Shown here: positions 1-64,000 of the stretch, piece by piece | Numbering within the stretch: the stretch's first letter is position 1 | Layout of the letters: every line of letters starts with the position of its first letter | NCBI GenBank assembly: GCA_025355465.1 | Contig: JANXZO010000033.1 | Location: forward strand, 24,864-88,863 | Length of the DNA: 64,000 nt | Direction of reading: 5' to 3' | Source of the DNA: Bacteroidales bacterium | GTDB taxonomy: Bacteria; Bacteroidota; Bacteroidia; Bacteroidales; FEN-979 | Notes under the pieces: model-generated | Told to the model about the DNA's origin: nothing | Seen by the model: only the letters and a program-made list of their open reading frames with translations | Database searches by the model: none | Program-made: the position numbers and the translations under genes

Positions 1-1
1 T

Positions 2-1582
2 GAGGCGATTTCAACCAACTTAAGGGAGTCGGCCAAAGGTCGTAGCCGGTTTGTTAACAAATTCATCTACCCGATAAAGCGTGACCTTGCTGATAAAGGG
101 TTCAGGTTTACCATCAGTGCGCGCGAAAAATCCATTGCCGCCATCTGGCAGAAGATGAAAAAGAAGGAGGTTCCGTTCGACGAGATCTATGATATTTTTG
201 CCATCCGGATCGTGATTGATTCCCCCGTTGACACCGAGAAATCAGATTGCTGGAAAGTGTATGCTGCCATCACCGATCACTACCGTCCGAATATGGACCG
301 GTTACGGGATTGGATCTCCATCCCCAAAGCCAATGGCTATGAAGCCCTGCACACAACAGTCATGAGTTACACCGGCCAATGGGTTGAGATTCAGATCCGC
401 TCGAAGCGCATGGATGAAATTGCGGAAAAGGGTTATGCCGCACATTGGAAATACAAGGAGTCGATGAACCTCAGCAGTCAGCTCGATAACTGGCTTGACC
501 GGATCAGAGAGATGATCGAAAGTCCGGATGCTGACGCCCTTTCGTTCATCGATGATGTGAAGGGCTATTTCTTCCTCGAAGAAATCTCCGTCTTCACACC
601 ACAGGGTGAACTGAGGACCCTGCCGGCCAATTCCAGCATCCTCGATTTTGCTTACGCGATCCACACAGAGGTAGGCAATAACTGCATTGGCGCAAAGGTT
701 GATAAAAAGCTCGTGCCCATCAGCCACCTGCTCCGGAACGGCCAGCAGGTGGAGGTGATCACATCGCCAAAACAAGCCCCGAAGGAGGAGTGGCTGGCCT
801 ATGTGGTAACCACACGTGCCAAGAGCAATATAAAACAGGCTGTACGCGAAGAAAAAAAGAAATTTTACAAGCAGGGGAAAGAAAAGCTTGGGAAATGGTT
901 CCTTCAGATAGGGGTCGACTTCACCCATGAGAATATTAAAAAATTTCTGACAGTCAGTAATTTTAACAGCCTGGTAGATCTCTATTTTGCAGCCTCCCAG
1001 GACCTGCTCGGAATCAAAGATGTGAAGAGTTTTGCAGCCTCCAGTTTCCGCAGCGGCTGGTTGAATTATGTTGCCAAATCACAGACCCGGGGAAAATTAC
1101 GTGAACCCGCGGTAAAGCCGGCAAAGGATGCCGAAGGAAACCACCTTCGGGTAGAAACGGAGGGTGCCGTAGAATATGAAGTGGCTTCATGCTGTAATCC
1201 CATACCGGGAGACGAGGTGATTGGTTTGGTCACCACAGATCACCTGCCACTCGAAATACATCGCACCAAATGTCCCAAAGCCCAGGAGATGATCCTGTTC
1301 GGCACCAAAATGGTTCGTGTTGACTGGAACAATACGGAATCCCTCTCATTTCTTACGGTAATCAAAGTAACCGGAATCGACAAACAGGGATTGATCAACG
1401 AGATTACCGGGATCATTTCCAGTGAGTTGAATCTGAATATTAAATCTTTTCATATTGAAGCAAACAACGGACTTACCGAAGGGGAGATCACCCTTTACGT
1501 AAAAAACATAGCCAGTCTTAACGATGTTCTGGCCGAAATTAACAGTGTGGATGGCATTACCAGGGTCACCCGGGCAGATTAA
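2..1582 (+). CDS. RelA/SpoT family (p)ppGpp synthetase/hydrolase, C-terminal part (5' end off-window)
   Basis: Frame is open from base 2 (EAISTNLRESAKGRSRFVNKF...) into the listed ORF; synthetase motif FDEIYDIFAIRIV, TGS domain, C-terminal ACT domain. Confidence 0.95.
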   Translation, partial: EAISTNLRESAKGRSRFVNKFIYPIKRDLADKGFRFTISAREKSIAAIWQKMKKKEVPFDEIYDIFAIRIVIDSPVDTEKSDCWKVYAAITDHYRPNMDRLRDWISIPKANGYEALHTTVMSYTGQWVEIQIRSKRMDEIAEKGYAAHWKYKESMNLSSQLDNWLDRIREMIESPDADALSFIDDVKGYFFLEEISVFTPQGELRTLPANSSILDFAYAIHTEVGNNCIGAKVDKKLVPISHLLRNGQQVEVITSPKQAPKEEWLAYVVTTRAKSNIKQAVREEKKKFYKQGKEKLGKWFLQIGVDFTHENIKKFLTVSNFNSLVDLYFAASQDLLGIKDVKSFAASSFRSGWLNYVAKSQTRGKLREPAVKPAKDAEGNHLRVETEGAVEYEVASCCNPIPGDEVIGLVTTDHLPLEIHRTKCPKAQEMILFGTKMVRVDWNNTESLSFLTVIKVTGIDKQGLINEITGIISSELNLNIKSFHIEANNGLTEGEITLYVKNIASLNDVLAEINSVDGITRVTRAD

Positions 1583-1652
1583 TTAAAAAAAAATCTATTT
1601 TTATTCGTTCTAAATACGATTAATTGCGTATTTTTATGCAAAATTTCCTGAT

Positions 1653-2105
1653 ATGATTAAAAAAGCTGCGGAAGATACATTTGAAAATATTCGCAAAGTT
1701 TTCACCGAATATTTGGAACGTCATGGTCACCGGAAAACGCCGGAGCGTTACACGATCCTGAAAGAGATTTTTGCAACGGAAGGGCATTTCGACATAGAAA
1801 CGTTGTACATCCGCATGAAAAATCACAAGTACCGGGTGAGCAGAGCTACCCTGTACAATACGATAGAGTTGCTGCTCGACTGCGGACTGGTTACCAAGCA
1901 CCAGTTTGGTACCAATTACGCCCAATTTGAAAAATCGGCCTTCTTTAAACAGCACGACCACTTTATTTACGACGATTCCGGCGAGGTCATCGAATTCTAC
2001 GACCCCCGTATCGAAGCGATCAGGTCGCATGTAGAGGAGCTATACAATGTAGAGGTTACGCACTATGCGCTAACCTTCTACGGTCAGTCAAAATCCAAAA
2101 AATAA
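1653..2105 (+). CDS. Fur family transcriptional regulator
   Basis: Fur-like HTH ([35 protein letters not shown]) and dimerisation domain. Confidence 0.88.
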
Positions 2106-3407
<1,302 letters not shown>

Positions 3408-3413
3408 TGGCTT

Positions 3414-6400
3414 TTACAGTTTCCGCTTAACTTCGATCTGTTCGTAACCTTCCACAATATCGCCTACTTTGATGTCGTTGAAGTTGTCGATGTTCAAACC
3501 GCATTCATAACCCGAAAGCACCTCGCGCACATCATCCTTGAACCGTTTCAGAGAACCGAGCGATCCTGTATGTACCACAATGCCGTCGCGGATAATACGG
3601 ATCTTCGTGTTGCGGGTTACCTTACCATCCAGTACCATACAGCCGGCAACAGCGCCCACTTTTGTAATATGGAATACATCGCGTACTTCGATGTTGCAAA
3701 GGATCTTCTCCTCGATCTCAGGTGAAAGCATTCCTTCGATGGCCGCTTTGATCTCCTCGATGGCCTGGTAAATGATGGAATATAGACGGATGTCAATCTG
3801 TTCTGCCTCCGCCAGTTTGCGTGCACTGACCGATGGCCTCACCTGGAAGCCGACAATGACCGCATTGGATGCAGAGGCAAGCAGGACATCAGACTCTGTA
3901 ATGGCGCCTACCGACTTGTGGATCACATTCACCATGACCTCTTCGGTGGAAAGTTTCAGCAACGAATCTGAGAGTGCTTCCACCGACCCGTCAACATCAC
4001 CTTTAACAATGATATTAAGCTCCTTGAAATCACCTATCGCAATACGGCGCCCGATTTCATCAAGGGTGATGTGTTTCTGGGTGCGCAGACCTTGTTCGCG
4101 CTGGAGCTGAAGCCGCTTGGTGGCAATGGCTTTGGCTTCTTTTTCATCGGTCATCACATTAAATCCGTCGCCGGCTTGCGGGGCGCCATTCAAACCGAGC
4201 ATCAGCATCGGTTGTGACGGCCCTGCCTCTTTGATAGGCTGGTTGCGCTCGTTATACATGGCTTTCACCCTGCCAAAGGTTGCCCCGGCAAGAACGATAT
4301 CGCCAACGCGGAGTGTTCCGTTCTGTACAAGCAGCTTGGATACATAGCCCCTTCCTTTGTCGAGCGATGATTCGATAACGGTACCGAATGCCTGTCTGGT
4401 GGGATTCGCTTTCAGGTTGAGCATCTCCGACTCCAGCAATACTTTTTCGAGAAGCACTCCGACATTGAGGCCTGTTTTGGCCGAAATCTCCTGGGTCTGA
4501 TATTTACCACCCCACTCTTCCACGAGAATGTTCATCTTGGAAAGTTCTTCGCGGATCTTTTCGGGATTGGAGTTGGGTTTATCAATTTTGTTGATGGCGA
4601 AGACGATCGGAACCCCTGCGGCAAGCGCATGGTTGATGGCTTCTTTGGTTTGCGGCATTACCGTTTCATCGGCAGCAATCACAATGACCACCACATCGGT
4701 TACCTTGGCGCCGCGGGCACGCATGGCCGTAAACGCTTCGTGGCCCGGAGTGTCGAGGAAGGTGATCTCCTTGCCGTTTTCAAGTTTCACCTCGTAGGCA
4801 CCGATATGCTGCGTAATACCACCGGCTTCTCCGGCCACCACATTGGTGCTGCGGATGAAGTCGAGCAGCTTGGTCTTGCCGTGGTCAACATGTCCCATCA
4901 CAGCCACTACCGGTGCACGCTCACGCAGATCTTCCGGCTGGTCTTCATCATGCGAACGAATGGCCTCCTGTACTTCAACACTTACAAACTCCAGTTTATA
5001 GCCGAACTCTTCGGCTACCAGGCTGAGTGTTTCCGCATCCAGACGCTGGTTGATGGAAACGAACATACCCAGCGCCATACAGGTGGAGATAACCTCTGTA
5101 ACCTGCACATTCATCATCGAGGCCAGCTCATTTGCCGTAACGAATTCCGTAACCTTGATGATCCGCTTGCCCTCTTCCAACCGCTCCATTTCCTGGTGCA
5201 TCTGCTGGCTGACGGCTTCGCGTTTGGCCTTGCGGTATTTTGAAGCTTTTGATTTTCCACCCGGGGCAAGCCTGGAAAGCGTCTCCTTGATCTGTCGCTC
5301 GATATCCTCCTGAGTTACCTCGGACTTTGTGATATCCTTGCTGAATTTCTTGTCCTTCTGAAGCGTCGGCTTCTGGATTCCACTGGTGGGTTTTACCTCC
5401 GTGGTAACCTCTTCACCCTGGCGTTTGATCCTTTTGCGCTTCTTCTTCTTTCCCTTTGCAGCATTGTCGGAAGAGGAGGCAATGGGTACAGGTTTTTTCT
5501 TTTCAAATTTCCGGGGCTCGGGAAGTACGATCGAGCCAAGGATCGTAGGACCTTCAAGTTTGATGCGTTCCGTTGGCAGGAAGTTTTCCTCATGCACCGG
5601 AGCATCTGCAACCTGTGGTGTTTCGTTTACAGGCGCTACAGCCTCAACAACGGGTTCGGCCTGGGGCAGTGGCACAGGGAGTTCCTCGGAAGTAACCTCA
5701 ACGGTACTTTCAGGAGCTGCCGGTGTTTCTGTGACAACAACCTCGGGTTCAGTCTGTTTCGATTTGGCTTTTTTCGACGGCTTTTTGGCAAATGCGGCCA
5801 GGTCCATCTTGCCCAGTATTTTCAGGTCACCGGTACCTTTTTGTTCAGGTTCAGGTTCCGTGGTTACAGGAATCTCCGCGACAGGCTCTTTAACCTCGGC
5901 GACCGCTATGGGAACGATTGGTGTGGCCGTTTGTTCAGGCGCTGTCTCTTCAGTCGCTGCAGTGGGCTTTTCATTTTTTGCTGCAGGAACCTCGGCAGCA
6001 GGAGGAGGCGGAACCACAGGTTTTTCCTGTTTCTTTGTTTCAACAACAGGTTCTGCCGCACCCGGTACTTTCGGTTTCCTGGGCGCTTCAAAGGGCTTCT
6101 TCTCAAACTCCATCGGCATGTTCTTGATGAACAGGTCGTCGAACTCCTTCTCATGGTCCTTTACAGCGCTTTTCTTGTCTTCCAGCGTGACCGTTTCGTG
6201 AACGGCGAATTGAAGACCAATTTTTTTCGCCTCTTCCTTCACGTGTTTTTCAGAAGCGAACTCCTTTACCAGAAGCATGTACATCTCCTGCGACAATTTC
6301 GCATTGGGATCCCGTTCTACCTGAAATCCTTTCTTGGAAAGGAACTCCACAACGTGGTTGATCCCTATGTTAAATTCCCGCGCAGCTTTGCTAAGCCTTG

Positions 6401-6422
6401 TCGTTGTTACGCCTTCACTCAT
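3414..6422 (-). CDS. infB: Translation initiation factor IF-2
   Basis: [37 protein letters not shown]; long low-complexity Pro/Ala/Glu N-terminal region. Confidence 0.97.
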
Positions 6423-6441
6423 GCGGTAAAATTATGACTTT

Positions 6442-7677
6442 TTATTCAAATTCGGCTCTTAAAATGCGGATAACTTCATTGATCGTTTCCTCTTCGAGGT
6501 CGGTCCGCTTCACCAACTCCTCAACATTCAGATCAAGAATACTCTTTGCTGTATCACAGCCGATATTTTTTAGTTCATCAATGATCCACTGATCGATTTC
6601 ATCGGAGAATTCCTGAAGATCAACATCTTCGTTCTCTACATCGGTGTCGCGGTATACATCGATCTCATAGCCGGTAAGTTTTCCGGCCAGTTTGATATTA
6701 AAACCGCCTTTACCGATAGCCAGCGAAACCTGGTCGGGTTTCATGTAAACATCGGCTCTTTTCTCTTCATCGTTGATCACGATCGATGAAATTTTTGCAG
6801 GGCTCAGCGAGCGCTGTATGAAAAGCGAGGGGTTGGTGGTAAAGTTTATAACGTCGATGTTTTCGTTCTTCAGTTCGCGCACAATTCCGTGAATACGGCT
6901 GCCCTTCATGCCAACACAGGCACCCACGGGGTCGATACGGTCGTCGTATGACTCAACAGCGATTTTGGCACGCTCGCCCGGTACACGAACGATCTTCCGG
7001 ATGCTGATCAGTCCGTCGAAAACCTCTGGAACTTCTGCTTCAAACAACCTTTCGAGGAAAGCTTCGGAGGTGCGTGACAGCACGATCACCGGGTTGTTGT
7101 TTTTCATCTCAACTTTCGAAACAACGGCACGAATGGAATCGCCCTTGCGGTAAAAATCAGAAGGGATCTGTTCCGATTTGGGAAGAATGATCTCAATGCC
7201 TTCATCGTCGAGCACAAGAATCTCCTTCTTCCACACCTGGTATACCTCACCGGCAACAATTTCGCCAATCTTTTCGCGGTATTTTGCGTAGATGTTGTTC
7301 TTTTCGTACTCCTGGATCTTGGAGATCAGGTTTTGCCTGATGGCAAGAATTTCACGCCGGCCAAAACTTCCCAGTTTGATCTCTTCCGATAGCTCTTCAC
7401 CTACTTCAAAATCAGGCTCGATCTTCACCGCCTCCGAAAGAGGTACCTGGGTGTTTTCATCCTCCACTGTTCCATCGTCGACAATAACACGCTGGCGCCA
7501 GATTTCAAGGTCTCCCTTGTCGATGTTGACAATAATATCGAAATTGTCGGACGAACCGAACCGTTTCGTCAGCATGTGCCGGAAAACATCCTCGAGGATG
7601 CGCATCATGGTTTCCCTGTCGATGTTCTTGAATTCCTTGAATTCCGAAAAGGTTTCGACTAAATTCAGATGTTCCAT
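6442..7677 (-). CDS. nusA: Transcription termination/antitermination protein NusA
   Basis: S1/KH domains, VGACVGMKGSRI, LAIGKGGFNIKLA; between rimP and infB. Confidence 0.97.
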   Translation of the reverse strand: MEHLNLVETFSEFKEFKNIDRETMMRILEDVFRHMLTKRFGSSDNFDIIVNIDKGDLEIWRQRVIVDDGTVEDENTQVPLSEAVKIEPDFEVGEELSEEIKLGSFGRREILAIRQNLISKIQEYEKNNIYAKYREKIGEIVAGEVYQVWKKEILVLDDEGIEIILPKSEQIPSDFYRKGDSIRAVVSKVEMKNNNPVIVLSRTSEAFLERLFEAEVPEVFDGLISIRKIVRVPGERAKIAVESYDDRIDPVGACVGMKGSRIHGIVRELKNENIDVINFTTNPSLFIQRSLSPAKISSIVINDEEKRADVYMKPDQVSLAIGKGGFNIKLAGKLTGYEIDVYRDTDVENEDVDLQEFSDEIDQWIIDELKNIGCDTAKSILDLNVEELVKRTDLEEETINEVIRILRAEFE

Positions 7678-7689
7678 TGCTTGATGACC

Positions 7690-8145
7690 CTATTTTTTAA
7701 ATGTTATTACTTCTTTCGCACTTTTTATGTCGTGATAAAGGAGGGAAATGATCTTCTCCTCTGACAATTTCTTCGGTCTCTTTTCGATATAACTTATCGA
7801 GATTCCATGTTCGTCGGCAGTGTTGACTTTACCGATGAGTTTGTCGCCTGCAAGGGTAACGATCTCAAGCTCTTTACCGAGATTTTTGGTGTATTGCGCC
7901 GGATGTTTGAGCGGTCTGTCGGCACCCGGCGAGGAGACGGTCAGATCGAAATCTTCTGACTCCCGGTCCAGATGCTCTTCAATGTACCGGCTCAACTGCT
8001 GACAACCTTCAATGGTAACCCCTTTCAGGCCGTCGATAAAAACAGAAATCTTATTGGTCGGTTTTACCAGCACTTCGATCAGGAAAAGATCGGTGCCTTT
8101 CAGGAACTCATTGGCCAGTTTTACGACTTGTTTTTCTGCGATCAT
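7690..8145 (-). CDS. rimP: Ribosome maturation factor RimP
   Basis: RimP-like sequence (LTVSSPGADRPLK); canonical rimP-nusA-infB order. Confidence 0.93.
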   Translation of the reverse strand: MIAEKQVVKLANEFLKGTDLFLIEVLVKPTNKISVFIDGLKGVTIEGCQQLSRYIEEHLDRESEDFDLTVSSPGADRPLKHPAQYTKNLGKELEIVTLAGDKLIGKVNTADEHGISISYIEKRPKKLSEEKIISLLYHDIKSAKEVITFKK

Positions 8146-8160
8146 GGTATTTTAATAAAA

Positions 8161-8181
8161 GAGGGGACTGTTTGCCCCCTC
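8161..8181 (-). promoter_or_regulatory. Terminator-like hairpin in the 5' UTR of rimP-nusA-infB (possible attenuator)
   Basis: Minus strand GAGGGGGCAAACAGTCCCCTC followed by TTTTATT, then the rimP ATG. Confidence 0.5.
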
Positions 8182-8206
8182 GAACCATCCATACAAAAAT
8201 CGGGTG

Positions 8207-8237
8207 CAAAGATACACATTATTTATTAAACACCAAA
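8207..8237 (-). promoter_or_regulatory. Bacteroidota-type promoter for rimP-nusA-infB
   Basis: Minus strand TTTG (8237-8234), 19 nt, TATCTTTG (8214-8207): match to TTTG-N19-21-TAnnTTTG. Confidence 0.7.
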
Positions 8238-8241
8238 TCCT

Positions 8242-8249
8242 TATCTTTG
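8242..8249 (+). promoter_or_regulatory. -7 element for the YCF48-repeat gene
   Basis: TATCTTTG (TAnnTTTG consensus) 22 nt upstream of the likely ATG at 8271; no clear -33. Confidence 0.5.
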
Positions 8250-8270
8250 TTTTATCCAATTTATGTATGT

Positions 8271-10382
8271 ATGCGGCTTGTACTCCGTTTGCTGGTTGCA
8301 CTTTTGATCCTTCCCTGGCCATGTGCCGGTCAGTGGAATTATGTAAATCCGGTACCTGTTCCCGACTGGTACACCTCCATCAGCTTTGTAACTGACCTTA
8401 CCGGATATGCACTGGGATCTGACGGAAACCTTGCAAAAACCACAAACGGAGGAGCTTCCTGGACAGCCGTACAGCGAACGCGGTTTCCCGGTGTTTACTG
8501 CACCGACATGGTTTTTACTTCCGTAGCAAACGGGTTGATAACAGCCGCCGGCGGCATCATTCTCAGGAGTGTTGACGGGGGAGCCGCATGGGATGCAGTT
8601 GAATCCGGAACCAGCGAGGATCTGCGGTCGATCTGCATGATCAATGCAAACGTGGGATTTATTACCGGAAACAAAGGTGTGTTGCTGAAAACCACCAACG
8701 GTGGAGCAACCTGGACTTTGATGCCAACGCCGGGTTACCGAAACTCCTATGATTGCCGCTTCGCATCTTCCAGCAAGGGCTTCATAGCCTGCGGACAGAC
8801 GCTTCTCAAAACCGTCAACGGCGGAGTTAACTGGAGCGTTTGTCTCAGCTCCGATACAATTTGGGGTTTTTTGCAAATTGCCTGTATCGATTCTCTCACT
8901 GTTTTCGCAACCGGGCCAAGAGGCACGCTCTTCCAGACCACCGATGGCGGGTCAAACTGGTTGCGCATCAATCTTCCGGTATCTGCAAATTTTTATGCCA
9001 TTGCTTTCCCGACGGCATCCACGGGATTTCTTGCCGGCAGCAGTGGAACCATGCTAAGGACCCTCGATGGAGGAACCACCTGGAATGTTTACCAGACCGG
9101 TTTTTCATACGACCTGAGGGCGCTCGCCTTTTCCGATTCGACAACCGGATGCGTGGCAGGAGCGTTAGGAGCCATTCTGCGTACCGGAGATTCGGGCAAC
9201 TCCTGGTCGCCGGTCACCTTCACCACGCTGGTTAGCCTCAACGCCGTCGATTTTGCCGGGCCTGCCACTGGTTTTGCTGCAGGAGCCGGCGGTACGATTC
9301 TGAAAACCACCGATGGCGGCAGCACCTGGGTGTTGCTTCAAACCGGCACTACCGATAACCTGACCACACTTTTTTCGGTTGATGCGATGTTTACCTATGC
9401 CGGCACTGAGGGCGGTAACCTCCTCCGAACCACCAACGGCGGGTTGACCTGGGAAAAGATTAATACCCCTGTTTTTGCCTCCCTGACTTCAATCTTTTTT
9501 CGTGGCCGGTTAATGGGTTTTATTACCGGCAGCAACGGCGTGGTGAGTAAAACCAGCGATGGGGGAGCCTCCTGGAGCCTGGTCAACACCGGCACGACCG
9601 AAGTATGCATGTCGACCTGCTTCTCTGCCACCACAGGGATGGCGTGTGGTACCAATGGCCTTGTAATCAGGTCCGCCGATAATGGTAACACCTGGACCCC
9701 GGTAGCAGTGCCGGAATTCATCAATGCCTCCCTTAACCGGATTGTATATGCCGGTGAGAATACCTGGTGCCTGATCGGGAACCTCTGGATGGGAACTACC
9801 AGCACGATGTTCTTTGGCCAAAGTACCGACGATGGAAAAAGCTGGAAAGTGAAAACCTTCGATTATTTTAATTCCAACTGGTTCAACTCATTGTATTTTA
9901 CCGATCCCCTTACCGGTTCTATCGCGGGTTCGAAGATCCTTTTGAAAACAACCGACGGAGGAGCACACTGGATAGACCAAACACCAGCATACACGTCCGC
10001 CGGAAGCAACGACATCTGTTTCACCGACGTGCAGACAGGTATTGCCGTGGGTGGCTACGGACAGATCATTAAAACCACAAATGGCGGCGGACTGGGAATC
10101 AACAATCCAAACCAGGTAGAAGCTGGCATGCTCGGACAGCCCTATCCGAATCCGGCGCAGGTCGATGTTCACCTTCCGTTTAGCCTCCACCGCGCGGAAG
10201 TTGTCAGGATCGATATCCTCGACTTTACCGGACGTACTCTGCTGGTGCTGAAAGAGGGCTGGGTTGAGGCGGGCGATTACCTGGCAGGGTTTTCGGTACG
10301 GGCATGGCCCCGGGGATTATACCTGTGCCGCCTGCAGTCCGAAGGGAAGACTGAATACCGGAAATTGATAATCCATCCCTGA
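8271..10382 (+). CDS. Secreted YCF48/BNR-type beta-propeller protein with T9SS C-terminal sorting domain
   Basis: Signal peptide MRLVLRLLVALLILPWPCAG at in-frame ATG 8271 (ORF track starts at 8172); 14 copies of a (K/R/Q)TT(D/N)GGxxW-like motif; C-terminal GQPYPNPAQ...GLYLCRLQSEGKTEYRKLII sorting domain. Confidence 0.88.
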   Translation: MRLVLRLLVALLILPWPCAGQWNYVNPVPVPDWYTSISFVTDLTGYALGSDGNLAKTTNGGASWTAVQRTRFPGVYCTDMVFTSVANGLITAAGGIILRSVDGGAAWDAVESGTSEDLRSICMINANVGFITGNKGVLLKTTNGGATWTLMPTPGYRNSYDCRFASSSKGFIACGQTLLKTVNGGVNWSVCLSSDTIWGFLQIACIDSLTVFATGPRGTLFQTTDGGSNWLRINLPVSANFYAIAFPTASTGFLAGSSGTMLRTLDGGTTWNVYQTGFSYDLRALAFSDSTTGCVAGALGAILRTGDSGNSWSPVTFTTLVSLNAVDFAGPATGFAAGAGGTILKTTDGGSTWVLLQTGTTDNLTTLFSVDAMFTYAGTEGGNLLRTTNGGLTWEKINTPVFASLTSIFFRGRLMGFITGSNGVVSKTSDGGASWSLVNTGTTEVCMSTCFSATTGMACGTNGLVIRSADNGNTWTPVAVPEFINASLNRIVYAGENTWCLIGNLWMGTTSTMFFGQSTDDGKSWKVKTFDYFNSNWFNSLYFTDPLTGSIAGSKILLKTTDGGAHWIDQTPAYTSAGSNDICFTDVQTGIAVGGYGQIIKTTNGGGLGINNPNQVEAGMLGQPYPNPAQVDVHLPFSLHRAEVVRIDILDFTGRTLLVLKEGWVEAGDYLAGFSVRAWPRGLYLCRLQSEGKTEYRKLIIHP

Positions 10383-10412
10383 AAAATTTCGATATTTGCC
10401 CAAAATTCCATT

Positions 10413-12380
10413 ATGACGCTGAAAAATATCTCTGAGAAGACATTCTCACTGCTGGTCTTCGGTGTCACCGCAGCGGTACTTGTGGTACTTTCCCTGCTTA
10501 CCGACGGGAACTACGGCGGGACCGACAACTTCAACCACTATTTCATTGCACTTTCTGTGTGGAAGCAGCCCCATAATTTTCTCGACTCCTGGGGCCGGCC
10601 GCTCTACACCATATTAAGTGCTCCGTTTGCACTTCTGGGTTATGAGGCGGTGAAGCTGTTTAATGTTGCGCTCGGATTGCTCACCGCCTGGTTCGCCTAC
10701 CTCACCGTGAAGCGACTTGGAATTACCCGCAGCTGGATGGTGATCATTTTTGTTTGCTTCATGCCGATCTACCTCGTAATGCTGTTTACCGGCCTTACGG
10801 AGATACTTTTCAGCTTTGTCGTGATACTCTCCGTTTACCTTTTCTTTCGCGAAAAATATATCTGCTCGGCGCTGGTACTCTCTTTTTTACCCTTTGCACG
10901 CACCGAAGGATTTGTGCTGCTCCCTTTTCTCGGCCTGGCCCTGATGCTGCGCAGACAATGGAGAGCCATTCCCTTCATCGCCTTTGGTTTTCTGTTTTTG
11001 AGTTTTATCGGAAGTTTTTATCACAAGGATTTTTTCTGGATCATTACCAAGTTTCCCTATCCGGTAACACACGGCCATATTACCTATAAGGTTTCCGGAT
11101 CGCTTTTTCATTTTCTGACCTCACGCGATTTTATCATCGGGTTACCGCTTGAAATACTGTTTCTGTACGGATCGATGCTGCTGGTGCGTGATCTTTTTTT
11201 GAAGGAGAAGAAAGTACAAACGGAGGCCTTATTTATTATGGTGATGGTTTTGGCTCCCTTTCTCACCTACCTCCTGATGCACTCTGTGTTATGGTGGAAG
11301 GCGCTGGGCGGCTCAATCGGGCTTGTTCGCGTGATGGCCGCTGTTACTCCGCTTGCCGCAATCGTTTGCCTGAAAGGTTTCAGTGCCATTGATAAACTCT
11401 TCGGAAACCGCTGGTGGTTAAGCGCACTCTTTGCCATCGGGATAACATATTTCGTCGTCAGGGCCGCTGTTACGATCCACAAGATCCCCCTGAAACCGGA
11501 CCAAGAAGAGACCACCATCAAGAAAGCTGCCAAATGGCTGCGCTCCTCCCCGTATTATGGACGCCCGTTTTTCTTTACCTGCCTTGATTTTCCGTTCTTT
11601 TACGGCGTCAATGCAAACGAGCCGCTGGTGTGCAAATGTGCCTGGTTTTTCTATACCCGGAACCTGGGACCGCTCCCAATTGGGGGAATACTGATCTGGG
11701 ATGCCCATTTCGGTCCCAACGAAAACCAGGTGCCGCTTGATTCGGTGCTGATGAACCCAACTCTGAAACTGTTGAATGTTTTCAGGCCGGATCAGGAGTG
11801 GACGACCTACGGCGGTTATAACTATGAAGTCTATGTAGTTGAAAAAGTCCCTCTTGGAACCCCGTTCAGCAATGGCGCGATCCTCGATTCGATCGCCACA
11901 GATGAGGCTGCAAAATGCATACTTACAAAACGTTATGTGCTCGACTTCGAAAAGAATTTTCCGGGGGTTGAACCATCGAAGACCTCATCCGAAAAATCTT
12001 TTTCGGGAACGAAGTCCGTAAAGATCGACGGAGATTGCGAATTCAGCGCAGGCTTTTTCAAAAAAGCCGCAGAAATTACCAGCGAATCCGACGGAATACA
12101 GCTCTGGTGCAGTGTGAAGGTTTATTCCGACTCGGCATTCACCCTCAATCCGGCCACATTGGTCATCTCGGTTGAAAGTAAAGAGGGTTCATATTATTAC
12201 CGGTCCGTTCCGCTCGAATCGCTGACCCTCGCACCAGGCCAATGGAATACAGTTAAACTTACCGCGCGGATTTCCGAGATCCGGTCGCCGAACGACCAAG
12301 TGAAAGTCTACATCTGGCACCGTGGTAAAACCACCATGTACATGGACGACCTGATAGTTGAGGTGAGAAAAGTGAGGTGA
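10413..12380 (+). CDS. Multi-pass membrane glycosyltransferase-like (GT39/PMT-like) protein with C-terminal soluble beta-sandwich-like domain
   Basis: Many TM helices after a short N-terminus, GGTDNFNHYFIAL motif; C-terminal about 150 aa hydrophilic ending TTMYMDDLIVEV. Confidence 0.65.
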   Translation: MTLKNISEKTFSLLVFGVTAAVLVVLSLLTDGNYGGTDNFNHYFIALSVWKQPHNFLDSWGRPLYTILSAPFALLGYEAVKLFNVALGLLTAWFAYLTVKRLGITRSWMVIIFVCFMPIYLVMLFTGLTEILFSFVVILSVYLFFREKYICSALVLSFLPFARTEGFVLLPFLGLALMLRRQWRAIPFIAFGFLFLSFIGSFYHKDFFWIITKFPYPVTHGHITYKVSGSLFHFLTSRDFIIGLPLEILFLYGSMLLVRDLFLKEKKVQTEALFIMVMVLAPFLTYLLMHSVLWWKALGGSIGLVRVMAAVTPLAAIVCLKGFSAIDKLFGNRWWLSALFAIGITYFVVRAAVTIHKIPLKPDQEETTIKKAAKWLRSSPYYGRPFFFTCLDFPFFYGVNANEPLVCKCAWFFYTRNLGPLPIGGILIWDAHFGPNENQVPLDSVLMNPTLKLLNVFRPDQEWTTYGGYNYEVYVVEKVPLGTPFSNGAILDSIATDEAAKCILTKRYVLDFEKNFPGVEPSKTSSEKSFSGTKSVKIDGDCEFSAGFFKKAAEITSESDGIQLWCSVKVYSDSAFTLNPATLVISVESKEGSYYYRSVPLESLTLAPGQWNTVKLTARISEIRSPNDQVKVYIWHRGKTTMYMDDLIVEVRKVR

Positions 12381-12387
12381 TTTTTTG

Positions 12388-12458
12388 TTGACCCACCAGG
12401 ATTCGAACCTAGACCAAGAGAACCAAAATCTCTAGTGCTGCCTTTACACCATGGGTCA
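12388..12458 (-). tRNA. tRNA-Gln(TTG)
   Basis: Reverse complement TGACCCATGGTGTAAAGGCAGCACTAGAGATTTTGGTTCTCTTGGTCTAGGTTCGAATCCTGGTGGGTCA folds as a cloverleaf; anticodon TTG in loop TTTTGGT; GGTTCGAATCC T-arm. Confidence 0.96.
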
Positions 12459-12541
12459 TTACGATTTACGATTGAACATTGTGCATTTAGCTCTTACCTT
12501 CAAGGCTCAACGTAAACGGCTGCAAAGATAAAAAAAATTTG

Positions 12542-12549
12542 TACTTTTG
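12542..12549 (+). promoter_or_regulatory. -7 element upstream of the DUF2723 gene
   Basis: TACTTTTG, 32 nt before ATG 12582. Confidence 0.4.
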
Positions 12550-12581
12550 CTCCTTAATATTTCCTGAAAAATCGCTGTTAA

Positions 12582-15500
12582 ATGAAGAATTACCAGAAAC
12601 TGAACAACATTTTCGGCTGGGCTACCTTTGCCATTGCAACTGTTGTTTACCTTCTTACCATCGAACCAACCGCCAGCTGGTGGGATTGCGGTGAGTATAT
12701 TGCCACGGCTTTCAAGTTACAGGTTGGTCATCCTCCCGGAGCTCCGCTATTTCAAATGATCGGACGATTTTTCTCGCTTTTTGCCTTTGGCGATGTTTCG
12801 CATGTAGCCATGATGGTCAACATCATGTCGGCGCTGTCGAGCAGTTTCACAATTCTCTTCCTTTTCTGGAGTATCGTTCTCGTTGCCAGGCGACTGGTGG
12901 TGAAGGATGGGGAAATGACGCAGGGTGCGATGTATACCATTTTTGCCTCCGCATTTGTTGGGGCAATGGCCTATGCGTTCAGTGATACTTTCTGGTTTTC
13001 GGCTGTTGAAGGGGAGGTGTATGCGATGTCGTCGTTTTTTACGGCCATATCTTTCTGGGCCATCCTGAAATGGGATGTTGTTGCCGATGAAAAGCACTCC
13101 TTCCGCTGGCTTATCCTTATCGCTTTTCTCATCGGACTGGCGATCGGTGTGCACCTGCTCAACCTGCTCGTTATTCCGGCTACCTGCATGGTATATTATT
13201 ATAAGAAATACAAAACCACAAAACTGGGAATGCTCCTCACATTCGTGATATCCATCCTCATTCTCGCTTTTGTCATGTTCTTCATCATCCCCTATGTAGT
13301 GGAGCTCTCCGGAAAATTTGAATTGCTCTTCGTCAACGGGATGGGGCTGCCTTTCAATACAGGTACAGTGATCTACTTTATCCTTCTGATCGGTCTGCTG
13401 GTTTGGGGTCTATACTTCACCAGAAAAAAGGGTAAGGTGCTTATCAATACGGCGTTACTTGCAATCACCTTTATCCTTATCGGCTATTCCTCGTTCATTA
13501 TGCTGGTGGTGCGCGCCAATGCCGATACACCCATCAACGAAAATGCTCCGAAAGATGCCATCAGTCTCCTTTCTTACCTGAACCGTGAGCAATATGGGGA
13601 TTTCCCGATCTTTCACGGACAATACTACAATGCTCCTGTTACCGATTATGCAAATGGCAAGCCGGTATACGCAAAGGACCGGAACACCGGCAAATATGTG
13701 GTGATCGACGAGCGTAAAGGCACCGTTCCGGTTTTTGATCCCAGGTTTACCACCTTATTCCCGAGAATGTGGAGCAATCAGCGTAAAGGGTCGGCCGAAT
13801 TTTACAAGAAATGGGGCGGCGAAGGAACACCGATTGAAGTTACCGATGGCGACGGAAAGGTTGAAACCCTTATGAAACCTACTTTTGGTGAGAACCTGAA
13901 ATATATGTTTTCATACCAGGTTGGCTGGATGTACATCCGCTATTTTATGTGGAACTTTTCAGGCCGCCAGAATGATGTGCAGGGTTTCGGTGGTATTGAA
14001 GACGGAAACTGGATCACCGGAATTCCCTTCCTCGATAAAATGAGACTTGGACATGATATGACCAATCTGCCGGACAGCAAAAAAAACCGGGGTACTAATA
14101 AATATTATATGCTGCCGCTCATCCTCGGCCTTATCGGTTTCTTTTTTCATGTGCGAAAAGACTACCAGGGTACGATGATCATCGGTCTCCTTTTCCTCAT
14201 GACCGGCCTGGCCATCCTTGTGTATCTGAACCAGCAGCCCTACGAACCGCGCGAACGGGACTATGCCTATGCCGCTTCGTTCTACGCATTTGCCATGTGG
14301 ATCGGCCTCGGTCTCATACCCCTCATCGGCTGGCTGAGAAAGAAGCTGAGTGAAAACCTTTCGATCGTTATCGTCTTTGTCGCTACCCTCCTTCTCGTTC
14401 CAGGGATCATGGCCAAAGAGAACTGGGACGATCACGACCGCAGCGGGAAATATGCCTGCCGCGATTTTGCCGCAAACTACCTCAATTCATGCAACAAGGG
14501 AGGCATCCTGTTTACCAACGGCGATAACGATACTTTCCCGTTGTGGTACGACCAGGAGGTAGAGGGTATAGGCACCGATGTGCGGGTGGTAAACCTGATG
14601 CTCGCATCCGGTCCATGGTACATCAACCAGATGTACAAACGGGCCTACGATTCACCGCCGATACCTCTCACCCTGCGACAGGACCAGTACCAGCAGGGAA
14701 CCAATGACATCCTGCCGTTTTACGATATCGGCATGAAGGGTTATGTTGAGCTTAAGGACCTGATCGAGTTCATCAAAAGCGATAATCCCCAAACTTTCCT
14801 CACGCTTCAGAATGGCGATAAGATGAAATATTTTCCATCGAAGAAGGTGAAGATCACTGTGGATAAAGCGGCATGTATCAAAAATGGTATTGTTCCGCCA
14901 CATCTCGCAGGGCGTATGGTGGATTCCATCTGCTGGACCATTCGTTCGAACCAGCTTTACAAGAACGATGTATTCCTACTCGATATTCTGGCAACGGCTG
15001 CCTGGAAGCGCCCCCTCTATTTCGCTGCACCTTCGAGTGTAAACCATTGCGTAAACCTCGATTCCTTCTGCCTCGTACAAGGCTGGGTCTATCAGTTTAT
15101 GCCTGTGAAGGCCGGTCAGGGTGACTATATCCAGGGAATGGGTGGAGTAGATGCAATTACCTCCTACAACATCCTGAAGAACAAATGTACCTGGGGCAAT
15201 CTCAGCGATCCGCATACCTATGTAGATCCCGAGAGCCTGAACAACTCCGTGCGTCCGAAAACCAACATTATGCGGGTTGCGCAATCGCTTCAGGATCAGG
15301 GTAAAAACAAGGAAGCTATTGAAATGCTCGACCTTTATATTAAGAATTTTCCCGACTCCAAGGTGCCGTTCGATATGTACATGCTGCCCTTCGCTGAGAT
15401 CTATTATAAGGCCGGGGCAACAGAAAAGGCGACAAAGCTGATGGAGCGGGTTGCCAAAATTTACAGCGACAATCTGGATTACTACTATTCATTCAGTCCG

Positions 15501-15647
15501 TCGCACCGGCAGTATTTCGAGCAGGATGTACAAACCTGTCTGGGGATCATCAAACGGATATCGATGATGGCCGCGGAAAACAAGCAGACACAGCTTGCTG
15601 CCAAAATAGATACCTTATTCAACCTGAAAATTAAGACGTTCCAGTAG
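12582..15647 (+). CDS. DUF2723 / TMEM260-like membrane protein (putative protein O-mannosyltransferase-like)
   Basis: N-terminal LTIEPTASWWDCGEYIATAFKLQVGHPPGAPLFQMIGRFFSLF typical of DUF2723; many TM helices; long periplasmic C-terminal region. Confidence 0.88.
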   Translation: MKNYQKLNNIFGWATFAIATVVYLLTIEPTASWWDCGEYIATAFKLQVGHPPGAPLFQMIGRFFSLFAFGDVSHVAMMVNIMSALSSSFTILFLFWSIVLVARRLVVKDGEMTQGAMYTIFASAFVGAMAYAFSDTFWFSAVEGEVYAMSSFFTAISFWAILKWDVVADEKHSFRWLILIAFLIGLAIGVHLLNLLVIPATCMVYYYKKYKTTKLGMLLTFVISILILAFVMFFIIPYVVELSGKFELLFVNGMGLPFNTGTVIYFILLIGLLVWGLYFTRKKGKVLINTALLAITFILIGYSSFIMLVVRANADTPINENAPKDAISLLSYLNREQYGDFPIFHGQYYNAPVTDYANGKPVYAKDRNTGKYVVIDERKGTVPVFDPRFTTLFPRMWSNQRKGSAEFYKKWGGEGTPIEVTDGDGKVETLMKPTFGENLKYMFSYQVGWMYIRYFMWNFSGRQNDVQGFGGIEDGNWITGIPFLDKMRLGHDMTNLPDSKKNRGTNKYYMLPLILGLIGFFFHVRKDYQGTMIIGLLFLMTGLAILVYLNQQPYEPRERDYAYAASFYAFAMWIGLGLIPLIGWLRKKLSENLSIVIVFVATLLLVPGIMAKENWDDHDRSGKYACRDFAANYLNSCNKGGILFTNGDNDTFPLWYDQEVEGIGTDVRVVNLMLASGPWYINQMYKRAYDSPPIPLTLRQDQYQQGTNDILPFYDIGMKGYVELKDLIEFIKSDNPQTFLTLQNGDKMKYFPSKKVKITVDKAACIKNGIVPPHLAGRMVDSICWTIRSNQLYKNDVFLLDILATAAWKRPLYFAAPSSVNHCVNLDSFCLVQGWVYQFMPVKAGQGDYIQGMGGVDAITSYNILKNKCTWGNLSDPHTYVDPESLNNSVRPKTNIMRVAQSLQDQGKNKEAIEMLDLYIKNFPDSKVPFDMYMLPFAEIYYKAGATEKATKLMERVAKIYSDNLDYYYSFSPSHRQYFEQDVQTCLGIIKRISMMAAENKQTQLAAKIDTLFNLKIKTFQ

Positions 15648-15648
15648 G

Positions 15649-16461
15649 ATGCTGCAATTTATAACATGGGACCCGAGTCCCGAGATATTCCGGATCGGCA
15701 GTATTGCTGCTGTTAGGTGGTACGGTCTGCTCTTCGCCATCTCGTTCTTTTTTGGTTACCTGATCCTTCAGAAAATATTCAAAAAGGAGGGGGTTCCGAT
15801 CAAATTGCTGGATGAGCTTACTACCTATATGATTCTTGGTACCATCCTCGGGGCCCGGCTCGGACATGTTTTTTTCTATGAACCTGCCTGGTATATTGCC
15901 CATCCCATCAAAATTCTTGAAATCTGGGAAGGCGGATTGGCGAGTCATGGAGCTGCCATCGGGATCATCTGTTCACTGCTTATCTTTTCTTATGTCAGGA
16001 AAAAGCCCTTCCTCTGGGTGATCGACCGGATTGTGATTGTCGTAGCCCTGTCCGGTTTCCTGATCCGCATGGGCAATCTGATGAATTCCGAAATCTACGG
16101 TTTGCCTACTTCACTTCCCTGGGGTTTTCTGTTCGTTCGTTCCACTACGCCGGAGGATGGGTTGTTGCCGAGACATCCGACACAGATATACGAAGGACTG
16201 TCTTACCTTGCAACTTTCTTCCTGCTCTGGTGGTACTATTATAAAAAGAATGGCAAGCCCGCCTCCGGAATGCTCTTCGGAGTGTTCCTTGTGATGATCT
16301 TCGGAATTCGGATCATCATCGAGTTTATCAAGGAACCACAGGTTGGTTTTGAGCGGGGACTTACACTAAACATGGGTCAGATGCTGTCAATCCCCTTCGT
16401 AATTGCCGGTTGCATCTTTATTTTCCTGGCCATGAGGCGATCCCGTTCAGCCGCTCTTTAA
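15649..16461 (+). CDS. lgt: Prolipoprotein diacylglyceryl transferase
   Basis: GARLGHVFFYEP, EGGLASHGAAIG, RMGNLMNSEIYG, RHPTQIYE. Confidence 0.96.
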   Translation: MLQFITWDPSPEIFRIGSIAAVRWYGLLFAISFFFGYLILQKIFKKEGVPIKLLDELTTYMILGTILGARLGHVFFYEPAWYIAHPIKILEIWEGGLASHGAAIGIICSLLIFSYVRKKPFLWVIDRIVIVVALSGFLIRMGNLMNSEIYGLPTSLPWGFLFVRSTTPEDGLLPRHPTQIYEGLSYLATFFLLWWYYYKKNGKPASGMLFGVFLVMIFGIRIIIEFIKEPQVGFERGLTLNMGQMLSIPFVIAGCIFIFLAMRRSRSAAL

Positions 16462-17509
16462 GGGCAGAATAGTCGTTCCGCATAACCATCCCCGGATAGT
16501 TTTTTGACATCTCAATGGCATAGAGAAGGTCAAAATTCTTTTGCTCCATAGAAAAGAATATTTTTCGTTCCATCAGGTTCCGTGCCAGGTACTCCTGTTC
16601 AGTCTGGCCGGGTGTAGGAATGAATATTGCCTGCTTGCCGAGCGTCACCAGGTCCATAATGCTCGAATATCCCGATCGGCAGATCACCAGTCCGGAGGCG
16701 AGGATCAGCTCCCTCATTTTTGAAGTTTCGAGGTGCGAAAAAAGATGGATCCTGTCGTCTATCACGTAAGATTCATCCGTTTCGGGAACGCCGCGAACGA
16801 TGGCAGTGCGAAGCGTGATATTCCGGAGTTGCAGCAATATCTTCTCTTCGAGCAGGGTTCGTTGCGGCTCCGGACCGGAAAGCATGACCAACAGGTCGAA
16901 GTCTGGCAGACGCTGACCTTGCAGCGGGTCAGCCGGCTCCGAAAACCGCGACAAGATTCCAATGTAATGGGCATTGGCGGGGAGAACCGGGGGATGTGAA
17001 AGGGCGGAGGCAAGTCCTTTGTGCAGTTCGAAGTCTGGTATCCAGCATTCGTCGTACTTGTTGATAAAAAAGGTATTGAGACCGTTAACCATCCCTTTTA
17101 AAAACCCGATCCTCGACGGCACCCGGATATCGAGCTGGTGGCTGATCAACACCGAAGGCACCTCCGGATGCCAGCAGCCATACCGATGATCGGAGATTAT
17201 GATTTCAGCGCCGGTTTGTTGAACAATCTTGCGCAGCATACCATGTTCGCGCCAAATTCCGCGTAAAAGTACCGGTGTGAGATGAAGCATTTTAAGCGCC
17301 ATCCTGTCACTTTTTGGATAACTGATCTTTGCCCCCGGGAAACGGAACATCCGTACATCGGGGAACTCCCTGCGCAAAAAATCCAACGGCCGGTTGTCCG
17401 CAGCAACGATTACTTCGAAACCTTGTTCCAGTAGTATCCTGATCAGTGGAACACAACGGCTTGCATGGCCGATACCCCAGTCAAGCGGGCATACAAGAAC
17501 CTTTTTCAT
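16418..17509 (-). CDS. GT-B type glycosyltransferase, MurG/UDP-GlcNAc transferase-like
   Basis: N-terminal CPLDWGIGHASRCVPLIRILLEQGFEVIVAAD, C-terminal LVICRSGYSSIMDLVTLGKQAIFIPTPGQTEQEYLA. Confidence 0.82.
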   Translation of the reverse strand: MKKVLVCPLDWGIGHASRCVPLIRILLEQGFEVIVAADNRPLDFLRREFPDVRMFRFPGAKISYPKSDRMALKMLHLTPVLLRGIWREHGMLRKIVQQTGAEIIISDHRYGCWHPEVPSVLISHQLDIRVPSRIGFLKGMVNGLNTFFINKYDECWIPDFELHKGLASALSHPPVLPANAHYIGILSRFSEPADPLQGQRLPDFDLLVMLSGPEPQRTLLEEKILLQLRNITLRTAIVRGVPETDESYVIDDRIHLFSHLETSKMRELILASGLVICRSGYSSIMDLVTLGKQAIFIPTPGQTEQEYLARNLMERKIFFSMEQKNFDLLYAIEMSKNYPGMVMRNDYSALKERLNGIASWPGK

Positions 17510-17550
17510 GTTCCAAATTTAAGGTCAATTAAATGGGTGTTCATAAAAAG

Positions 17551-17559
17551 TTATCCACA
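17551..17559 (+). promoter_or_regulatory. Exact DnaA-box-like nonamer TTATCCACA
   Basis: Single TTATCCACA in the divergent intergenic region upstream of dprA. Confidence 0.35.
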
Positions 17560-17607
17560 TTGATTTACATTTTATAAACGAAACCGATTAAGCATAAAAG
17601 AGACCGT

Positions 17608-18699
17608 ATGCTGCTTTATCAGATTGCCTTGACATTGATTCCCGGCGTTGGCAATGTGTTGGGAAAGAAACTTGTGAATCTTTGCGGAAGTCCCGAGGCT
17701 GTATTCCGTGAACCCCGCGCACATCTGAAAAAGATGCCACGGGTGGGAGAGATACTTTCCCGGGCAGTGAATAACCGCGAAATTCTTGCCAGGGCTGAGA
17801 AAGAGGTTGCCTTTCTTGAGCGGTACGCGATCCGAAGTTTTTTCTTTCAGGACCCCGACTATCCCTACCGGCTCAAGCAGTGTAGTGATGGTCCGGTGCT
17901 GCTGTTTTATAAAGGCACTGCCGATCTTAATTCGTCGCGTGTGATTGGCGTTGTTGGCACCCGTAGCGCCACTGAGTACGGAAGAAGTATCACCCGTAAG
18001 GTGATCGAAGGACTTGTTCAGCAGCGCGTACTTGTGGTAAGCGGACTCGCCTATGGGATTGACGGGAATGCCCACAGGGCAGCCCTCGATTGCGGGTTGG
18101 ACACGGTGGGTGTTCTGGGGCACAGTCTCGACCGCATTTATCCTTATGTGCATACCCAACTGGCCGGGAAGATGCTTACACAAGGCGGACTGGTGTCGGA
18201 ATTTTTAAGTGGTACCAAACCAGACCGGGAGAATTTTCCGATGCGAAACAGGATCATTGCCGGTTTGTGCGATGCGGTGGTTGTAGTGGAGGCAGCCCGG
18301 AAAGGGGGTGCACTCATTACGGCGGATATCGCAAACTCCTACAACCGTGATGTATTTGCCGTGCCGGGCAGGATTGGTGACCCTTTTTCTGAAGGAACAA
18401 ATTACCTTGTGAGGACCAACCGTGCAGCCCTCATTCAGAAACCCGACGATATTGAATACCTGATGGGATGGAAGACTGAAGCCAAAAGTGCCGCCAGCAC
18501 CCAGCGAAAGATATTCCTTGAGATGACGCAGGACGAGGAGCGCATCGTCTCCATCCTGAATGAAAAGGGACAAGTGGGGATTGATGAGATCAGCATCGTT
18601 TCCGAACTGTCAATGAGCAAAGTCTCGGCTGCCCTTCTGAACCTCGAGTTCGAAGGAGTGGTAAAGTGTCTTCCCGGAAAAGTTTACGTGATGTTATGA
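17608..18699 (+). CDS. dprA: DNA-processing protein DprA
   Basis: GVVGTRSATEYGR, VSGLAYGIDGNAHRAAL, FPMRNRIIAGL, C-terminal winged helix. Confidence 0.96.
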   Translation: MLLYQIALTLIPGVGNVLGKKLVNLCGSPEAVFREPRAHLKKMPRVGEILSRAVNNREILARAEKEVAFLERYAIRSFFFQDPDYPYRLKQCSDGPVLLFYKGTADLNSSRVIGVVGTRSATEYGRSITRKVIEGLVQQRVLVVSGLAYGIDGNAHRAALDCGLDTVGVLGHSLDRIYPYVHTQLAGKMLTQGGLVSEFLSGTKPDRENFPMRNRIIAGLCDAVVVVEAARKGGALITADIANSYNRDVFAVPGRIGDPFSEGTNYLVRTNRAALIQKPDDIEYLMGWKTEAKSAASTQRKIFLEMTQDEERIVSILNEKGQVGIDEISIVSELSMSKVSAALLNLEFEGVVKCLPGKVYVML

Positions 18700-19371
18700 A
18701 GGTTCAGGCACGGTGTAGGCAGCTTTCAGCCCCAGGATAAAAACGATGATAGTAGATCCGAAAGAGAAAAGACTCAGGAGTTTAAAGTCATTGGTTAACA
18801 TACAAAAATTGAAAATACCGTGAAAGAAGGCAGCCCCAAGAAGTCCGGTAAGTGAAAAGACAAAGCGGGCTTTCATGAATTTCGCCATGCCGACGAAAAA
18901 TCCCATAATGACGGCGAACATGATGTTGGCCGGAACCATCACGAAGGCATACATGGTAGTCGGAAACCTTAACTGTGTGGAAAAGGGATCGACCATGAAC
19001 AGAACCAGGGCGAAAGTGGCAAACCCGAGGGCGGTCATGATTGAGCAGGTGATCCCGTGGATCGGCCGGCTGATCAGGTTGCTCGGGATAATGACATAAC
19101 GGTAAAGAATAAATTTTCCAAGTTCGGAACTCAGCGCCACGGTGATGAATGAGAAGAATAGTGTCCGTTTCAGGCTGCACAGGTCGTTGAGACCGAGCAT
19201 GGCCGACAAACTTTCGGCAGCAAGCAAGACCAACACACCACATGCTCCCGCTAAAAACGACCTGAGAAGTAAGTTGCTGTAGGCCTTGTTGTAACGTTGG
19301 CCGAAATAAAAAATCATGGCCATCGCGATGACCGGTGCAAAACTTAAGGTAACATATGCAAGAGGTCTCAT
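18694..19371 (-). CDS. PrsW-like membrane protein, possibly degenerate at catalytic motifs
   Basis: Multi-TM with PrsW-like order (SSELGKFILYRYV, RPIHGI, LGAAFFHGIFNF). Confidence 0.55.
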   Translation of the reverse strand: MRPLAYVTLSFAPVIAMAMIFYFGQRYNKAYSNLLLRSFLAGACGVLVLLAAESLSAMLGLNDLCSLKRTLFFSFITVALSSELGKFILYRYVIIPSNLISRPIHGITCSIMTALGFATFALVLFMVDPFSTQLRFPTTMYAFVMVPANIMFAVIMGFFVGMAKFMKARFVFSLTGLLGAAFFHGIFNFCMLTNDFKLLSLFSFGSTIIVFILGLKAAYTVPEPS

Positions 19372-19489
19372 CGTAGCATGTTTATGTGTATTTCAAGCCA
19401 AATGTAATTAATTTTATACTTTTACCAACTCAAAAATGTAACACTTATGAACATATGCATGTTGTAATGGTTAATAAACGAACGGTTTC

Positions 19490-20419
19490 GTGGGGCAGGT
19501 AATAAAAACCGGGGCCATTGTTGTGAAATCAACAGGTAGCTGGACAACAGTCAGACTGCCTGACGGACGTCACTACGTATGCAAAATTAAAGGTCAGTTC
19601 AGAATGCGCGACATCCGGCACACTAATCCCGTGGCCATCGGCGACAAGGTGGAGGTAGAGCTTGATGACCAGAACAGTCATGGCATGGTAACAGATATTT
19701 ACCCCCGTGAGAATTATATCATCCGTAAGGCAACCAAACTTTCCAAGGTCTCTCATATCATTGCAGCCAATCTCGATCATGCCTATCTGATCGCCACCCT
19801 GGCGAATCCACGAACCTCCAACGGGTTCATTGACAGGTTCCTGGTAACGGCAGAAGGGTACAAGATCCCTGCAAGTATTATTTTCAATAAGACAGATATC
19901 TACAGCCGGGAGCTAACCGATGAAATGGAGAAACTTAAGGCGATGTATAACGCAGCGGGGTACCCCTGCCATTGTGTATCGGCACTTACCGGCAGTGGCG
20001 TCGAAGCCCTCAGAACATTGCTGAAAGGAAAGCTGAGTCTGTTCTCCGGTCACTCCGGCGCAGGTAAATCGGCGCTCATTCGGGCCATCGATCCGGCGCT
20101 TATGCCCAGGGTGGGAAGCATTTCTGAAATGCACAAGAAAGGGATGCATACCACTACCTTTGCCGAGATGTACGAACTGTCGGTGGGCGGCTTTATCATT
20201 GACACTCCGGGAATCAAGGAGTTTGGCCTTTATGACTTTGAAAAATCGGAAATTCACCGGTGTTTTCCGGAGATGGACCGGTTGCTTTCACAATGCCAGT
20301 ATACCAATTGCAGCCATACCCACGAGCCCGGCTGTGCGGTGAAGTCGGCCCTGGATACGGGAACGGTAAGCAGGTTGCGTTATAATTCCTATCTTAGTAT
20401 TCTTAACGATCCGATATGA
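19490..20419 (+). CDS. rsgA: Ribosome small subunit-dependent GTPase A
   Basis: OB fold, permuted GTPase motifs NKTD, GHSGAGKSALI, DTPGIKEFGL, Zn-binding CQYTNCSHTHEPGC; GTG start. Confidence 0.95.
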   Translation: MGQVIKTGAIVVKSTGSWTTVRLPDGRHYVCKIKGQFRMRDIRHTNPVAIGDKVEVELDDQNSHGMVTDIYPRENYIIRKATKLSKVSHIIAANLDHAYLIATLANPRTSNGFIDRFLVTAEGYKIPASIIFNKTDIYSRELTDEMEKLKAMYNAAGYPCHCVSALTGSGVEALRTLLKGKLSLFSGHSGAGKSALIRAIDPALMPRVGSISEMHKKGMHTTTFAEMYELSVGGFIIDTPGIKEFGLYDFEKSEIHRCFPEMDRLLSQCQYTNCSHTHEPGCAVKSALDTGTVSRLRYNSYLSILNDPI

Positions 20420-21081
20420 TTGCCAGGGACCTTATCACCACCTCCTTCACACCGCTCAGAACCTCTGATCCCGTTTCCTTTGCCATCACCCAGATGGAGG
20501 AGCTCAGGGTTTCTCACCTTCCCATTGTTAATGATGTGGAATTCCTGGGATTGATCTCTGATTCCGACATGCTCTCCATCAACGACCCGGAGGAGGAGAT
20601 CGGAAATTTACGCCGCCCCCTTTCCGGAGCTTATGTAACTGAAGGACAGCATATTTTTGAGGTGATGAAGGTGTTCGATTCGCTAAAACTTTCCGTACTC
20701 CCCGTTGTCAATGACAAAAACCATTACCTGGGTCTGATTACCCTGTCGCGGCTGTTGAAGGAGCTGACTTCCATTCTTGGTGTGGATAATCCCGGGGGTA
20801 TTATTGTGCTGGAGATCAACGATAAGGATTATACCCTCACAGAAATTGCACATATTGTTGAATCCAACGATGCGAAGATCCTAAACCTTTATGTTACCTC
20901 CTACCCGGATTCTACCCAGATTGATGTTACCCTGAAGATCAACAGGATCGATTTGGGACCGGTTTTGCAGACTTTCTTCCGGTACAATTACCTGGTTAAA
21001 GCCTCCTGGTCGCATGAAGACGCTTACAATGAAGGGTTGCGTGATCGATTCGATGCCTTGATGAACTACTTGAATATCTGA
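20416..21081 (+). CDS. CBS domain protein
   Basis: Two CBS repeats (PLRTSDPVSFAITQMEELRVSHLPIVND; VFDSLKLSVLPVVNDKNHYLGLIT); ATGA overlap with rsgA. Confidence 0.88.
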   Translation: MIARDLITTSFTPLRTSDPVSFAITQMEELRVSHLPIVNDVEFLGLISDSDMLSINDPEEEIGNLRRPLSGAYVTEGQHIFEVMKVFDSLKLSVLPVVNDKNHYLGLITLSRLLKELTSILGVDNPGGIIVLEINDKDYTLTEIAHIVESNDAKILNLYVTSYPDSTQIDVTLKINRIDLGPVLQTFFRYNYLVKASWSHEDAYNEGLRDRFDALMNYLNI

Positions 21082-21084
21082 CCG

Positions 21085-22533
21085 ATGGCGGCATCGATTC
21101 TGTCCCGGTCGGGTTCCCTGCTGATTTTCCTTCTTTTTTTATTGTTATCTGCCACACCCAGAGCAGCGGAATTGTCCTCTCCGGCGACAGATTCTGCAGA
21201 TATCGTGGTCATCAGAAAAATTTCCATTTCCGGAAACAAGCGCACGCTCGCCTCCATCATTCAAAGGGAACTCAAGTTTCGTGAAAATGACACACTTCCT
21301 GGCGGGGTTCTTCCCGGAATCCTGTTAACCAGTCGGGAAAACGTTTTCAACACACGTCTTTTCAACATTGTAACCCTTGATTCAACAATTGTTCCGGGCA
21401 CCCGTCTCGTGGATGTTTCTGTGGATGTGATTGAACGGTGGTATATCTGGCCGATTCCTTTTTTTGAGTTTGCAGACAGGAACTTCAATGTCTGGTGGGC
21501 GACGAAGGACCTTAGCCGGCTCACTTTCGGAATTGACCTAACCTTTTTTAATATGCGCGGACGGAATGAGTCGCTGGCCTTACTTGCCCACGTCGGGTAT
21601 GATCAGCTTTATGGATTTACCTATAAAATTCCCTACATTAACCGAAAACAGACCATTGGCCTGGGTTTTGGAGCCGGGGTTGAACTCAACCATGAAGTGG
21701 CCGTTGAGACGGTCGACAACAAGCCGGTCTACATCAAAGAACCTTCACGTTTCATGCGGCAGATGACCTTCGCTTTTGCAGAACTCACCTACAGGCCAAG
21801 CTTTTATACCCTTCACACCTTCAGGCTTGATTATAATTACAACTATTTTGCCGACACCGTGATGAAGGTTCCTGGTTTTGTTTTGAATAACGCAAACCTG
21901 CAACAGATCTTTTATATCTCCTATCAATATAAAAACGACCACCGCGACGTGCAATACTACCCCCTCAGGGGCTATTATTTTGATGTTGAGGTTGTTCACG
22001 CAATTCCCTATAATGTTGCACATGATTCATATATTCAGTCGAGTCTCCGCAAATACTGGCAAATTTATAACCGGTGGTACTGGGCATCAGGGTTAACGTG
22101 CAAAATCTCCTTTGAAAAGCAACAGCCCTATTATCTGCAGCGCGGATTGGGTTACGGAAGGGATTATATCCGGGGATATGAGTATTATGTGACGGACGGT
22201 CAGCATTTTGCTTTGTTGAAGAACAACCTGAAATTTGCCATCATTCCGGAACGGGTGATCCGGTTAGGGTTCATCCCTAGCCCGAAATTTAACACCATTC
22301 CCATCGCTTTGTATATCAATGCATTTTGTGATTTAGGTTATGTTTATAACTACCACAACGAAGCATCATCATACCGGCAAACATCCGGAAATACCCTGGA
22401 AAACACCTTGATGGCCGGTTATGGCGCCGGTCTTGATTTTGCCACTTACTACGATTTTGTGGTAAGGGTGGAATTCTCCATGAACGGGATTGGCAAGCCT
22501 GGTTTTTATCTCCATTTCATGGCTTCGATATAG
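21085..22533 (+). CDS. Outer-membrane POTRA/surface-antigen (BamA/TamA-like) beta-barrel protein
   Basis: Signal peptide, POTRA-like IRKISISGNKRTLASIIQREL, C-terminal barrel with GLGYGRDYIRGYEYYV. Confidence 0.82.
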   Translation: MAASILSRSGSLLIFLLFLLLSATPRAAELSSPATDSADIVVIRKISISGNKRTLASIIQRELKFRENDTLPGGVLPGILLTSRENVFNTRLFNIVTLDSTIVPGTRLVDVSVDVIERWYIWPIPFFEFADRNFNVWWATKDLSRLTFGIDLTFFNMRGRNESLALLAHVGYDQLYGFTYKIPYINRKQTIGLGFGAGVELNHEVAVETVDNKPVYIKEPSRFMRQMTFAFAELTYRPSFYTLHTFRLDYNYNYFADTVMKVPGFVLNNANLQQIFYISYQYKNDHRDVQYYPLRGYYFDVEVVHAIPYNVAHDSYIQSSLRKYWQIYNRWYWASGLTCKISFEKQQPYYLQRGLGYGRDYIRGYEYYVTDGQHFALLKNNLKFAIIPERVIRLGFIPSPKFNTIPIALYINAFCDLGYVYNYHNEASSYRQTSGNTLENTLMAGYGAGLDFATYYDFVVRVEFSMNGIGKPGFYLHFMASI

Positions 22534-22564
22534 CCACTGAAGTGATGAGAATCATAAAATGAAG

Positions 22565-22572
22565 TATCTTTG
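22565..22572 (+). promoter_or_regulatory. -7 element for nadK
   Basis: TATCTTTG upstream of ATG 22606. Confidence 0.45.
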
Positions 22573-22605
22573 CACCCTCATTTTCAGGGAAAAGTCTTTG
22601 TTGCC

Positions 22606-23484
22606 ATGAAAATTGCCCTTTTTGGTAAGAATGTCAATGCTACCATTATCCTGTTTATTCAGGAGATGATTGACAAATTACAGGAAAGTAACGGGGTTAC
22701 CCTGGTTTACCGGCCTTTCTTTGAAAATCTGGGTGGAAATGTGCAATTCCGTGAGATGCCGGAGTTTTTTTCATCGCCGGCTGAGATCAGGGGGAGGGTT
22801 GATTTTCTTTTCTCGATAGGTGGCGACGGAACCATGCTCGACGCGGTAGCTCTGGTAGGCGACTCAGGGATTCCGGTGGCAGGGATCAACCTTGGACGCC
22901 TCGGTTTTCTTTCCGGGATATCGAAAAATCATTTTATTCCTGCCATTGATGCGATCCTTGCCGGAAACTTTATCCTTGAAAAGCGCACCCTGATTCGCCT
23001 TGTTAGTCCTGACAACCTTTTCTATCCCGGCAATCTGGCGCTGAACGACCTGACCATTTTCAAGCCCAATGTGATGAACATGCTTATCATCAAAACATGG
23101 ATCAACGGGGACTTTCTTAATTCCTACTACGCCGACGGACTCATTGTGGCTACCCCGACGGGCTCTACAGCCTATTCGCTGAGTTGCACAGGGCCGATCA
23201 TTACGCCCGACTCTGAAAACTTCGTCATTACGCCGATCGCCAGCCATAATCTTACCGTTCGGCCCATTGTGGTGCGCGACGATTGCGAGATCAGGATCAG
23301 GGTAGAGGGGAAAGCCAGTGAATACGTGCTTAGTCTCGACTCCCGGATAGAGACCGTGGACACGAATGTTGAACTTGTTGTCCGTAAAGCTGAATTCAAG
23401 GTCAACTTGTTGCGTCTGGCCGACAAGAGTTTCTTTGAGACCCTGCGTGAAAAGATGAACTGGGGGCTGGATAGCCGGAGCTAA
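22606..23484 (+). CDS. nadK: NAD kinase
   Basis: SIGGDGTMLDAV, NLGRLGFL, ATPTGSTAYSLS; start MKIALFGKNV preferred over the listed 22570. Confidence 0.95.
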   Translation: MKIALFGKNVNATIILFIQEMIDKLQESNGVTLVYRPFFENLGGNVQFREMPEFFSSPAEIRGRVDFLFSIGGDGTMLDAVALVGDSGIPVAGINLGRLGFLSGISKNHFIPAIDAILAGNFILEKRTLIRLVSPDNLFYPGNLALNDLTIFKPNVMNMLIIKTWINGDFLNSYYADGLIVATPTGSTAYSLSCTGPIITPDSENFVITPIASHNLTVRPIVVRDDCEIRIRVEGKASEYVLSLDSRIETVDTNVELVVRKAEFKVNLLRLADKSFFETLREKMNWGLDSRS

Positions 23485-23525
23485 TTAAAAATCTTCCTGA
23501 AAAACTTTGGATTATCAAATAAAAT

Positions 23526-23540
23526 AACGTTTCAAACGTT
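23526..23540. promoter_or_regulatory. Perfect 15-bp dyad AACGTTT-C-AAACGTT
   Basis: Palindrome in the intergenic region between nadK and the DUF6089-like gene. Confidence 0.4.
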
Positions 23541-23586
23541 TAGGAAAGTTGATAAACATCATCGATTAACAGCATTAGATAGCGGC

Positions 23587-24393
23587 ATGCCCATTCAAAA
23601 ACTCAGGAAACTCCTGTTCCTTTTTATTCTTCTGGTTACTGTGTCTGCGGTCCGGTCGCAGGAGATGGAATTCGGTTTGATGGGTGGAGGTTCATATTAT
23701 CTTGGAGACCTTAACCCGGGAAAGCATTTTCTCAACACGCAGATTGCTTACGGGGCGCTGATAAGGTATAACATCGATACACGATGGTCAGTTAAGATAG
23801 CCGGCATGCGGGGAGAGGTGAAGGGAAGTTCGGCTTCCACGGCATTCCTGCCCGACCGAAACCTCAGCTTTTCCAGCCCTGTTACTGATATTTCCGTTGT
23901 TGCTGAATTTAATTTTATGCCCTATTTCACAGGCAGTAAAAGGAATGCAATATCGCCGTATATTTACGCCGGATTTTCCGTGTTCTTTTTTGAACCGGTT
24001 TCAGGTGGTTTTTCCTTGCGAAAACTTGGAACTGAAGGGCAGAATATCGGATATGAAGGAAGAAGTCCCTATTCGAACATGAGTTTTTCGATTCCGTTTG
24101 GTCTGGGCGCGAAATTTAGTTTGTCGCGCAGGCTGGGGATGCAGGTTTTTTGGGAGATGCATAAAACTTTTACCGACTACCTGGATGATGTAAGCACGAC
24201 GTATTACCTGAATGGTCGTTCCATATCGCCGAACGATACCGAAGGAATCATGTCGGATCCCACGCAGAACCATGACCCCGGCATGCAGCGGGGGAATTCG
24301 AAAAGCCAGGACTGGTTTGCCTTTTTCGGGGTATCCATAACATACAAATTTAACTTGACCGGAAAAAAACGCTGCCGGGATTTGAATCATTAG
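23587..24393 (+). CDS. DUF6089-like outer-membrane beta-barrel protein
   Basis: Signal peptide; MEFGLMGGGSYYLGDLNPGKHF and upstream-of-uppS position typical of this Bacteroidota family. Confidence 0.78.
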   Translation: MPIQKLRKLLFLFILLVTVSAVRSQEMEFGLMGGGSYYLGDLNPGKHFLNTQIAYGALIRYNIDTRWSVKIAGMRGEVKGSSASTAFLPDRNLSFSSPVTDISVVAEFNFMPYFTGSKRNAISPYIYAGFSVFFFEPVSGGFSLRKLGTEGQNIGYEGRSPYSNMSFSIPFGLGAKFSLSRRLGMQVFWEMHKTFTDYLDDVSTTYYLNGRSISPNDTEGIMSDPTQNHDPGMQRGNSKSQDWFAFFGVSITYKFNLTGKKRCRDLNH

Positions 24394-24412
24394 AAAACCG
24401 GGAACGAGCAGG

Positions 24413-25177
24413 ATGGATTTAAGGGACCAGATAAACAGAAAGAAGCTGCCGCTGCATGTTGCCGTGATCATGGACGGTAACGGCCGCTGGGCCAGGAGGC
24501 GCGGTTTTGCCCGCACCCTCGGCCATGAACGGGGAGTAGATGCCGTGCGCAACACGGTGGAGGCTGCGGCAGAGATTGGCATCAAATTCCTCACGATGTA
24601 TGCCTTTTCAACCGAGAACTGGAAGCGCCCGAAATACGAAATTGACGCCCTGATGCGGATCCTGGTCAATTCGCTGAACGGCGAAATGAAGACCCTGATG
24701 GATAACAACATCCAGCTCAAAGCCATCGGTGATCTTAAAAGTCTGCCCACCAAGAGTTACCGGGAACTGATGAAAGCCATCGACGAAACGTCGGGCAATT
24801 CGGGCCTGACTCTTCTCCTGGCACTCAGCTACAGTGCAAGATGGGAACTCCTCGAAGCAACACGGGCCATTTCCCGCCAGGTTCAGCTTGGCGATCTCAA
24901 ACCCGAAGATATATCGCTTAACACCATTATTGCAAACCTTGCTACAGGCACGATACCGGATCCCGAACTACTGATCAGAACCAGTGGTGAACACCGGATC
25001 AGTAATTTTCTCCTGTGGCAGATTGCCTATTCCGAACTCTACTTTACCAGCACGCTCTGGCCCGATTTCGGCAAGGACGATTTTTACAAGGCCATTATCG
25101 ATTTCCAGAACAGGGAACGGAGATTTGGTCTGACCAGTGAACAGATCAATGAATTGGAACTAAAAATACGAAAATAG
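24413..25177 (+). CDS. uppS: Isoprenyl (undecaprenyl diphosphate) synthase
   Basis: HVAVIMDGNGRWARRRG, YAFSTENWKRP, PDPELLIRTSGEHRISNFLLWQ. Confidence 0.97.
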   Translation: MDLRDQINRKKLPLHVAVIMDGNGRWARRRGFARTLGHERGVDAVRNTVEAAAEIGIKFLTMYAFSTENWKRPKYEIDALMRILVNSLNGEMKTLMDNNIQLKAIGDLKSLPTKSYRELMKAIDETSGNSGLTLLLALSYSARWELLEATRAISRQVQLGDLKPEDISLNTIIANLATGTIPDPELLIRTSGEHRISNFLLWQIAYSELYFTSTLWPDFGKDDFYKAIIDFQNRERRFGLTSEQINELELKIRK

Positions 25178-25183
25178 ACCCGG

Positions 25184-27808
25184 ATGAGACTCCGTTACCT
25201 TATATTTCTGCTCTTTATATACCTGTTAGCTTCCCAGCCACTGCATGCCCAGATTTCGATCGGTCAGAATGAAGTAACGGATTATAACACCCCGAAAGAT
25301 TACTACCTTGGCGGGGTGACCGTAAGCGGGGTGAAATACCTCGACGGGAATGTTCTGGTCATGCTCTCCGGCCTTACCATCGGTGATAAGATGAAAGTTC
25401 CCGGTGATAAAATTTCGAGAGCCATCCGCAAACTATGGGAGCAGGGACTATTCGAGGAGGTCAGTATCTCAGTGAGCAAAGTGGTTGATGACCAGGTATT
25501 TCTCGACATTCATCTGAAGGAGCGTCCCCGCCTGTCCAAATTTCAGTTCACCGGGATTAAAAAATCCGATGCCGACGACATCCGAGAAAAGATCAGGTTG
25601 GTAAAGGGCGACTATGTCACAGATAACCTGATCATCAAGACAAAGAATATCATCAGCAAGTTTTACCACGACAAAGGCTTCCTCAATGCTTCGGTCAATA
25701 TTGTTGAACGTCGCGACACCACGGCGGTAAATGAGGTAACCCTGATCATCAACATCGAAAAGAACGAAAAGGTTAAGGTTTATGACATCACCCTTCACGG
25801 AAACAAAACGATTTCGGAAGAACTGCTTATTGCCACTTTTAAAAAGACCAAGGAAAAAAGTGTATTCAACCCGATGAACGACATCGAAGAGGCAATTGCT
25901 CAGTCGGCCGTGTCAGTGGCCAAAACCGACTTCGTTGATGTGGCCAACATCATGGGTAAACACGTGATGGACAATGTGAAGATCAGAATCTTCAAGTCCT
26001 CTAAATTTATCGATGAAGATTACCAGGAGGATAAGAAAACCCTGATCGCCAAGTACAATTCACTGGGCTATCGCGATGCCAGGATTCTTCGGGATTCCAT
26101 TTCCAAAAATGAGGACAATACCATCAACATTGACCTGTGGATTGAAGAGGGACCGAAATATTATATCCGCAGCATCACATGGGTAGGAAATACCAAATAC
26201 AACTCGGGTTTTCTCGATCGGATCATCAAGATCAGGAAAGGAGATATTTACGATCAGGATGCACTGGAGCAATCTCTCACATACAACCCGAACGGCGCCG
26301 ATGTCAGGTCGCTGTATATGGACGACGGCTACCTTTTCTTCGATGTTCAACCGGTGGAAACAAGAGTTGAAAACGATTCCATCGACCTGGAAATCAGGAT
26401 GCATGAAGGAAAGCAGGCAACCATCAGCAAAGTCACCATTAAGGGAAATACCAAAACCAACGACCATGTTGCGCTGCGTGAAGTGCAGACCCGGCCCGGT
26501 CAGCTCTTCAGCCGCGACAGACTGATAAGGTCGCAACGCCAGCTTGCCCAGTTAAAATATTTTGACGCCGAGAAGCTTGCCCCAAACGTCAATCCCAACC
26601 CGGAAGACGGAACGGTAGATATCGGCTATGATGTTACTGAGACCTCGGCCGACCAGATCGAGCTTTCCGGGGGGTGGGGGTATGGCCGTATCATCGGAAC
26701 CCTCGGCTTGTCGTTCAACAATTTTTCGCTTCGCAACATTGTTAACCTGAAGGCCTGGAAGCCGATACCCGCCGGCGACGGACAAAAACTCAGTCTGCGG
26801 TTTCAGACTTACGGAGCGGGCTATTTCAGTTACAGTTTCTCCTTCACCGAACCCTGGCTGGGCGGAAGAAAACCGCTGTCGCTCAGTGTTTCCTACTTTC
26901 ATTCGCGTTACACAAACGGCCTGGCCAACAACGATCCCAACTATGGTTATTTCAAGATCGACGGGATCTCCCTGGGGCTTGGAACGCAACTTCGCTGGCC
27001 CGATGACTATTTTTCGCTGGTTCAGAGTATCAACTACAACCGGTATAACACCAAAAACTACTCACAGATATTTGCTTTCGGAGGCGGTAACGGGGTTTAC
27101 AATGCCCTGAGCTACGGCATCGAACTTTCACGCAACTCGGTCGATGCCCCCATTTTTGCACGCAGCGGATCGCAGTTCTCTATCAATCTTGAACTTACGC
27201 CGCCCTATTCCTGGTTCAAGGGCAATGTTGACTATAGCTCCATGCCGGCCAACGAAAAGTTTAAAATGGTGGAGTATTATAAGATCAAATTCAAGGGTGC
27301 CTGGTATATCAACCTCATCGATAAACTTGTGCTGAATCCCCGGGTTCAGTTCGGATACCTCGGGACCTATACTGCTGCACTCGGAGTTACTCCTTTTGAA
27401 CGCTTCTACCTCGGAGGCGACGGTCTGACGGGCTACAACAACATGGATGGACGGGAACTGATCGGGATGCGGGGTTATACCAATAATTCACTGACACCGC
27501 TGTACCCCCTTACCATCGGCGGAACCGTGTACACAAAATATACCTTTGAGTTACGGTACCCGGTATCGTTAAATCCGAATGCAACCATCTTTGCACTTAC
27601 CTTTCTTGAAGCAGGTAATGACTGGCTGTACTGGGATAATTTCAACCCCTTTAATGTTTACCGTTCGGTGGGATTTGGAGTACGTGTGTTTCTTCCCATG
27701 TTCGGACTGCTTGGACTTGACTGGGGTTACGGCCTCGATGCTGTTCCCGGATCACCCGGGGCAAACGGCGGACAGTTCCACTTCTCAATCAACTCATCCA
27801 TCGATTAG
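25184..27808 (+). CDS. bamA: Outer membrane protein assembly factor BamA
   Basis: Several POTRA repeats and a C-terminal barrel with YLGGDGLTGYNNMDGRELIGMRGY. Confidence 0.95.
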   Translation: MRLRYLIFLLFIYLLASQPLHAQISIGQNEVTDYNTPKDYYLGGVTVSGVKYLDGNVLVMLSGLTIGDKMKVPGDKISRAIRKLWEQGLFEEVSISVSKVVDDQVFLDIHLKERPRLSKFQFTGIKKSDADDIREKIRLVKGDYVTDNLIIKTKNIISKFYHDKGFLNASVNIVERRDTTAVNEVTLIINIEKNEKVKVYDITLHGNKTISEELLIATFKKTKEKSVFNPMNDIEEAIAQSAVSVAKTDFVDVANIMGKHVMDNVKIRIFKSSKFIDEDYQEDKKTLIAKYNSLGYRDARILRDSISKNEDNTINIDLWIEEGPKYYIRSITWVGNTKYNSGFLDRIIKIRKGDIYDQDALEQSLTYNPNGADVRSLYMDDGYLFFDVQPVETRVENDSIDLEIRMHEGKQATISKVTIKGNTKTNDHVALREVQTRPGQLFSRDRLIRSQRQLAQLKYFDAEKLAPNVNPNPEDGTVDIGYDVTETSADQIELSGGWGYGRIIGTLGLSFNNFSLRNIVNLKAWKPIPAGDGQKLSLRFQTYGAGYFSYSFSFTEPWLGGRKPLSLSVSYFHSRYTNGLANNDPNYGYFKIDGISLGLGTQLRWPDDYFSLVQSINYNRYNTKNYSQIFAFGGGNGVYNALSYGIELSRNSVDAPIFARSGSQFSINLELTPPYSWFKGNVDYSSMPANEKFKMVEYYKIKFKGAWYINLIDKLVLNPRVQFGYLGTYTAALGVTPFERFYLGGDGLTGYNNMDGRELIGMRGYTNNSLTPLYPLTIGGTVYTKYTFELRYPVSLNPNATIFALTFLEAGNDWLYWDNFNPFNVYRSVGFGVRVFLPMFGLLGLDWGYGLDAVPGSPGANGGQFHFSINSSID

Positions 27809-27865
27809 AAAGTATTGGAATGGTGATTTTCCGGCTTGGTTAATGTAAAAAACAAGATTAAAATT

Positions 27866-28474
27866 ATGAAAATGAAAAAGCTGATAACAACAATGGTGGC
27901 AATTGTTTTCTCAGTTGCCATGGTGCATGCACAGAAGTTTTCTTATGTGGATACACAGTATATTCTCGACAACATCCCTGAATTTACCGAAGCCCAGGCC
28001 CAGCTGGATGAGATTTCGGCTACCTGGCAGAAGGAGATTGAACTTAAATTCGCCGAAGTCGACAAGATGTATAAGGATTACCAGGTTCAATCGGTCCTGT
28101 TGCCGGAGGATATGAAAAAGAAGAAGGAGCAGGAGATCACCGACAAGGAAAAGGAAGCCAAGGCGCTGCAGCGCACACGTTTCGGCAAAGATGGCGACCT
28201 TTTTAAGAAGCGCCAGGAACTTGTCAAGCCTATTCAGGAGAAGATTTACAATGCTATCCAGGAGATCGCCAACAACAACAATTACGCGGTGGTATTCGAC
28301 AAAGGCGGTAGCTTGACCATGATGTATGCGAACCCCAAATACGATATCAGCGATGAAGTACTTGATCAGCTTGGGGCGAGTTTAAGCGGACGTAAAAAGG
28401 GCAAAGCCGAACCCGGAGCCCCGGCCGGAGGCGGTACAGGCGCCGGTACTGACCCGAAGAGCGGAAAAAAATAA
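27866..28474 (+). CDS. OmpH/Skp family periplasmic chaperone (copy 1)
   Basis: Signal peptide, FSYVDTQYILDNIPEFTEAQAQLDE coiled coil; ATG 27866. Confidence 0.92.
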   Translation: MKMKKLITTMVAIVFSVAMVHAQKFSYVDTQYILDNIPEFTEAQAQLDEISATWQKEIELKFAEVDKMYKDYQVQSVLLPEDMKKKKEQEITDKEKEAKALQRTRFGKDGDLFKKRQELVKPIQEKIYNAIQEIANNNNYAVVFDKGGSLTMMYANPKYDISDEVLDQLGASLSGRKKGKAEPGAPAGGGTGAGTDPKSGKK

Positions 28475-28512
28475 GCAAATGCCCACCCTCTTGAGATTAA
28501 AGAAAATTTTCT

Positions 28513-28520
28513 TAATTTTG
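28513..28520 (+). promoter_or_regulatory. -7 element for the second ompH
   Basis: TAATTTTG, 34 nt upstream of ATG 28554. Confidence 0.4.
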
Positions 28521-28553
28521 TATCCCTTAATTGTAGTATAAACCATTTAACCA

Positions 28554-29078
28554 GTGAAAATGAAAAAATTAGCTAAAATCTTTGCCGTTGTTGCGTTAAT
28601 TATCAGTTGTTCTTTTGCAACACAGGCACAATCTACCCCCAAGATCGGATACATAGATTTCAATACGCTGCTGGCTGCTATGCCCGGAATCGACTCTGTC
28701 AAGATCAAATTGCAGAAATACCAGCAGTCACTGAGCGACCAGATGGACGCCATGAAAGGTGAGTTTGAAAATAAATACCAGGATTATCAGAATACCTCCG
28801 CCGGTCTGTCAGACCTGATCAAACAAACGAAGGAAAAAGAACTTTCCGATCTGCAGGGTCGTATCGATGCATTCCAGCAAAAGGCCAACCAGGATCTCCA
28901 GGCAAAGCAGCAGGAACTCGTTGCTCCATTCATCGAAAAGGCAAAGGGTGCAGTCAGAGAAATTGCCAAGGAGGGAAAATACACGTATGTTCTGAATGCA
29001 ATTGAAGATGTGGTGTTATATAAAGAGGAGAGTGAAGATATGATGCCAGCCGTAAAGAAAAAACTGGGCATACAGTAA
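28554..29078 (+). CDS. OmpH/Skp family periplasmic chaperone (copy 2)
   Basis: Signal peptide, IGYIDFNTLLAAMPGIDSVKIKLQKYQQSLSDQ coiled coil. Confidence 0.92.
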   Translation: MKMKKLAKIFAVVALIISCSFATQAQSTPKIGYIDFNTLLAAMPGIDSVKIKLQKYQQSLSDQMDAMKGEFENKYQDYQNTSAGLSDLIKQTKEKELSDLQGRIDAFQQKANQDLQAKQQELVAPFIEKAKGAVREIAKEGKYTYVLNAIEDVVLYKEESEDMMPAVKKKLGIQ

Positions 29079-29093
29079 ACAGGAACTTCTTAG

Positions 29094-29129
29094 AAAGAGC
29101 CGGCAACTGTAAATAGTGCCGGCTTTTTT
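29094..29129 (+). terminator. Intrinsic terminator after ompH copy 2
   Basis: AGCCGGCA-N11-TGCCGGCT stem followed by TTTTT. Confidence 0.88.
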
Positions 29130-29204
29130 ATTTGCATTACGTTTTTTCCGTTAAATTTGATGCAGATATCCCGGGGCTCCCATCCTTAAACAATCTGCAA
29201 TCTC

Positions 29205-30815
29205 ATGCCCTGGCTGAATCCTTCCCAAATGATAAGAACACTTTCCCTTTTTTTAATATCCTTCCTGCTTTTGAACTCAGGAGTTCGGAGTCAGCAAATG
29301 GTGGTTTCAACGGCAACGTCTGTAATTACTCCACAACTCCTTCAGGAATATATCGGATACCTGGCTTCCGATTCAATGAAGGGTCGCAATACGCCCAGTC
29401 CTGGTCTCGATTCGGCGGCAGTCTACATCGCCGGCCATTTTAAATCATCCGGGCTGAAACCCCTGAATGGCAGTTATTATCAGGATCTCGATTTTTGTTA
29501 CTTCAACCTGGCGGAAGGCAGCGCATTGACCCTAACGGGAGCCGATGGAGTAAAGGAGTTTACATTAAAGAATGATTTTGTTCCCTATGATATGACCGGT
29601 AACGGATCGTTGGCGGCGCAGGTTGTATTTGCAGGCTATGGAATTACCGCCCCGCAATTTAACTACGATGATTACCAGGGGATTGAGGTAAAGGGAAAGA
29701 TCGTATTGATTCTCAGGCAGGAGCCGGGGCAAACAGATTCGACCCGGAAGGAATTCGGCGGGAAGGATCTTACGAAATATGCCGGCCTGGCAGAAAAGCA
29801 GAAAAGAGCTGCGGAACTTGGAGCCGCCGGAATCCTCGTAGTATCCGGTCCGTTGAACTATACTTCGATGCGGCCACGCGGGTTCCCATGGCCTTCACTT
29901 TCGAAAACCATCCCCCATGATGTGTTGCCGCTGCACCGGTGTACAGAGGATCCGGCCAAAATTCCCATGGTACAGGTAGGTGAAAAGGTGATTGTCGCAT
30001 TGTTTGGCAGCACAGATTCGTTGCGGCGAATTCAGCAACTTATCGAAACAACCATGAAGCCCCATTCTTTCACCGTCGGGAACAAAACGATGGACCTGAA
30101 AGTTGGGCTCACGAAAACTCCGCTGGGAGGTCGCAACGTAATTGGTTACCTTGAGGGATCTGACCCGGAGCTGAAGAAAGAGGCCATTGTTATCGGAGCA
30201 CATTATGATCACGTTGGGTTTATCGAAAGCGCCAAACCCGATACAGACTATATTTATAACGGCGCCGACGACAATGCTTCCGGTACGTCAGGCGTTATTG
30301 CCCTTGCCAAAGCCTTTGCGGCCATGCCGGAAAAGCCGAAACGGAGTGTTATTTTCATGGCTTACGCAGGTGAGGAGAAGGGTTTGCTCGGATCAGCAAC
30401 CTATGTGGGTAATCCATTATGGCCGCTAAAGGAAACCATGGCCATGCTTAACCTCGACATGATCAGCCGCAATCACCCCGATTCCCTTGAAATCATCGGC
30501 GCCCGGCAGAATCCAGACCTTGCAAAGATCATCCGTAAACAAAATAAGAAGATCGGATTTATCCTGGAGGAGAGCAAGGGTAAATCAATGGGCGGAGGGA
30601 GTGACCACTATAACTTTTACAAGAAAGAGATCCCCGACATCTTTTTCTTCGCAGGCTTGCACAAGGATTATCACCAGGTTGGCGACAACCCAGACAAGAT
30701 CGATGCCGGTAAAGCAGCAAGAGTATCGCGACTGGCATTCCTTACGGCGTGGTACCTGGCCAACGACAAGAAACACTACAAACTGATTTCCGGAAAAGGT
30801 GATGACGACGAATAG
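29205..30815 (+). CDS. Secreted M28 family metallopeptidase with PA-like domain
   Basis: VIGAHYDHVGF, NGADDNASGTSGVIALAK, YAGEEKGLLGS; true start may be 29232 (MIRTLSLFLIS). Confidence 0.9.
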   Translation: MPWLNPSQMIRTLSLFLISFLLLNSGVRSQQMVVSTATSVITPQLLQEYIGYLASDSMKGRNTPSPGLDSAAVYIAGHFKSSGLKPLNGSYYQDLDFCYFNLAEGSALTLTGADGVKEFTLKNDFVPYDMTGNGSLAAQVVFAGYGITAPQFNYDDYQGIEVKGKIVLILRQEPGQTDSTRKEFGGKDLTKYAGLAEKQKRAAELGAAGILVVSGPLNYTSMRPRGFPWPSLSKTIPHDVLPLHRCTEDPAKIPMVQVGEKVIVALFGSTDSLRRIQQLIETTMKPHSFTVGNKTMDLKVGLTKTPLGGRNVIGYLEGSDPELKKEAIVIGAHYDHVGFIESAKPDTDYIYNGADDNASGTSGVIALAKAFAAMPEKPKRSVIFMAYAGEEKGLLGSATYVGNPLWPLKETMAMLNLDMISRNHPDSLEIIGARQNPDLAKIIRKQNKKIGFILEESKGKSMGGGSDHYNFYKKEIPDIFFFAGLHKDYHQVGDNPDKIDAGKAARVSRLAFLTAWYLANDKKHYKLISGKGDDDE

Positions 30816-30839
30816 GAATAATTCACAATAACTGAAACC

Positions 30840-31034
30840 ATGGAGCAAGAAAACGAAATTATCGCAGAAGTGATGAAAAATGGCCCTTTGCTGATACACG
30901 GCAACATTACAGTAAAGGACAAGGAGGGCAACGAGTCGAAACGGGAGAACGTGACCGCCTTCTGCCGGTGCGGAGTTTCCAAAAATAAACCCTACTGCGA
31001 CGGGGCACACTACAATATCAACTTTAAAGGATAA
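30840..31034 (+). CDS. CDGSH iron-sulfur domain protein
   Basis: FCRCGVSKNKPYCDGAH. Confidence 0.92.
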   Translation: MEQENEIIAEVMKNGPLLIHGNITVKDKEGNESKRENVTAFCRCGVSKNKPYCDGAHYNINFKG

Positions 31035-31065
31035 AATCAATAACCCGATCACATAAATCCTGATT

Positions 31066-31905
31066 ATGAAAAAAATAATGAATCATTTCTCACTGCTTGT
31101 TGTTTTAACTTTCGTTTCCTTAAATGCCGTAAGCCAGGATTCCACCAAACTGGAATATAAATACAAAGCCGGTAATACCTACCGGTACAAGAGTCTTTCA
31201 TCCTATGACATGGTGCAGGAGATGAACGGACAGGAGATGAAGATGTCGGGAGAAAGTACAAGTATCATAAAAATGGAAGTCACCGCGGTGTCGGCCGATG
31301 GCAATATATCCGCTGTCAACTCCTTCGAGGAGATGAAAACCATCATTAAAAATGCGATGATGGACACCACCATGGAGCAAAAGGAGCTGATTGGTAAACG
31401 GGGCAGGGTTACCTTCAGCAAATACGGTACTGAACTTAAGAAAGAGGTGATCGACACCATTACCACAAAAGGATTCTCCTCGGGTGCAAATACATTGCTC
31501 ACCCTGGGATTGGTCCGGCTATCTGAAGGTCGTGTGGCGACCGGTTGCAAATGGTCGGCAAGCCAAACCGATACTGTAAAGATGGGAGAGGGGAGTACTA
31601 TTAGCATCAGCCAGACAGAGTACTCATATATTGGAACAGAGCAGAAAGACAACCGCGACTGCTATAAGCTTGCGTTTGTATCGAAGTCGGAAACCACCGG
31701 CAAGATGAAGCAAATGGGCATGGATATTTTTATAGAAGGGACCGGCGATACCAGCGGCTTAGCCTGGATTGACCGAAACGAAGGTATCCTGGTTAACAAG
31801 GAGAGCAGTTCCACCCAGGAAATGACCTATGCCGTGACAGGCCAGATGAAAATGTCCATCCCCTCAACCCAGACGATCAAGTCTACATACACCCTTGTAA
31901 AATGA
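31066..31905 (+). CDS. Secreted DUF6263-like protein
   Basis: Signal peptide; KLEYKYKAGNTYRYKSLSSYDMVQEMNGQEM pattern. Confidence 0.65.
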   Translation: MKKIMNHFSLLVVLTFVSLNAVSQDSTKLEYKYKAGNTYRYKSLSSYDMVQEMNGQEMKMSGESTSIIKMEVTAVSADGNISAVNSFEEMKTIIKNAMMDTTMEQKELIGKRGRVTFSKYGTELKKEVIDTITTKGFSSGANTLLTLGLVRLSEGRVATGCKWSASQTDTVKMGEGSTISISQTEYSYIGTEQKDNRDCYKLAFVSKSETTGKMKQMGMDIFIEGTGDTSGLAWIDRNEGILVNKESSSTQEMTYAVTGQMKMSIPSTQTIKSTYTLVK

Positions 31906-33236
31906 ATTCGCGTTTTGGGTATTGGTTTCTGCTGATCATTGTTTTCGGATCGTTGAGATTGAACGCTCAGAATTGCCCGGTTGAAGGAATAACTGCCGGG
32001 GAGTATGCCTCCAGACGGCAGGCATTGATTTCTCTCCTCGATACCACCTCCGTTTTTGTCATCCGGGCGCCTGACGCGACCTCCGAATACGAACAGATGC
32101 ATTACAGGCAGGATCGTGATTTCCTCTACCTTACCGGCGTCGCGTCACCGGGTTACACCTTGCTGGTCATCCCGCGTGGCATAACCATGGGAGGGAGACA
32201 AGTGCGATCGCTTCTTTTTGCACCCGCAGCATACCTTGGGTCAATGAATACCTTTTCGGGTTCAGAAGTTCCCCATCGGATGTTTGCCGGAAAGGCAGAT
32301 TCGGTGATCGACAGTGATGCATTCCGTAAGATTTTCCAACAGGTGATGACGGGTACCAGAAAGCTTTACTACGCGGCTCCGGGGCTTTCTTTTGCACACG
32401 ACTGGCTGAACGATAAGCCTTACTTTCTTGAAAAGGAGATCAACAAACGGTTGAAGACAAATTCCGTCGGATTGAAAATATCAAAAGCCTCCTCACTGGT
32501 TGCAAAGTTAAGGCAGGTCAAGTCGCCCGGGGAGTTAGAGCTTATCCGGAAAGCTATTAAAATGACCGGTGAAGGACTCGAAAAGGCGATGGCCGATTGC
32601 AAACCGGGGATATGGGAATACCAGATTCAGGCTGATATTGAATTTGTCATGACCGATCAGGGTGCAGCATGCCCATCCTTCCCCAGCATTGTGGGTGCCG
32701 GTAAAAACAGTCTTAGTCCGCACTACATGAGCAACCATTGCCAGGCTCTTGACGGGGAGGTGATGGTAATGGATGTTGGTGCGGAATATTGTGGGTATGC
32801 TGCGGATATTACCCGTACGATTCCGGTTTCGGGAAAATTCACGAAAGCTCAGCGATCGGTATATTCAACGGTACTGAACGTTCAGGAGGCGCTCATTAAT
32901 ATGGTCAGGCCGGGAATTACAATGTCGGAAATCGATCGCAAGGCTGTGGAATTTATTGCAGAGGCGGGTTATAAAAAGTACAACATTCATGGAGTTACCC
33001 ACCCGGTTGGTTTGGATGTTCACGATGTTTATGTATCGGATACCTTGCTCCCCGGCATGGTGATCACCATTGAACCCGGATTGTATATTCCTGAGGCAGA
33101 TACCCTGTTACCACCTGCTTTCCGGATGACCGGAGTACGTATTGAAGACGATGTTCTGGTTACCCCTACAGGCCATGAAGTCCTTTCAGAGGGGATACCA
33201 AAGTCCATTGCGGATATTGAGCGGCGAATGAAGTGA
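31902..33236 (+). CDS. M24 family Xaa-Pro aminopeptidase (aminopeptidase P-like), signal-peptide-bearing
   Basis: MDVGAEYCGYAADITRTIPVSG, HGVTHPVGLDVHD, ITIEPGLYIP; ATGA overlap with upstream CDS. Confidence 0.93.
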   Translation: MNSRFGYWFLLIIVFGSLRLNAQNCPVEGITAGEYASRRQALISLLDTTSVFVIRAPDATSEYEQMHYRQDRDFLYLTGVASPGYTLLVIPRGITMGGRQVRSLLFAPAAYLGSMNTFSGSEVPHRMFAGKADSVIDSDAFRKIFQQVMTGTRKLYYAAPGLSFAHDWLNDKPYFLEKEINKRLKTNSVGLKISKASSLVAKLRQVKSPGELELIRKAIKMTGEGLEKAMADCKPGIWEYQIQADIEFVMTDQGAACPSFPSIVGAGKNSLSPHYMSNHCQALDGEVMVMDVGAEYCGYAADITRTIPVSGKFTKAQRSVYSTVLNVQEALINMVRPGITMSEIDRKAVEFIAEAGYKKYNIHGVTHPVGLDVHDVYVSDTLLPGMVITIEPGLYIPEADTLLPPAFRMTGVRIEDDVLVTPTGHEVLSEGIPKSIADIERRMK

Positions 33237-33243
33237 TTTTTTT

Positions 33244-34722
33244 TCAGAAGGTGTTGAATCGCAGGAAGTGGAACCCCCAGGGCAGAAGGTTTACATAAAG
33301 TCCGGCCCCTACCAGTTCATCTCCATGGCGGTCGAAGACCTCTCCTGAAAAAGAGTCGGAAAGCCGCCAGAATTGATTTCGCAGATCATCCCATGGAATG
33401 GCTACTCTCCCCTCTGAGAGCGTCTCTGAAAAGTTTACCACCAGGAGAAACCGCTGGGTTTCGAATTCACGGCACCATGCTGCAAGATTCCTTACCGTGG
33501 AATTTCCGTACCATCCGTTAACCGATAATAGTTGCCAGGTACCGTCATGAAACATCGGATCGGCAATTTCTTCCAGGAGTTTTCCATAAAATGAAACCAT
33601 GCAAGCATCAGGCGGTTCCTCAGGCCGGCGTCGCAGAAATACCGGCAGCTTTACTTTCCTGCCTTCGAACTGTCCTTCGTGGAAGATTTTCGCTCCGGGC
33701 AGCGTTGCAACAGAAACTGCCAGTGCGCACTCTTTATCGGCCGAAAAAAGTGCAGCCGCCCTTGGTTCGTCGTGGTTCTCAATGAACCGCACCAGTTTAT
33801 CCTGGAAATGGTCATCAGCCGTAAGGTGCAAACGGATTCCTTCTGCATCGCCTTGTTCAAAGCGGTCGTAAAGACGCTTGTCATAACAATAATCGAATCC
33901 CTGCTGCTGCAACACCCATTCCATCTCCCAATATGCTTCTGCAATAAAGATGAACCCGGGGTTGACGCGCTTTACCGCCGGAATCATTGCCTCCCAATAT
34001 TCGAACTGCGGAGCAGGTCCGGCGCGTTTGCCCCAGGTGCGTTCAACAATACTGTTCACCATCAGCATGGCCATATCACATCGCACTCCATCGCACATCC
34101 CTGCAATGCCGGTGAGCGTTTCTGTTACTGCTTCGCGAAGCGCCGGATAGAATGCATTGACCTGCAGTACATCCTGCCAGGCAGGGTAAAACGGATCCTT
34201 ACCACAGGCAAAGATATAACCGCCGATCTGCACGTAGGAAGTGGGATCATCCCTCAGATCCTCCTTACTTCCCTGGATGAAATAGTCGGGGAAGCTGGTT
34301 ACCCAGGGATGGTCGTGTGCCAGATGATTCGGAACAAAATCGAGGATCAGTTTAATGTTACGTGCCGCAAGTTGACGGCGGGCCTCAGCAAGTCCTTCGT
34401 TCCCTCCGAGAAAATCATCAACAGAATATCGTCTTACACAGTAAGGGGATCCGACATTGTCGGCAAAAGTAAAATCCGGAAGCGCCCGGCGGAAGTCTGA
34501 CAAATTTCCTTCGTGGTGATTGGAAATGGCAATTCCGGCAGGACTGCGTTCCCAGACCCCCATAAACCATACAGCTTCAATTTTCAGCCGGGCGAGCTGG
34601 TCCCAGGTATCCTCACCGACACTGGCCAGGGTGACAGGCTCTCCGGCCGCGGCTGACAATTCTTCGAGCCAGACGCGGGTATTGATCTCATAAATTGCAG
34701 GATTTGTTCTCCAGGAGCTCAT
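33244..34722 (-). CDS. GH13 alpha-amylase family protein
   Basis: LILDFVPNHLAHDHPW, DGVRCDMAMLM, FIAEAYWEMEW, FIENHDEPRA. Confidence 0.88.
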   Translation of the reverse strand: MSSWRTNPAIYEINTRVWLEELSAAAGEPVTLASVGEDTWDQLARLKIEAVWFMGVWERSPAGIAISNHHEGNLSDFRRALPDFTFADNVGSPYCVRRYSVDDFLGGNEGLAEARRQLAARNIKLILDFVPNHLAHDHPWVTSFPDYFIQGSKEDLRDDPTSYVQIGGYIFACGKDPFYPAWQDVLQVNAFYPALREAVTETLTGIAGMCDGVRCDMAMLMVNSIVERTWGKRAGPAPQFEYWEAMIPAVKRVNPGFIFIAEAYWEMEWVLQQQGFDYCYDKRLYDRFEQGDAEGIRLHLTADDHFQDKLVRFIENHDEPRAAALFSADKECALAVSVATLPGAKIFHEGQFEGRKVKLPVFLRRRPEEPPDACMVSFYGKLLEEIADPMFHDGTWQLLSVNGWYGNSTVRNLAAWCREFETQRFLLVVNFSETLSEGRVAIPWDDLRNQFWRLSDSFSGEVFDRHGDELVGAGLYVNLLPWGFHFLRFNTF

Positions 34723-34764
34723 GACGAAGGTTTTTATTGAACCGCAATACCCTGCCGGGGATGG

Positions 34765-35553
34765 TTACGCGTTCCAGATTTTAAGGTGAGATTCTATAAA
34801 ATCGACCACCTGCTGATGTGCTGCCTTGCCGTTTCCGGTTACCGGAATGGGGTCGCCAAAGGCTATGTGGATGGGTTTGTTGCGGTCGATCGGCCCCAGG
34901 TATTTGGTGAACTTCCCATGTCCCCAAAAATCGGTTTTTATGGCCACCGGAATTACCTGGACTCCAGCCCTGGCAGACAGTTTCGTTCCCAATGAATTAA
35001 ACTCTCCCGGACGGAATTCGACCCTGCGGGTACTCTGCGGAAAGATGACGATGGATATGCCGTTCTTCAGCATCTCCATCCCCCGGGTCATGACGATCTG
35101 GAAGTCTTCACGCGGATTCTCGCGGCTGAGTACGATTGGCTTCCGTGAACGCATCACATCACTGAACGCCCAATGTTTAATAAGCGCATCCTTTACCACG
35201 AACGTAATGTCGATCAGGGGCTGGATGATTCCCGGAAAAATCATGGTCTCGAGCGTACTCATGTGGTTGCTCAGGAAGAGTACAGGTCCTTTACATTTAC
35301 GGATGTTATCCATTCCCGTGATGTGAAAGCGGCCGCCGCACCGTTCAACAAGGGTAAAGACGTCGTGGGAAGAGTCGACCCAGTATTTTGTGTCGTACAG
35401 CCCCTTCCTGGCGGCAGTCCTCGATGTAAAGACGATACGCAGATATTGAGCCATCAGGTAAAATCGGGAGCTGAGCAATAGCCGGTCTAACAGAATCCGG
35501 GGGGTGTCAGGCGATGTATGGTATTCGTTTTTACTATAAATATCTTTTCTCAC
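34765..35553 (-). CDS. Lysophospholipid/1-acyl-glycerol-3-phosphate acyltransferase (PlsC-like)
   Basis: LFLSNHMSTLETMIFPG, FPQSTRR. Confidence 0.85.
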   Translation of the reverse strand: MRKDIYSKNEYHTSPDTPRILLDRLLLSSRFYLMAQYLRIVFTSRTAARKGLYDTKYWVDSSHDVFTLVERCGGRFHITGMDNIRKCKGPVLFLSNHMSTLETMIFPGIIQPLIDITFVVKDALIKHWAFSDVMRSRKPIVLSRENPREDFQIVMTRGMEMLKNGISIVIFPQSTRRVEFRPGEFNSLGTKLSARAGVQVIPVAIKTDFWGHGKFTKYLGPIDRNKPIHIAFGDPIPVTGNGKAAHQQVVDFIESHLKIWNA

Positions 35554-35798
35554 AAAAAAACCGCATTTTCACAAGACCTGTTAAGGTTATGTTTTGTCAG
35601 ACAAAAGTACAAACTTTTCCATCTTCCGACCGCTGCTCCTGTTAATTTTAGGATTAATTTTTTGGGTAGCTACCAATGCGGTCTTCGTTTTTCCAATGCA
35701 GACAGCACACAGCAGAACACACTGAATGGTATTCCTGTCGGTTAAAAACAATTTGGACAAAAGATACATTAAACACACATTTTTCATAATATTGTTAG

Positions 35799-37940
35799 AT
35801 GAATCAACACGCCATAAAACGTTTTCTCCTTTTTGTATTTTTCCAATGTCTACTGCTGGGTTTTTACATACCGGCTGCAGCAGAAGTCAGGTTGCCGTCA
35901 ATCCTTGCGTCGGGCATGGTGTTGCAGCAGAACACGACGGTTACGGTTTGGGGGTGGGCGGATGCCGGGGAAAAAGTGACCGTGGAAGCCAGCTGGCTGG
36001 TCGAGAAACCGGAGGTGGTTGCCGGTGCTGACGGGAAATGGCAGGTAAAGATCCCGACAGGTTCTGCCGGGGGACCCCATTCGCTGACCATTTCAGGAGA
36101 AAACAAAGTCGTATTGACCGACATTCTTTTCGGAGAGGTGTGGGTCTGTTCCGGACAATCAAACATGGAGTTTACCATCAAGATGCTGGGAGGCTGGAAA
36201 TACTGCAAGGCCGACCGAAGGGATCTCCGGAAGAACGACTATTCCGCCATCCGCTTGTGCCAGGTGCGAAAGGCAACTTCAGAAGTCCCGGTTGATACCT
36301 GTTCCGCCTCCTGGTCGAAGGCTGGTGAGCAACGTGTTGCTGATTTCAGTGCCACCGCATTTTTCTTTGCACGTACCCTTTATAACTGGCTTCATGTGCC
36401 CATCGGAGTCATCTCCTCCAACTGGGGAGGTACACCTGCCGAAGCATGGACTGAAAAAACCTTCCTGGAGGCCGACCCGAACCTTAGTTATTACCTGAAT
36501 GCTCCAAACGGACAAAAATGGGATGCCGGAAAACCCTCGTTCCTCTACAATGCAATGATCAACCCCTTGCTCAATTACACCATTCGAGGGGTGATCTGGT
36601 ACCAGGGTGAAACGAACATTTACGATGCTGATTTGTACCGCGAACTGTTCACAACCACCATTAAAAGTTGGCGGAAAGCCTGGAACCTCGGTGATTTTCC
36701 CTTCTGTTTCGTGCAGATTGCACCTTATGATTATGGAGAACCGTTTCCCGCAGCCGCTTATCTGCGTGAAGCACAACTTAAAAGCTTAACCTTGCCCAAC
36801 ACAGGGATGGCTGTTACGATGGATATCGGGGATGCGAAAAACATTCACCCAAAAAACAAGCAGGAAGTTGGATTACGGCTTGGATTACTGGCTCTTGAGA
36901 AAACTTACCGGGATTCAACAGTTCGTTCCACGGGACCTGTGTACCAAAGTATGAGGCGGGAAGGGAGTGCGATCCGCCTGGTTTTCGACAACGCAACACA
37001 GGGGCTTACAACCAATGAACCGGTGCTGACCGGGTTTACAATCGCCGGATCCGATGGTCACTTCAGACCGGCTTTGGCAAAGATAGATGGCAATACCGTA
37101 GTTGTATCGAACGATACGGTGGAATATCCCATGAATGTGAGGTTTGCCTTCACAAATTCCTCCCCCGGCGCACTTTATAACCTTGCCGGGTTACCGGCCT
37201 CCTCCTTCCGCACAGATTCAATTCCGCTTCTGGTAAGAAATGTCCACATTGCCTTCACAACCGACAGCATAAAAAAAGTGACCACCGCGGCGCTTACCTG
37301 TCTTGACTCTTCATGTAAGATCAGGTATACCCTCGATGGGAGCGATCCTTCCATTCATTCGCCGATTTATTCCGCACCGTTGGTGATTGCCGGAACAAAC
37401 CAGGTGAAGGCCAGGGCTTTTCATAAGGATGTCGCTTCGGAAACAATAACAACCTCGCATTTTGAGATGCATCTTGGCGTCGGAAAGAAAATTTCAGTTG
37501 TCAACCCCTGGTCTCCTCGGTATGCAGGTGGTACAAACGCCTTACTTGATGGCATCCGCGGATCAGCTGAAAACTGGGGAGATCAATGGCAAGGGTATCA
37601 GGGTGTTGATTTTGAAGGAATTGTGGATCTTGGAAAAAGCACCCGGGTAAGCAATGTATCCGTTGGTTTTCTGCAGGATAGTCCTTCGTGGATTTTTCTG
37701 CCGGAGAAAGTTACACTCAGTTATTCCGAGGATGGGGTCAGTTTCATACCACTTCAATCATATTCTCCGCAAGAATCGAAGAGAAGGACCGATGCATTGA
37801 TCCGGAATTTTTCATGGCAGGTCAATGTAAACCTCCGGTATCTTCGAATCGGCGCAAAAAATACAGGTACCTGTCCGTCCTGGCACCAGGGGAAAGGTGG
37901 CAAAGCCTGGATCTTCGCTGATGAAATTGTGATAAAATGA
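35799..37940 (+). CDS. Sialate O-acetylesterase-like SGNH protein with C-terminal chitobiase-like and discoidin-like modules
   Basis: VWVCSGQSNMEF, IWYQGETNIYDA, MDIGDAKNIHPKNKQEVG; C-term SCKIRYTLDGSDPSIHSPIY and GGTNALLDGIRGS...WQGYQGVDFEGIVDLG. Confidence 0.9.
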   Translation: MNQHAIKRFLLFVFFQCLLLGFYIPAAAEVRLPSILASGMVLQQNTTVTVWGWADAGEKVTVEASWLVEKPEVVAGADGKWQVKIPTGSAGGPHSLTISGENKVVLTDILFGEVWVCSGQSNMEFTIKMLGGWKYCKADRRDLRKNDYSAIRLCQVRKATSEVPVDTCSASWSKAGEQRVADFSATAFFFARTLYNWLHVPIGVISSNWGGTPAEAWTEKTFLEADPNLSYYLNAPNGQKWDAGKPSFLYNAMINPLLNYTIRGVIWYQGETNIYDADLYRELFTTTIKSWRKAWNLGDFPFCFVQIAPYDYGEPFPAAAYLREAQLKSLTLPNTGMAVTMDIGDAKNIHPKNKQEVGLRLGLLALEKTYRDSTVRSTGPVYQSMRREGSAIRLVFDNATQGLTTNEPVLTGFTIAGSDGHFRPALAKIDGNTVVVSNDTVEYPMNVRFAFTNSSPGALYNLAGLPASSFRTDSIPLLVRNVHIAFTTDSIKKVTTAALTCLDSSCKIRYTLDGSDPSIHSPIYSAPLVIAGTNQVKARAFHKDVASETITTSHFEMHLGVGKKISVVNPWSPRYAGGTNALLDGIRGSAENWGDQWQGYQGVDFEGIVDLGKSTRVSNVSVGFLQDSPSWIFLPEKVTLSYSEDGVSFIPLQSYSPQESKRRTDALIRNFSWQVNVNLRYLRIGAKNTGTCPSWHQGKGGKAWIFADEIVIK

Positions 37941-40720
37941 AAATCTGGCACCTCCGCGCTTTCGCACTGTTTCTCCTCTTTTTCGCTTTTTCTCTCCATG
38001 CTCAGCAACGTATCGTCCTCGGGGTGCTTACTGATTGCCAGTATTGCGATTGTGAAGAGAGCGGTCAGCGGCAGTATCGGTTGTCGCTGGCCAAACTCGA
38101 CAGCTGCATTACGTTTTTCAACTCAGAAAAGCTGGATATGGTTTTTCACCTGGGCGACCTGATCGATCATAACTTCTCCTCCTTCGATAGCGTCCTGCCG
38201 CGGTTTAAAAAATCTATTGCACCGGTTCAGTTTGTGCTGGGAAACCACGACTTCATGGTCAGGAAGCGTCAAAAATCGCAAGTGTTGGGAAAAATCGACC
38301 TTGCTGAGGCAAATTATATAACGGTTCTCGGTGAATGGAAATTTATCACCCTGAATGGCGATGACCTGAGCTATTTTGCGCCTCAGACCGCCCGTCAGAA
38401 GGATGAACGGGATTCGCTGGTTGTATGGCTTGCGCAGAATTTCAGGGCCAACCCGATGCCATGGAACGGGGCGGTTGGAAGGACTCAGATGACTTGGCTC
38501 GAAGCGGAACTTGTGAAGGCGCAGAAGGCCGGACAGAAGGTGATCATCCTGATTCATTTCCCTTCTCTTCCGCAAGCCGGGCACAACCTGTGGAACGACA
38601 AACAGATGGTGGCCCTGATCTCTGCCTATCCGTGTGTTAAAGCTTACTTCAACGGTCACTATCACCCGGGAAATTATGTTTGCCGGAATGGGATCCATTT
38701 TATCAATTTCAAAGGGATGGTGGATACGCGGATGAACGCCTTTGCTACGGTCACCCTTACGTCCGACAGTATTTTTGTTGATGGCCAGGGTCGTCAGCCA
38801 AGTTTTCGGCTAAAGATTGAAGGGGGAAACCTGCCTGTTGTCAAGGTACCGGAACTGGGCAATTACGTAAAGATCGGCCTAGACGAGTCCCTCGACGAGG
38901 TGGTTGAAAAGGCCGCCAATGTCACCCCTTCTGACCGTCAGGCTGCCTGGCAGCAACTTGAATTCATCTCCTTTGTGCATTTTGGACTGAATACCTTCTA
39001 CAACCGCGAATGGGGGGAGGGAGATTATGATCCGAAGCGGTTCAATCCGACGCAACTCGATACCCGCCAATGGGTGAGGACCCTGCGTGATGCCGGCTCG
39101 AAGATGGTCATCATCACGGCAAAACACCACGATGGTTTTTGTCTCTGGCCTTCCAGGACAACTATGCACAGTGTTGCCGCAAGCCCATGGAAGGGGGGAA
39201 TGGGTGATGTTGTGGGCGAACTGGCAGCCGCCTGCAAGGAGTACGGACTCCGGTTCGGAATCTATCTTTCACCCTGGGACCGGCATGAAACTACTTACGG
39301 TGACTCGCCTGCCTACAATGAGTTTTTCAGGAACCAGCTTCGGGAATTACTGAGCAATTACGGTGAAATATCGGAAGTGTGGTTCGACGGTGCCTGTGCC
39401 GAAGGCAGGAATGGCAGGAAGCAGATTTACGACTGGCCATCTTATTATAAAATAGTTCGCGAACTTCAGCCCGGTGCCGTCATTGCCATCATGGGACCTG
39501 ACGTACGGTGGGTTGGAACCGAGTCGGGCTATGGCCGCGAAACCGAATGGAGCGTTCTGCCAGGCAACACGCTCGACACCGACAGCATCGCCGCCTCTTC
39601 ACAGCAAAACCCGGGCGATGGGGCATTTATACCCAAAGACCTGATGGAAGAGGACCTGGGGGGCATCGATCAGCTGCGCAGAGCGAAATCGCTGGTTTGG
39701 TATCCGGCGGAGACTGATGTCTCGATACGACCGGGCTGGTTTTACCATCCGGCTGAGGATGCCCGTGTGAAAAGTCCGGCAAAACTTGTCGACATCTATT
39801 ACAATTCGGTGGGAAAAAATTCGGTCCTGCTGCTCAATGTACCGCCAGACACCCTGGGGCTGATTCACGATAACGATGTGGCAAGCCTCCTGGGTATGCG
39901 AAAGATCCTCGACGAGACTTTCACGGAGAATCTTTTCCTGGGCGCCCGTCGTGTCGAGCGCGACAGCCTCATAGAATACGCGGTGAATAAATCGAAAACC
40001 TTCAATGTAGCGATGTTGGGCGAAGAGATCAGCTGCGGACAGCGGATAGCGAAATTCCGCATCGAAGCCTGGTCAGATGGAAAATGGTTTCAGTTTACCA
40101 GGGGAACTACAGTGGGTTACAAGCGCCTCCTGAGGTTTCCGGAGGTGACCGCTTCTAACGTGCGGATCGTCATCGAACAGTCCCGGAGCAAACCCAACCT
40201 GAACACCTTCGGGCTTTACCGGGAAGTGCGGCCACCCGACACCAAGTCCCGAACACCCCGCTATATCGTTACGCTGGGAACAGAATATCATCCGAAATAC
40301 AAAGGAGGCGGTCCGAATACCGTTGTTGACGGGGTTCGCGGAAGTCTGGAATACAACGATCATGAATGGCAGGGTTACGAAGGTGTGGATTTCGTTGCCA
40401 CTGTCGACCTGGGGGTGGTAAAGCCGGTCGCCTCCCTTTCGGCCGGATTTCTGCAGGAGCAGGAGAGCTGGATCTTTATGCCGGTTTCGGTTATGTTTGA
40501 GATATCCGAGGATGGTATCACCTATTCTCCCGTTGGTGATATTCAAAATGATACTTCGGAAAGGGAAGCTGGTACGAAAATCCGTGATTATCGGATCGAT
40601 CTGAATGCAAGGGCACGCTTTGTCAGGATCCATGCTAAAAACCGCGGGATCTGTCCGGCATGGCATCCCGGCGCCGGATCGAAGTGCTGGATATTCACGG
40701 ATGAAATTGAGATACGGTAA
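37937..40720 (+). CDS. Fusion: N-terminal ADP-ribose/CDP-alcohol diphosphatase-like metallophosphoesterase + GH29 alpha-L-fucosidase + C-terminal discoidin-like module
   Basis: Metallophosphoesterase motifs LTDCQYCDC, FHLGDLIDH, LGNHDFM, LIHFPS, FNGHYHPG, then GH29 motifs FVHFGLNTFYNREWGEG, ITAKHHDGFCLWPS, EVWFDGACAEG in one uninterrupted frame. Confidence 0.9.
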   Translation: MKIWHLRAFALFLLFFAFSLHAQQRIVLGVLTDCQYCDCEESGQRQYRLSLAKLDSCITFFNSEKLDMVFHLGDLIDHNFSSFDSVLPRFKKSIAPVQFVLGNHDFMVRKRQKSQVLGKIDLAEANYITVLGEWKFITLNGDDLSYFAPQTARQKDERDSLVVWLAQNFRANPMPWNGAVGRTQMTWLEAELVKAQKAGQKVIILIHFPSLPQAGHNLWNDKQMVALISAYPCVKAYFNGHYHPGNYVCRNGIHFINFKGMVDTRMNAFATVTLTSDSIFVDGQGRQPSFRLKIEGGNLPVVKVPELGNYVKIGLDESLDEVVEKAANVTPSDRQAAWQQLEFISFVHFGLNTFYNREWGEGDYDPKRFNPTQLDTRQWVRTLRDAGSKMVIITAKHHDGFCLWPSRTTMHSVAASPWKGGMGDVVGELAAACKEYGLRFGIYLSPWDRHETTYGDSPAYNEFFRNQLRELLSNYGEISEVWFDGACAEGRNGRKQIYDWPSYYKIVRELQPGAVIAIMGPDVRWVGTESGYGRETEWSVLPGNTLDTDSIAASSQQNPGDGAFIPKDLMEEDLGGIDQLRRAKSLVWYPAETDVSIRPGWFYHPAEDARVKSPAKLVDIYYNSVGKNSVLLLNVPPDTLGLIHDNDVASLLGMRKILDETFTENLFLGARRVERDSLIEYAVNKSKTFNVAMLGEEISCGQRIAKFRIEAWSDGKWFQFTRGTTVGYKRLLRFPEVTASNVRIVIEQSRSKPNLNTFGLYREVRPPDTKSRTPRYIVTLGTEYHPKYKGGGPNTVVDGVRGSLEYNDHEWQGYEGVDFVATVDLGVVKPVASLSAGFLQEQESWIFMPVSVMFEISEDGITYSPVGDIQNDTSEREAGTKIRDYRIDLNARARFVRIHAKNRGICPAWHPGAGSKCWIFTDEIEIR

Positions 40721-40756
40721 GGAGGAACCGGACCAGAGAGGATGATTTACTAAACT

Positions 40757-41278
40757 TCATTCCTGTTTATCGTACCACGAAGCGTACATGTTGTAGTTCC
40801 GGGAGATGCGGTTTACCTGGCCTTCGAGCAAAGCCTGGTCGATCTCCTTCACTTTTTTTGCCGGAAGTCCGGCCCAAACCGTGCCCGATTCAACCACGGT
40901 GCCTTCCGTTATCAGCGCGCCGGCCCCCACAATTGAATTGCTGTTGATGACCGCCCCATCCATGATGATGGCCCCCATGCCGATCAGCACATTGTCGTGT
41001 ATTGTACAGCCATGAATGATGGCATTGTGGGCGATGGAGACGTTGTTGCCAATGTTCACGGGCGCTTTCTGGTAGGTGCAGTGAATGATGGCACCGTCCT
41101 GAATATTCACGTTGTTGCCGATCCTGATCGTGTTGACGTCGCCGCGCACCACGGCGTTGAACCATACACTGCATTTGTCGCCCATCACCACATCGCCGGC
41201 GAGGGTGGCATTGTCGGCCAGAAAACAATCTGCACCGATGGTCGGAAGAACTCCTTTTACAGCTTTGATGAGTGCCAT
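40757..41278 (-). CDS. Gamma carbonic anhydrase family protein (left-handed beta-helix)
   Basis: Hexapeptide repeats, VWFNAVVRGDVNTIRIGNNVNIQDGAIIH, NVSIAHNAIIHG. Confidence 0.92.
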   Translation of the reverse strand: MALIKAVKGVLPTIGADCFLADNATLAGDVVMGDKCSVWFNAVVRGDVNTIRIGNNVNIQDGAIIHCTYQKAPVNIGNNVSIAHNAIIHGCTIHDNVLIGMGAIIMDGAVINSNSIVGAGALITEGTVVESGTVWAGLPAKKVKEIDQALLEGQVNRISRNYNMYASWYDKQE

Positions 41279-41296
41279 GAAAAATAATTCGTTTAT

Positions 41297-42868
41297 CTAC
41301 TTTGTTCCGATCCGAGGATAGTCCAGTGAATAATGCAATCCCCGGCTTTCCTGTCTTTGCATGGCAGCCTTAATGATCAGGTACCCGATATTGATCAGGT
41401 TCCTTAATTCACATAATCTCGGGGTAAGAATCGACTTGCTGTAAAGATCTTCAGATTCACGGTACAGCAGTTCCAGTCTGTCGAATGCACGCTGAAGCCG
41501 TAGGTTTGACCTTACGATACCCACATAACTGCTCATGATAGCCTGCAACTCTTTCATTGATTGGGTGATGAGTACCATCTCCTCATTGAGTACCATCCCT
41601 TCAGCATCCCAGTCGGGAACCTCATACTTGATGGGAATGGAGTTAAACTGGCTGATGGATTCCACACTCGCACGGTGTGAGAATACCAGCGATTCGAGCA
41701 GGGAGTTGGATGCAAGCCGGTTGGCACCATGCAGACCCGTGGAGGAACATTCGCCCGATGCGTAAAGGTTTACAATGGAACTTCGTCCTGAAGCATCGAC
41801 CTTGATACCACCGCATGTGTAGTGGGCTGCAGGTACCACCGGGATCATATCCTTACTGATGTCGATACCGATGGTGAGACATTTCGCATAGATATTCGGA
41901 AAGTGGTTGATGAGCTCGTTTTTTTTCAGGTGGCGGCAATCGAGATAGAGATAATCTTCTCCGCTTAACTTGAGTTCATTATCGATAGCCCTGGCCACGA
42001 TGTCGCGGGGAGCCAACGAAAGACGTGCATCGTATTTGTGCATAAACTCTTTTCCGTCGCGGGTCTTCAGCACAGCGCCGAATCCACGCATGGCTTCCGT
42101 GATAAGGAACGACGGTTTTTCTTCAGGATGATACAGAGCGGTGGGATGGAACTGGATAAACTCCATGTTTTCCACCGCTCCCTTGGCACGGTAAACCATC
42201 GCGATGCCGTCGCCGGTGGAGATGAGCGGATTGGTTGTGTTGTTGTAAACGTTTCCGGCTCCCCCGGTGGCAATCATTGTGATCCGCGAAAGGATCGTGT
42301 CCACAAGCTGCGTCCTGGGATTCACTACGAAGGCGCCATAGCAGGTAATTCCCGGGGTACGGCTGTTCACCTCCACGCCAAGATGATGCTGGGTGATGAT
42401 GTCGATAGTGAAGTGATTTTCAAGGATCTCGATGTTCGGATGTTTCATCACCTGCTCCAGCAGTTTATTTTCGATCTCCCTGCCCGTAGTGTCTTTGTGA
42501 TGGAGTACCCGGTATTCGGAATGGCCTCCCTCCTTGGCCAGGTCGTAGCGTCCGGAGGTGGTTTTGTCGAATTTCGTACCCCATTTGATGAGTTCCTTGA
42601 TGCGGTCGGTGGACTCCCGTATGGTGAACCTTACCACCTCTTCGTCGCAAAGGCCGTCGCCTGCGATAATCGTATCCTGGATATGTTTTTCAAATGAATC
42701 CGGCGTATACATCACCGCAGCGATACCTCCCTGAGCCCAGCTGGTGGCAGTATCATCCATTCTGGATTTGGTGACAATGCAAACCTTTCCGTGTTTAGCC
42801 ACCTTGATGGCGAAAGTCAGTCCGGCAATGCCCGACCCGATAACCAGAAAATCAACTTGCTTTCTCAT
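41297..42868 (-). CDS. nadB: L-aspartate oxidase
   Basis: VIGSGIAGLTFAIK, SWAQGGIAAV, AAHYTCGGIKVD, YASGECSSTGLHGANRLASNSLLE. Confidence 0.95.
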   Translation of the reverse strand: MRKQVDFLVIGSGIAGLTFAIKVAKHGKVCIVTKSRMDDTATSWAQGGIAAVMYTPDSFEKHIQDTIIAGDGLCDEEVVRFTIRESTDRIKELIKWGTKFDKTTSGRYDLAKEGGHSEYRVLHHKDTTGREIENKLLEQVMKHPNIEILENHFTIDIITQHHLGVEVNSRTPGITCYGAFVVNPRTQLVDTILSRITMIATGGAGNVYNNTTNPLISTGDGIAMVYRAKGAVENMEFIQFHPTALYHPEEKPSFLITEAMRGFGAVLKTRDGKEFMHKYDARLSLAPRDIVARAIDNELKLSGEDYLYLDCRHLKKNELINHFPNIYAKCLTIGIDISKDMIPVVPAAHYTCGGIKVDASGRSSIVNLYASGECSSTGLHGANRLASNSLLESLVFSHRASVESISQFNSIPIKYEVPDWDAEGMVLNEEMVLITQSMKELQAIMSSYVGIVRSNLRLQRAFDRLELLYRESEDLYSKSILTPRLCELRNLINIGYLIIKAAMQRQESRGLHYSLDYPRIGTK

Positions 42869-42878
42869 CCGGCAATAT

Positions 42879-44123
42879 TTACAAATCCAGTAACAGTTTA
42901 ACAGGATCTAACCCTTCGGTGAGCATTTTTGCAGGTTCCTCAACAAGTTCTTTAACCTTTACCAGGAATCCGACCGACTCGCGGCCATCAATAACCCGGT
43001 GGTCGTAAGAGAGTGCAACATACATCATCGGGGCGATCTCAACTTTTCCGTTTATAGCAACAGGCCGCTCCTGTATCTTGTGCATGCCGAGGATCGCGCT
43101 CTGCGGCGGATTGAGGATGGGTGTCGACATCAGTGATCCGAAAACTCCGCCGTTGGTAATGGTAAAAGTGCCACCCTTCATGTCGTCGATGGTGATCCTG
43201 TTTTCGCGGGCCTTTCCGGCAAGTTCTTTGATCTTCAGCTCGATCTCCGCCATGCTCATCATCTCGGCATTCCGGAGCACGGGCACCACGAGTCCCTTGG
43301 GTGCACTCACCGCGATGCCGATGTCAATGTAGCCGGGCACGATCAGTTCATCGCCGTCGATCATCGAGTTGACCTGCGGAAAGTCCTTTAATGCTATTGT
43401 CACCGCTTTGGTGAAGATCGACATCAGTCCGACTCCGACTCCGTATCGCTCTTTAAATGCATCACTGTATTTTTCCTTGATCTTCAGTGCCGCCTGCATG
43501 TTGATCTCGTTGAAGGTGGTCAGCATGGCGGTCTGGTTCTTAACCGCGACAAGCCTTTCGGCAAGTTTGATGCGCAGCATGGTCAGTTTTTTTCTTTCCA
43601 CGTCGCGTGAGCCGGTAAAACCGATCTGTGAAGCGGGAGCCTTTTTAGCAGCGGCAAACGATTCAATCTCTTTACGTGTGATCTTCCTCCCCGGGAAGGC
43701 TGCCGATAATTCAGAAACGGATAGTTTTTTCTCCTCGATGATCTTTTTCGCGAGTGGGGAGGCGTGCAGGTCAATTGGCGAGGCGCTGATGTTGTGTTGT
43801 GGTGACGTAGTGATCACTGACTCTGTGCCCTTGTGCCCTTGTGCTCCTGTGCCTTTCTGAACTGGTGCCCCTGTACCCTTTTCTCCTTTTCCCGGTTCGA
43901 TGGTGGCAACAACGGCGCCTACAGCCAGCGTATCACCCTCCTGAGCCATGAGCTTCACGATTCCATCCTCGGGAGCGGCGATGGGGAAGGAGGCCTTATC
44001 GGAGTCGATCTCAACAATCTCCTGGTCTTTCTCAACAGCGTCTCCATCGCCAACAAGCCACTTCGCAACCTGCACCTGGGTTATGGATTCACCCGGACTT
44101 GGGATCTTTATTTCAATTGCCAT
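42879..44123 (-). CDS. sucB: Dihydrolipoyllysine-residue succinyltransferase (E2 of 2-oxoglutarate dehydrogenase)
   Basis: Lipoyl domain with EIDSDKAS, E3-binding domain, catalytic [15 protein letters not shown]. Confidence 0.94.
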
Positions 44124-44368
44124 CAGGTTTATTTTTAGGTATCAAATAATTTTGATAATAACACCATCGTTATTATACGCAGATCAGAGCATAACGTTGC
44201 TTTCAGAAATCTTACCGCAAAATTACAACGAATGATTTGAAATTTATCCTTTGCGATCAACCTTTCTTGAAACGGTAGGTCCTTTGTCAGGGTAAACTTT
44301 TTCGAAAATCATTGTCAAACACCCGCATACGTTGTAATTCACTTAGTATTAACCAAATCTCACGATCA

Positions 44369-45211
44369 ATGAAAGCTGCAAAGATCATCTTCGGTTGCCT
44401 GTTTATTGCAGGTATGACGCTCTTCTACACCGGTTGTAAAAAGGACAGCGCCACAAATAACAACACGACAAAGCAAAACACAAACCTGGCAGCTGACAAT
44501 TCGCTGGCCGAAAACACCTTCGATAATGTGAAGTTGTGGTCGGACCAGGCAATGGCCAGCCATGCGCTTAAATCTAGCCTGCAGGATACCGTGTTCATGG
44601 GCACCTGTGTTCTGGCTACCCTCGACCTTACCTCGGTGCCCTATGCCCTGACCATCAACTTTGGAACATCCAACTGCCAGTGCGCCGACGGCAAGTACAG
44701 ACGCGGGAAGATCCTGGTTACATTCAGCGGCAGTTACTGGATGCCGGGCACGGTGATTTCGTATGGTTTCGACAATTACTTTGTAAACGATAACCAGGTC
44801 CTCGGAACAAAGACAGTCACCAACATGGGTCTGAACAATGCCGGCCATCCCTGGTGGCAGGTAGTGGTGGCCGGACAAATTATCAAGGCGAACAACGGAG
44901 GAACTTTTACCTGGAATTCTACTTACCAGTATGAATGGACTACAGGTTACAATACACCCTGGGAGTGGTGGGACGACGTATACCAGCTCACCGGAAATGC
45001 CAACGGAATTGCTGCCGACGGGAAGAGCTATTCACTGGTTATCGTTACACCGCTCGTTAAAAAACTAAACTGCCAGTGGGTCAGTGGCGGTACGATGAAT
45101 ATTCAGCCTCAGGATCAGCCGTTGATAACCCTCGACTACGGCACGGGAATCTGCGATGATATTTTACTGGCCACCATCAACGGGCAAACCTACACTATTC
45201 ACATGAATTAG
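44369..45211 (+). CDS. Putative lipoprotein of unknown function
   Basis: MKAAKIIFGCLFIAGMTLFYTGC lipobox; no family recognised; ATG 44369 preferred over 44312. Confidence 0.7.
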   Translation: MKAAKIIFGCLFIAGMTLFYTGCKKDSATNNNTTKQNTNLAADNSLAENTFDNVKLWSDQAMASHALKSSLQDTVFMGTCVLATLDLTSVPYALTINFGTSNCQCADGKYRRGKILVTFSGSYWMPGTVISYGFDNYFVNDNQVLGTKTVTNMGLNNAGHPWWQVVVAGQIIKANNGGTFTWNSTYQYEWTTGYNTPWEWWDDVYQLTGNANGIAADGKSYSLVIVTPLVKKLNCQWVSGGTMNIQPQDQPLITLDYGTGICDDILLATINGQTYTIHMN

Positions 45212-45319
45212 CGGCTTATTGGATGATACCCGGTGCAGGGGAAACTCACAGCAGGGGCAATACGGAGCAGGAATATCTGTCGGATTGCCCCTGTCTGTTT
45301 TCTGTCGTTTCATTATTTG

Positions 45320-45379
45320 AAACTAATATAAATAGTTGTAAAACTAAAAATAATAGTTGATAAACTATAAAATATAGTT
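45320..45379. repeat. Three tandem 21-bp-phased operator-like dyads AACTA-N7-TAGTT
   Basis: AACTA at 45321, 45342, 45363; TAGTT ends at 45337, 45358, 45379; exact 21-bp period. Confidence 0.85.
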
Positions 45380-45386
45380 ATATTTA
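45357..45386 (+). promoter_or_regulatory. Promoter of the blaI-like gene overlapped by operator 3
   Basis: TTG (45357-45359), 19 nt, TATATTTA (45379-45386), one mismatch from TAnnTTTG. Confidence 0.5.
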
Positions 45387-45393
45387 TAAAAAA

Positions 45394-45771
45394 ATGCAGA
45401 TGAAAAAAATGACGGCAAAAGAGGAGGAGATCATGAACCTCTTCTGGAACAAGGGGGAGATGTATGTAAAGCAGATACTGGAACTCTTCCCGGAGCCAAA
45501 GCCACATTATAATACTGTTTCAACGATGGTAAGGATGCTGGAAGAAAAGGGATATCTGGGTTACCGGGCATTTGGAAATACTTACCAGTACTATCCGTTG
45601 ATCACGAAGGAGGAGTGCAGCAATAAGAATCTCCGGGGGATGATCAGAAACCATTTTGGAAATTCTTTCAAACGGGTTGTCTCAACGTTTGTTGAGGAGG
45701 AGGATCTTTCGCTTGAAGAGTTGAAAGAACTCATTCGTGAAATCGAGAGCCAACGTAAATCCAGGAAATGA
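45394..45771 (+). CDS. BlaI/MecI/CopY family transcriptional repressor
   Basis: MTAKEEEIMNLFWNKGEMYVKQILELFPEPKPHYNTVSTMVRMLEEKGYL. Confidence 0.94.
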   Translation: MQMKKMTAKEEEIMNLFWNKGEMYVKQILELFPEPKPHYNTVSTMVRMLEEKGYLGYRAFGNTYQYYPLITKEECSNKNLRGMIRNHFGNSFKRVVSTFVEEEDLSLEELKELIREIESQRKSRK

Positions 45772-47177
45772 TGGAATCCTTCATGCTCTATTCATTGAAA
45801 TCCTCGGTTTGTCTTGCTGCCGCGTTTCTTTTATTCTACCTGCTGCTACGACACGAAACATTTCACCATATAAAGCGGTTAGTCCTGCTTACCATGATTG
45901 CGGCATCTTTCGTGGCGCCGATTCTCACGATCAGGGTGAAATCTGCCGGCACTGACAACCCGCATCTGCAGGTCGGGCCGGTATCCCCGCAGATTACACG
46001 GATGTTGGATGGGGAATCAGTTTTCGCCAGGATTAGTGAACCTGTCAACTATCGTAAACCCGTAATTAACCAGGTTGTTCTGTTATACTTCGCCGGGGTT
46101 GCTTTCCAACTGGCCTTCCTGATTTATTCATTCGTCAGGATTCTTCTCTTCCTGCGAAGTTCCCGGAAAACAGTGTTCCAGGGAAGGAAGATCTGGCTTG
46201 TCAGAGAAAAGCAGTCTCCCTTCTGTTTTGGAAACAGGATCGTAATTTCCGAAAAGGATTTCGTTGAACACGGCCCGCAAATCATATTGCACGAACAGGT
46301 ACACCTTAAAGGATGGCACAGCCTGGACCTTATTATAGCAGAAACTGTTCTTCTTGTAACCTGGTACAACCCATTCTCCTGGCTGTTGATGCACGAGCTG
46401 AAGCAGGTTCATGAATTTGAGGCCGACCACAACGTCATTTTGCAAGGTGTAAACAGTGCTGATTACCAGTTGCTGCTGGTCAGGAATGTTGCCGGGGAGC
46501 CTCGGTTTAAACTCGCCAACCAATTCAGACAAAGCAATATTAAATCCCGTATCCATATGATGAACAAGAGAAAATCCAGCCCGGGGTCTCTCCTGAAACT
46601 CCTGGTCTTTTTACCTCTCATTGCGCTGATGGTGCAGCTCTTTGCACAGAAAGTAAGCGATCCGGTCAAAGATGAACCCCTGGCAAAGGATCACGGAAAG
46701 TATCTGGTACTGAAACCCGATCAACTGAAGCTGCTGGGACTTGAAGTAAATCAATCCGGCTTGTTCTATAAAAATTTCCGCGAAGGGAAACCGGATAAGG
46801 GCATGCTTTGCCTCTATTTTACCAATGAAATGTACAGTACGAGTATAATCCTGAAAAAAGGAGAAAAATTGCCGGGACATTCTGAGCCCGTCAGAATCCT
46901 GAAAAATCTGCAAACGACCGGATTCGATTTTTATCCGGTTGTTGTGGCGGGCTTCAATGGTTCACGTACACTTGAAATACACGCGCCATCCGGCAATCCG
47001 GAGCAGAAACTGTTGCCGGTTCAGGTCAATATGGCAGAGCTGAATCTGGGGAAACGGGCCGATACACTGCTTTTTTGGTTTCTGCCAACGGAATCGCTGA
47101 AAAAAATCCTGTCCCCTTTGGTAAATGCTGAAGATTACGTTCAGCTTTGTCCTCCGGATCCCCGCGATGCTAGATGA
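45768..47177 (+). CDS. M56 (BlaR1-like) membrane metallopeptidase
   Basis: HEQVH zinc motif, VHEFEADHNVI, N-terminal TM bundle; ATGA overlap with blaI-like gene. Confidence 0.92.
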   Translation: MMESFMLYSLKSSVCLAAAFLLFYLLLRHETFHHIKRLVLLTMIAASFVAPILTIRVKSAGTDNPHLQVGPVSPQITRMLDGESVFARISEPVNYRKPVINQVVLLYFAGVAFQLAFLIYSFVRILLFLRSSRKTVFQGRKIWLVREKQSPFCFGNRIVISEKDFVEHGPQIILHEQVHLKGWHSLDLIIAETVLLVTWYNPFSWLLMHELKQVHEFEADHNVILQGVNSADYQLLLVRNVAGEPRFKLANQFRQSNIKSRIHMMNKRKSSPGSLLKLLVFLPLIALMVQLFAQKVSDPVKDEPLAKDHGKYLVLKPDQLKLLGLEVNQSGLFYKNFREGKPDKGMLCLYFTNEMYSTSIILKKGEKLPGHSEPVRILKNLQTTGFDFYPVVVAGFNGSRTLEIHAPSGNPEQKLLPVQVNMAELNLGKRADTLLFWFLPTESLKKILSPLVNAEDYVQLCPPDPRDAR

Positions 47178-49947
47178 TCTGGGTTTCGTGTTCGGCGCAA
47201 TGAAGCCGGCATGAACCGTTGGCATGCTCGCAGGTACATTTGCCCAGCGCCTTTTCCACGACCAGTTTTTGCTGGATCTTATGGAGTTTTGAGGATCCTG
47301 TAGCAGGACTGCCACTGGCCGGACGGGCAACATGATGCAGGGCGACCGTATGGAAATTCAGCGAAAGATACTTCCATGCTCCCATGTTTACAGGTTCCTC
47401 CTGAGCCCACTCGTAATGTGTGGCGTTTTTGTACCGGGCGATCACTTCGTTCATCTGTTTTTCAGGCAGTGGATATAACTGCTCCAGCCGCACGATGGCA
47501 GTATTATCGATCTTCTGACCCATCTTCGCTTCCAGGATATCGTAGTAGAGCTTTCCGCTGCAAAAGACGACCCTTGTGATCTTTTCCGGGTCAGCAGTTT
47601 CATCGTCGATCACTTCATGAAATCCTCCGCTGGTAAATGCTGCAGGAGGGGAGACACATGCGGGATGACGGAGCAGACTCTTCGGGGTGAATACCACAAG
47701 TGGCTTGCGGAAATCGCGGTGAAGTTGCCGGCGCAGCAAATGGAAAAAGTTTGCCGGCGTAGTGCAGTTGGCGATCTGGATGTTGTGATGGCCGCAGATC
47801 GAAAGGAACCGTTCCAGCCTTGCTGAACTGTGTTCGGGTCCCTGCCCTTCATAACCGTGAGGCAGCAGCAGTACCAACCCGTTCTGCACTCTCCATTTGT
47901 CTTCTGCACTGCTCAGATACTGGTCGATGATCACCTGGGCGCCATTGCTGAAATCGCCGAACTGGGCTTCCCACAAAGTTAACCCAAACGGAGTACCCAA
48001 TCCGTATCCGTATTCAAAACCAAGCACGCCGTATTCCGACAGGAGCGAATTGAAAATGGTGAATTTAGCCTGGCTTGGCGAAATGTGCTCCAGTGGGATG
48101 TAACGCTCTTCCGAGTCTTCGACGGTGAGGACCGCGTGGCGATGGCTGAAGGTGCCTCGCTGGCAATCCTGTCCGCTCACCCGCACAGGATGTCCTTCCC
48201 TGAGCAGCGACCCATAGGCGATCAGTTCTCCCATCGCCCAGTCAAGTTTCCCGTTGGCAAACATCGCTTTTCTGTCTTCCTGCATCTTTACGATCTTGCG
48301 GAAAAAAGTTTTACCGGCAGGCAACTGTGTCAGTTTTTCTCCGATCTTCAAAAAATCGTTTTCGCTGATTGCGGTTGCCGGAGAGCTCTCGAAATCGGCC
48401 GGAGTAGCCTTTCTTTTGTCATTCCAGAGGTTGATCAGGAATGGATCGATGTCACCTTTGGCAATGGTTTTAGCCTCCTCAAACCCCTTTTCCAGTTGGG
48501 CGGTGATCTCAGCTTTTAATGCGGGAATGTCGAAGGACGAGATGGTGTTTTCATCTTCGAGTTTTTTCAGGTAGATTTCCAGCGGATCGGGATGCTGTTC
48601 TATGATCTTATAAAGGATGGGTTGGGTGAACCGTGGTTCGTCGCTTTCGTTGTGGCCGTATTTCCGGTATCCGAGAAGGTCGATGAAGATATCTTTGCGG
48701 AATTTCTCTCTGAACTCCATGGCCAGCATCACGGTATAAACGACCGCTTCCGCATCATCGGCATTTACATGGAAAACAGGTGACTGGATGGTTTTGGCCA
48801 CATCGGTACAGTAAACGCTCGAACGTCCATCGAGATAGTTGGTGGTGAAGCCGATCTGATTATTTACCACCAGATGTATCGTTCCACCGGTTTTATAGCC
48901 GTTAAGGTCGGCCATCTGAACCAGTTCGTAAATGATCCCCTGGCCGGAGATCGAAGCATCTCCGTGGATGAGGATCGAAGCCACTTTTCCGTTGTCACCC
49001 TGATATTCGTGATCGATCAGCGACCGGGCAAGGCCTTCAACGATGGGGTCAACCGTCTCCAGATGCGATGGATTCGGCGCGAGGGTAACATGGACCTTTT
49101 TCCCGCTTCTTGTTTTTACCTGGTTTGAATAACCAAGGTGGTATTTGACATCACCCAGCAGATCTTCGTCCGCATACTCCTTCCCTTCAAATTCAGAGAA
49201 AATCCTGGCCACCGGCTTGTGCATAATGTTGGCAAGTACATTCAACCTTCCGCGGTGAGCCATGCCAATTACAAATTCTTCGATGCCAAGGGCACCACCC
49301 CTTCGCAAAACTGCCTCCAGTGCCGGAATGAGCGACTCCATCCCTTCCAGCGAAAAACTTTTCTGTCCGGGGAATTTCTTGTGAATAAACTTCTCGAACA
49401 TCACCCCTTCGGCGAGTTTCTTAAGGATCAATGCCTTCTCAGGAATGGAAAAGGTAGGGGTATTGGTGGTAGGTTCCATCTTTTCCCTGAACCATGCAAC
49501 TACCTCGGGGCGGCGAATATAATTGTATTCAACGCCGATGGACTGGCAATAGGTGTGCTGAAGATGGGTTATGATTTCCTCCAGTTTGGCATTTCCGAGT
49601 CCGATCTCCTTGCCAGCCTGGAAGGTTTTTTGCAGTTCGCCGGCTTCGAGACCATAATTTTCAAGGTCGAGCGTTGGCCTGTATTGGCGGCGGGTTCGTA
49701 CGGGATTTGTTTTTGTAAAGAGATGACCGCGCTGCCGGTAATCGTTGATCAGGTTCATCACCTTGAACTCATTCGGGTAGAGAAAAGCTTCCCCTTTTTC
49801 GGCTTTGTAATTTTTCTGGCAAAACTCGAATCCTTCGAAAAATTTTCGCCAGCTCTCATCAATACTTGCAGGATCCTGCTTGAATTTTTCGAACAGTTCT
49901 TCAATTACTGAGTTGTCAATGGTATTCAGATATGAGAAATTATCCAT
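47170..49947 (-). CDS. sucA: 2-oxoglutarate dehydrogenase E1 component
   Basis: GMAHRGRLNVLANIM, HGDASISGQGIIYE, GYRKYGHNESDEPRFTQP, LPHGYEGQGPEHSSARLERFL; unusual CTCEHANGSCRLHCAEHETQII tail. Confidence 0.96.
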   Translation of the reverse strand: MDNFSYLNTIDNSVIEELFEKFKQDPASIDESWRKFFEGFEFCQKNYKAEKGEAFLYPNEFKVMNLINDYRQRGHLFTKTNPVRTRRQYRPTLDLENYGLEAGELQKTFQAGKEIGLGNAKLEEIITHLQHTYCQSIGVEYNYIRRPEVVAWFREKMEPTTNTPTFSIPEKALILKKLAEGVMFEKFIHKKFPGQKSFSLEGMESLIPALEAVLRRGGALGIEEFVIGMAHRGRLNVLANIMHKPVARIFSEFEGKEYADEDLLGDVKYHLGYSNQVKTRSGKKVHVTLAPNPSHLETVDPIVEGLARSLIDHEYQGDNGKVASILIHGDASISGQGIIYELVQMADLNGYKTGGTIHLVVNNQIGFTTNYLDGRSSVYCTDVAKTIQSPVFHVNADDAEAVVYTVMLAMEFREKFRKDIFIDLLGYRKYGHNESDEPRFTQPILYKIIEQHPDPLEIYLKKLEDENTISSFDIPALKAEITAQLEKGFEEAKTIAKGDIDPFLINLWNDKRKATPADFESSPATAISENDFLKIGEKLTQLPAGKTFFRKIVKMQEDRKAMFANGKLDWAMGELIAYGSLLREGHPVRVSGQDCQRGTFSHRHAVLTVEDSEERYIPLEHISPSQAKFTIFNSLLSEYGVLGFEYGYGLGTPFGLTLWEAQFGDFSNGAQVIIDQYLSSAEDKWRVQNGLVLLLPHGYEGQGPEHSSARLERFLSICGHHNIQIANCTTPANFFHLLRRQLHRDFRKPLVVFTPKSLLRHPACVSPPAAFTSGGFHEVIDDETADPEKITRVVFCSGKLYYDILEAKMGQKIDNTAIVRLEQLYPLPEKQMNEVIARYKNATHYEWAQEEPVNMGAWKYLSLNFHTVALHHVARPASGSPATGSSKLHKIQQKLVVEKALGKCTCEHANGSCRLHCAEHETQII

Positions 49948-49972
49948 TTTCGGGTACTGAATTGTCTTTAAG

Positions 49973-50003
49973 CAAAATTACTAACATTGCCGGTATGAGC
50001 AAA
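49973..50003 (-). promoter_or_regulatory. sucA promoter
   Basis: Minus strand TTTG (50003-50000), 19 nt, TAATTTTG (49980-49973). Confidence 0.6.
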
Positions 50004-50019
50004 AAAATCGGTAACTTTG
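49987..50019 (+). promoter_or_regulatory. Promoter of M20 dipeptidase gene
   Basis: TTG (49987-49989), 22 nt, TAACTTTG (50012-50019). Confidence 0.5.
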
Positions 50020-50077
50020 TATCCGGAAGCTGCCAATGGATACTGCGCTGTGGCGGCTGGTAAATTTTACTCACATC

Positions 50078-51457
50078 ATGGAATACATCAAAGACTACCT
50101 CGATGAGAACCGGGACCGGTTTCTGCAAGAGTTATTTGGCCTGATCCGGATCCCGTCCATCAGCTCTGTTGCCGAACACAAAGAGGATATGATCCGGGCT
50201 GCCGAGTACTGGAAAAAGAGCCTGCGGGAGGCAGGTTGCGATAAAACTGAAATTTTTCCGACTGTCGGAAACCCGATCGTCTACGGAGAAAAGATTCACG
50301 ATCCCGCCCTCCCTACGGTGCTGGTTTATGGTCATTACGACGTGATGCCGGTGGATCCGGTCGATCTGTGGGAATCAAACCCATTCAAACCCGAGGTCCG
50401 CGATGGGAAGATCTATGCCCGCGGGGCCGACGACGATAAAGGTCAGGCTTTTATGCATGCCAAGGCATTTGAGATCATGGTCAAAACAGGAAACCTCCCC
50501 TGCAATGTGAAATTTATGATCGAAGGGGAAGAGGAGATCGGTTCGGCCAATATCGCACCCTTCTGCCGCGAATATAAAGAGATGCTCCGAACCGATATCA
50601 TCCTGGTTTCAGATACCAGTACGATCAGCCTGCAAACCCCTTCACTTACCGTCGGACTTCGCGGTCTTGCGTATATGCAGGTGGAAGTTACCGGTCCCCA
50701 TTTTGACCTGCACTCAGGCATTTTCGGGGGTGCCGTGGCAAATCCGATCAATATTCTGGCTACCATGATCGCCTCTCTTACCGATGCGCAGGGACGGATT
50801 GCCATTCCCGGTTTCTATGACGATGTGTTGGAGATCAGCCTCGAAGAACGTGCCGAGATGTCAAAGGCTCCCTTCGACGAAGTGGCCTATAAAAAGAACC
50901 TTGATGTTGCAGCATTGTATGGTGAAGCCGGTTATACCACAAAAGAACGCACCGGAATCCGCCCCACCCTTGATATCAACGGAATCTGGGGCGGCTACAT
51001 CGCTGAAGGCACAAAAACAGTATTGCCTTCGAAGGCGTATGCAAAGATCTCCATGCGGCTCGTTCCAAATCAGGATTACGTGAAGATCAGCGAGTTGTTC
51101 CAGAAACACTTCGAATCGATTGCTCCGGCGTCTGTGAAGGTAAAGGTTGAAGCGCTGCACGGAGGACAGGCATATGTTTCTCCGATGGATACCATCGGAT
51201 ACCGGGCGGCAAGCAAGGCCATCGAAACCGTGTTGGGTAAAAAACCGATTCCGGTACGCAGCGGGGGAAGCATCCCCATCATCCCGCAATTTGAGGAGAT
51301 TCTCGGGGTCAAAACAATTCTGCTGGGATTCGGCCTGGAGAGCGATGCATGCCACTCACCCAACGAGAATTACCCGGTTGAAAATTTCTATAAGGGAATT
51401 GAAACCATTCCCTGGTTCTACAAATATTTCACGGAGTACTCAGGGGAGTTGAAATAG
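50078..51457 (+). CDS. M20 family dipeptidase
   Basis: VLVYGHYDVMPVDP, ARGADDDKGQAFMHAKA, IEGEEEIGSANI; start MEYIKDYLDENRDRF preferred over 50036. Confidence 0.92.
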   Translation: MEYIKDYLDENRDRFLQELFGLIRIPSISSVAEHKEDMIRAAEYWKKSLREAGCDKTEIFPTVGNPIVYGEKIHDPALPTVLVYGHYDVMPVDPVDLWESNPFKPEVRDGKIYARGADDDKGQAFMHAKAFEIMVKTGNLPCNVKFMIEGEEEIGSANIAPFCREYKEMLRTDIILVSDTSTISLQTPSLTVGLRGLAYMQVEVTGPHFDLHSGIFGGAVANPINILATMIASLTDAQGRIAIPGFYDDVLEISLEERAEMSKAPFDEVAYKKNLDVAALYGEAGYTTKERTGIRPTLDINGIWGGYIAEGTKTVLPSKAYAKISMRLVPNQDYVKISELFQKHFESIAPASVKVKVEALHGGQAYVSPMDTIGYRAASKAIETVLGKKPIPVRSGGSIPIIPQFEEILGVKTILLGFGLESDACHSPNENYPVENFYKGIETIPWFYKYFTEYSGELK

Positions 51458-51475
51458 ATACGGTTCGCCGTGTAA

Positions 51476-52510
51476 CTATTCTTTAATGAACCGGGAGGAA
51501 AAGTTCGTATCCCCGGAGGCAATCCTCAGAAAACAGAGACCCTTTGGCCACGATGAACAATTCACGGGTTGCGCTGTTGTGCCTGAAAACATCAGCTCCC
51601 CGATTTGGTCATAGACCGAAAATGAACACTCTTTGTTCTGCCCCCCGATAGCCGGAATTATAACCCGGAACCAAGCATTGCATGGATTGGGGAGGATTAC
51701 AGGGTCTGAAATTTTAATTTCAGAAATCGCCGTCGGAGAAAAGCTAAAAGCCACAGGCTCAGAAAAATTTCCGGCGAGATATCCGTTATCAATGGCTTGC
51801 ACACTAACCCAATAGTCGCCGGCAGGAATTCCGGTAAGGGTCCAGGTTGTGTCGGCTGAACAGCTTCCTGCAGGGTGTTGTTCCGACCGACAGGTTATAA
51901 GTTAAGGCGGGCGTTGGTGTCTGATTATCCCGGGCACTTTCCCGATAAGGATGATGTCCTGGTAGCCATCAGCGTCGTAATCGGCAATGTCAATCGACGA
52001 ATAGCGCACATTGGAGGTCATGTTGTCATACAGCTCGAACTGGTCATTTCCCATGTTCCTGTAAACCACCAGATGTCCGATGGCATCCATGTCCATCCCT
52101 GACAAAACGAGGTCTTTCCAACCATCATTGTCCATATCAGCCCATTTGTTGCGACCATAACTGAGTCCCATAAACGGTGCTGGTCCAACATTCACCGGTG
52201 TAAAAATACCATGGTTGTTCCGGTAAAGTCTGGTAATCATTCCGCCGACACTGTCGCCACTGATCAGGACATCCAGCTGACCATCATTTTTGTAATCGAC
52301 CCAGCTGCAGGAGGCAGTCTGCAACGGAATCAGCGGGGCTGCGATGTCTGTGAACTGTATGTTTCCGTCGTTATCGTAGTCGCCCCATGCACAGGAGCTA
52401 TACTCCATGGGTTTCAGCGACGACGGGACCAGGGTAAATGGGGATGACTGTGAAAATCCGGCCAGTGTTGAAGTCGCACAGAAAAAAAACGTGAGCAGGA
52501 TACTACGCAT
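51476..52510 (-). pseudogene. Decayed FG-GAP/VCBS-repeat secreted protein with T9SS sorting domain (several frameshifts and deletions)
   Basis: N-terminal ORF 52510-51902 (signal peptide, DYDNDG/DMDNDG/DYDADG repeats) ends in frame; homologous-looking sequence continues as DNQTPTPALTYNLSVGTTP in another frame, then SADTTWTLTGIPAGDYWVSVQAIDNGYLAGNFSEPVAF into ORF 51802-51476. Confidence 0.8.
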
Positions 52511-52515
52511 GCAAC

Positions 52516-54588
52516 TTACGGTTTAGTCTGCTCTTTCCGGAAGTTTTCCAATCCTTTATCCAGGAACTTTACGAAGGCATCGATGTTCAGGTCGTAGGCC
52601 CGGGGAGCAGTGAGTAGGTTTCCGGCCGTATCGAGCAGTACGTAATAAGGTTGAGAATTTACATTGAACCGGGTGATCTGCAGGTCGGCAAACTGTTTTC
52701 CGATCGATTTTTTCACCTTCTTGTCATACTTTGAGGTGTACCACTCGGTTTCAGGCAGTTCAGTTTTATCGTCAACATAGAGCGCTGTCACAATGAAATT
52801 TTCGCGAAGCCGCTTCAACACCTGAGGATCGGACCATACATTGGCCTCCATTTCGCGGCAATTAACACAGCCGTGTCCGGTGAAATCGATAAAGAGCGGC
52901 TTGTTCTGCCTGCGGGCACAAGCCAGCGCCTGTTTGTAATCAAAGTAGCCCTCCAGTCCGTGGGGCAGTTTCAGGAATTCGTTGTATTTCGGCTTATCGC
53001 AGAGTGTCGTAGCAGGCTGTCCGCCGCCACCGGTACTCACCGCCGCCACCTCCTTTTTGATGATGGCATTCAGGTCAAAATCGAGGTAGGTTTGCGGGGG
53101 AAGATATCCCGACAGCGCTTTCAGCGGTGCGCCCCACATCCCGGGGATCATATAGACCACGAAGGCAAAAGTGATGATGGCCAGCGTTAAACGCGGAACG
53201 CCAAGGTGAGGCAGGTCGGAATCGTGGTTGAACTTCAGCTTCCCCAGCAGATACAGGCCCATCAGAAAGAAAATTACAATCCAGAATGCCAGGTAGACTT
53301 CACGGTCGAGAATATGCCAGTGGTAGGTTTGATCGGCAATGCTCAGGAACTTCAGACCCAGCGCCAACTCAAGGAATCCAAGTACTACCTTCACCGAGTT
53401 GAGCCAGCCGCCTGATTTGGGAAGTCCGGATAACCAGGAGGGAAAGAATGCGAAAAGTCCGAAGGGAAGCGCAAAAGCAAGGGAGAAACCAAGCATCCCG
53501 ATGATTGGCATGACCACAGCGCCACCGGCCGATTTAACCAGGATGGCACCAACAATGGGCCCTGTACAGGAAAAGGAGACAAGCACCAGGGTAAATGCCA
53601 TGAAAAATGCGCCGCCATACCCGCCTTTGTCGGCCTGCTTATCGGCTTTGTTCACTATCCAGCTGGGCAGGGTGATCTCAAACATCCCCAGGAACGAGGC
53701 GGCAAATACCATAAAAATAACAAAGAAGAAGACGTTGAGTATCCAGTGGGTACTGAGGAAATTTGCGAAGTTGGCGCCGAGGGTAACCGCTACCAACGTA
53801 CCAATCACAGTGTAGATCACGATGATGGAAAGGCCGTAAACGATCGCCTGCAGTCTGGCTTTCCTTTTGTTTACGCTGTCGTGCATGAAAAAGGTCACCG
53901 TCATGGGGATCATCGGGAAGACGCAGGGTGTGATGATGGCAGCAAGTCCGGCAACAAAGGAGATCAGGAAGAACCAGAGAAGCGACTGGTCGGCAGCTTT
54001 ATCGGCGGCCGTTTCAACCAGGGTGGTCTGTTCGAGTTTTTTTGCACCCGAGTCTGATTTAACAACCGGTTGAACTGCTTTCTTTGCTGTGTCGGGAGCT
54101 GGCGTTTCCTTCACAGGAACAGCCGCAGGATTACCCTTAACCGTTAATTGAAATTCAACATCATTCGGCGGAAGGCACTGCTTGTCGTCGCAACACATAA
54201 AGTTGACAAGTCCTTTCACCACAAAATCCTTCTGGCTGAGTACCTTGATTTTTTGTTTGAAAATGGCTTTCTCTGCAAAAAATTTCAGGGTCATTTTCGG
54301 GAACATCGGATCATTTTCGGCGATGGCCTTGGACTCTGAAACTTTACCATCGAGTTTATAATCCGAACTTTTGGTAAATTCGAAAATCGTCGGAAGCGGA
54401 CCACCCTCCGGAATGTCCTGTGAATATAAATGCCAGCCATTGTCGATTTTGGCTGTCATCAGCAGGGTCGCTTCATCAGGCTTGGTTTGTTCAACTTTAA
54501 AGGTCCACTTAACGGGATCAAGAATCTGGGAAAAAGAAAAAGCCGGGAGTATGATAAGCGTCAGCAGGACGAAAAACACCTTTTTCAT
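52516..54588 (-). CDS. DsbD-like thiol:disulfide interchange protein / cytochrome c biogenesis transmembrane protein
   Basis: N-terminal DsbD-alpha-like domain, 8 TM region (ITPCVFPMIPMTV), C-terminal thioredoxin fold with FIDFTGHGCVNCREME; start MKKVFFVLLTL. Confidence 0.92.
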   Translation of the reverse strand: MKKVFFVLLTLIILPAFSFSQILDPVKWTFKVEQTKPDEATLLMTAKIDNGWHLYSQDIPEGGPLPTIFEFTKSSDYKLDGKVSESKAIAENDPMFPKMTLKFFAEKAIFKQKIKVLSQKDFVVKGLVNFMCCDDKQCLPPNDVEFQLTVKGNPAAVPVKETPAPDTAKKAVQPVVKSDSGAKKLEQTTLVETAADKAADQSLLWFFLISFVAGLAAIITPCVFPMIPMTVTFFMHDSVNKRKARLQAIVYGLSIIVIYTVIGTLVAVTLGANFANFLSTHWILNVFFFVIFMVFAASFLGMFEITLPSWIVNKADKQADKGGYGGAFFMAFTLVLVSFSCTGPIVGAILVKSAGGAVVMPIIGMLGFSLAFALPFGLFAFFPSWLSGLPKSGGWLNSVKVVLGFLELALGLKFLSIADQTYHWHILDREVYLAFWIVIFFLMGLYLLGKLKFNHDSDLPHLGVPRLTLAIITFAFVVYMIPGMWGAPLKALSGYLPPQTYLDFDLNAIIKKEVAAVSTGGGGQPATTLCDKPKYNEFLKLPHGLEGYFDYKQALACARRQNKPLFIDFTGHGCVNCREMEANVWSDPQVLKRLRENFIVTALYVDDKTELPETEWYTSKYDKKVKKSIGKQFADLQITRFNVNSQPYYVLLDTAGNLLTAPRAYDLNIDAFVKFLDKGLENFRKEQTKP

Positions 54589-54687
54589 ATGTAGGAATGT
54601 GATTTTGTTTTGACCAATTGCAAAGGTAATTAAATTATGCTTACAACATAACATTCGGTGGCCACCGCAGGGGATTCCATGCCGGGT

Positions 54688-56031
54688 TTATTTGATAAGC
54701 CTGATCTTCAGAATACATTTCGTTTTTCCGGTAATCCGGAAGCGATTGTCGATCCGTAGTCCGACAACCCAAACGATTTTACTCCCTGAACATAACAACC
54801 AGGTATTCTCCTTCCGAGCCAGTGAGACCTTGGAATTGATGAAAAAATCGCTTAATTTTTGCTTACGCTGCATGCCGAAGGGATAAAACGAATCTCCACT
54901 CCTCCATTTTCTAAGGGTCAGCGGGAATACCAGCTTATCAAAATCCAGGCTCGCGACTTCTTTTGAAACAGGAATCTGAATCCCGGGAAAATTCTCTTTT
55001 TGGGCAAGATAAAGGCAAATGGGATTAATAACCTGCTCCACTCCCTTTTCAATGAATATCAATTCATCCTCATCGGAATGGCCGGATTCCGGATCCTTCC
55101 TCCGTGTTATAATGAGTTTGTCCCGGTCCCTGATCAGCCGGTATTCCTGTGAATAAAACGTTTTCCCACTCTCCCTGCCAAGGCTTTGGAGGATGTTGGC
55201 CACCTGAGCCTGACTAAACCCGAAAGGGCAGAGGAGTTCCCAGGCGAAGGCATCGCGGGGATGCAATTTACTTAGCCTGTCAATGTCCATCGTCGTTTGT
55301 CCGTCCATGCTTCGCATGATTTTGTGCCGGATCTTGTTGACCGCCACCTGTCCGATCTCCTCGAACCCCCTTATTTTATCAATAGTTTCGGTAAGACTGG
55401 TGATAAATTCCGGATTCATGGCCTTTAGTACCGGCAGAAGCTGATGTCGTATTTTGTTCCGTGTGTATTTATCGGAGGCATTGGAACTGTCTTCACGATA
55501 CTGAAGAGCTTCGGATTTCACGAACAATTCAATCTCCTGCCTGGAGGTAAAGAGCATCGGGCGGATGAGTTTGCCCTGGGCAGGGATAATACCGTGGAGC
55601 CCTGATATTCCTGTACCACGGATCAGGTTGATGAAGAAAGTTTCGGCCTGATCGTCGAGATGGTGCGCGGTGGCGATGTAATCATACCCGTGATCTTTCC
55701 TTATCGCCTCAAACCACGGATATCGTAATTCCCGGGCAGCCATCTGGATGGAAATGCCATGATCTTCGGCGTAGGTTGAGGTATTAAACGTGATGGAGAA
55801 AAAGGGCACTCCAAACGACATTGCCAGAGTTTCTACAAAGGTGGAATCCGCATCACTCTCCATACCGCGGAGGGAGAAATTACAGTGGGCAATACCAAAA
55901 TTAAATCCCGCCCGGTGAAATAATTCCGTCATGGTCACAGAATCCATGCCACCACTAACAGCCAGCAGAATTTTATCTTCCCGCCGAAACAATTTGTTTG
56001 CTGTAATGAAGCTGGTAAATGCGCTGATCAT
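54688..56031 (-). CDS. tilS: tRNA(Ile)-lysidine synthetase
   Basis: LLAVSGGMDSVTM, AHCNFSLRGMESDAD, TAHHLDDQAETFFINLIRGTG; start MISAFTSFITANK. Confidence 0.93.
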   Translation of the reverse strand: MISAFTSFITANKLFRREDKILLAVSGGMDSVTMTELFHRAGFNFGIAHCNFSLRGMESDADSTFVETLAMSFGVPFFSITFNTSTYAEDHGISIQMAARELRYPWFEAIRKDHGYDYIATAHHLDDQAETFFINLIRGTGISGLHGIIPAQGKLIRPMLFTSRQEIELFVKSEALQYREDSSNASDKYTRNKIRHQLLPVLKAMNPEFITSLTETIDKIRGFEEIGQVAVNKIRHKIMRSMDGQTTMDIDRLSKLHPRDAFAWELLCPFGFSQAQVANILQSLGRESGKTFYSQEYRLIRDRDKLIITRRKDPESGHSDEDELIFIEKGVEQVINPICLYLAQKENFPGIQIPVSKEVASLDFDKLVFPLTLRKWRSGDSFYPFGMQRKQKLSDFFINSKVSLARKENTWLLCSGSKIVWVVGLRIDNRFRITGKTKCILKIRLIK

Positions 56032-56107
56032 AAGGGTAAAGGAAGTTTCGTAGGGATTGACAAATATCGGAAAAGAATCGGAGAGACCCCCTGTTGCAGA
56101 AAAATAT

Positions 56108-56140
56108 TTTGATCGATGAAACAACCTTTCAGTATCTTTG
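56108..56140 (+). promoter_or_regulatory. Promoter of the histidine kinase gene
   Basis: TTTG (56108-56111), 21 nt, TATCTTTG (56133-56140). Confidence 0.6.
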
Positions 56141-56186
56141 AAACTGTTTTGCAAGTTGATAACGGTAAACCTTACGCTATTAAAAG

Positions 56187-57947
56187 ATGTGGAATATAAC
56201 CTACATTTTCTGGGTGCATATTTTTACTGCGATTATCAGTATGCAGCTGGTTTTCACGGTTTACCGTATGAAGCAGGTTCGGGGGCGTGTTCCATTTCTC
56301 TGGATCATGCTCCTGGCGGCCTACTGGTCGCTGATCCTCACATTTGAGTCGGCAGCTCCTACCATGGAAGAGAAAATTGGTTTCTCTCGGTTTGAATATT
56401 TTGCCAACATGCTGATCCCCTTGTTTTTCGTTAAATTTATTTTTTCCTACGACCTCGAAAAACCATACTGGTTCAAACGGAGTTTCTGGATCCTCTGGAT
56501 CATACCTGTATGTGCGCTTCTGCTGGTATTTACAAACAGTTATCATCATCTTATCTGGACCGGGTATACCTGGAGTCCCGCCGGAAACAATATCCTGATC
56601 TATCATCACGGACTCCTGTTTTATTTTGCCATGGCCTACTCCCTGGTCATGATGGTTTTCGGAAACGCACTGTTGATCGTATTCATCAGAAAGAGGCCGG
56701 TATTTTATAAATCCAAAGTCGGGTTCCTTGTCTATGCAACAGTATTTCCTGTAATTACGGGACTAATTTATACCCTTGGTCTTAGCCCGCTTGAAGGACT
56801 TGATATTTCACCCATGGGTATCCTGGTTTCGGGCCTTATCTTTTTCTGGGCCATTTCCCGTGAACAGTTGTTTGATATTGTTCCTGCCGGACATCAGCTG
56901 ATGATCGAGAAAATGACAGACGGTGTCATCGTCCTTGATAAAAATGACATTGTCATGGATATGAACCCGGCAGCAAAAGCTACCCTGAAAATCGAAGAAT
57001 CCATCAAGGGAGCCAAACTCGAAACAGCACAACCTTTACTCCGGGACATTGCAACTGAAGCGGCATCAGGCGACGAGTTGAGAAAGGAGGTTTTCCTTCC
57101 TGCACCGATAAACAGGTGGTTTGAGGTGATGCGTAATCCACTCAATGACGCCCATGAAAAAAAGCTGGGAACTTTGCTGATAATCCACGACATCACACAC
57201 CGTAAAAAGGGAGAGGATCAGCTTAAAAAGCTGGCAAATGACCTTACTGAGCTGAATGCCATGAAGGACCGGCTCTATTCCATCATAGGTCACGACCTTC
57301 GTAGTCCGTTCAATTCAATCCTCGGGTTTGCAGATCTGCTGGCTACCTCCTACGACGAATTTTCTGATGATGACCGAAGGACCTTTGCTAAAAATATTCT
57401 CGCCGCCTCCCGGAATACATTCGAGCTGCTCGAAAATCTGCTGGAATGGTCGAGGATACAGATGGGACGTACACCCTTTGCCCCGGAGGAGATCCACCTG
57501 AATCTTGAGGTAAACGAAGCCTTTCACCTGATGCGCATGAGCGCAGATACGAAAAATATTCAGCTTGTAGCCGATGTGCCTTCGCAACAAATGGTGTATG
57601 CCGACCACAATATGCTGACCACAATACTGAGAAACACAATTTCCAACGGGATAAAATTCACTGGTAAAGGGGGGAAAGTGAAGGTCTCCTCTACCCAGAA
57701 CCATGGACATACCCGGATCTGCATTGCCGACAATGGTGTCGGGATGGTGGAGACCATCCGCAAAAAACTCTTTCGCATCGACAGTCTCGTCTCCACACTG
57801 GGAACGGCCAATGAAAAGGGAACAGGTCTGGGACTGATCCTGTGCAAGGAGTTTGTCGAAAAACACGGAGGTACGATCCGGGTTGAAAGCAGGCTCGGAG
57901 AAGGAACTACCTTTACCTTAGATCTCCCAGGTATCCCCGCTGTTTAA
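56187..57947 (+). CDS. Sensor histidine kinase with N-terminal 7TM and PAS domains
   Basis: N-terminal TM bundle, PAS, IIGHDLRSPFNSILGF (HisKA), HATPase DNGVGM / GTGLGLILCKEFVEKHGG. Confidence 0.92.
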   Translation: MWNITYIFWVHIFTAIISMQLVFTVYRMKQVRGRVPFLWIMLLAAYWSLILTFESAAPTMEEKIGFSRFEYFANMLIPLFFVKFIFSYDLEKPYWFKRSFWILWIIPVCALLLVFTNSYHHLIWTGYTWSPAGNNILIYHHGLLFYFAMAYSLVMMVFGNALLIVFIRKRPVFYKSKVGFLVYATVFPVITGLIYTLGLSPLEGLDISPMGILVSGLIFFWAISREQLFDIVPAGHQLMIEKMTDGVIVLDKNDIVMDMNPAAKATLKIEESIKGAKLETAQPLLRDIATEAASGDELRKEVFLPAPINRWFEVMRNPLNDAHEKKLGTLLIIHDITHRKKGEDQLKKLANDLTELNAMKDRLYSIIGHDLRSPFNSILGFADLLATSYDEFSDDDRRTFAKNILAASRNTFELLENLLEWSRIQMGRTPFAPEEIHLNLEVNEAFHLMRMSADTKNIQLVADVPSQQMVYADHNMLTTILRNTISNGIKFTGKGGKVKVSSTQNHGHTRICIADNGVGMVETIRKKLFRIDSLVSTLGTANEKGTGLGLILCKEFVEKHGGTIRVESRLGEGTTFTLDLPGIPAV

Positions 57948-58958
57948 CAGGTCATCCACATTTTTTATAGCGGAGGTTTCCTTGGCATACTTGAGCTGCT
58001 CCTCCAGCAGGTCATCGTAAGTGGGAAACATGGCCGCGCGGATTACGCCAAACACCATCGGGAAGAGAGGGGGTGCCAGTTTAGCCAGCATCAGATGAAT
58101 ACCCGGATCCTGGTTGTAAGCATCATGGATGAGGATGTCGTCGAGGGTGATGCCATTTTTACCAATCTCTGCCACCTCGAGCCGCGTGTCTCTCAGAATA
58201 AGTCCTTTGTCTGAATTTTTTCCGAATACCATGGGTTGACCGTTCTTCACAACAAGCATAGTGTCGTCTTTTACCTCTTTGCCAATCACATCATTGTGCG
58301 CTTTGTCAGCGAAGATGATGCAGTTTTGCATGATCTCCATGATGGAGGTGCCGTCGTGTTTGGCCGCTTCAAACATCGCATCGGTCATCATGCCGATGTT
58401 GTTGTCGGGAACGCGGGCAAAAAAGGTTCCCTGGGCGCCCATCACAAGTTCGCCAACAGTAAACGGATGTTCAATAGTTCCCTGGGGAGAGGTTTTGGTC
58501 ACCTTTCCCATTGGTGTGGTTGGGGAGTATTGTCCTTTGGTGAGGCCGTAGATCTGGTTATTGAACAGCAGGATATTGATATCCACGTTGCGGCGGATCA
58601 CATGAATAAAGTGGTTGCCTCCGATGGCCAGTGAGTCACCATCACCAGTGGCCATCCACACGCTGAGACGCGGATTGGCAAGCTTTACGCCGGTAGATAT
58701 GGCAGCAGCTCTTCCGTGAATGCCATGTATTCCATATGTATTTACATAGTAGGGAAACCTTGATGAACATCCGATGCCGGATATCATGCAGAAGTTTTCC
58801 TTACGATAACCAATTTTCGGAAACACGCGTTCCACAGCAGCCAGGATAGCGTGGGCTCCGCAACCGGGGCACCATTTTACCATCTGGTCGCTTTCAAAAT
58901 CGGCTTTGGTGAGTTGAACGTTCGACCGCTCAACAGTCATATTCGCGAAATCTTGCAT
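57918..58958 (-). CDS. korB: 2-oxoacid (probably 2-oxoglutarate):ferredoxin oxidoreductase, beta subunit
   Basis: KWCPGCGAHAILAAVERVFP, ISGIGCSSRFPYYVNTYGIHGIHGRA, MATGDGDSLAIGGNHFIH. Confidence 0.93.
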   Translation of the reverse strand: MQDFANMTVERSNVQLTKADFESDQMVKWCPGCGAHAILAAVERVFPKIGYRKENFCMISGIGCSSRFPYYVNTYGIHGIHGRAAAISTGVKLANPRLSVWMATGDGDSLAIGGNHFIHVIRRNVDINILLFNNQIYGLTKGQYSPTTPMGKVTKTSPQGTIEHPFTVGELVMGAQGTFFARVPDNNIGMMTDAMFEAAKHDGTSIMEIMQNCIIFADKAHNDVIGKEVKDDTMLVVKNGQPMVFGKNSDKGLILRDTRLEVAEIGKNGITLDDILIHDAYNQDPGIHLMLAKLAPPLFPMVFGVIRAAMFPTYDDLLEEQLKYAKETSAIKNVDDLLNSGDTWEI

Positions 58959-58959
58959 C

Positions 58960-60810
58960 TTATTTTTCCTCCAAAAGTTGGTTAAACCTATCTGTTAACT
59001 CGTTGATCATGAACGGAAGCCCCTGCACCTTATTAAACTGATGGAAATTCGGCATCGGGAACTTCATCTTCAGATAATTCACGAACTGCCCGCTGTTAAG
59101 CTCACAGACAACGATTTTTTTGAAGCCCTGAAGTACCTTCCCGGTATTTTTAGGCAACGGCATGATGTAATTGAAATGGGCCAGACTAACGCTTTTTCCC
59201 TCATTCTGCATCTGTTTTACGGCTGAATGTACCGAGCCATAGGTTCCGCCCCAGCTTATTACGAGTAGGTCTCCTTCGGGCGCCCCTTCAATTTCCTGTT
59301 CCGGAATGAAGTCTGCGACTTTTTCCACTTTGGCCGCCCTCAGGTCCGTCATGATCTGGTGGTTCATCGGATCTGTGGAAACCGTACCGATGATATTCTC
59401 TTTTTCCAGTCCGCCGATACGGTGACGCAACCCTTCTGTTCCGGGAATCGCCCACTGACGTGCCAGTGTTTCAGGATTTCGGCGGTAAGGTTTGTAATCC
59501 GGGTCATTGGCTTCTGCCATGGGAGGGTTGATTGCAGGCATGTCTTTCATCTTCGGTATTCTGAAAAGGGTAGAACCGAAGCCAAGGTAGCCGTCCGTCA
59601 GAAGAATGGTCGGAGTCATGTGCTCTAACGATAACTTGGCAGCCATGTAGGCGAAGTAGAAGCAATTCTCGGCAGTTGAGGCAGCCACTACAATAACCGG
59701 ACATTCACCATTGCGCCCGAAAAGAGCCTGATAAAGGTCGCTCTGTTCCGATTTGGTGGGCAGTCCGGTTGATGGACCACCGCGTTGAACATTGACAATC
59801 ACAAGCGGTAATTCAGTGATCACGGCGAGCCCGATGGCTTCACTTTTAAGCGAAAGCCCCGGACCTGAAGTGGTCGTACAGGCCAGCGACCCGGTGAAAG
59901 AGGCACCAATGGAAGAACAAATCCCTGCAATTTCATCTTCGGCCTGAAAAACTTTGGCCCCCAGTGATTTGTGCTTTGATAGCTCCATCAGGATCTCCGT
60001 GGCCGGAGTGATGGGGTAGGAGCCGAGGAACAGCGGACGTCCAGATTTCTCAGCTGCGGCAAGAAGTCCCCAGGCGGTGGCAACGTTGCCGGTAATGTTC
60101 CGGTAGCGCCCTTTTTCCATGTGAGCAGGGGAGACCTGGATCACGCTTTCCAGGGCCTCGATGGTCTCTGCATAATTGTAACCCTGCTGAAGGACCACCT
60201 TGTTGATCTCTACGAGCTCCGGCTTTTTCTTGAATTTCGTTTCGAAATATTTAAAGGAGGGCTTCAGGTCACGGTTGAAAATATAGAACAGAATACCCAG
60301 TGCAAACATGTTTTTGCTGCGCTCTGCTGTCTTGTTGTCAACACCCATATCTTTCAGACTCTCCTTCGTAAGCATGGTCATCGGCGATTTGATGGCATGA
60401 TAGGTTTCGAGGGTATCGTCGTCGAGCGGACTGACTTTATAACCTGCCTTTTCGACGGATTTTTCATCAAATGCATCGGTATCGAGAAGAATCGTGGCGC
60501 CTTTTTTAGCCCATTTGAGGTTGGCCTTTAAGGAGGCAGGATTCATGGCTACCAGCACGTCAACCAGGTCGCCTGTGGTGTAAATCTTCGAACTTCCCAT
60601 GTGCATCTGGAAACCGGAGACACCGGCGACCGTGTTTTGCGGTGCCCGGATCTCAGCCGGAAAATCAGGGAAAGTAGCCAGGTCGTTGCCAACGAGGGCG
60701 GCAACATCCGAAAACATACCGCCGGTAAGCTGCATTCCGTCGCCGGAGTCGCCGACGAACTTTACCACAACGCTTTCCCGCTCAATAACTGGTCTTTTCT
60801 TCTTAGTCAT
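58960..60810 (-). CDS. korA: 2-oxoacid (probably 2-oxoglutarate):ferredoxin oxidoreductase, fused gamma-alpha subunit
   Basis: FVGDSGDGMQLTGGMF gamma domain, then alpha domain ITPATEILMELSKH, AEDEIAGICSSIGASFTGSLACTTTSGPGLSLKSEAIGLAV, NVQRGGPSTGLPTKSEQSDL. Confidence 0.93.
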   Translation of the reverse strand: MTKKKRPVIERESVVVKFVGDSGDGMQLTGGMFSDVAALVGNDLATFPDFPAEIRAPQNTVAGVSGFQMHMGSSKIYTTGDLVDVLVAMNPASLKANLKWAKKGATILLDTDAFDEKSVEKAGYKVSPLDDDTLETYHAIKSPMTMLTKESLKDMGVDNKTAERSKNMFALGILFYIFNRDLKPSFKYFETKFKKKPELVEINKVVLQQGYNYAETIEALESVIQVSPAHMEKGRYRNITGNVATAWGLLAAAEKSGRPLFLGSYPITPATEILMELSKHKSLGAKVFQAEDEIAGICSSIGASFTGSLACTTTSGPGLSLKSEAIGLAVITELPLVIVNVQRGGPSTGLPTKSEQSDLYQALFGRNGECPVIVVAASTAENCFYFAYMAAKLSLEHMTPTILLTDGYLGFGSTLFRIPKMKDMPAINPPMAEANDPDYKPYRRNPETLARQWAIPGTEGLRHRIGGLEKENIIGTVSTDPMNHQIMTDLRAAKVEKVADFIPEQEIEGAPEGDLLVISWGGTYGSVHSAVKQMQNEGKSVSLAHFNYIMPLPKNTGKVLQGFKKIVVCELNSGQFVNYLKMKFPMPNFHQFNKVQGLPFMINELTDRFNQLLEEK

Positions 60811-60832
60811 AGTCTGTGTTCATTTTGTAATG

Positions 60833-60862
60833 CAAAATTACAGAATAAAGTCAATAGTCAAA
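60833..60862 (-). promoter_or_regulatory. korA-korB promoter
   Basis: Minus strand TTTG (60862-60859), 18 nt, TAATTTTG (60840-60833). Confidence 0.5.
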
Positions 60863-60935
60863 GGTCAAATGGTAAAAGAGATGACAATATCACATAGTTA
60901 AAATGTTCACAATAATTTGTAATTCGAAAAATTCG

Positions 60936-60943
60936 TATATTTG
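60936..60943 (+). promoter_or_regulatory. -7 element for the ferredoxin gene
   Basis: TATATTTG, 54 nt upstream of ATG 60997. Confidence 0.45.
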
Positions 60944-60996
60944 TATCCAATATTAAATACTAACTAGTTCCCTGCAGGAACACAAAATAACAAGTC

Positions 60997-61164
60997 ATGG
61001 CTTACAAAATTAATGATGATTGCACCGCTTGCGGAACCTGTATCGATGAGTGTCCCGTTGAAGCAATTTCCGAAGGTGATATCTACAAAATCGATCCCGA
61101 AGTTTGCACTGATTGTGGTGCTTGCGCCGATGTTTGCCCTGTTGAGGCAATTCATCCGGAATAA
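60997..61164 (+). CDS. 2[4Fe-4S] ferredoxin (55 aa; absent from the supplied ORF track)
   Basis: MAYKINDDCTACGTCIDECPVEAISEGDIYKIDPEVCTDCGACADVCPVEAIHPE*: two CxxCxxCxxxCP motifs. Confidence 0.97.
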   Translation: MAYKINDDCTACGTCIDECPVEAISEGDIYKIDPEVCTDCGACADVCPVEAIHPE

Positions 61165-61180
61165 TTAAAAATGTTGTCAG

Positions 61181-61221
61181 AAAACAAAGGGGCGGCAGGT
61201 AATGTCGCCCCTTTGTTTTTT
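61181..61221 (+). terminator. Strong intrinsic terminator after the ferredoxin gene
   Basis: Perfect 14-bp stem AAAACAAAGGGGCG / CGCCCCTTTGTTTT followed by TT. Confidence 0.9.
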
Positions 61222-61256
61222 ATATGTCAGCCAGTATAAGTTTAATGGCCGCCTGT

Positions 61257-62012
61257 TTACCAGGAGTTCAATTCAAATTTTTTCCCGTCAAATACCCCAT
61301 AAGAGAAATGGGTGATCCAGTCGCCCAGTACAATCTGGGTGGCCCTGTCGTTTAATCTGGTCGCAACCGGAAAATGGTAGTGTCCGTAAACCAGGTATTC
61401 CAGGTCGGGATGCAGGTTTAACATCTCGAATGAATGTATTGTGATCCGCGCTTCAATCAGTTTTTTATTCCGCTCCTCATCATTTTTCTCCTTTTCAAGG
61501 GCAATTGCGCGGCTTTTGCGCGACCAGAAGAGTGCCATCCGGATGCCGAAATCCGGATGCATCAGCCGGAATAGCCATTGATTAAAACGGTTTGCAAACA
61601 CCTTCTTGATGAATTTGTACCCATGATCGCCCGGACCAAGTCCGTCGCCATGGGCAAGGTAGAACCGGTGGCCGTTGAATTCACGGAATTCAGGATCGCG
61701 GTGAAGCTGGATATTCAGTTCGCGCGTGAGGTAGTCGAATGCCCACATATCGTGATTTCCCCGGAACAGGTGAACCGGTATCCCTGCGTCTGTGAGCTCG
61801 GCCAGTTTCCCCAGCAGGCGTGCATATCCCTTGGGGATTGCAGTTTTGTATTCAAACCAGAAATCGAACAGGTCGCCCATGAGAAATATTTCAGCCGCAT
61901 CGGCGCGTGCCATCTCCAGCCAGGCCACCAGTTTTTTCTCCCGGTCGAGACTTCGGTCGTGATCGGGGATACCGAGGTGAAAATCGGAAGCGAAATAGAT
62001 ATTTTTCTGCAT
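61257..62012 (-). CDS. UDP-2,3-diacylglucosamine diphosphatase-like metallophosphoesterase (LpxH-like)
   Basis: YFASDFHLG, LMGDLFDFWFEY, RGNHDMW, LAHGDGLGPGD, YGHYHFP. Confidence 0.88.
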   Translation of the reverse strand: MQKNIYFASDFHLGIPDHDRSLDREKKLVAWLEMARADAAEIFLMGDLFDFWFEYKTAIPKGYARLLGKLAELTDAGIPVHLFRGNHDMWAFDYLTRELNIQLHRDPEFREFNGHRFYLAHGDGLGPGDHGYKFIKKVFANRFNQWLFRLMHPDFGIRMALFWSRKSRAIALEKEKNDEERNKKLIEARITIHSFEMLNLHPDLEYLVYGHYHFPVATRLNDRATQIVLGDWITHFSYGVFDGKKFELNSW

Positions 62013-62043
62013 ATCGGATTATCGGTGGCAAGTTACAAAAAAA

Positions 62044-62790
62044 CTATCTCTTCAGCGTTTTTACCTCCTGCTGCCGCCTGAACTCCTGGATTCGTTGACG
62101 ATGATATTTTACATGCTTGTTTTCAGAAAATGCTTTGTTGAGCGAGGTATCAAGGTTGATGTAATAAGCCGAATCCTCCTCCGGCGACAGAACCGGACTC
62201 ATGCCAAAGGCATAATTCAACACGATCAGCGATACCAATGAACCGGAATTTTTATCGAGAAACGATTTTTCGAAAGTCCGTTGCTGCTCCCATATCTGCT
62301 TGAACGCGGTATCAAGGTTTACCGTGAGCTGATAATAGTCGCTGCTATCCTGCCGCTCCACAAGCAGGTTCTCCAGCGAGTCGACGCGGTGTTCGTTTTT
62401 GCGCGTGAATGCAAAAAAGTTCTGCAACAGGAGGTTATCGGGGGTGCCATCAATGCAGGTCGCATCCGGAAAGTCCTGAAACGCTCCTGATACATGAACG
62501 GTCTCTCCTTTGTCAAGGGCTAAAACCAGCACTTTGCCGCTTGTAGCCTGCAGCAGATAGAAACTTCGTTCGGCCGGCATCACCGAAAACGTAAATGCTC
62601 CGCCGTTATCAACAATCACAGAGTCGAGGTTATGGATCTCCTTCGTATCAAGTTCCTGAAGAATGAGCCTTTCACCGGCAGCCCCGGAAAGCTTGCCCGC
62701 AATGGTCGCCTTCCCTTGGTTTTTCAGATTACAACCTGTAAAAAAGAACCCTAAGAGAAAGACAATGGTAACAAATCTACTTTTATTCAT
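62044..62790 (-). CDS. DUF4369-like lipoprotein without a thioredoxin domain
   Basis: Lipobox LGFFFTGC; GKATIAGKLSGAAGERLILQELDTKEIHNLDSVIVDNGGAFTFSV resembles the DUF4369 N-terminus of AhpC/TSA proteins. Confidence 0.65.
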   Translation of the reverse strand: MNKSRFVTIVFLLGFFFTGCNLKNQGKATIAGKLSGAAGERLILQELDTKEIHNLDSVIVDNGGAFTFSVMPAERSFYLLQATSGKVLVLALDKGETVHVSGAFQDFPDATCIDGTPDNLLLQNFFAFTRKNEHRVDSLENLLVERQDSSDYYQLTVNLDTAFKQIWEQQRTFEKSFLDKNSGSLVSLIVLNYAFGMSPVLSPEEDSAYYINLDTSLNKAFSENKHVKYHRQRIQEFRRQQEVKTLKR

Positions 62791-63262
62791 TTTCGAATTT
62801 CCAGATATTCAAATCATTTTTCAGCTTACCAACGATGAATTTATCGATCGGGAAGGTGAAGTCATCTTCCTCCAGTTCTTCTATCCTCACCCAGCGAAAG
62901 CTCTGCGCACCGTCGATGGCCGGAATATCGTGCCGGAGGATGGTGGTTTTAAAGGGGTAAGGTTTAGGGGTCGCAATGAGGTAGTAAACGTTGAAGAGCT
63001 GCATGTCGGAAGGGAGCAGTGTTGTTGGTTGAAAAAAATCGGTGGTGTAGTAATGTGAGAGGACCTCGATCTCAATGCCGAGTTCTTCCATAAATTCCCG
63101 TTTCAGGCAGTCGGTTGTCCCCTCCCCGAAATGCAGTCCGCCGCCTGGAAATTTTGTCATGAATATTCCCAACCGGAACTCATCAGTGACCAGCACTCTT
63201 CCTTCATCGATCAGGAAACCATATACCCGTATGTTGAATTTGTCGATGTTCATTGAAAACAA
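62783..63262 (-). CDS. NUDIX hydrolase
   Basis: NUDIX box GGLHFGEGTTDCLKREFMEELGIE. Confidence 0.92.
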   Translation of the reverse strand: MFSMNIDKFNIRVYGFLIDEGRVLVTDEFRLGIFMTKFPGGGLHFGEGTTDCLKREFMEELGIEIEVLSHYYTTDFFQPTTLLPSDMQLFNVYYLIATPKPYPFKTTILRHDIPAIDGAQSFRWVRIEELEEDDFTFPIDKFIVGKLKNDLNIWKFENE

Positions 63263-63371
63263 ACGAAATCATTACCTGCCCGGAGAAGCATTTAATGCCG
63301 AGCCAGCTGAGAGATTGACTTGCAAGGCAAATATAACACAAAGATTTAATTGCTGTGATGATAAACCGATC

Positions 63372-63403
63372 GAAGGAGAACCTATGCCCGCAGAGGGCGC
63401 GAC
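63372..63403 (-). repeat. Fossil CRISPR repeat
   Basis: GCCCGCAGAGGGCGCGAC (63386-63403) matches 16/18 of the repeat half GCCCGCGGGGGGCGCGAC. Confidence 0.65.
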
Positions 63404-63426
63404 CGTGAGTTGTTTGATATAACCAC

Positions 63427-63461
63427 AAAAGGCGGCCAGTGATGAACACTGATCGCCTTTT
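63427..63461. terminator. Bidirectional terminator-like hairpin at the CRISPR trailer
   Basis: AAAAGGCG-GC-CAGTG-ATGAA-CACTG-AT-CGCCTTTT; T run follows the stem on both strands. Confidence 0.7.
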
Positions 63462-63509
63462 GCGTAGCAGCAGGAATTTCTTCCCGCCACTGCAAATATA
63501 CGACAGTTC

Positions 63510-64000
63510 TCAACGATTTATACACCCGCGGGGGGCGCGACAAAAGGAGGACCCGCAGGGACCAAACAAGCACATGTTTCAATCCACGCGCCCGCGGGGG
63601 GCGCGACACCGAGCAGGCAAAACGCCAGGCGCATTTCTTTAAGAGGGTTTCAATCCACGCGCCCGCGGGGGGCGCGACTGGGCAGAAATACGTTACAATC
63701 AATATATGATTAGTTTCAATCCACGCGCCCGCGGGGGGCGCGACCTGGTGACCAGGCGCGAGGAAATCCACTGCCGGTTTCAATCCACGCGCCCGCGGGG
63801 GGCGCGACCTCTCAGCATCGGCAAGCTCAACCTTCTTATCATGTTTCAATCCACGCGCCCGCGGGGGGCGCGACCTTCTCGGCAATGCCGTCGCGTTCTT
63901 TCTTAAAGTTTCAATCCACGCGCCCGCGGGGGGCGCGACCCGCTATGGAGGCGGTGAGCCTTATGTAATCTGGGACGTTTCAATCCACGCGCCCGCGGGG
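63510..64000 (-). CRISPR. Type I-C-like CRISPR array, leader-distal end; continues beyond the right edge
   Basis: 32-nt repeat GTTTCAATCCACGCGCCCGCGGGGGGCGCGAC at 63576, 63647, 63713, 63777, 63843, 63908 (identical) and 63977 (cut by window end); degenerate terminal repeat 63510-63541; spacers 32-39 nt. Minus-strand form ends GTGGATTGAAAC. Confidence 0.97.

Follow-up and report, generated by a model that had tools for sequence, protein, structure and literature searches.

One open reading frame in the 64,000-nucleotide stretch of Bacteroidales DNA that we analysed (the window) seems to join two enzymes, a calcineurin-like metallophosphoesterase (MPE) and a GH29 alpha-L-fucosidase. Is this a real gene, and if so, do the two enzymes work on the same substrate? 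A sequence-only reading had proposed that the fusion might couple two steps of glycan breakdown, or that a fucosylated substrate might also bear a phospho- or phosphodiester group. We compared the gene with profiles, structures, and the genomes of relatives, and we weighed other explanations for the fusion.

Domains of the fused gene

The sequence-only reading had placed a phosphoesterase, a fucosidase, and a discoidin-like tail in a single frame, and the open reading frame and Pfam matches bear this out (Table 1). All three matches are above the curated cut-offs: Metallophos at residues 30-244 of the fusion protein (E = 1.6e-12), Alpha_L_fucos (PF01120) at residues 367-658 (E = 2.9e-38; 132.6 bits versus a cut-off of 25.2 bits), and F5_F8_type_C at residues 789-902 (E = 1.1e-10). 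The junction had been put near 38830-38920, and alignments move it slightly upstream. Across the junction, the frame of the fusion has no stops, and the other two frames are stop-rich. The N-terminus is of the same kind as in stand-alone relatives of the MPE, and the protein is probably exported to the periplasm.

Table 1. Locations of the features discussed in the text. Positions are those of the window unless another locus is named.
Feature	Location	Strand	Basis or remark
SASA-type carbohydrate acetylesterase, CHB_HEX_C/Fn3_assoc and F5/8C tail	35799..37940	+	Pfam SASA (4.4e-18), Fn3_assoc, CHB_HEX_C_1, F5_F8_type_C
Fusion gene	37937..40720	+	single ATG-to-stop ORF, 927 aa
Signal peptide-like N-terminus, residues 1-24, MKIWHLRAFALFLLFFAFSLHAQQ	37937..38008	+	read from sequence; lipobox Cys absent
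Calcineurin-like MPE domain, to residue 295, ADPRibase-Mn-like	38009..38821	+	PF00149 and 2nxf profile match
Junction, residues 296-306	38822..38854	+	alignments with stand-alone relatives
GH29 alpha-L-fucosidase (GH29-B type) and its beta-sandwich	38855..40222	+	PF01120 and PDB matches
GH29 nucleophile D484	39386-39388	+	aligned to 3ues D172
GH29 acid/base E529	39521-39523	+	aligned to 3ues E217
C-terminal F5/8 type C (discoidin-like) domain	40259..40717	+	Pfam, 1.1e-10; tblastn
Shared F5/8C tail	window:37500-37937, 40259-40717; L181:369-3317; L213, L174, L177 (tails)		
Peripla_BP_6/ANF-receptor genes	L166:5857-7098; L180:8612-9865		Pfam
Peripla_BP_6/ANF-receptor genes	L183:8067-9308; L240:6521-7771		read from sequence

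Metallo-dependent phosphatases share the signature DX[H/X]-GDXX[D/X]-GNH[D/E]-[G/X]H-GHX[H/X] (PMC3407115). The MPE domain has this superfamily (PF00149) signature throughout: TDCQ (D33, Q35), GDLID at 73-77 (D74), GNHD at 102-105 (N103, H104), HFPS (H207), and GHYH at 240-243 (H241, H243). These include every motif that the sequence-only reading had named (DxQ, GDxxD, GNHD, HFPS, and GHYH). All of the metal-ligand positions (D33, Q35, D74, N103, H207, H241, and H243) are kept, as is the catalytic H104, and both the ligands and the catalytic residue are invariant in a 20-member alignment of relatives. Judging from these residues, the MPE is a binuclear-metal phosphoesterase whose active site looks complete.

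A profile built from the 20 relatives matched PDB 2NXF, the zebrafish ADPRibase-Mn prototype, with E = 1.1e-48 over positions 23-293 (near full length), and the next matches were purple acid phosphatases at about 1e-11. The earlier suggestion that the domain resembles diphosphatases of ADP-ribose and CDP-alcohols is right. The first motif of the ADPRibase-Mn-like family is D[V/I]Q, with very few exceptions (PMC4334965). In the fusion it is D-C-Q, with a cysteine between the conserved aspartate and glutamine, and this glutamine is invariant in the 20 relatives. R43 of the human enzyme is essential for catalysis (PMC4334965); R45 of the MPE aligns with R31 of 2NXF, which corresponds to human R43 (by derived numbering), and it is nearly invariant in the relatives.

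Within this family, a unique s2s3 region that includes F37 confers the preference for ADP-ribose, and human F37 contacts the base of ADP-ribose (PMC4334965). We looked for a counterpart of F37 in the s2s3 loop of the MPE by alignment and by profile and found none, and the loop is six residues shorter. Because the loop is shortened and lacks F37, we call the domain ADPRibase-Mn-like in sequence, not an ADP-ribose diphosphatase, and its sequence does not justify taking ADP-ribose to be the substrate. Overall, the MPE is like the family of 2NXF in its five metallophosphatase motifs (D-x-Q and GNHD among them) and in the arginine that matches R43; it differs in its predicted export, in the D-C-Q motif, in the short F37 loop, and in having a glycosidase attached.

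The GH29 half is closest to PDB 4zrx (4e-158), and it also matches the alpha-1,3/4-fucosidases 3ues/3mo4 (1e-122). In a gap-free alignment, D484 and E529 of the fusion fall on D172 and E217 of 3ues, which we take to be the catalytic nucleophile and the acid/base. The nearest characterised enzymes are alpha-1,3/4-fucosidases and there is a glutamate at the position of the acid/base, as in GH29-B. From its sequence, this half is a predicted alpha-1,3/4-L-fucosidase whose active site looks complete. It shares the barrel, the beta-sandwich, and the nucleophile and acid/base positions with the GH29-B fucosidases 4zrx, 3ues/3mo4, 8ayr, and 3eyp, and a C-terminal F5/8C-like domain is found in other GH29 proteins as well. 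Unlike the fusion, these enzymes have no phosphoesterase, and the GH29 of the fusion has no signal peptide of its own.

In an AlphaFold2 model of the whole protein, pLDDT was mostly above 90 over the GH29 barrel and the beta-sandwich. With a single homologue available for alignment, the MPE was modelled poorly, so the model does not show how the two active sites lie relative to each other.

The stop codon of the upstream SASA gene and the start codon of the fusion share 4 nucleotides (ATGA, 37937-37940), so the two genes are probably co-translated. The F5/8C tail of the fusion, which is carbohydrate-binding-like, is homologous to that of the SASA protein (44% identity by tblastn). More generally, SASA, GH29, and GH92 proteins have in common a C-terminal F5/8C domain that ends in ..CPxWHxGxGxKxWIFxDE.., which looks like a single module for binding or targeting that has been exchanged between glycan-acting enzymes. 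As the neighbouring genes that we scanned are mostly housekeeping (IF-2, NusA, RsgA, DprA, 2-oxoglutarate dehydrogenase, and others), the SASA gene and the fusion are a two-gene unit, not a polysaccharide-utilization locus. The SASA gene and an alpha-amylase-family gene on the opposite strand are the only glycan-related genes nearby, and no SusC/SusD pair was found among the scanned neighbours. In the host genome, the fused MPE is the only member of its family, and PNGase F is absent. It has three GH29 genes including the fusion (the other two are more distant), two GH92 genes, and one GH20 gene.

Elsewhere in the window, a gene for a BlaI-type repressor (Penicillinase_R) is followed, with a 4-nucleotide overlap, by one for a BlaR1-type M56 peptidase (window:45394-47177). 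Two other ORFs, at 10413-12380 (655 amino acids) and 31066-31905 (279 amino acids), had no Pfam match at E = 0.001.

Rarity and origin of the fusion

The two domains are usually separate proteins, as the sequence-only reading had supposed. We found no second MPE-GH29 fusion in about 1,000 distinct genomes sampled from the host's family, order, class, and phylum. Nor was there one at 79 further loci with a GH29 and one with an MPE, drawn from a collection of 84,980 species, in a scan that used short peptide patterns, left out near-identical genomes, and was not exhaustive. Literature searches found no description of such a fusion. When we read long open frames that contain an MPE or a GH29, we saw other fusions, none of them MPE-GH29. 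One 1,342-amino-acid frame (L076:1-3261, on G064:C166) has a large unassigned N-terminal region, a GH29, and a C-terminal stretch that looks SnoaL-like. The fusion joins two known types of enzyme, and it is the combination itself that is apparently unique.

Among 100 relatives, 19 other genomes encode an MPE of the same family, in open frames of about 300-355 amino acids, and in none of the 19 is it fused to a GH29. Eighteen of these MPEs come from the host's bacterial family and are 50-58% identical to the fused domain. The stand-alone MPEs end at about residue 295 of the fusion; the closest relatives of the GH29 half (56-65% identical, with the 65% match from the same bacterial family) begin at about residue 306, behind their own signal peptides. 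The fused junction reads ..RLKIEGGNLPVVKVPELGNYVKIGL.., the stand-alone MPE of one family member (G033) ends in RLKVEGGNL.., and the GH29 of another genome (G030) begins with GNYVTILPG... Thus, the MPE tail that is shared with G033 (..RLK[IV]EGGNL) leads straight into the mature N-terminus of the GH29 (GNYV..). These alignments show that the join is tight and that the signal peptide of the GH29 is gone.

In a tree of the MPEs, the fused domain pairs with that of G033 within its bacterial family (support of 97/96). G033 has a SASA gene and then a GH29-F5/8C gene, in the same order as in the window and with no MPE between them; its MPE is on a different contig. Apart from this pair, we found no synteny between the regions flanking the fusion and the loci where relatives have an MPE or a GH29. 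The two halves are both native to the bacterial family and the SASA-GH29 pair of G033 has no MPE, which argues for a lineage-specific fusion. A single-copy, normally stand-alone MPE gene would have come between the SASA gene and the GH29-F5/8C gene and would then have fused in frame to the GH29, so that the signal peptide of the MPE would serve both enzymes. On these comparisons, the gene arose by fusion within this lineage, and the fucosidase's own signal peptide was replaced in the process. As a claim about structure, we are nearly certain that it encodes a real, lineage-specific, exported enzyme that looks bifunctional.

Gene context and alternative explanations

In other genomes, some neighbours of the two parts hint at the breakdown of protein-linked N-glycans. 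The examples that follow were met while reading loci, not sampled by a rule, and they show that such arrangements exist, not how frequent they are. G275 and G181 belong to a different class from the host, and their MPEs are 51-52% identical to the fused one (52% for G275). In G275, Pfam identifies a run of GH20, GH92, GH2, GH29, MPE, GH109, DUF5009 (NagX-like), GH29-B, GH29, and GH35, with GH125 and GH47 further on, and G181 has nearly the same arrangement. GH92, GH125, GH47, GH20, GH2, GH35, and GH29 are enzymes that one would expect to see together for fucosylated N-glycans. The MPE gene of G570 starts within the end of a PNGase F gene, with 4 nucleotides shared (ATGA; L234:1507-4475, G570:C129). 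In G702, one ORF of 1,134 amino acids (L260:5838-9242, G702:C26) encodes PNGase F followed by a GH29-B with 63% identity to ours; at this site, between the same neighbouring genes, its congeners G511 and G612 have a GH29-B without a fusion partner. In G024, from the host's bacterial family, PNGase F runs into GH29-type sequence in one open frame (L301:1-2478, G024:C285). The G702 protein is like ours in that another exported enzyme is fused in front of the same type of GH29, but in both G702 and G024 the partner is PNGase F instead of a phosphoesterase. There is also a glycosidase-like gene 37 nucleotides downstream of the MPE in G033, and the MPE of G587 is fused to a LamG (laminin G-like) domain (L189:637-3189, G587:C11).

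A genome that has an MPE is more likely to have a GH29-B as well (Fisher p = 0.0013 for 43 family members and p = 0.001 for 295 order members), in two overlapping samples that were not corrected for relatedness, so this may reflect shared ancestry or lifestyle. We rejected the idea that stand-alone MPE and GH29-B genes are usual neighbours: among the loci examined, they lie near each other only in G275 and G181. Most stand-alone MPEs of the host's bacterial family have unrelated neighbours and no adjoining carbohydrate gene. The commonest neighbour that we noticed was a gene for a Peripla_BP_6-type binding protein; in this bacterial family, the gene immediately upstream of the stand-alone MPE is repeatedly of the Peripla_BP_6/ANF-receptor type (Table 1). 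Overall, the proposal of two coupled steps gains from the N-glycan cluster around the MPE, from the overlap of PNGase F and MPE genes, and from the PNGase F-GH29 fusions; it loses from the unrelated neighbours of most MPEs in the family, from the lack of PNGase F in the host, from the housekeeping surroundings of the fusion, and from the fact that no phospho-substrate is known.

Could the fusion be an artefact of assembly that joined two genes, from one organism or from two? The genome is a draft in 75 contigs, and the fusion is in no second genome of the genus. However, the join is in frame and at a domain boundary, with the signal peptide of the GH29 cleanly dropped; the closest relatives of both halves are in the same bacterial family; and the contamination of the genome is just 0.07%. 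No exact repeat of the junction above 18 bp occurs elsewhere in the genome, and neither half departs from the rest of the window in codon usage or GC content, so misassembly is unlikely, and we consider an artefact to be very improbable. We give only slightly more weight to the idea that the MPE has lost catalysis and now serves as a module for structure or binding. This is a common fate of fused domains, but here the metal-ligand positions and the catalytic histidine are all kept, identical to those of the free-standing relatives.

A fusion by chance, without a shared substrate, is a serious contender, though we lean against it. The two enzymes would share only the signal peptide and translation: the MPE would keep its ancestral activity outside the cell, salvaging phosphate or nucleosides by hydrolysis of nucleotide diphosphates or CDP-alcohols, while the GH29 removed fucose independently. 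The clearly ADPRibase-Mn-like profile of the MPE, with R45 kept, fits this explanation, and so does the location of most relatives' MPEs away from carbohydrate genes. Also, GH29-B in this order joins other N-terminal proteins, so such fusions may arise easily by accident. On the other hand, the other partners in fusions or overlaps (PNGase F, the N-glycan cluster, and LamG) point to glycans instead of arbitrary proteins, and the loop in which human F37 contacts the base of ADP-ribose is shortened in the fused MPE.

Possible substrates and significance

Our best reading, to which we assign roughly even chances, is a bifunctional exported enzyme whose two activities would meet on one glycan. The target would be fucosylated glycans, most likely of the N-glycan type, and the acetylesterase, the phosphoesterase, and the fucosidase would remove successive caps (an acetyl ester, a phosphate or phosphodiester, and fucose). 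We infer that each domain is active, that the MPE acts on a phospho-glycan, and that the steps are coupled.

A more specific suggestion, which we hold to be less likely than not, is that the MPE cleaves a phospho-substituent from fucosylated N-glycans. The substituent might be phosphate, methylphosphate, phosphocholine, or phosphoethanolamine, and it is similarly doubtful that one enzyme combines such uncapping with defucosylation. Those ADPRibase-Mn enzymes that have been characterised act as diphosphatases on ADP-ribose and CDP-alcohols, and none is known to be a glycan phosphodiesterase (PMC3407115, PMC4334965). Potential substrates do exist: the N-glycans of Dictyostelium include core-fucosylated, methylphosphorylated ones (PMC11795075), and phosphodiesters occur on the glycans of many invertebrates and protists (PMC6994554). 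When gut Bacteroides break down fungal mannan, phosphatases take off the phosphate (reviewed in PMC10154615). There too, phosphate removal is one step in glycan breakdown, but it involves separate proteins rather than one fused protein.

If the coupling is not real, the fusion remains a clean example of a lineage-specific fusion of enzymes. If it is real, it would point to a missing class of enzymes, by which bacteria remove phosphate or phosphodiester caps from N-glycans. Such caps occur on the N-glycans of invertebrates, fungi, and protists. The usual laboratory reagent for removing them is hydrofluoric acid. There is a concrete family of MPEs to assay, namely the fusion, a member from the G275/G181 cluster, and the G570 member that overlaps PNGase F, and if they act on glycans, this would be a new activity for the ADPRibase-Mn-like fold.
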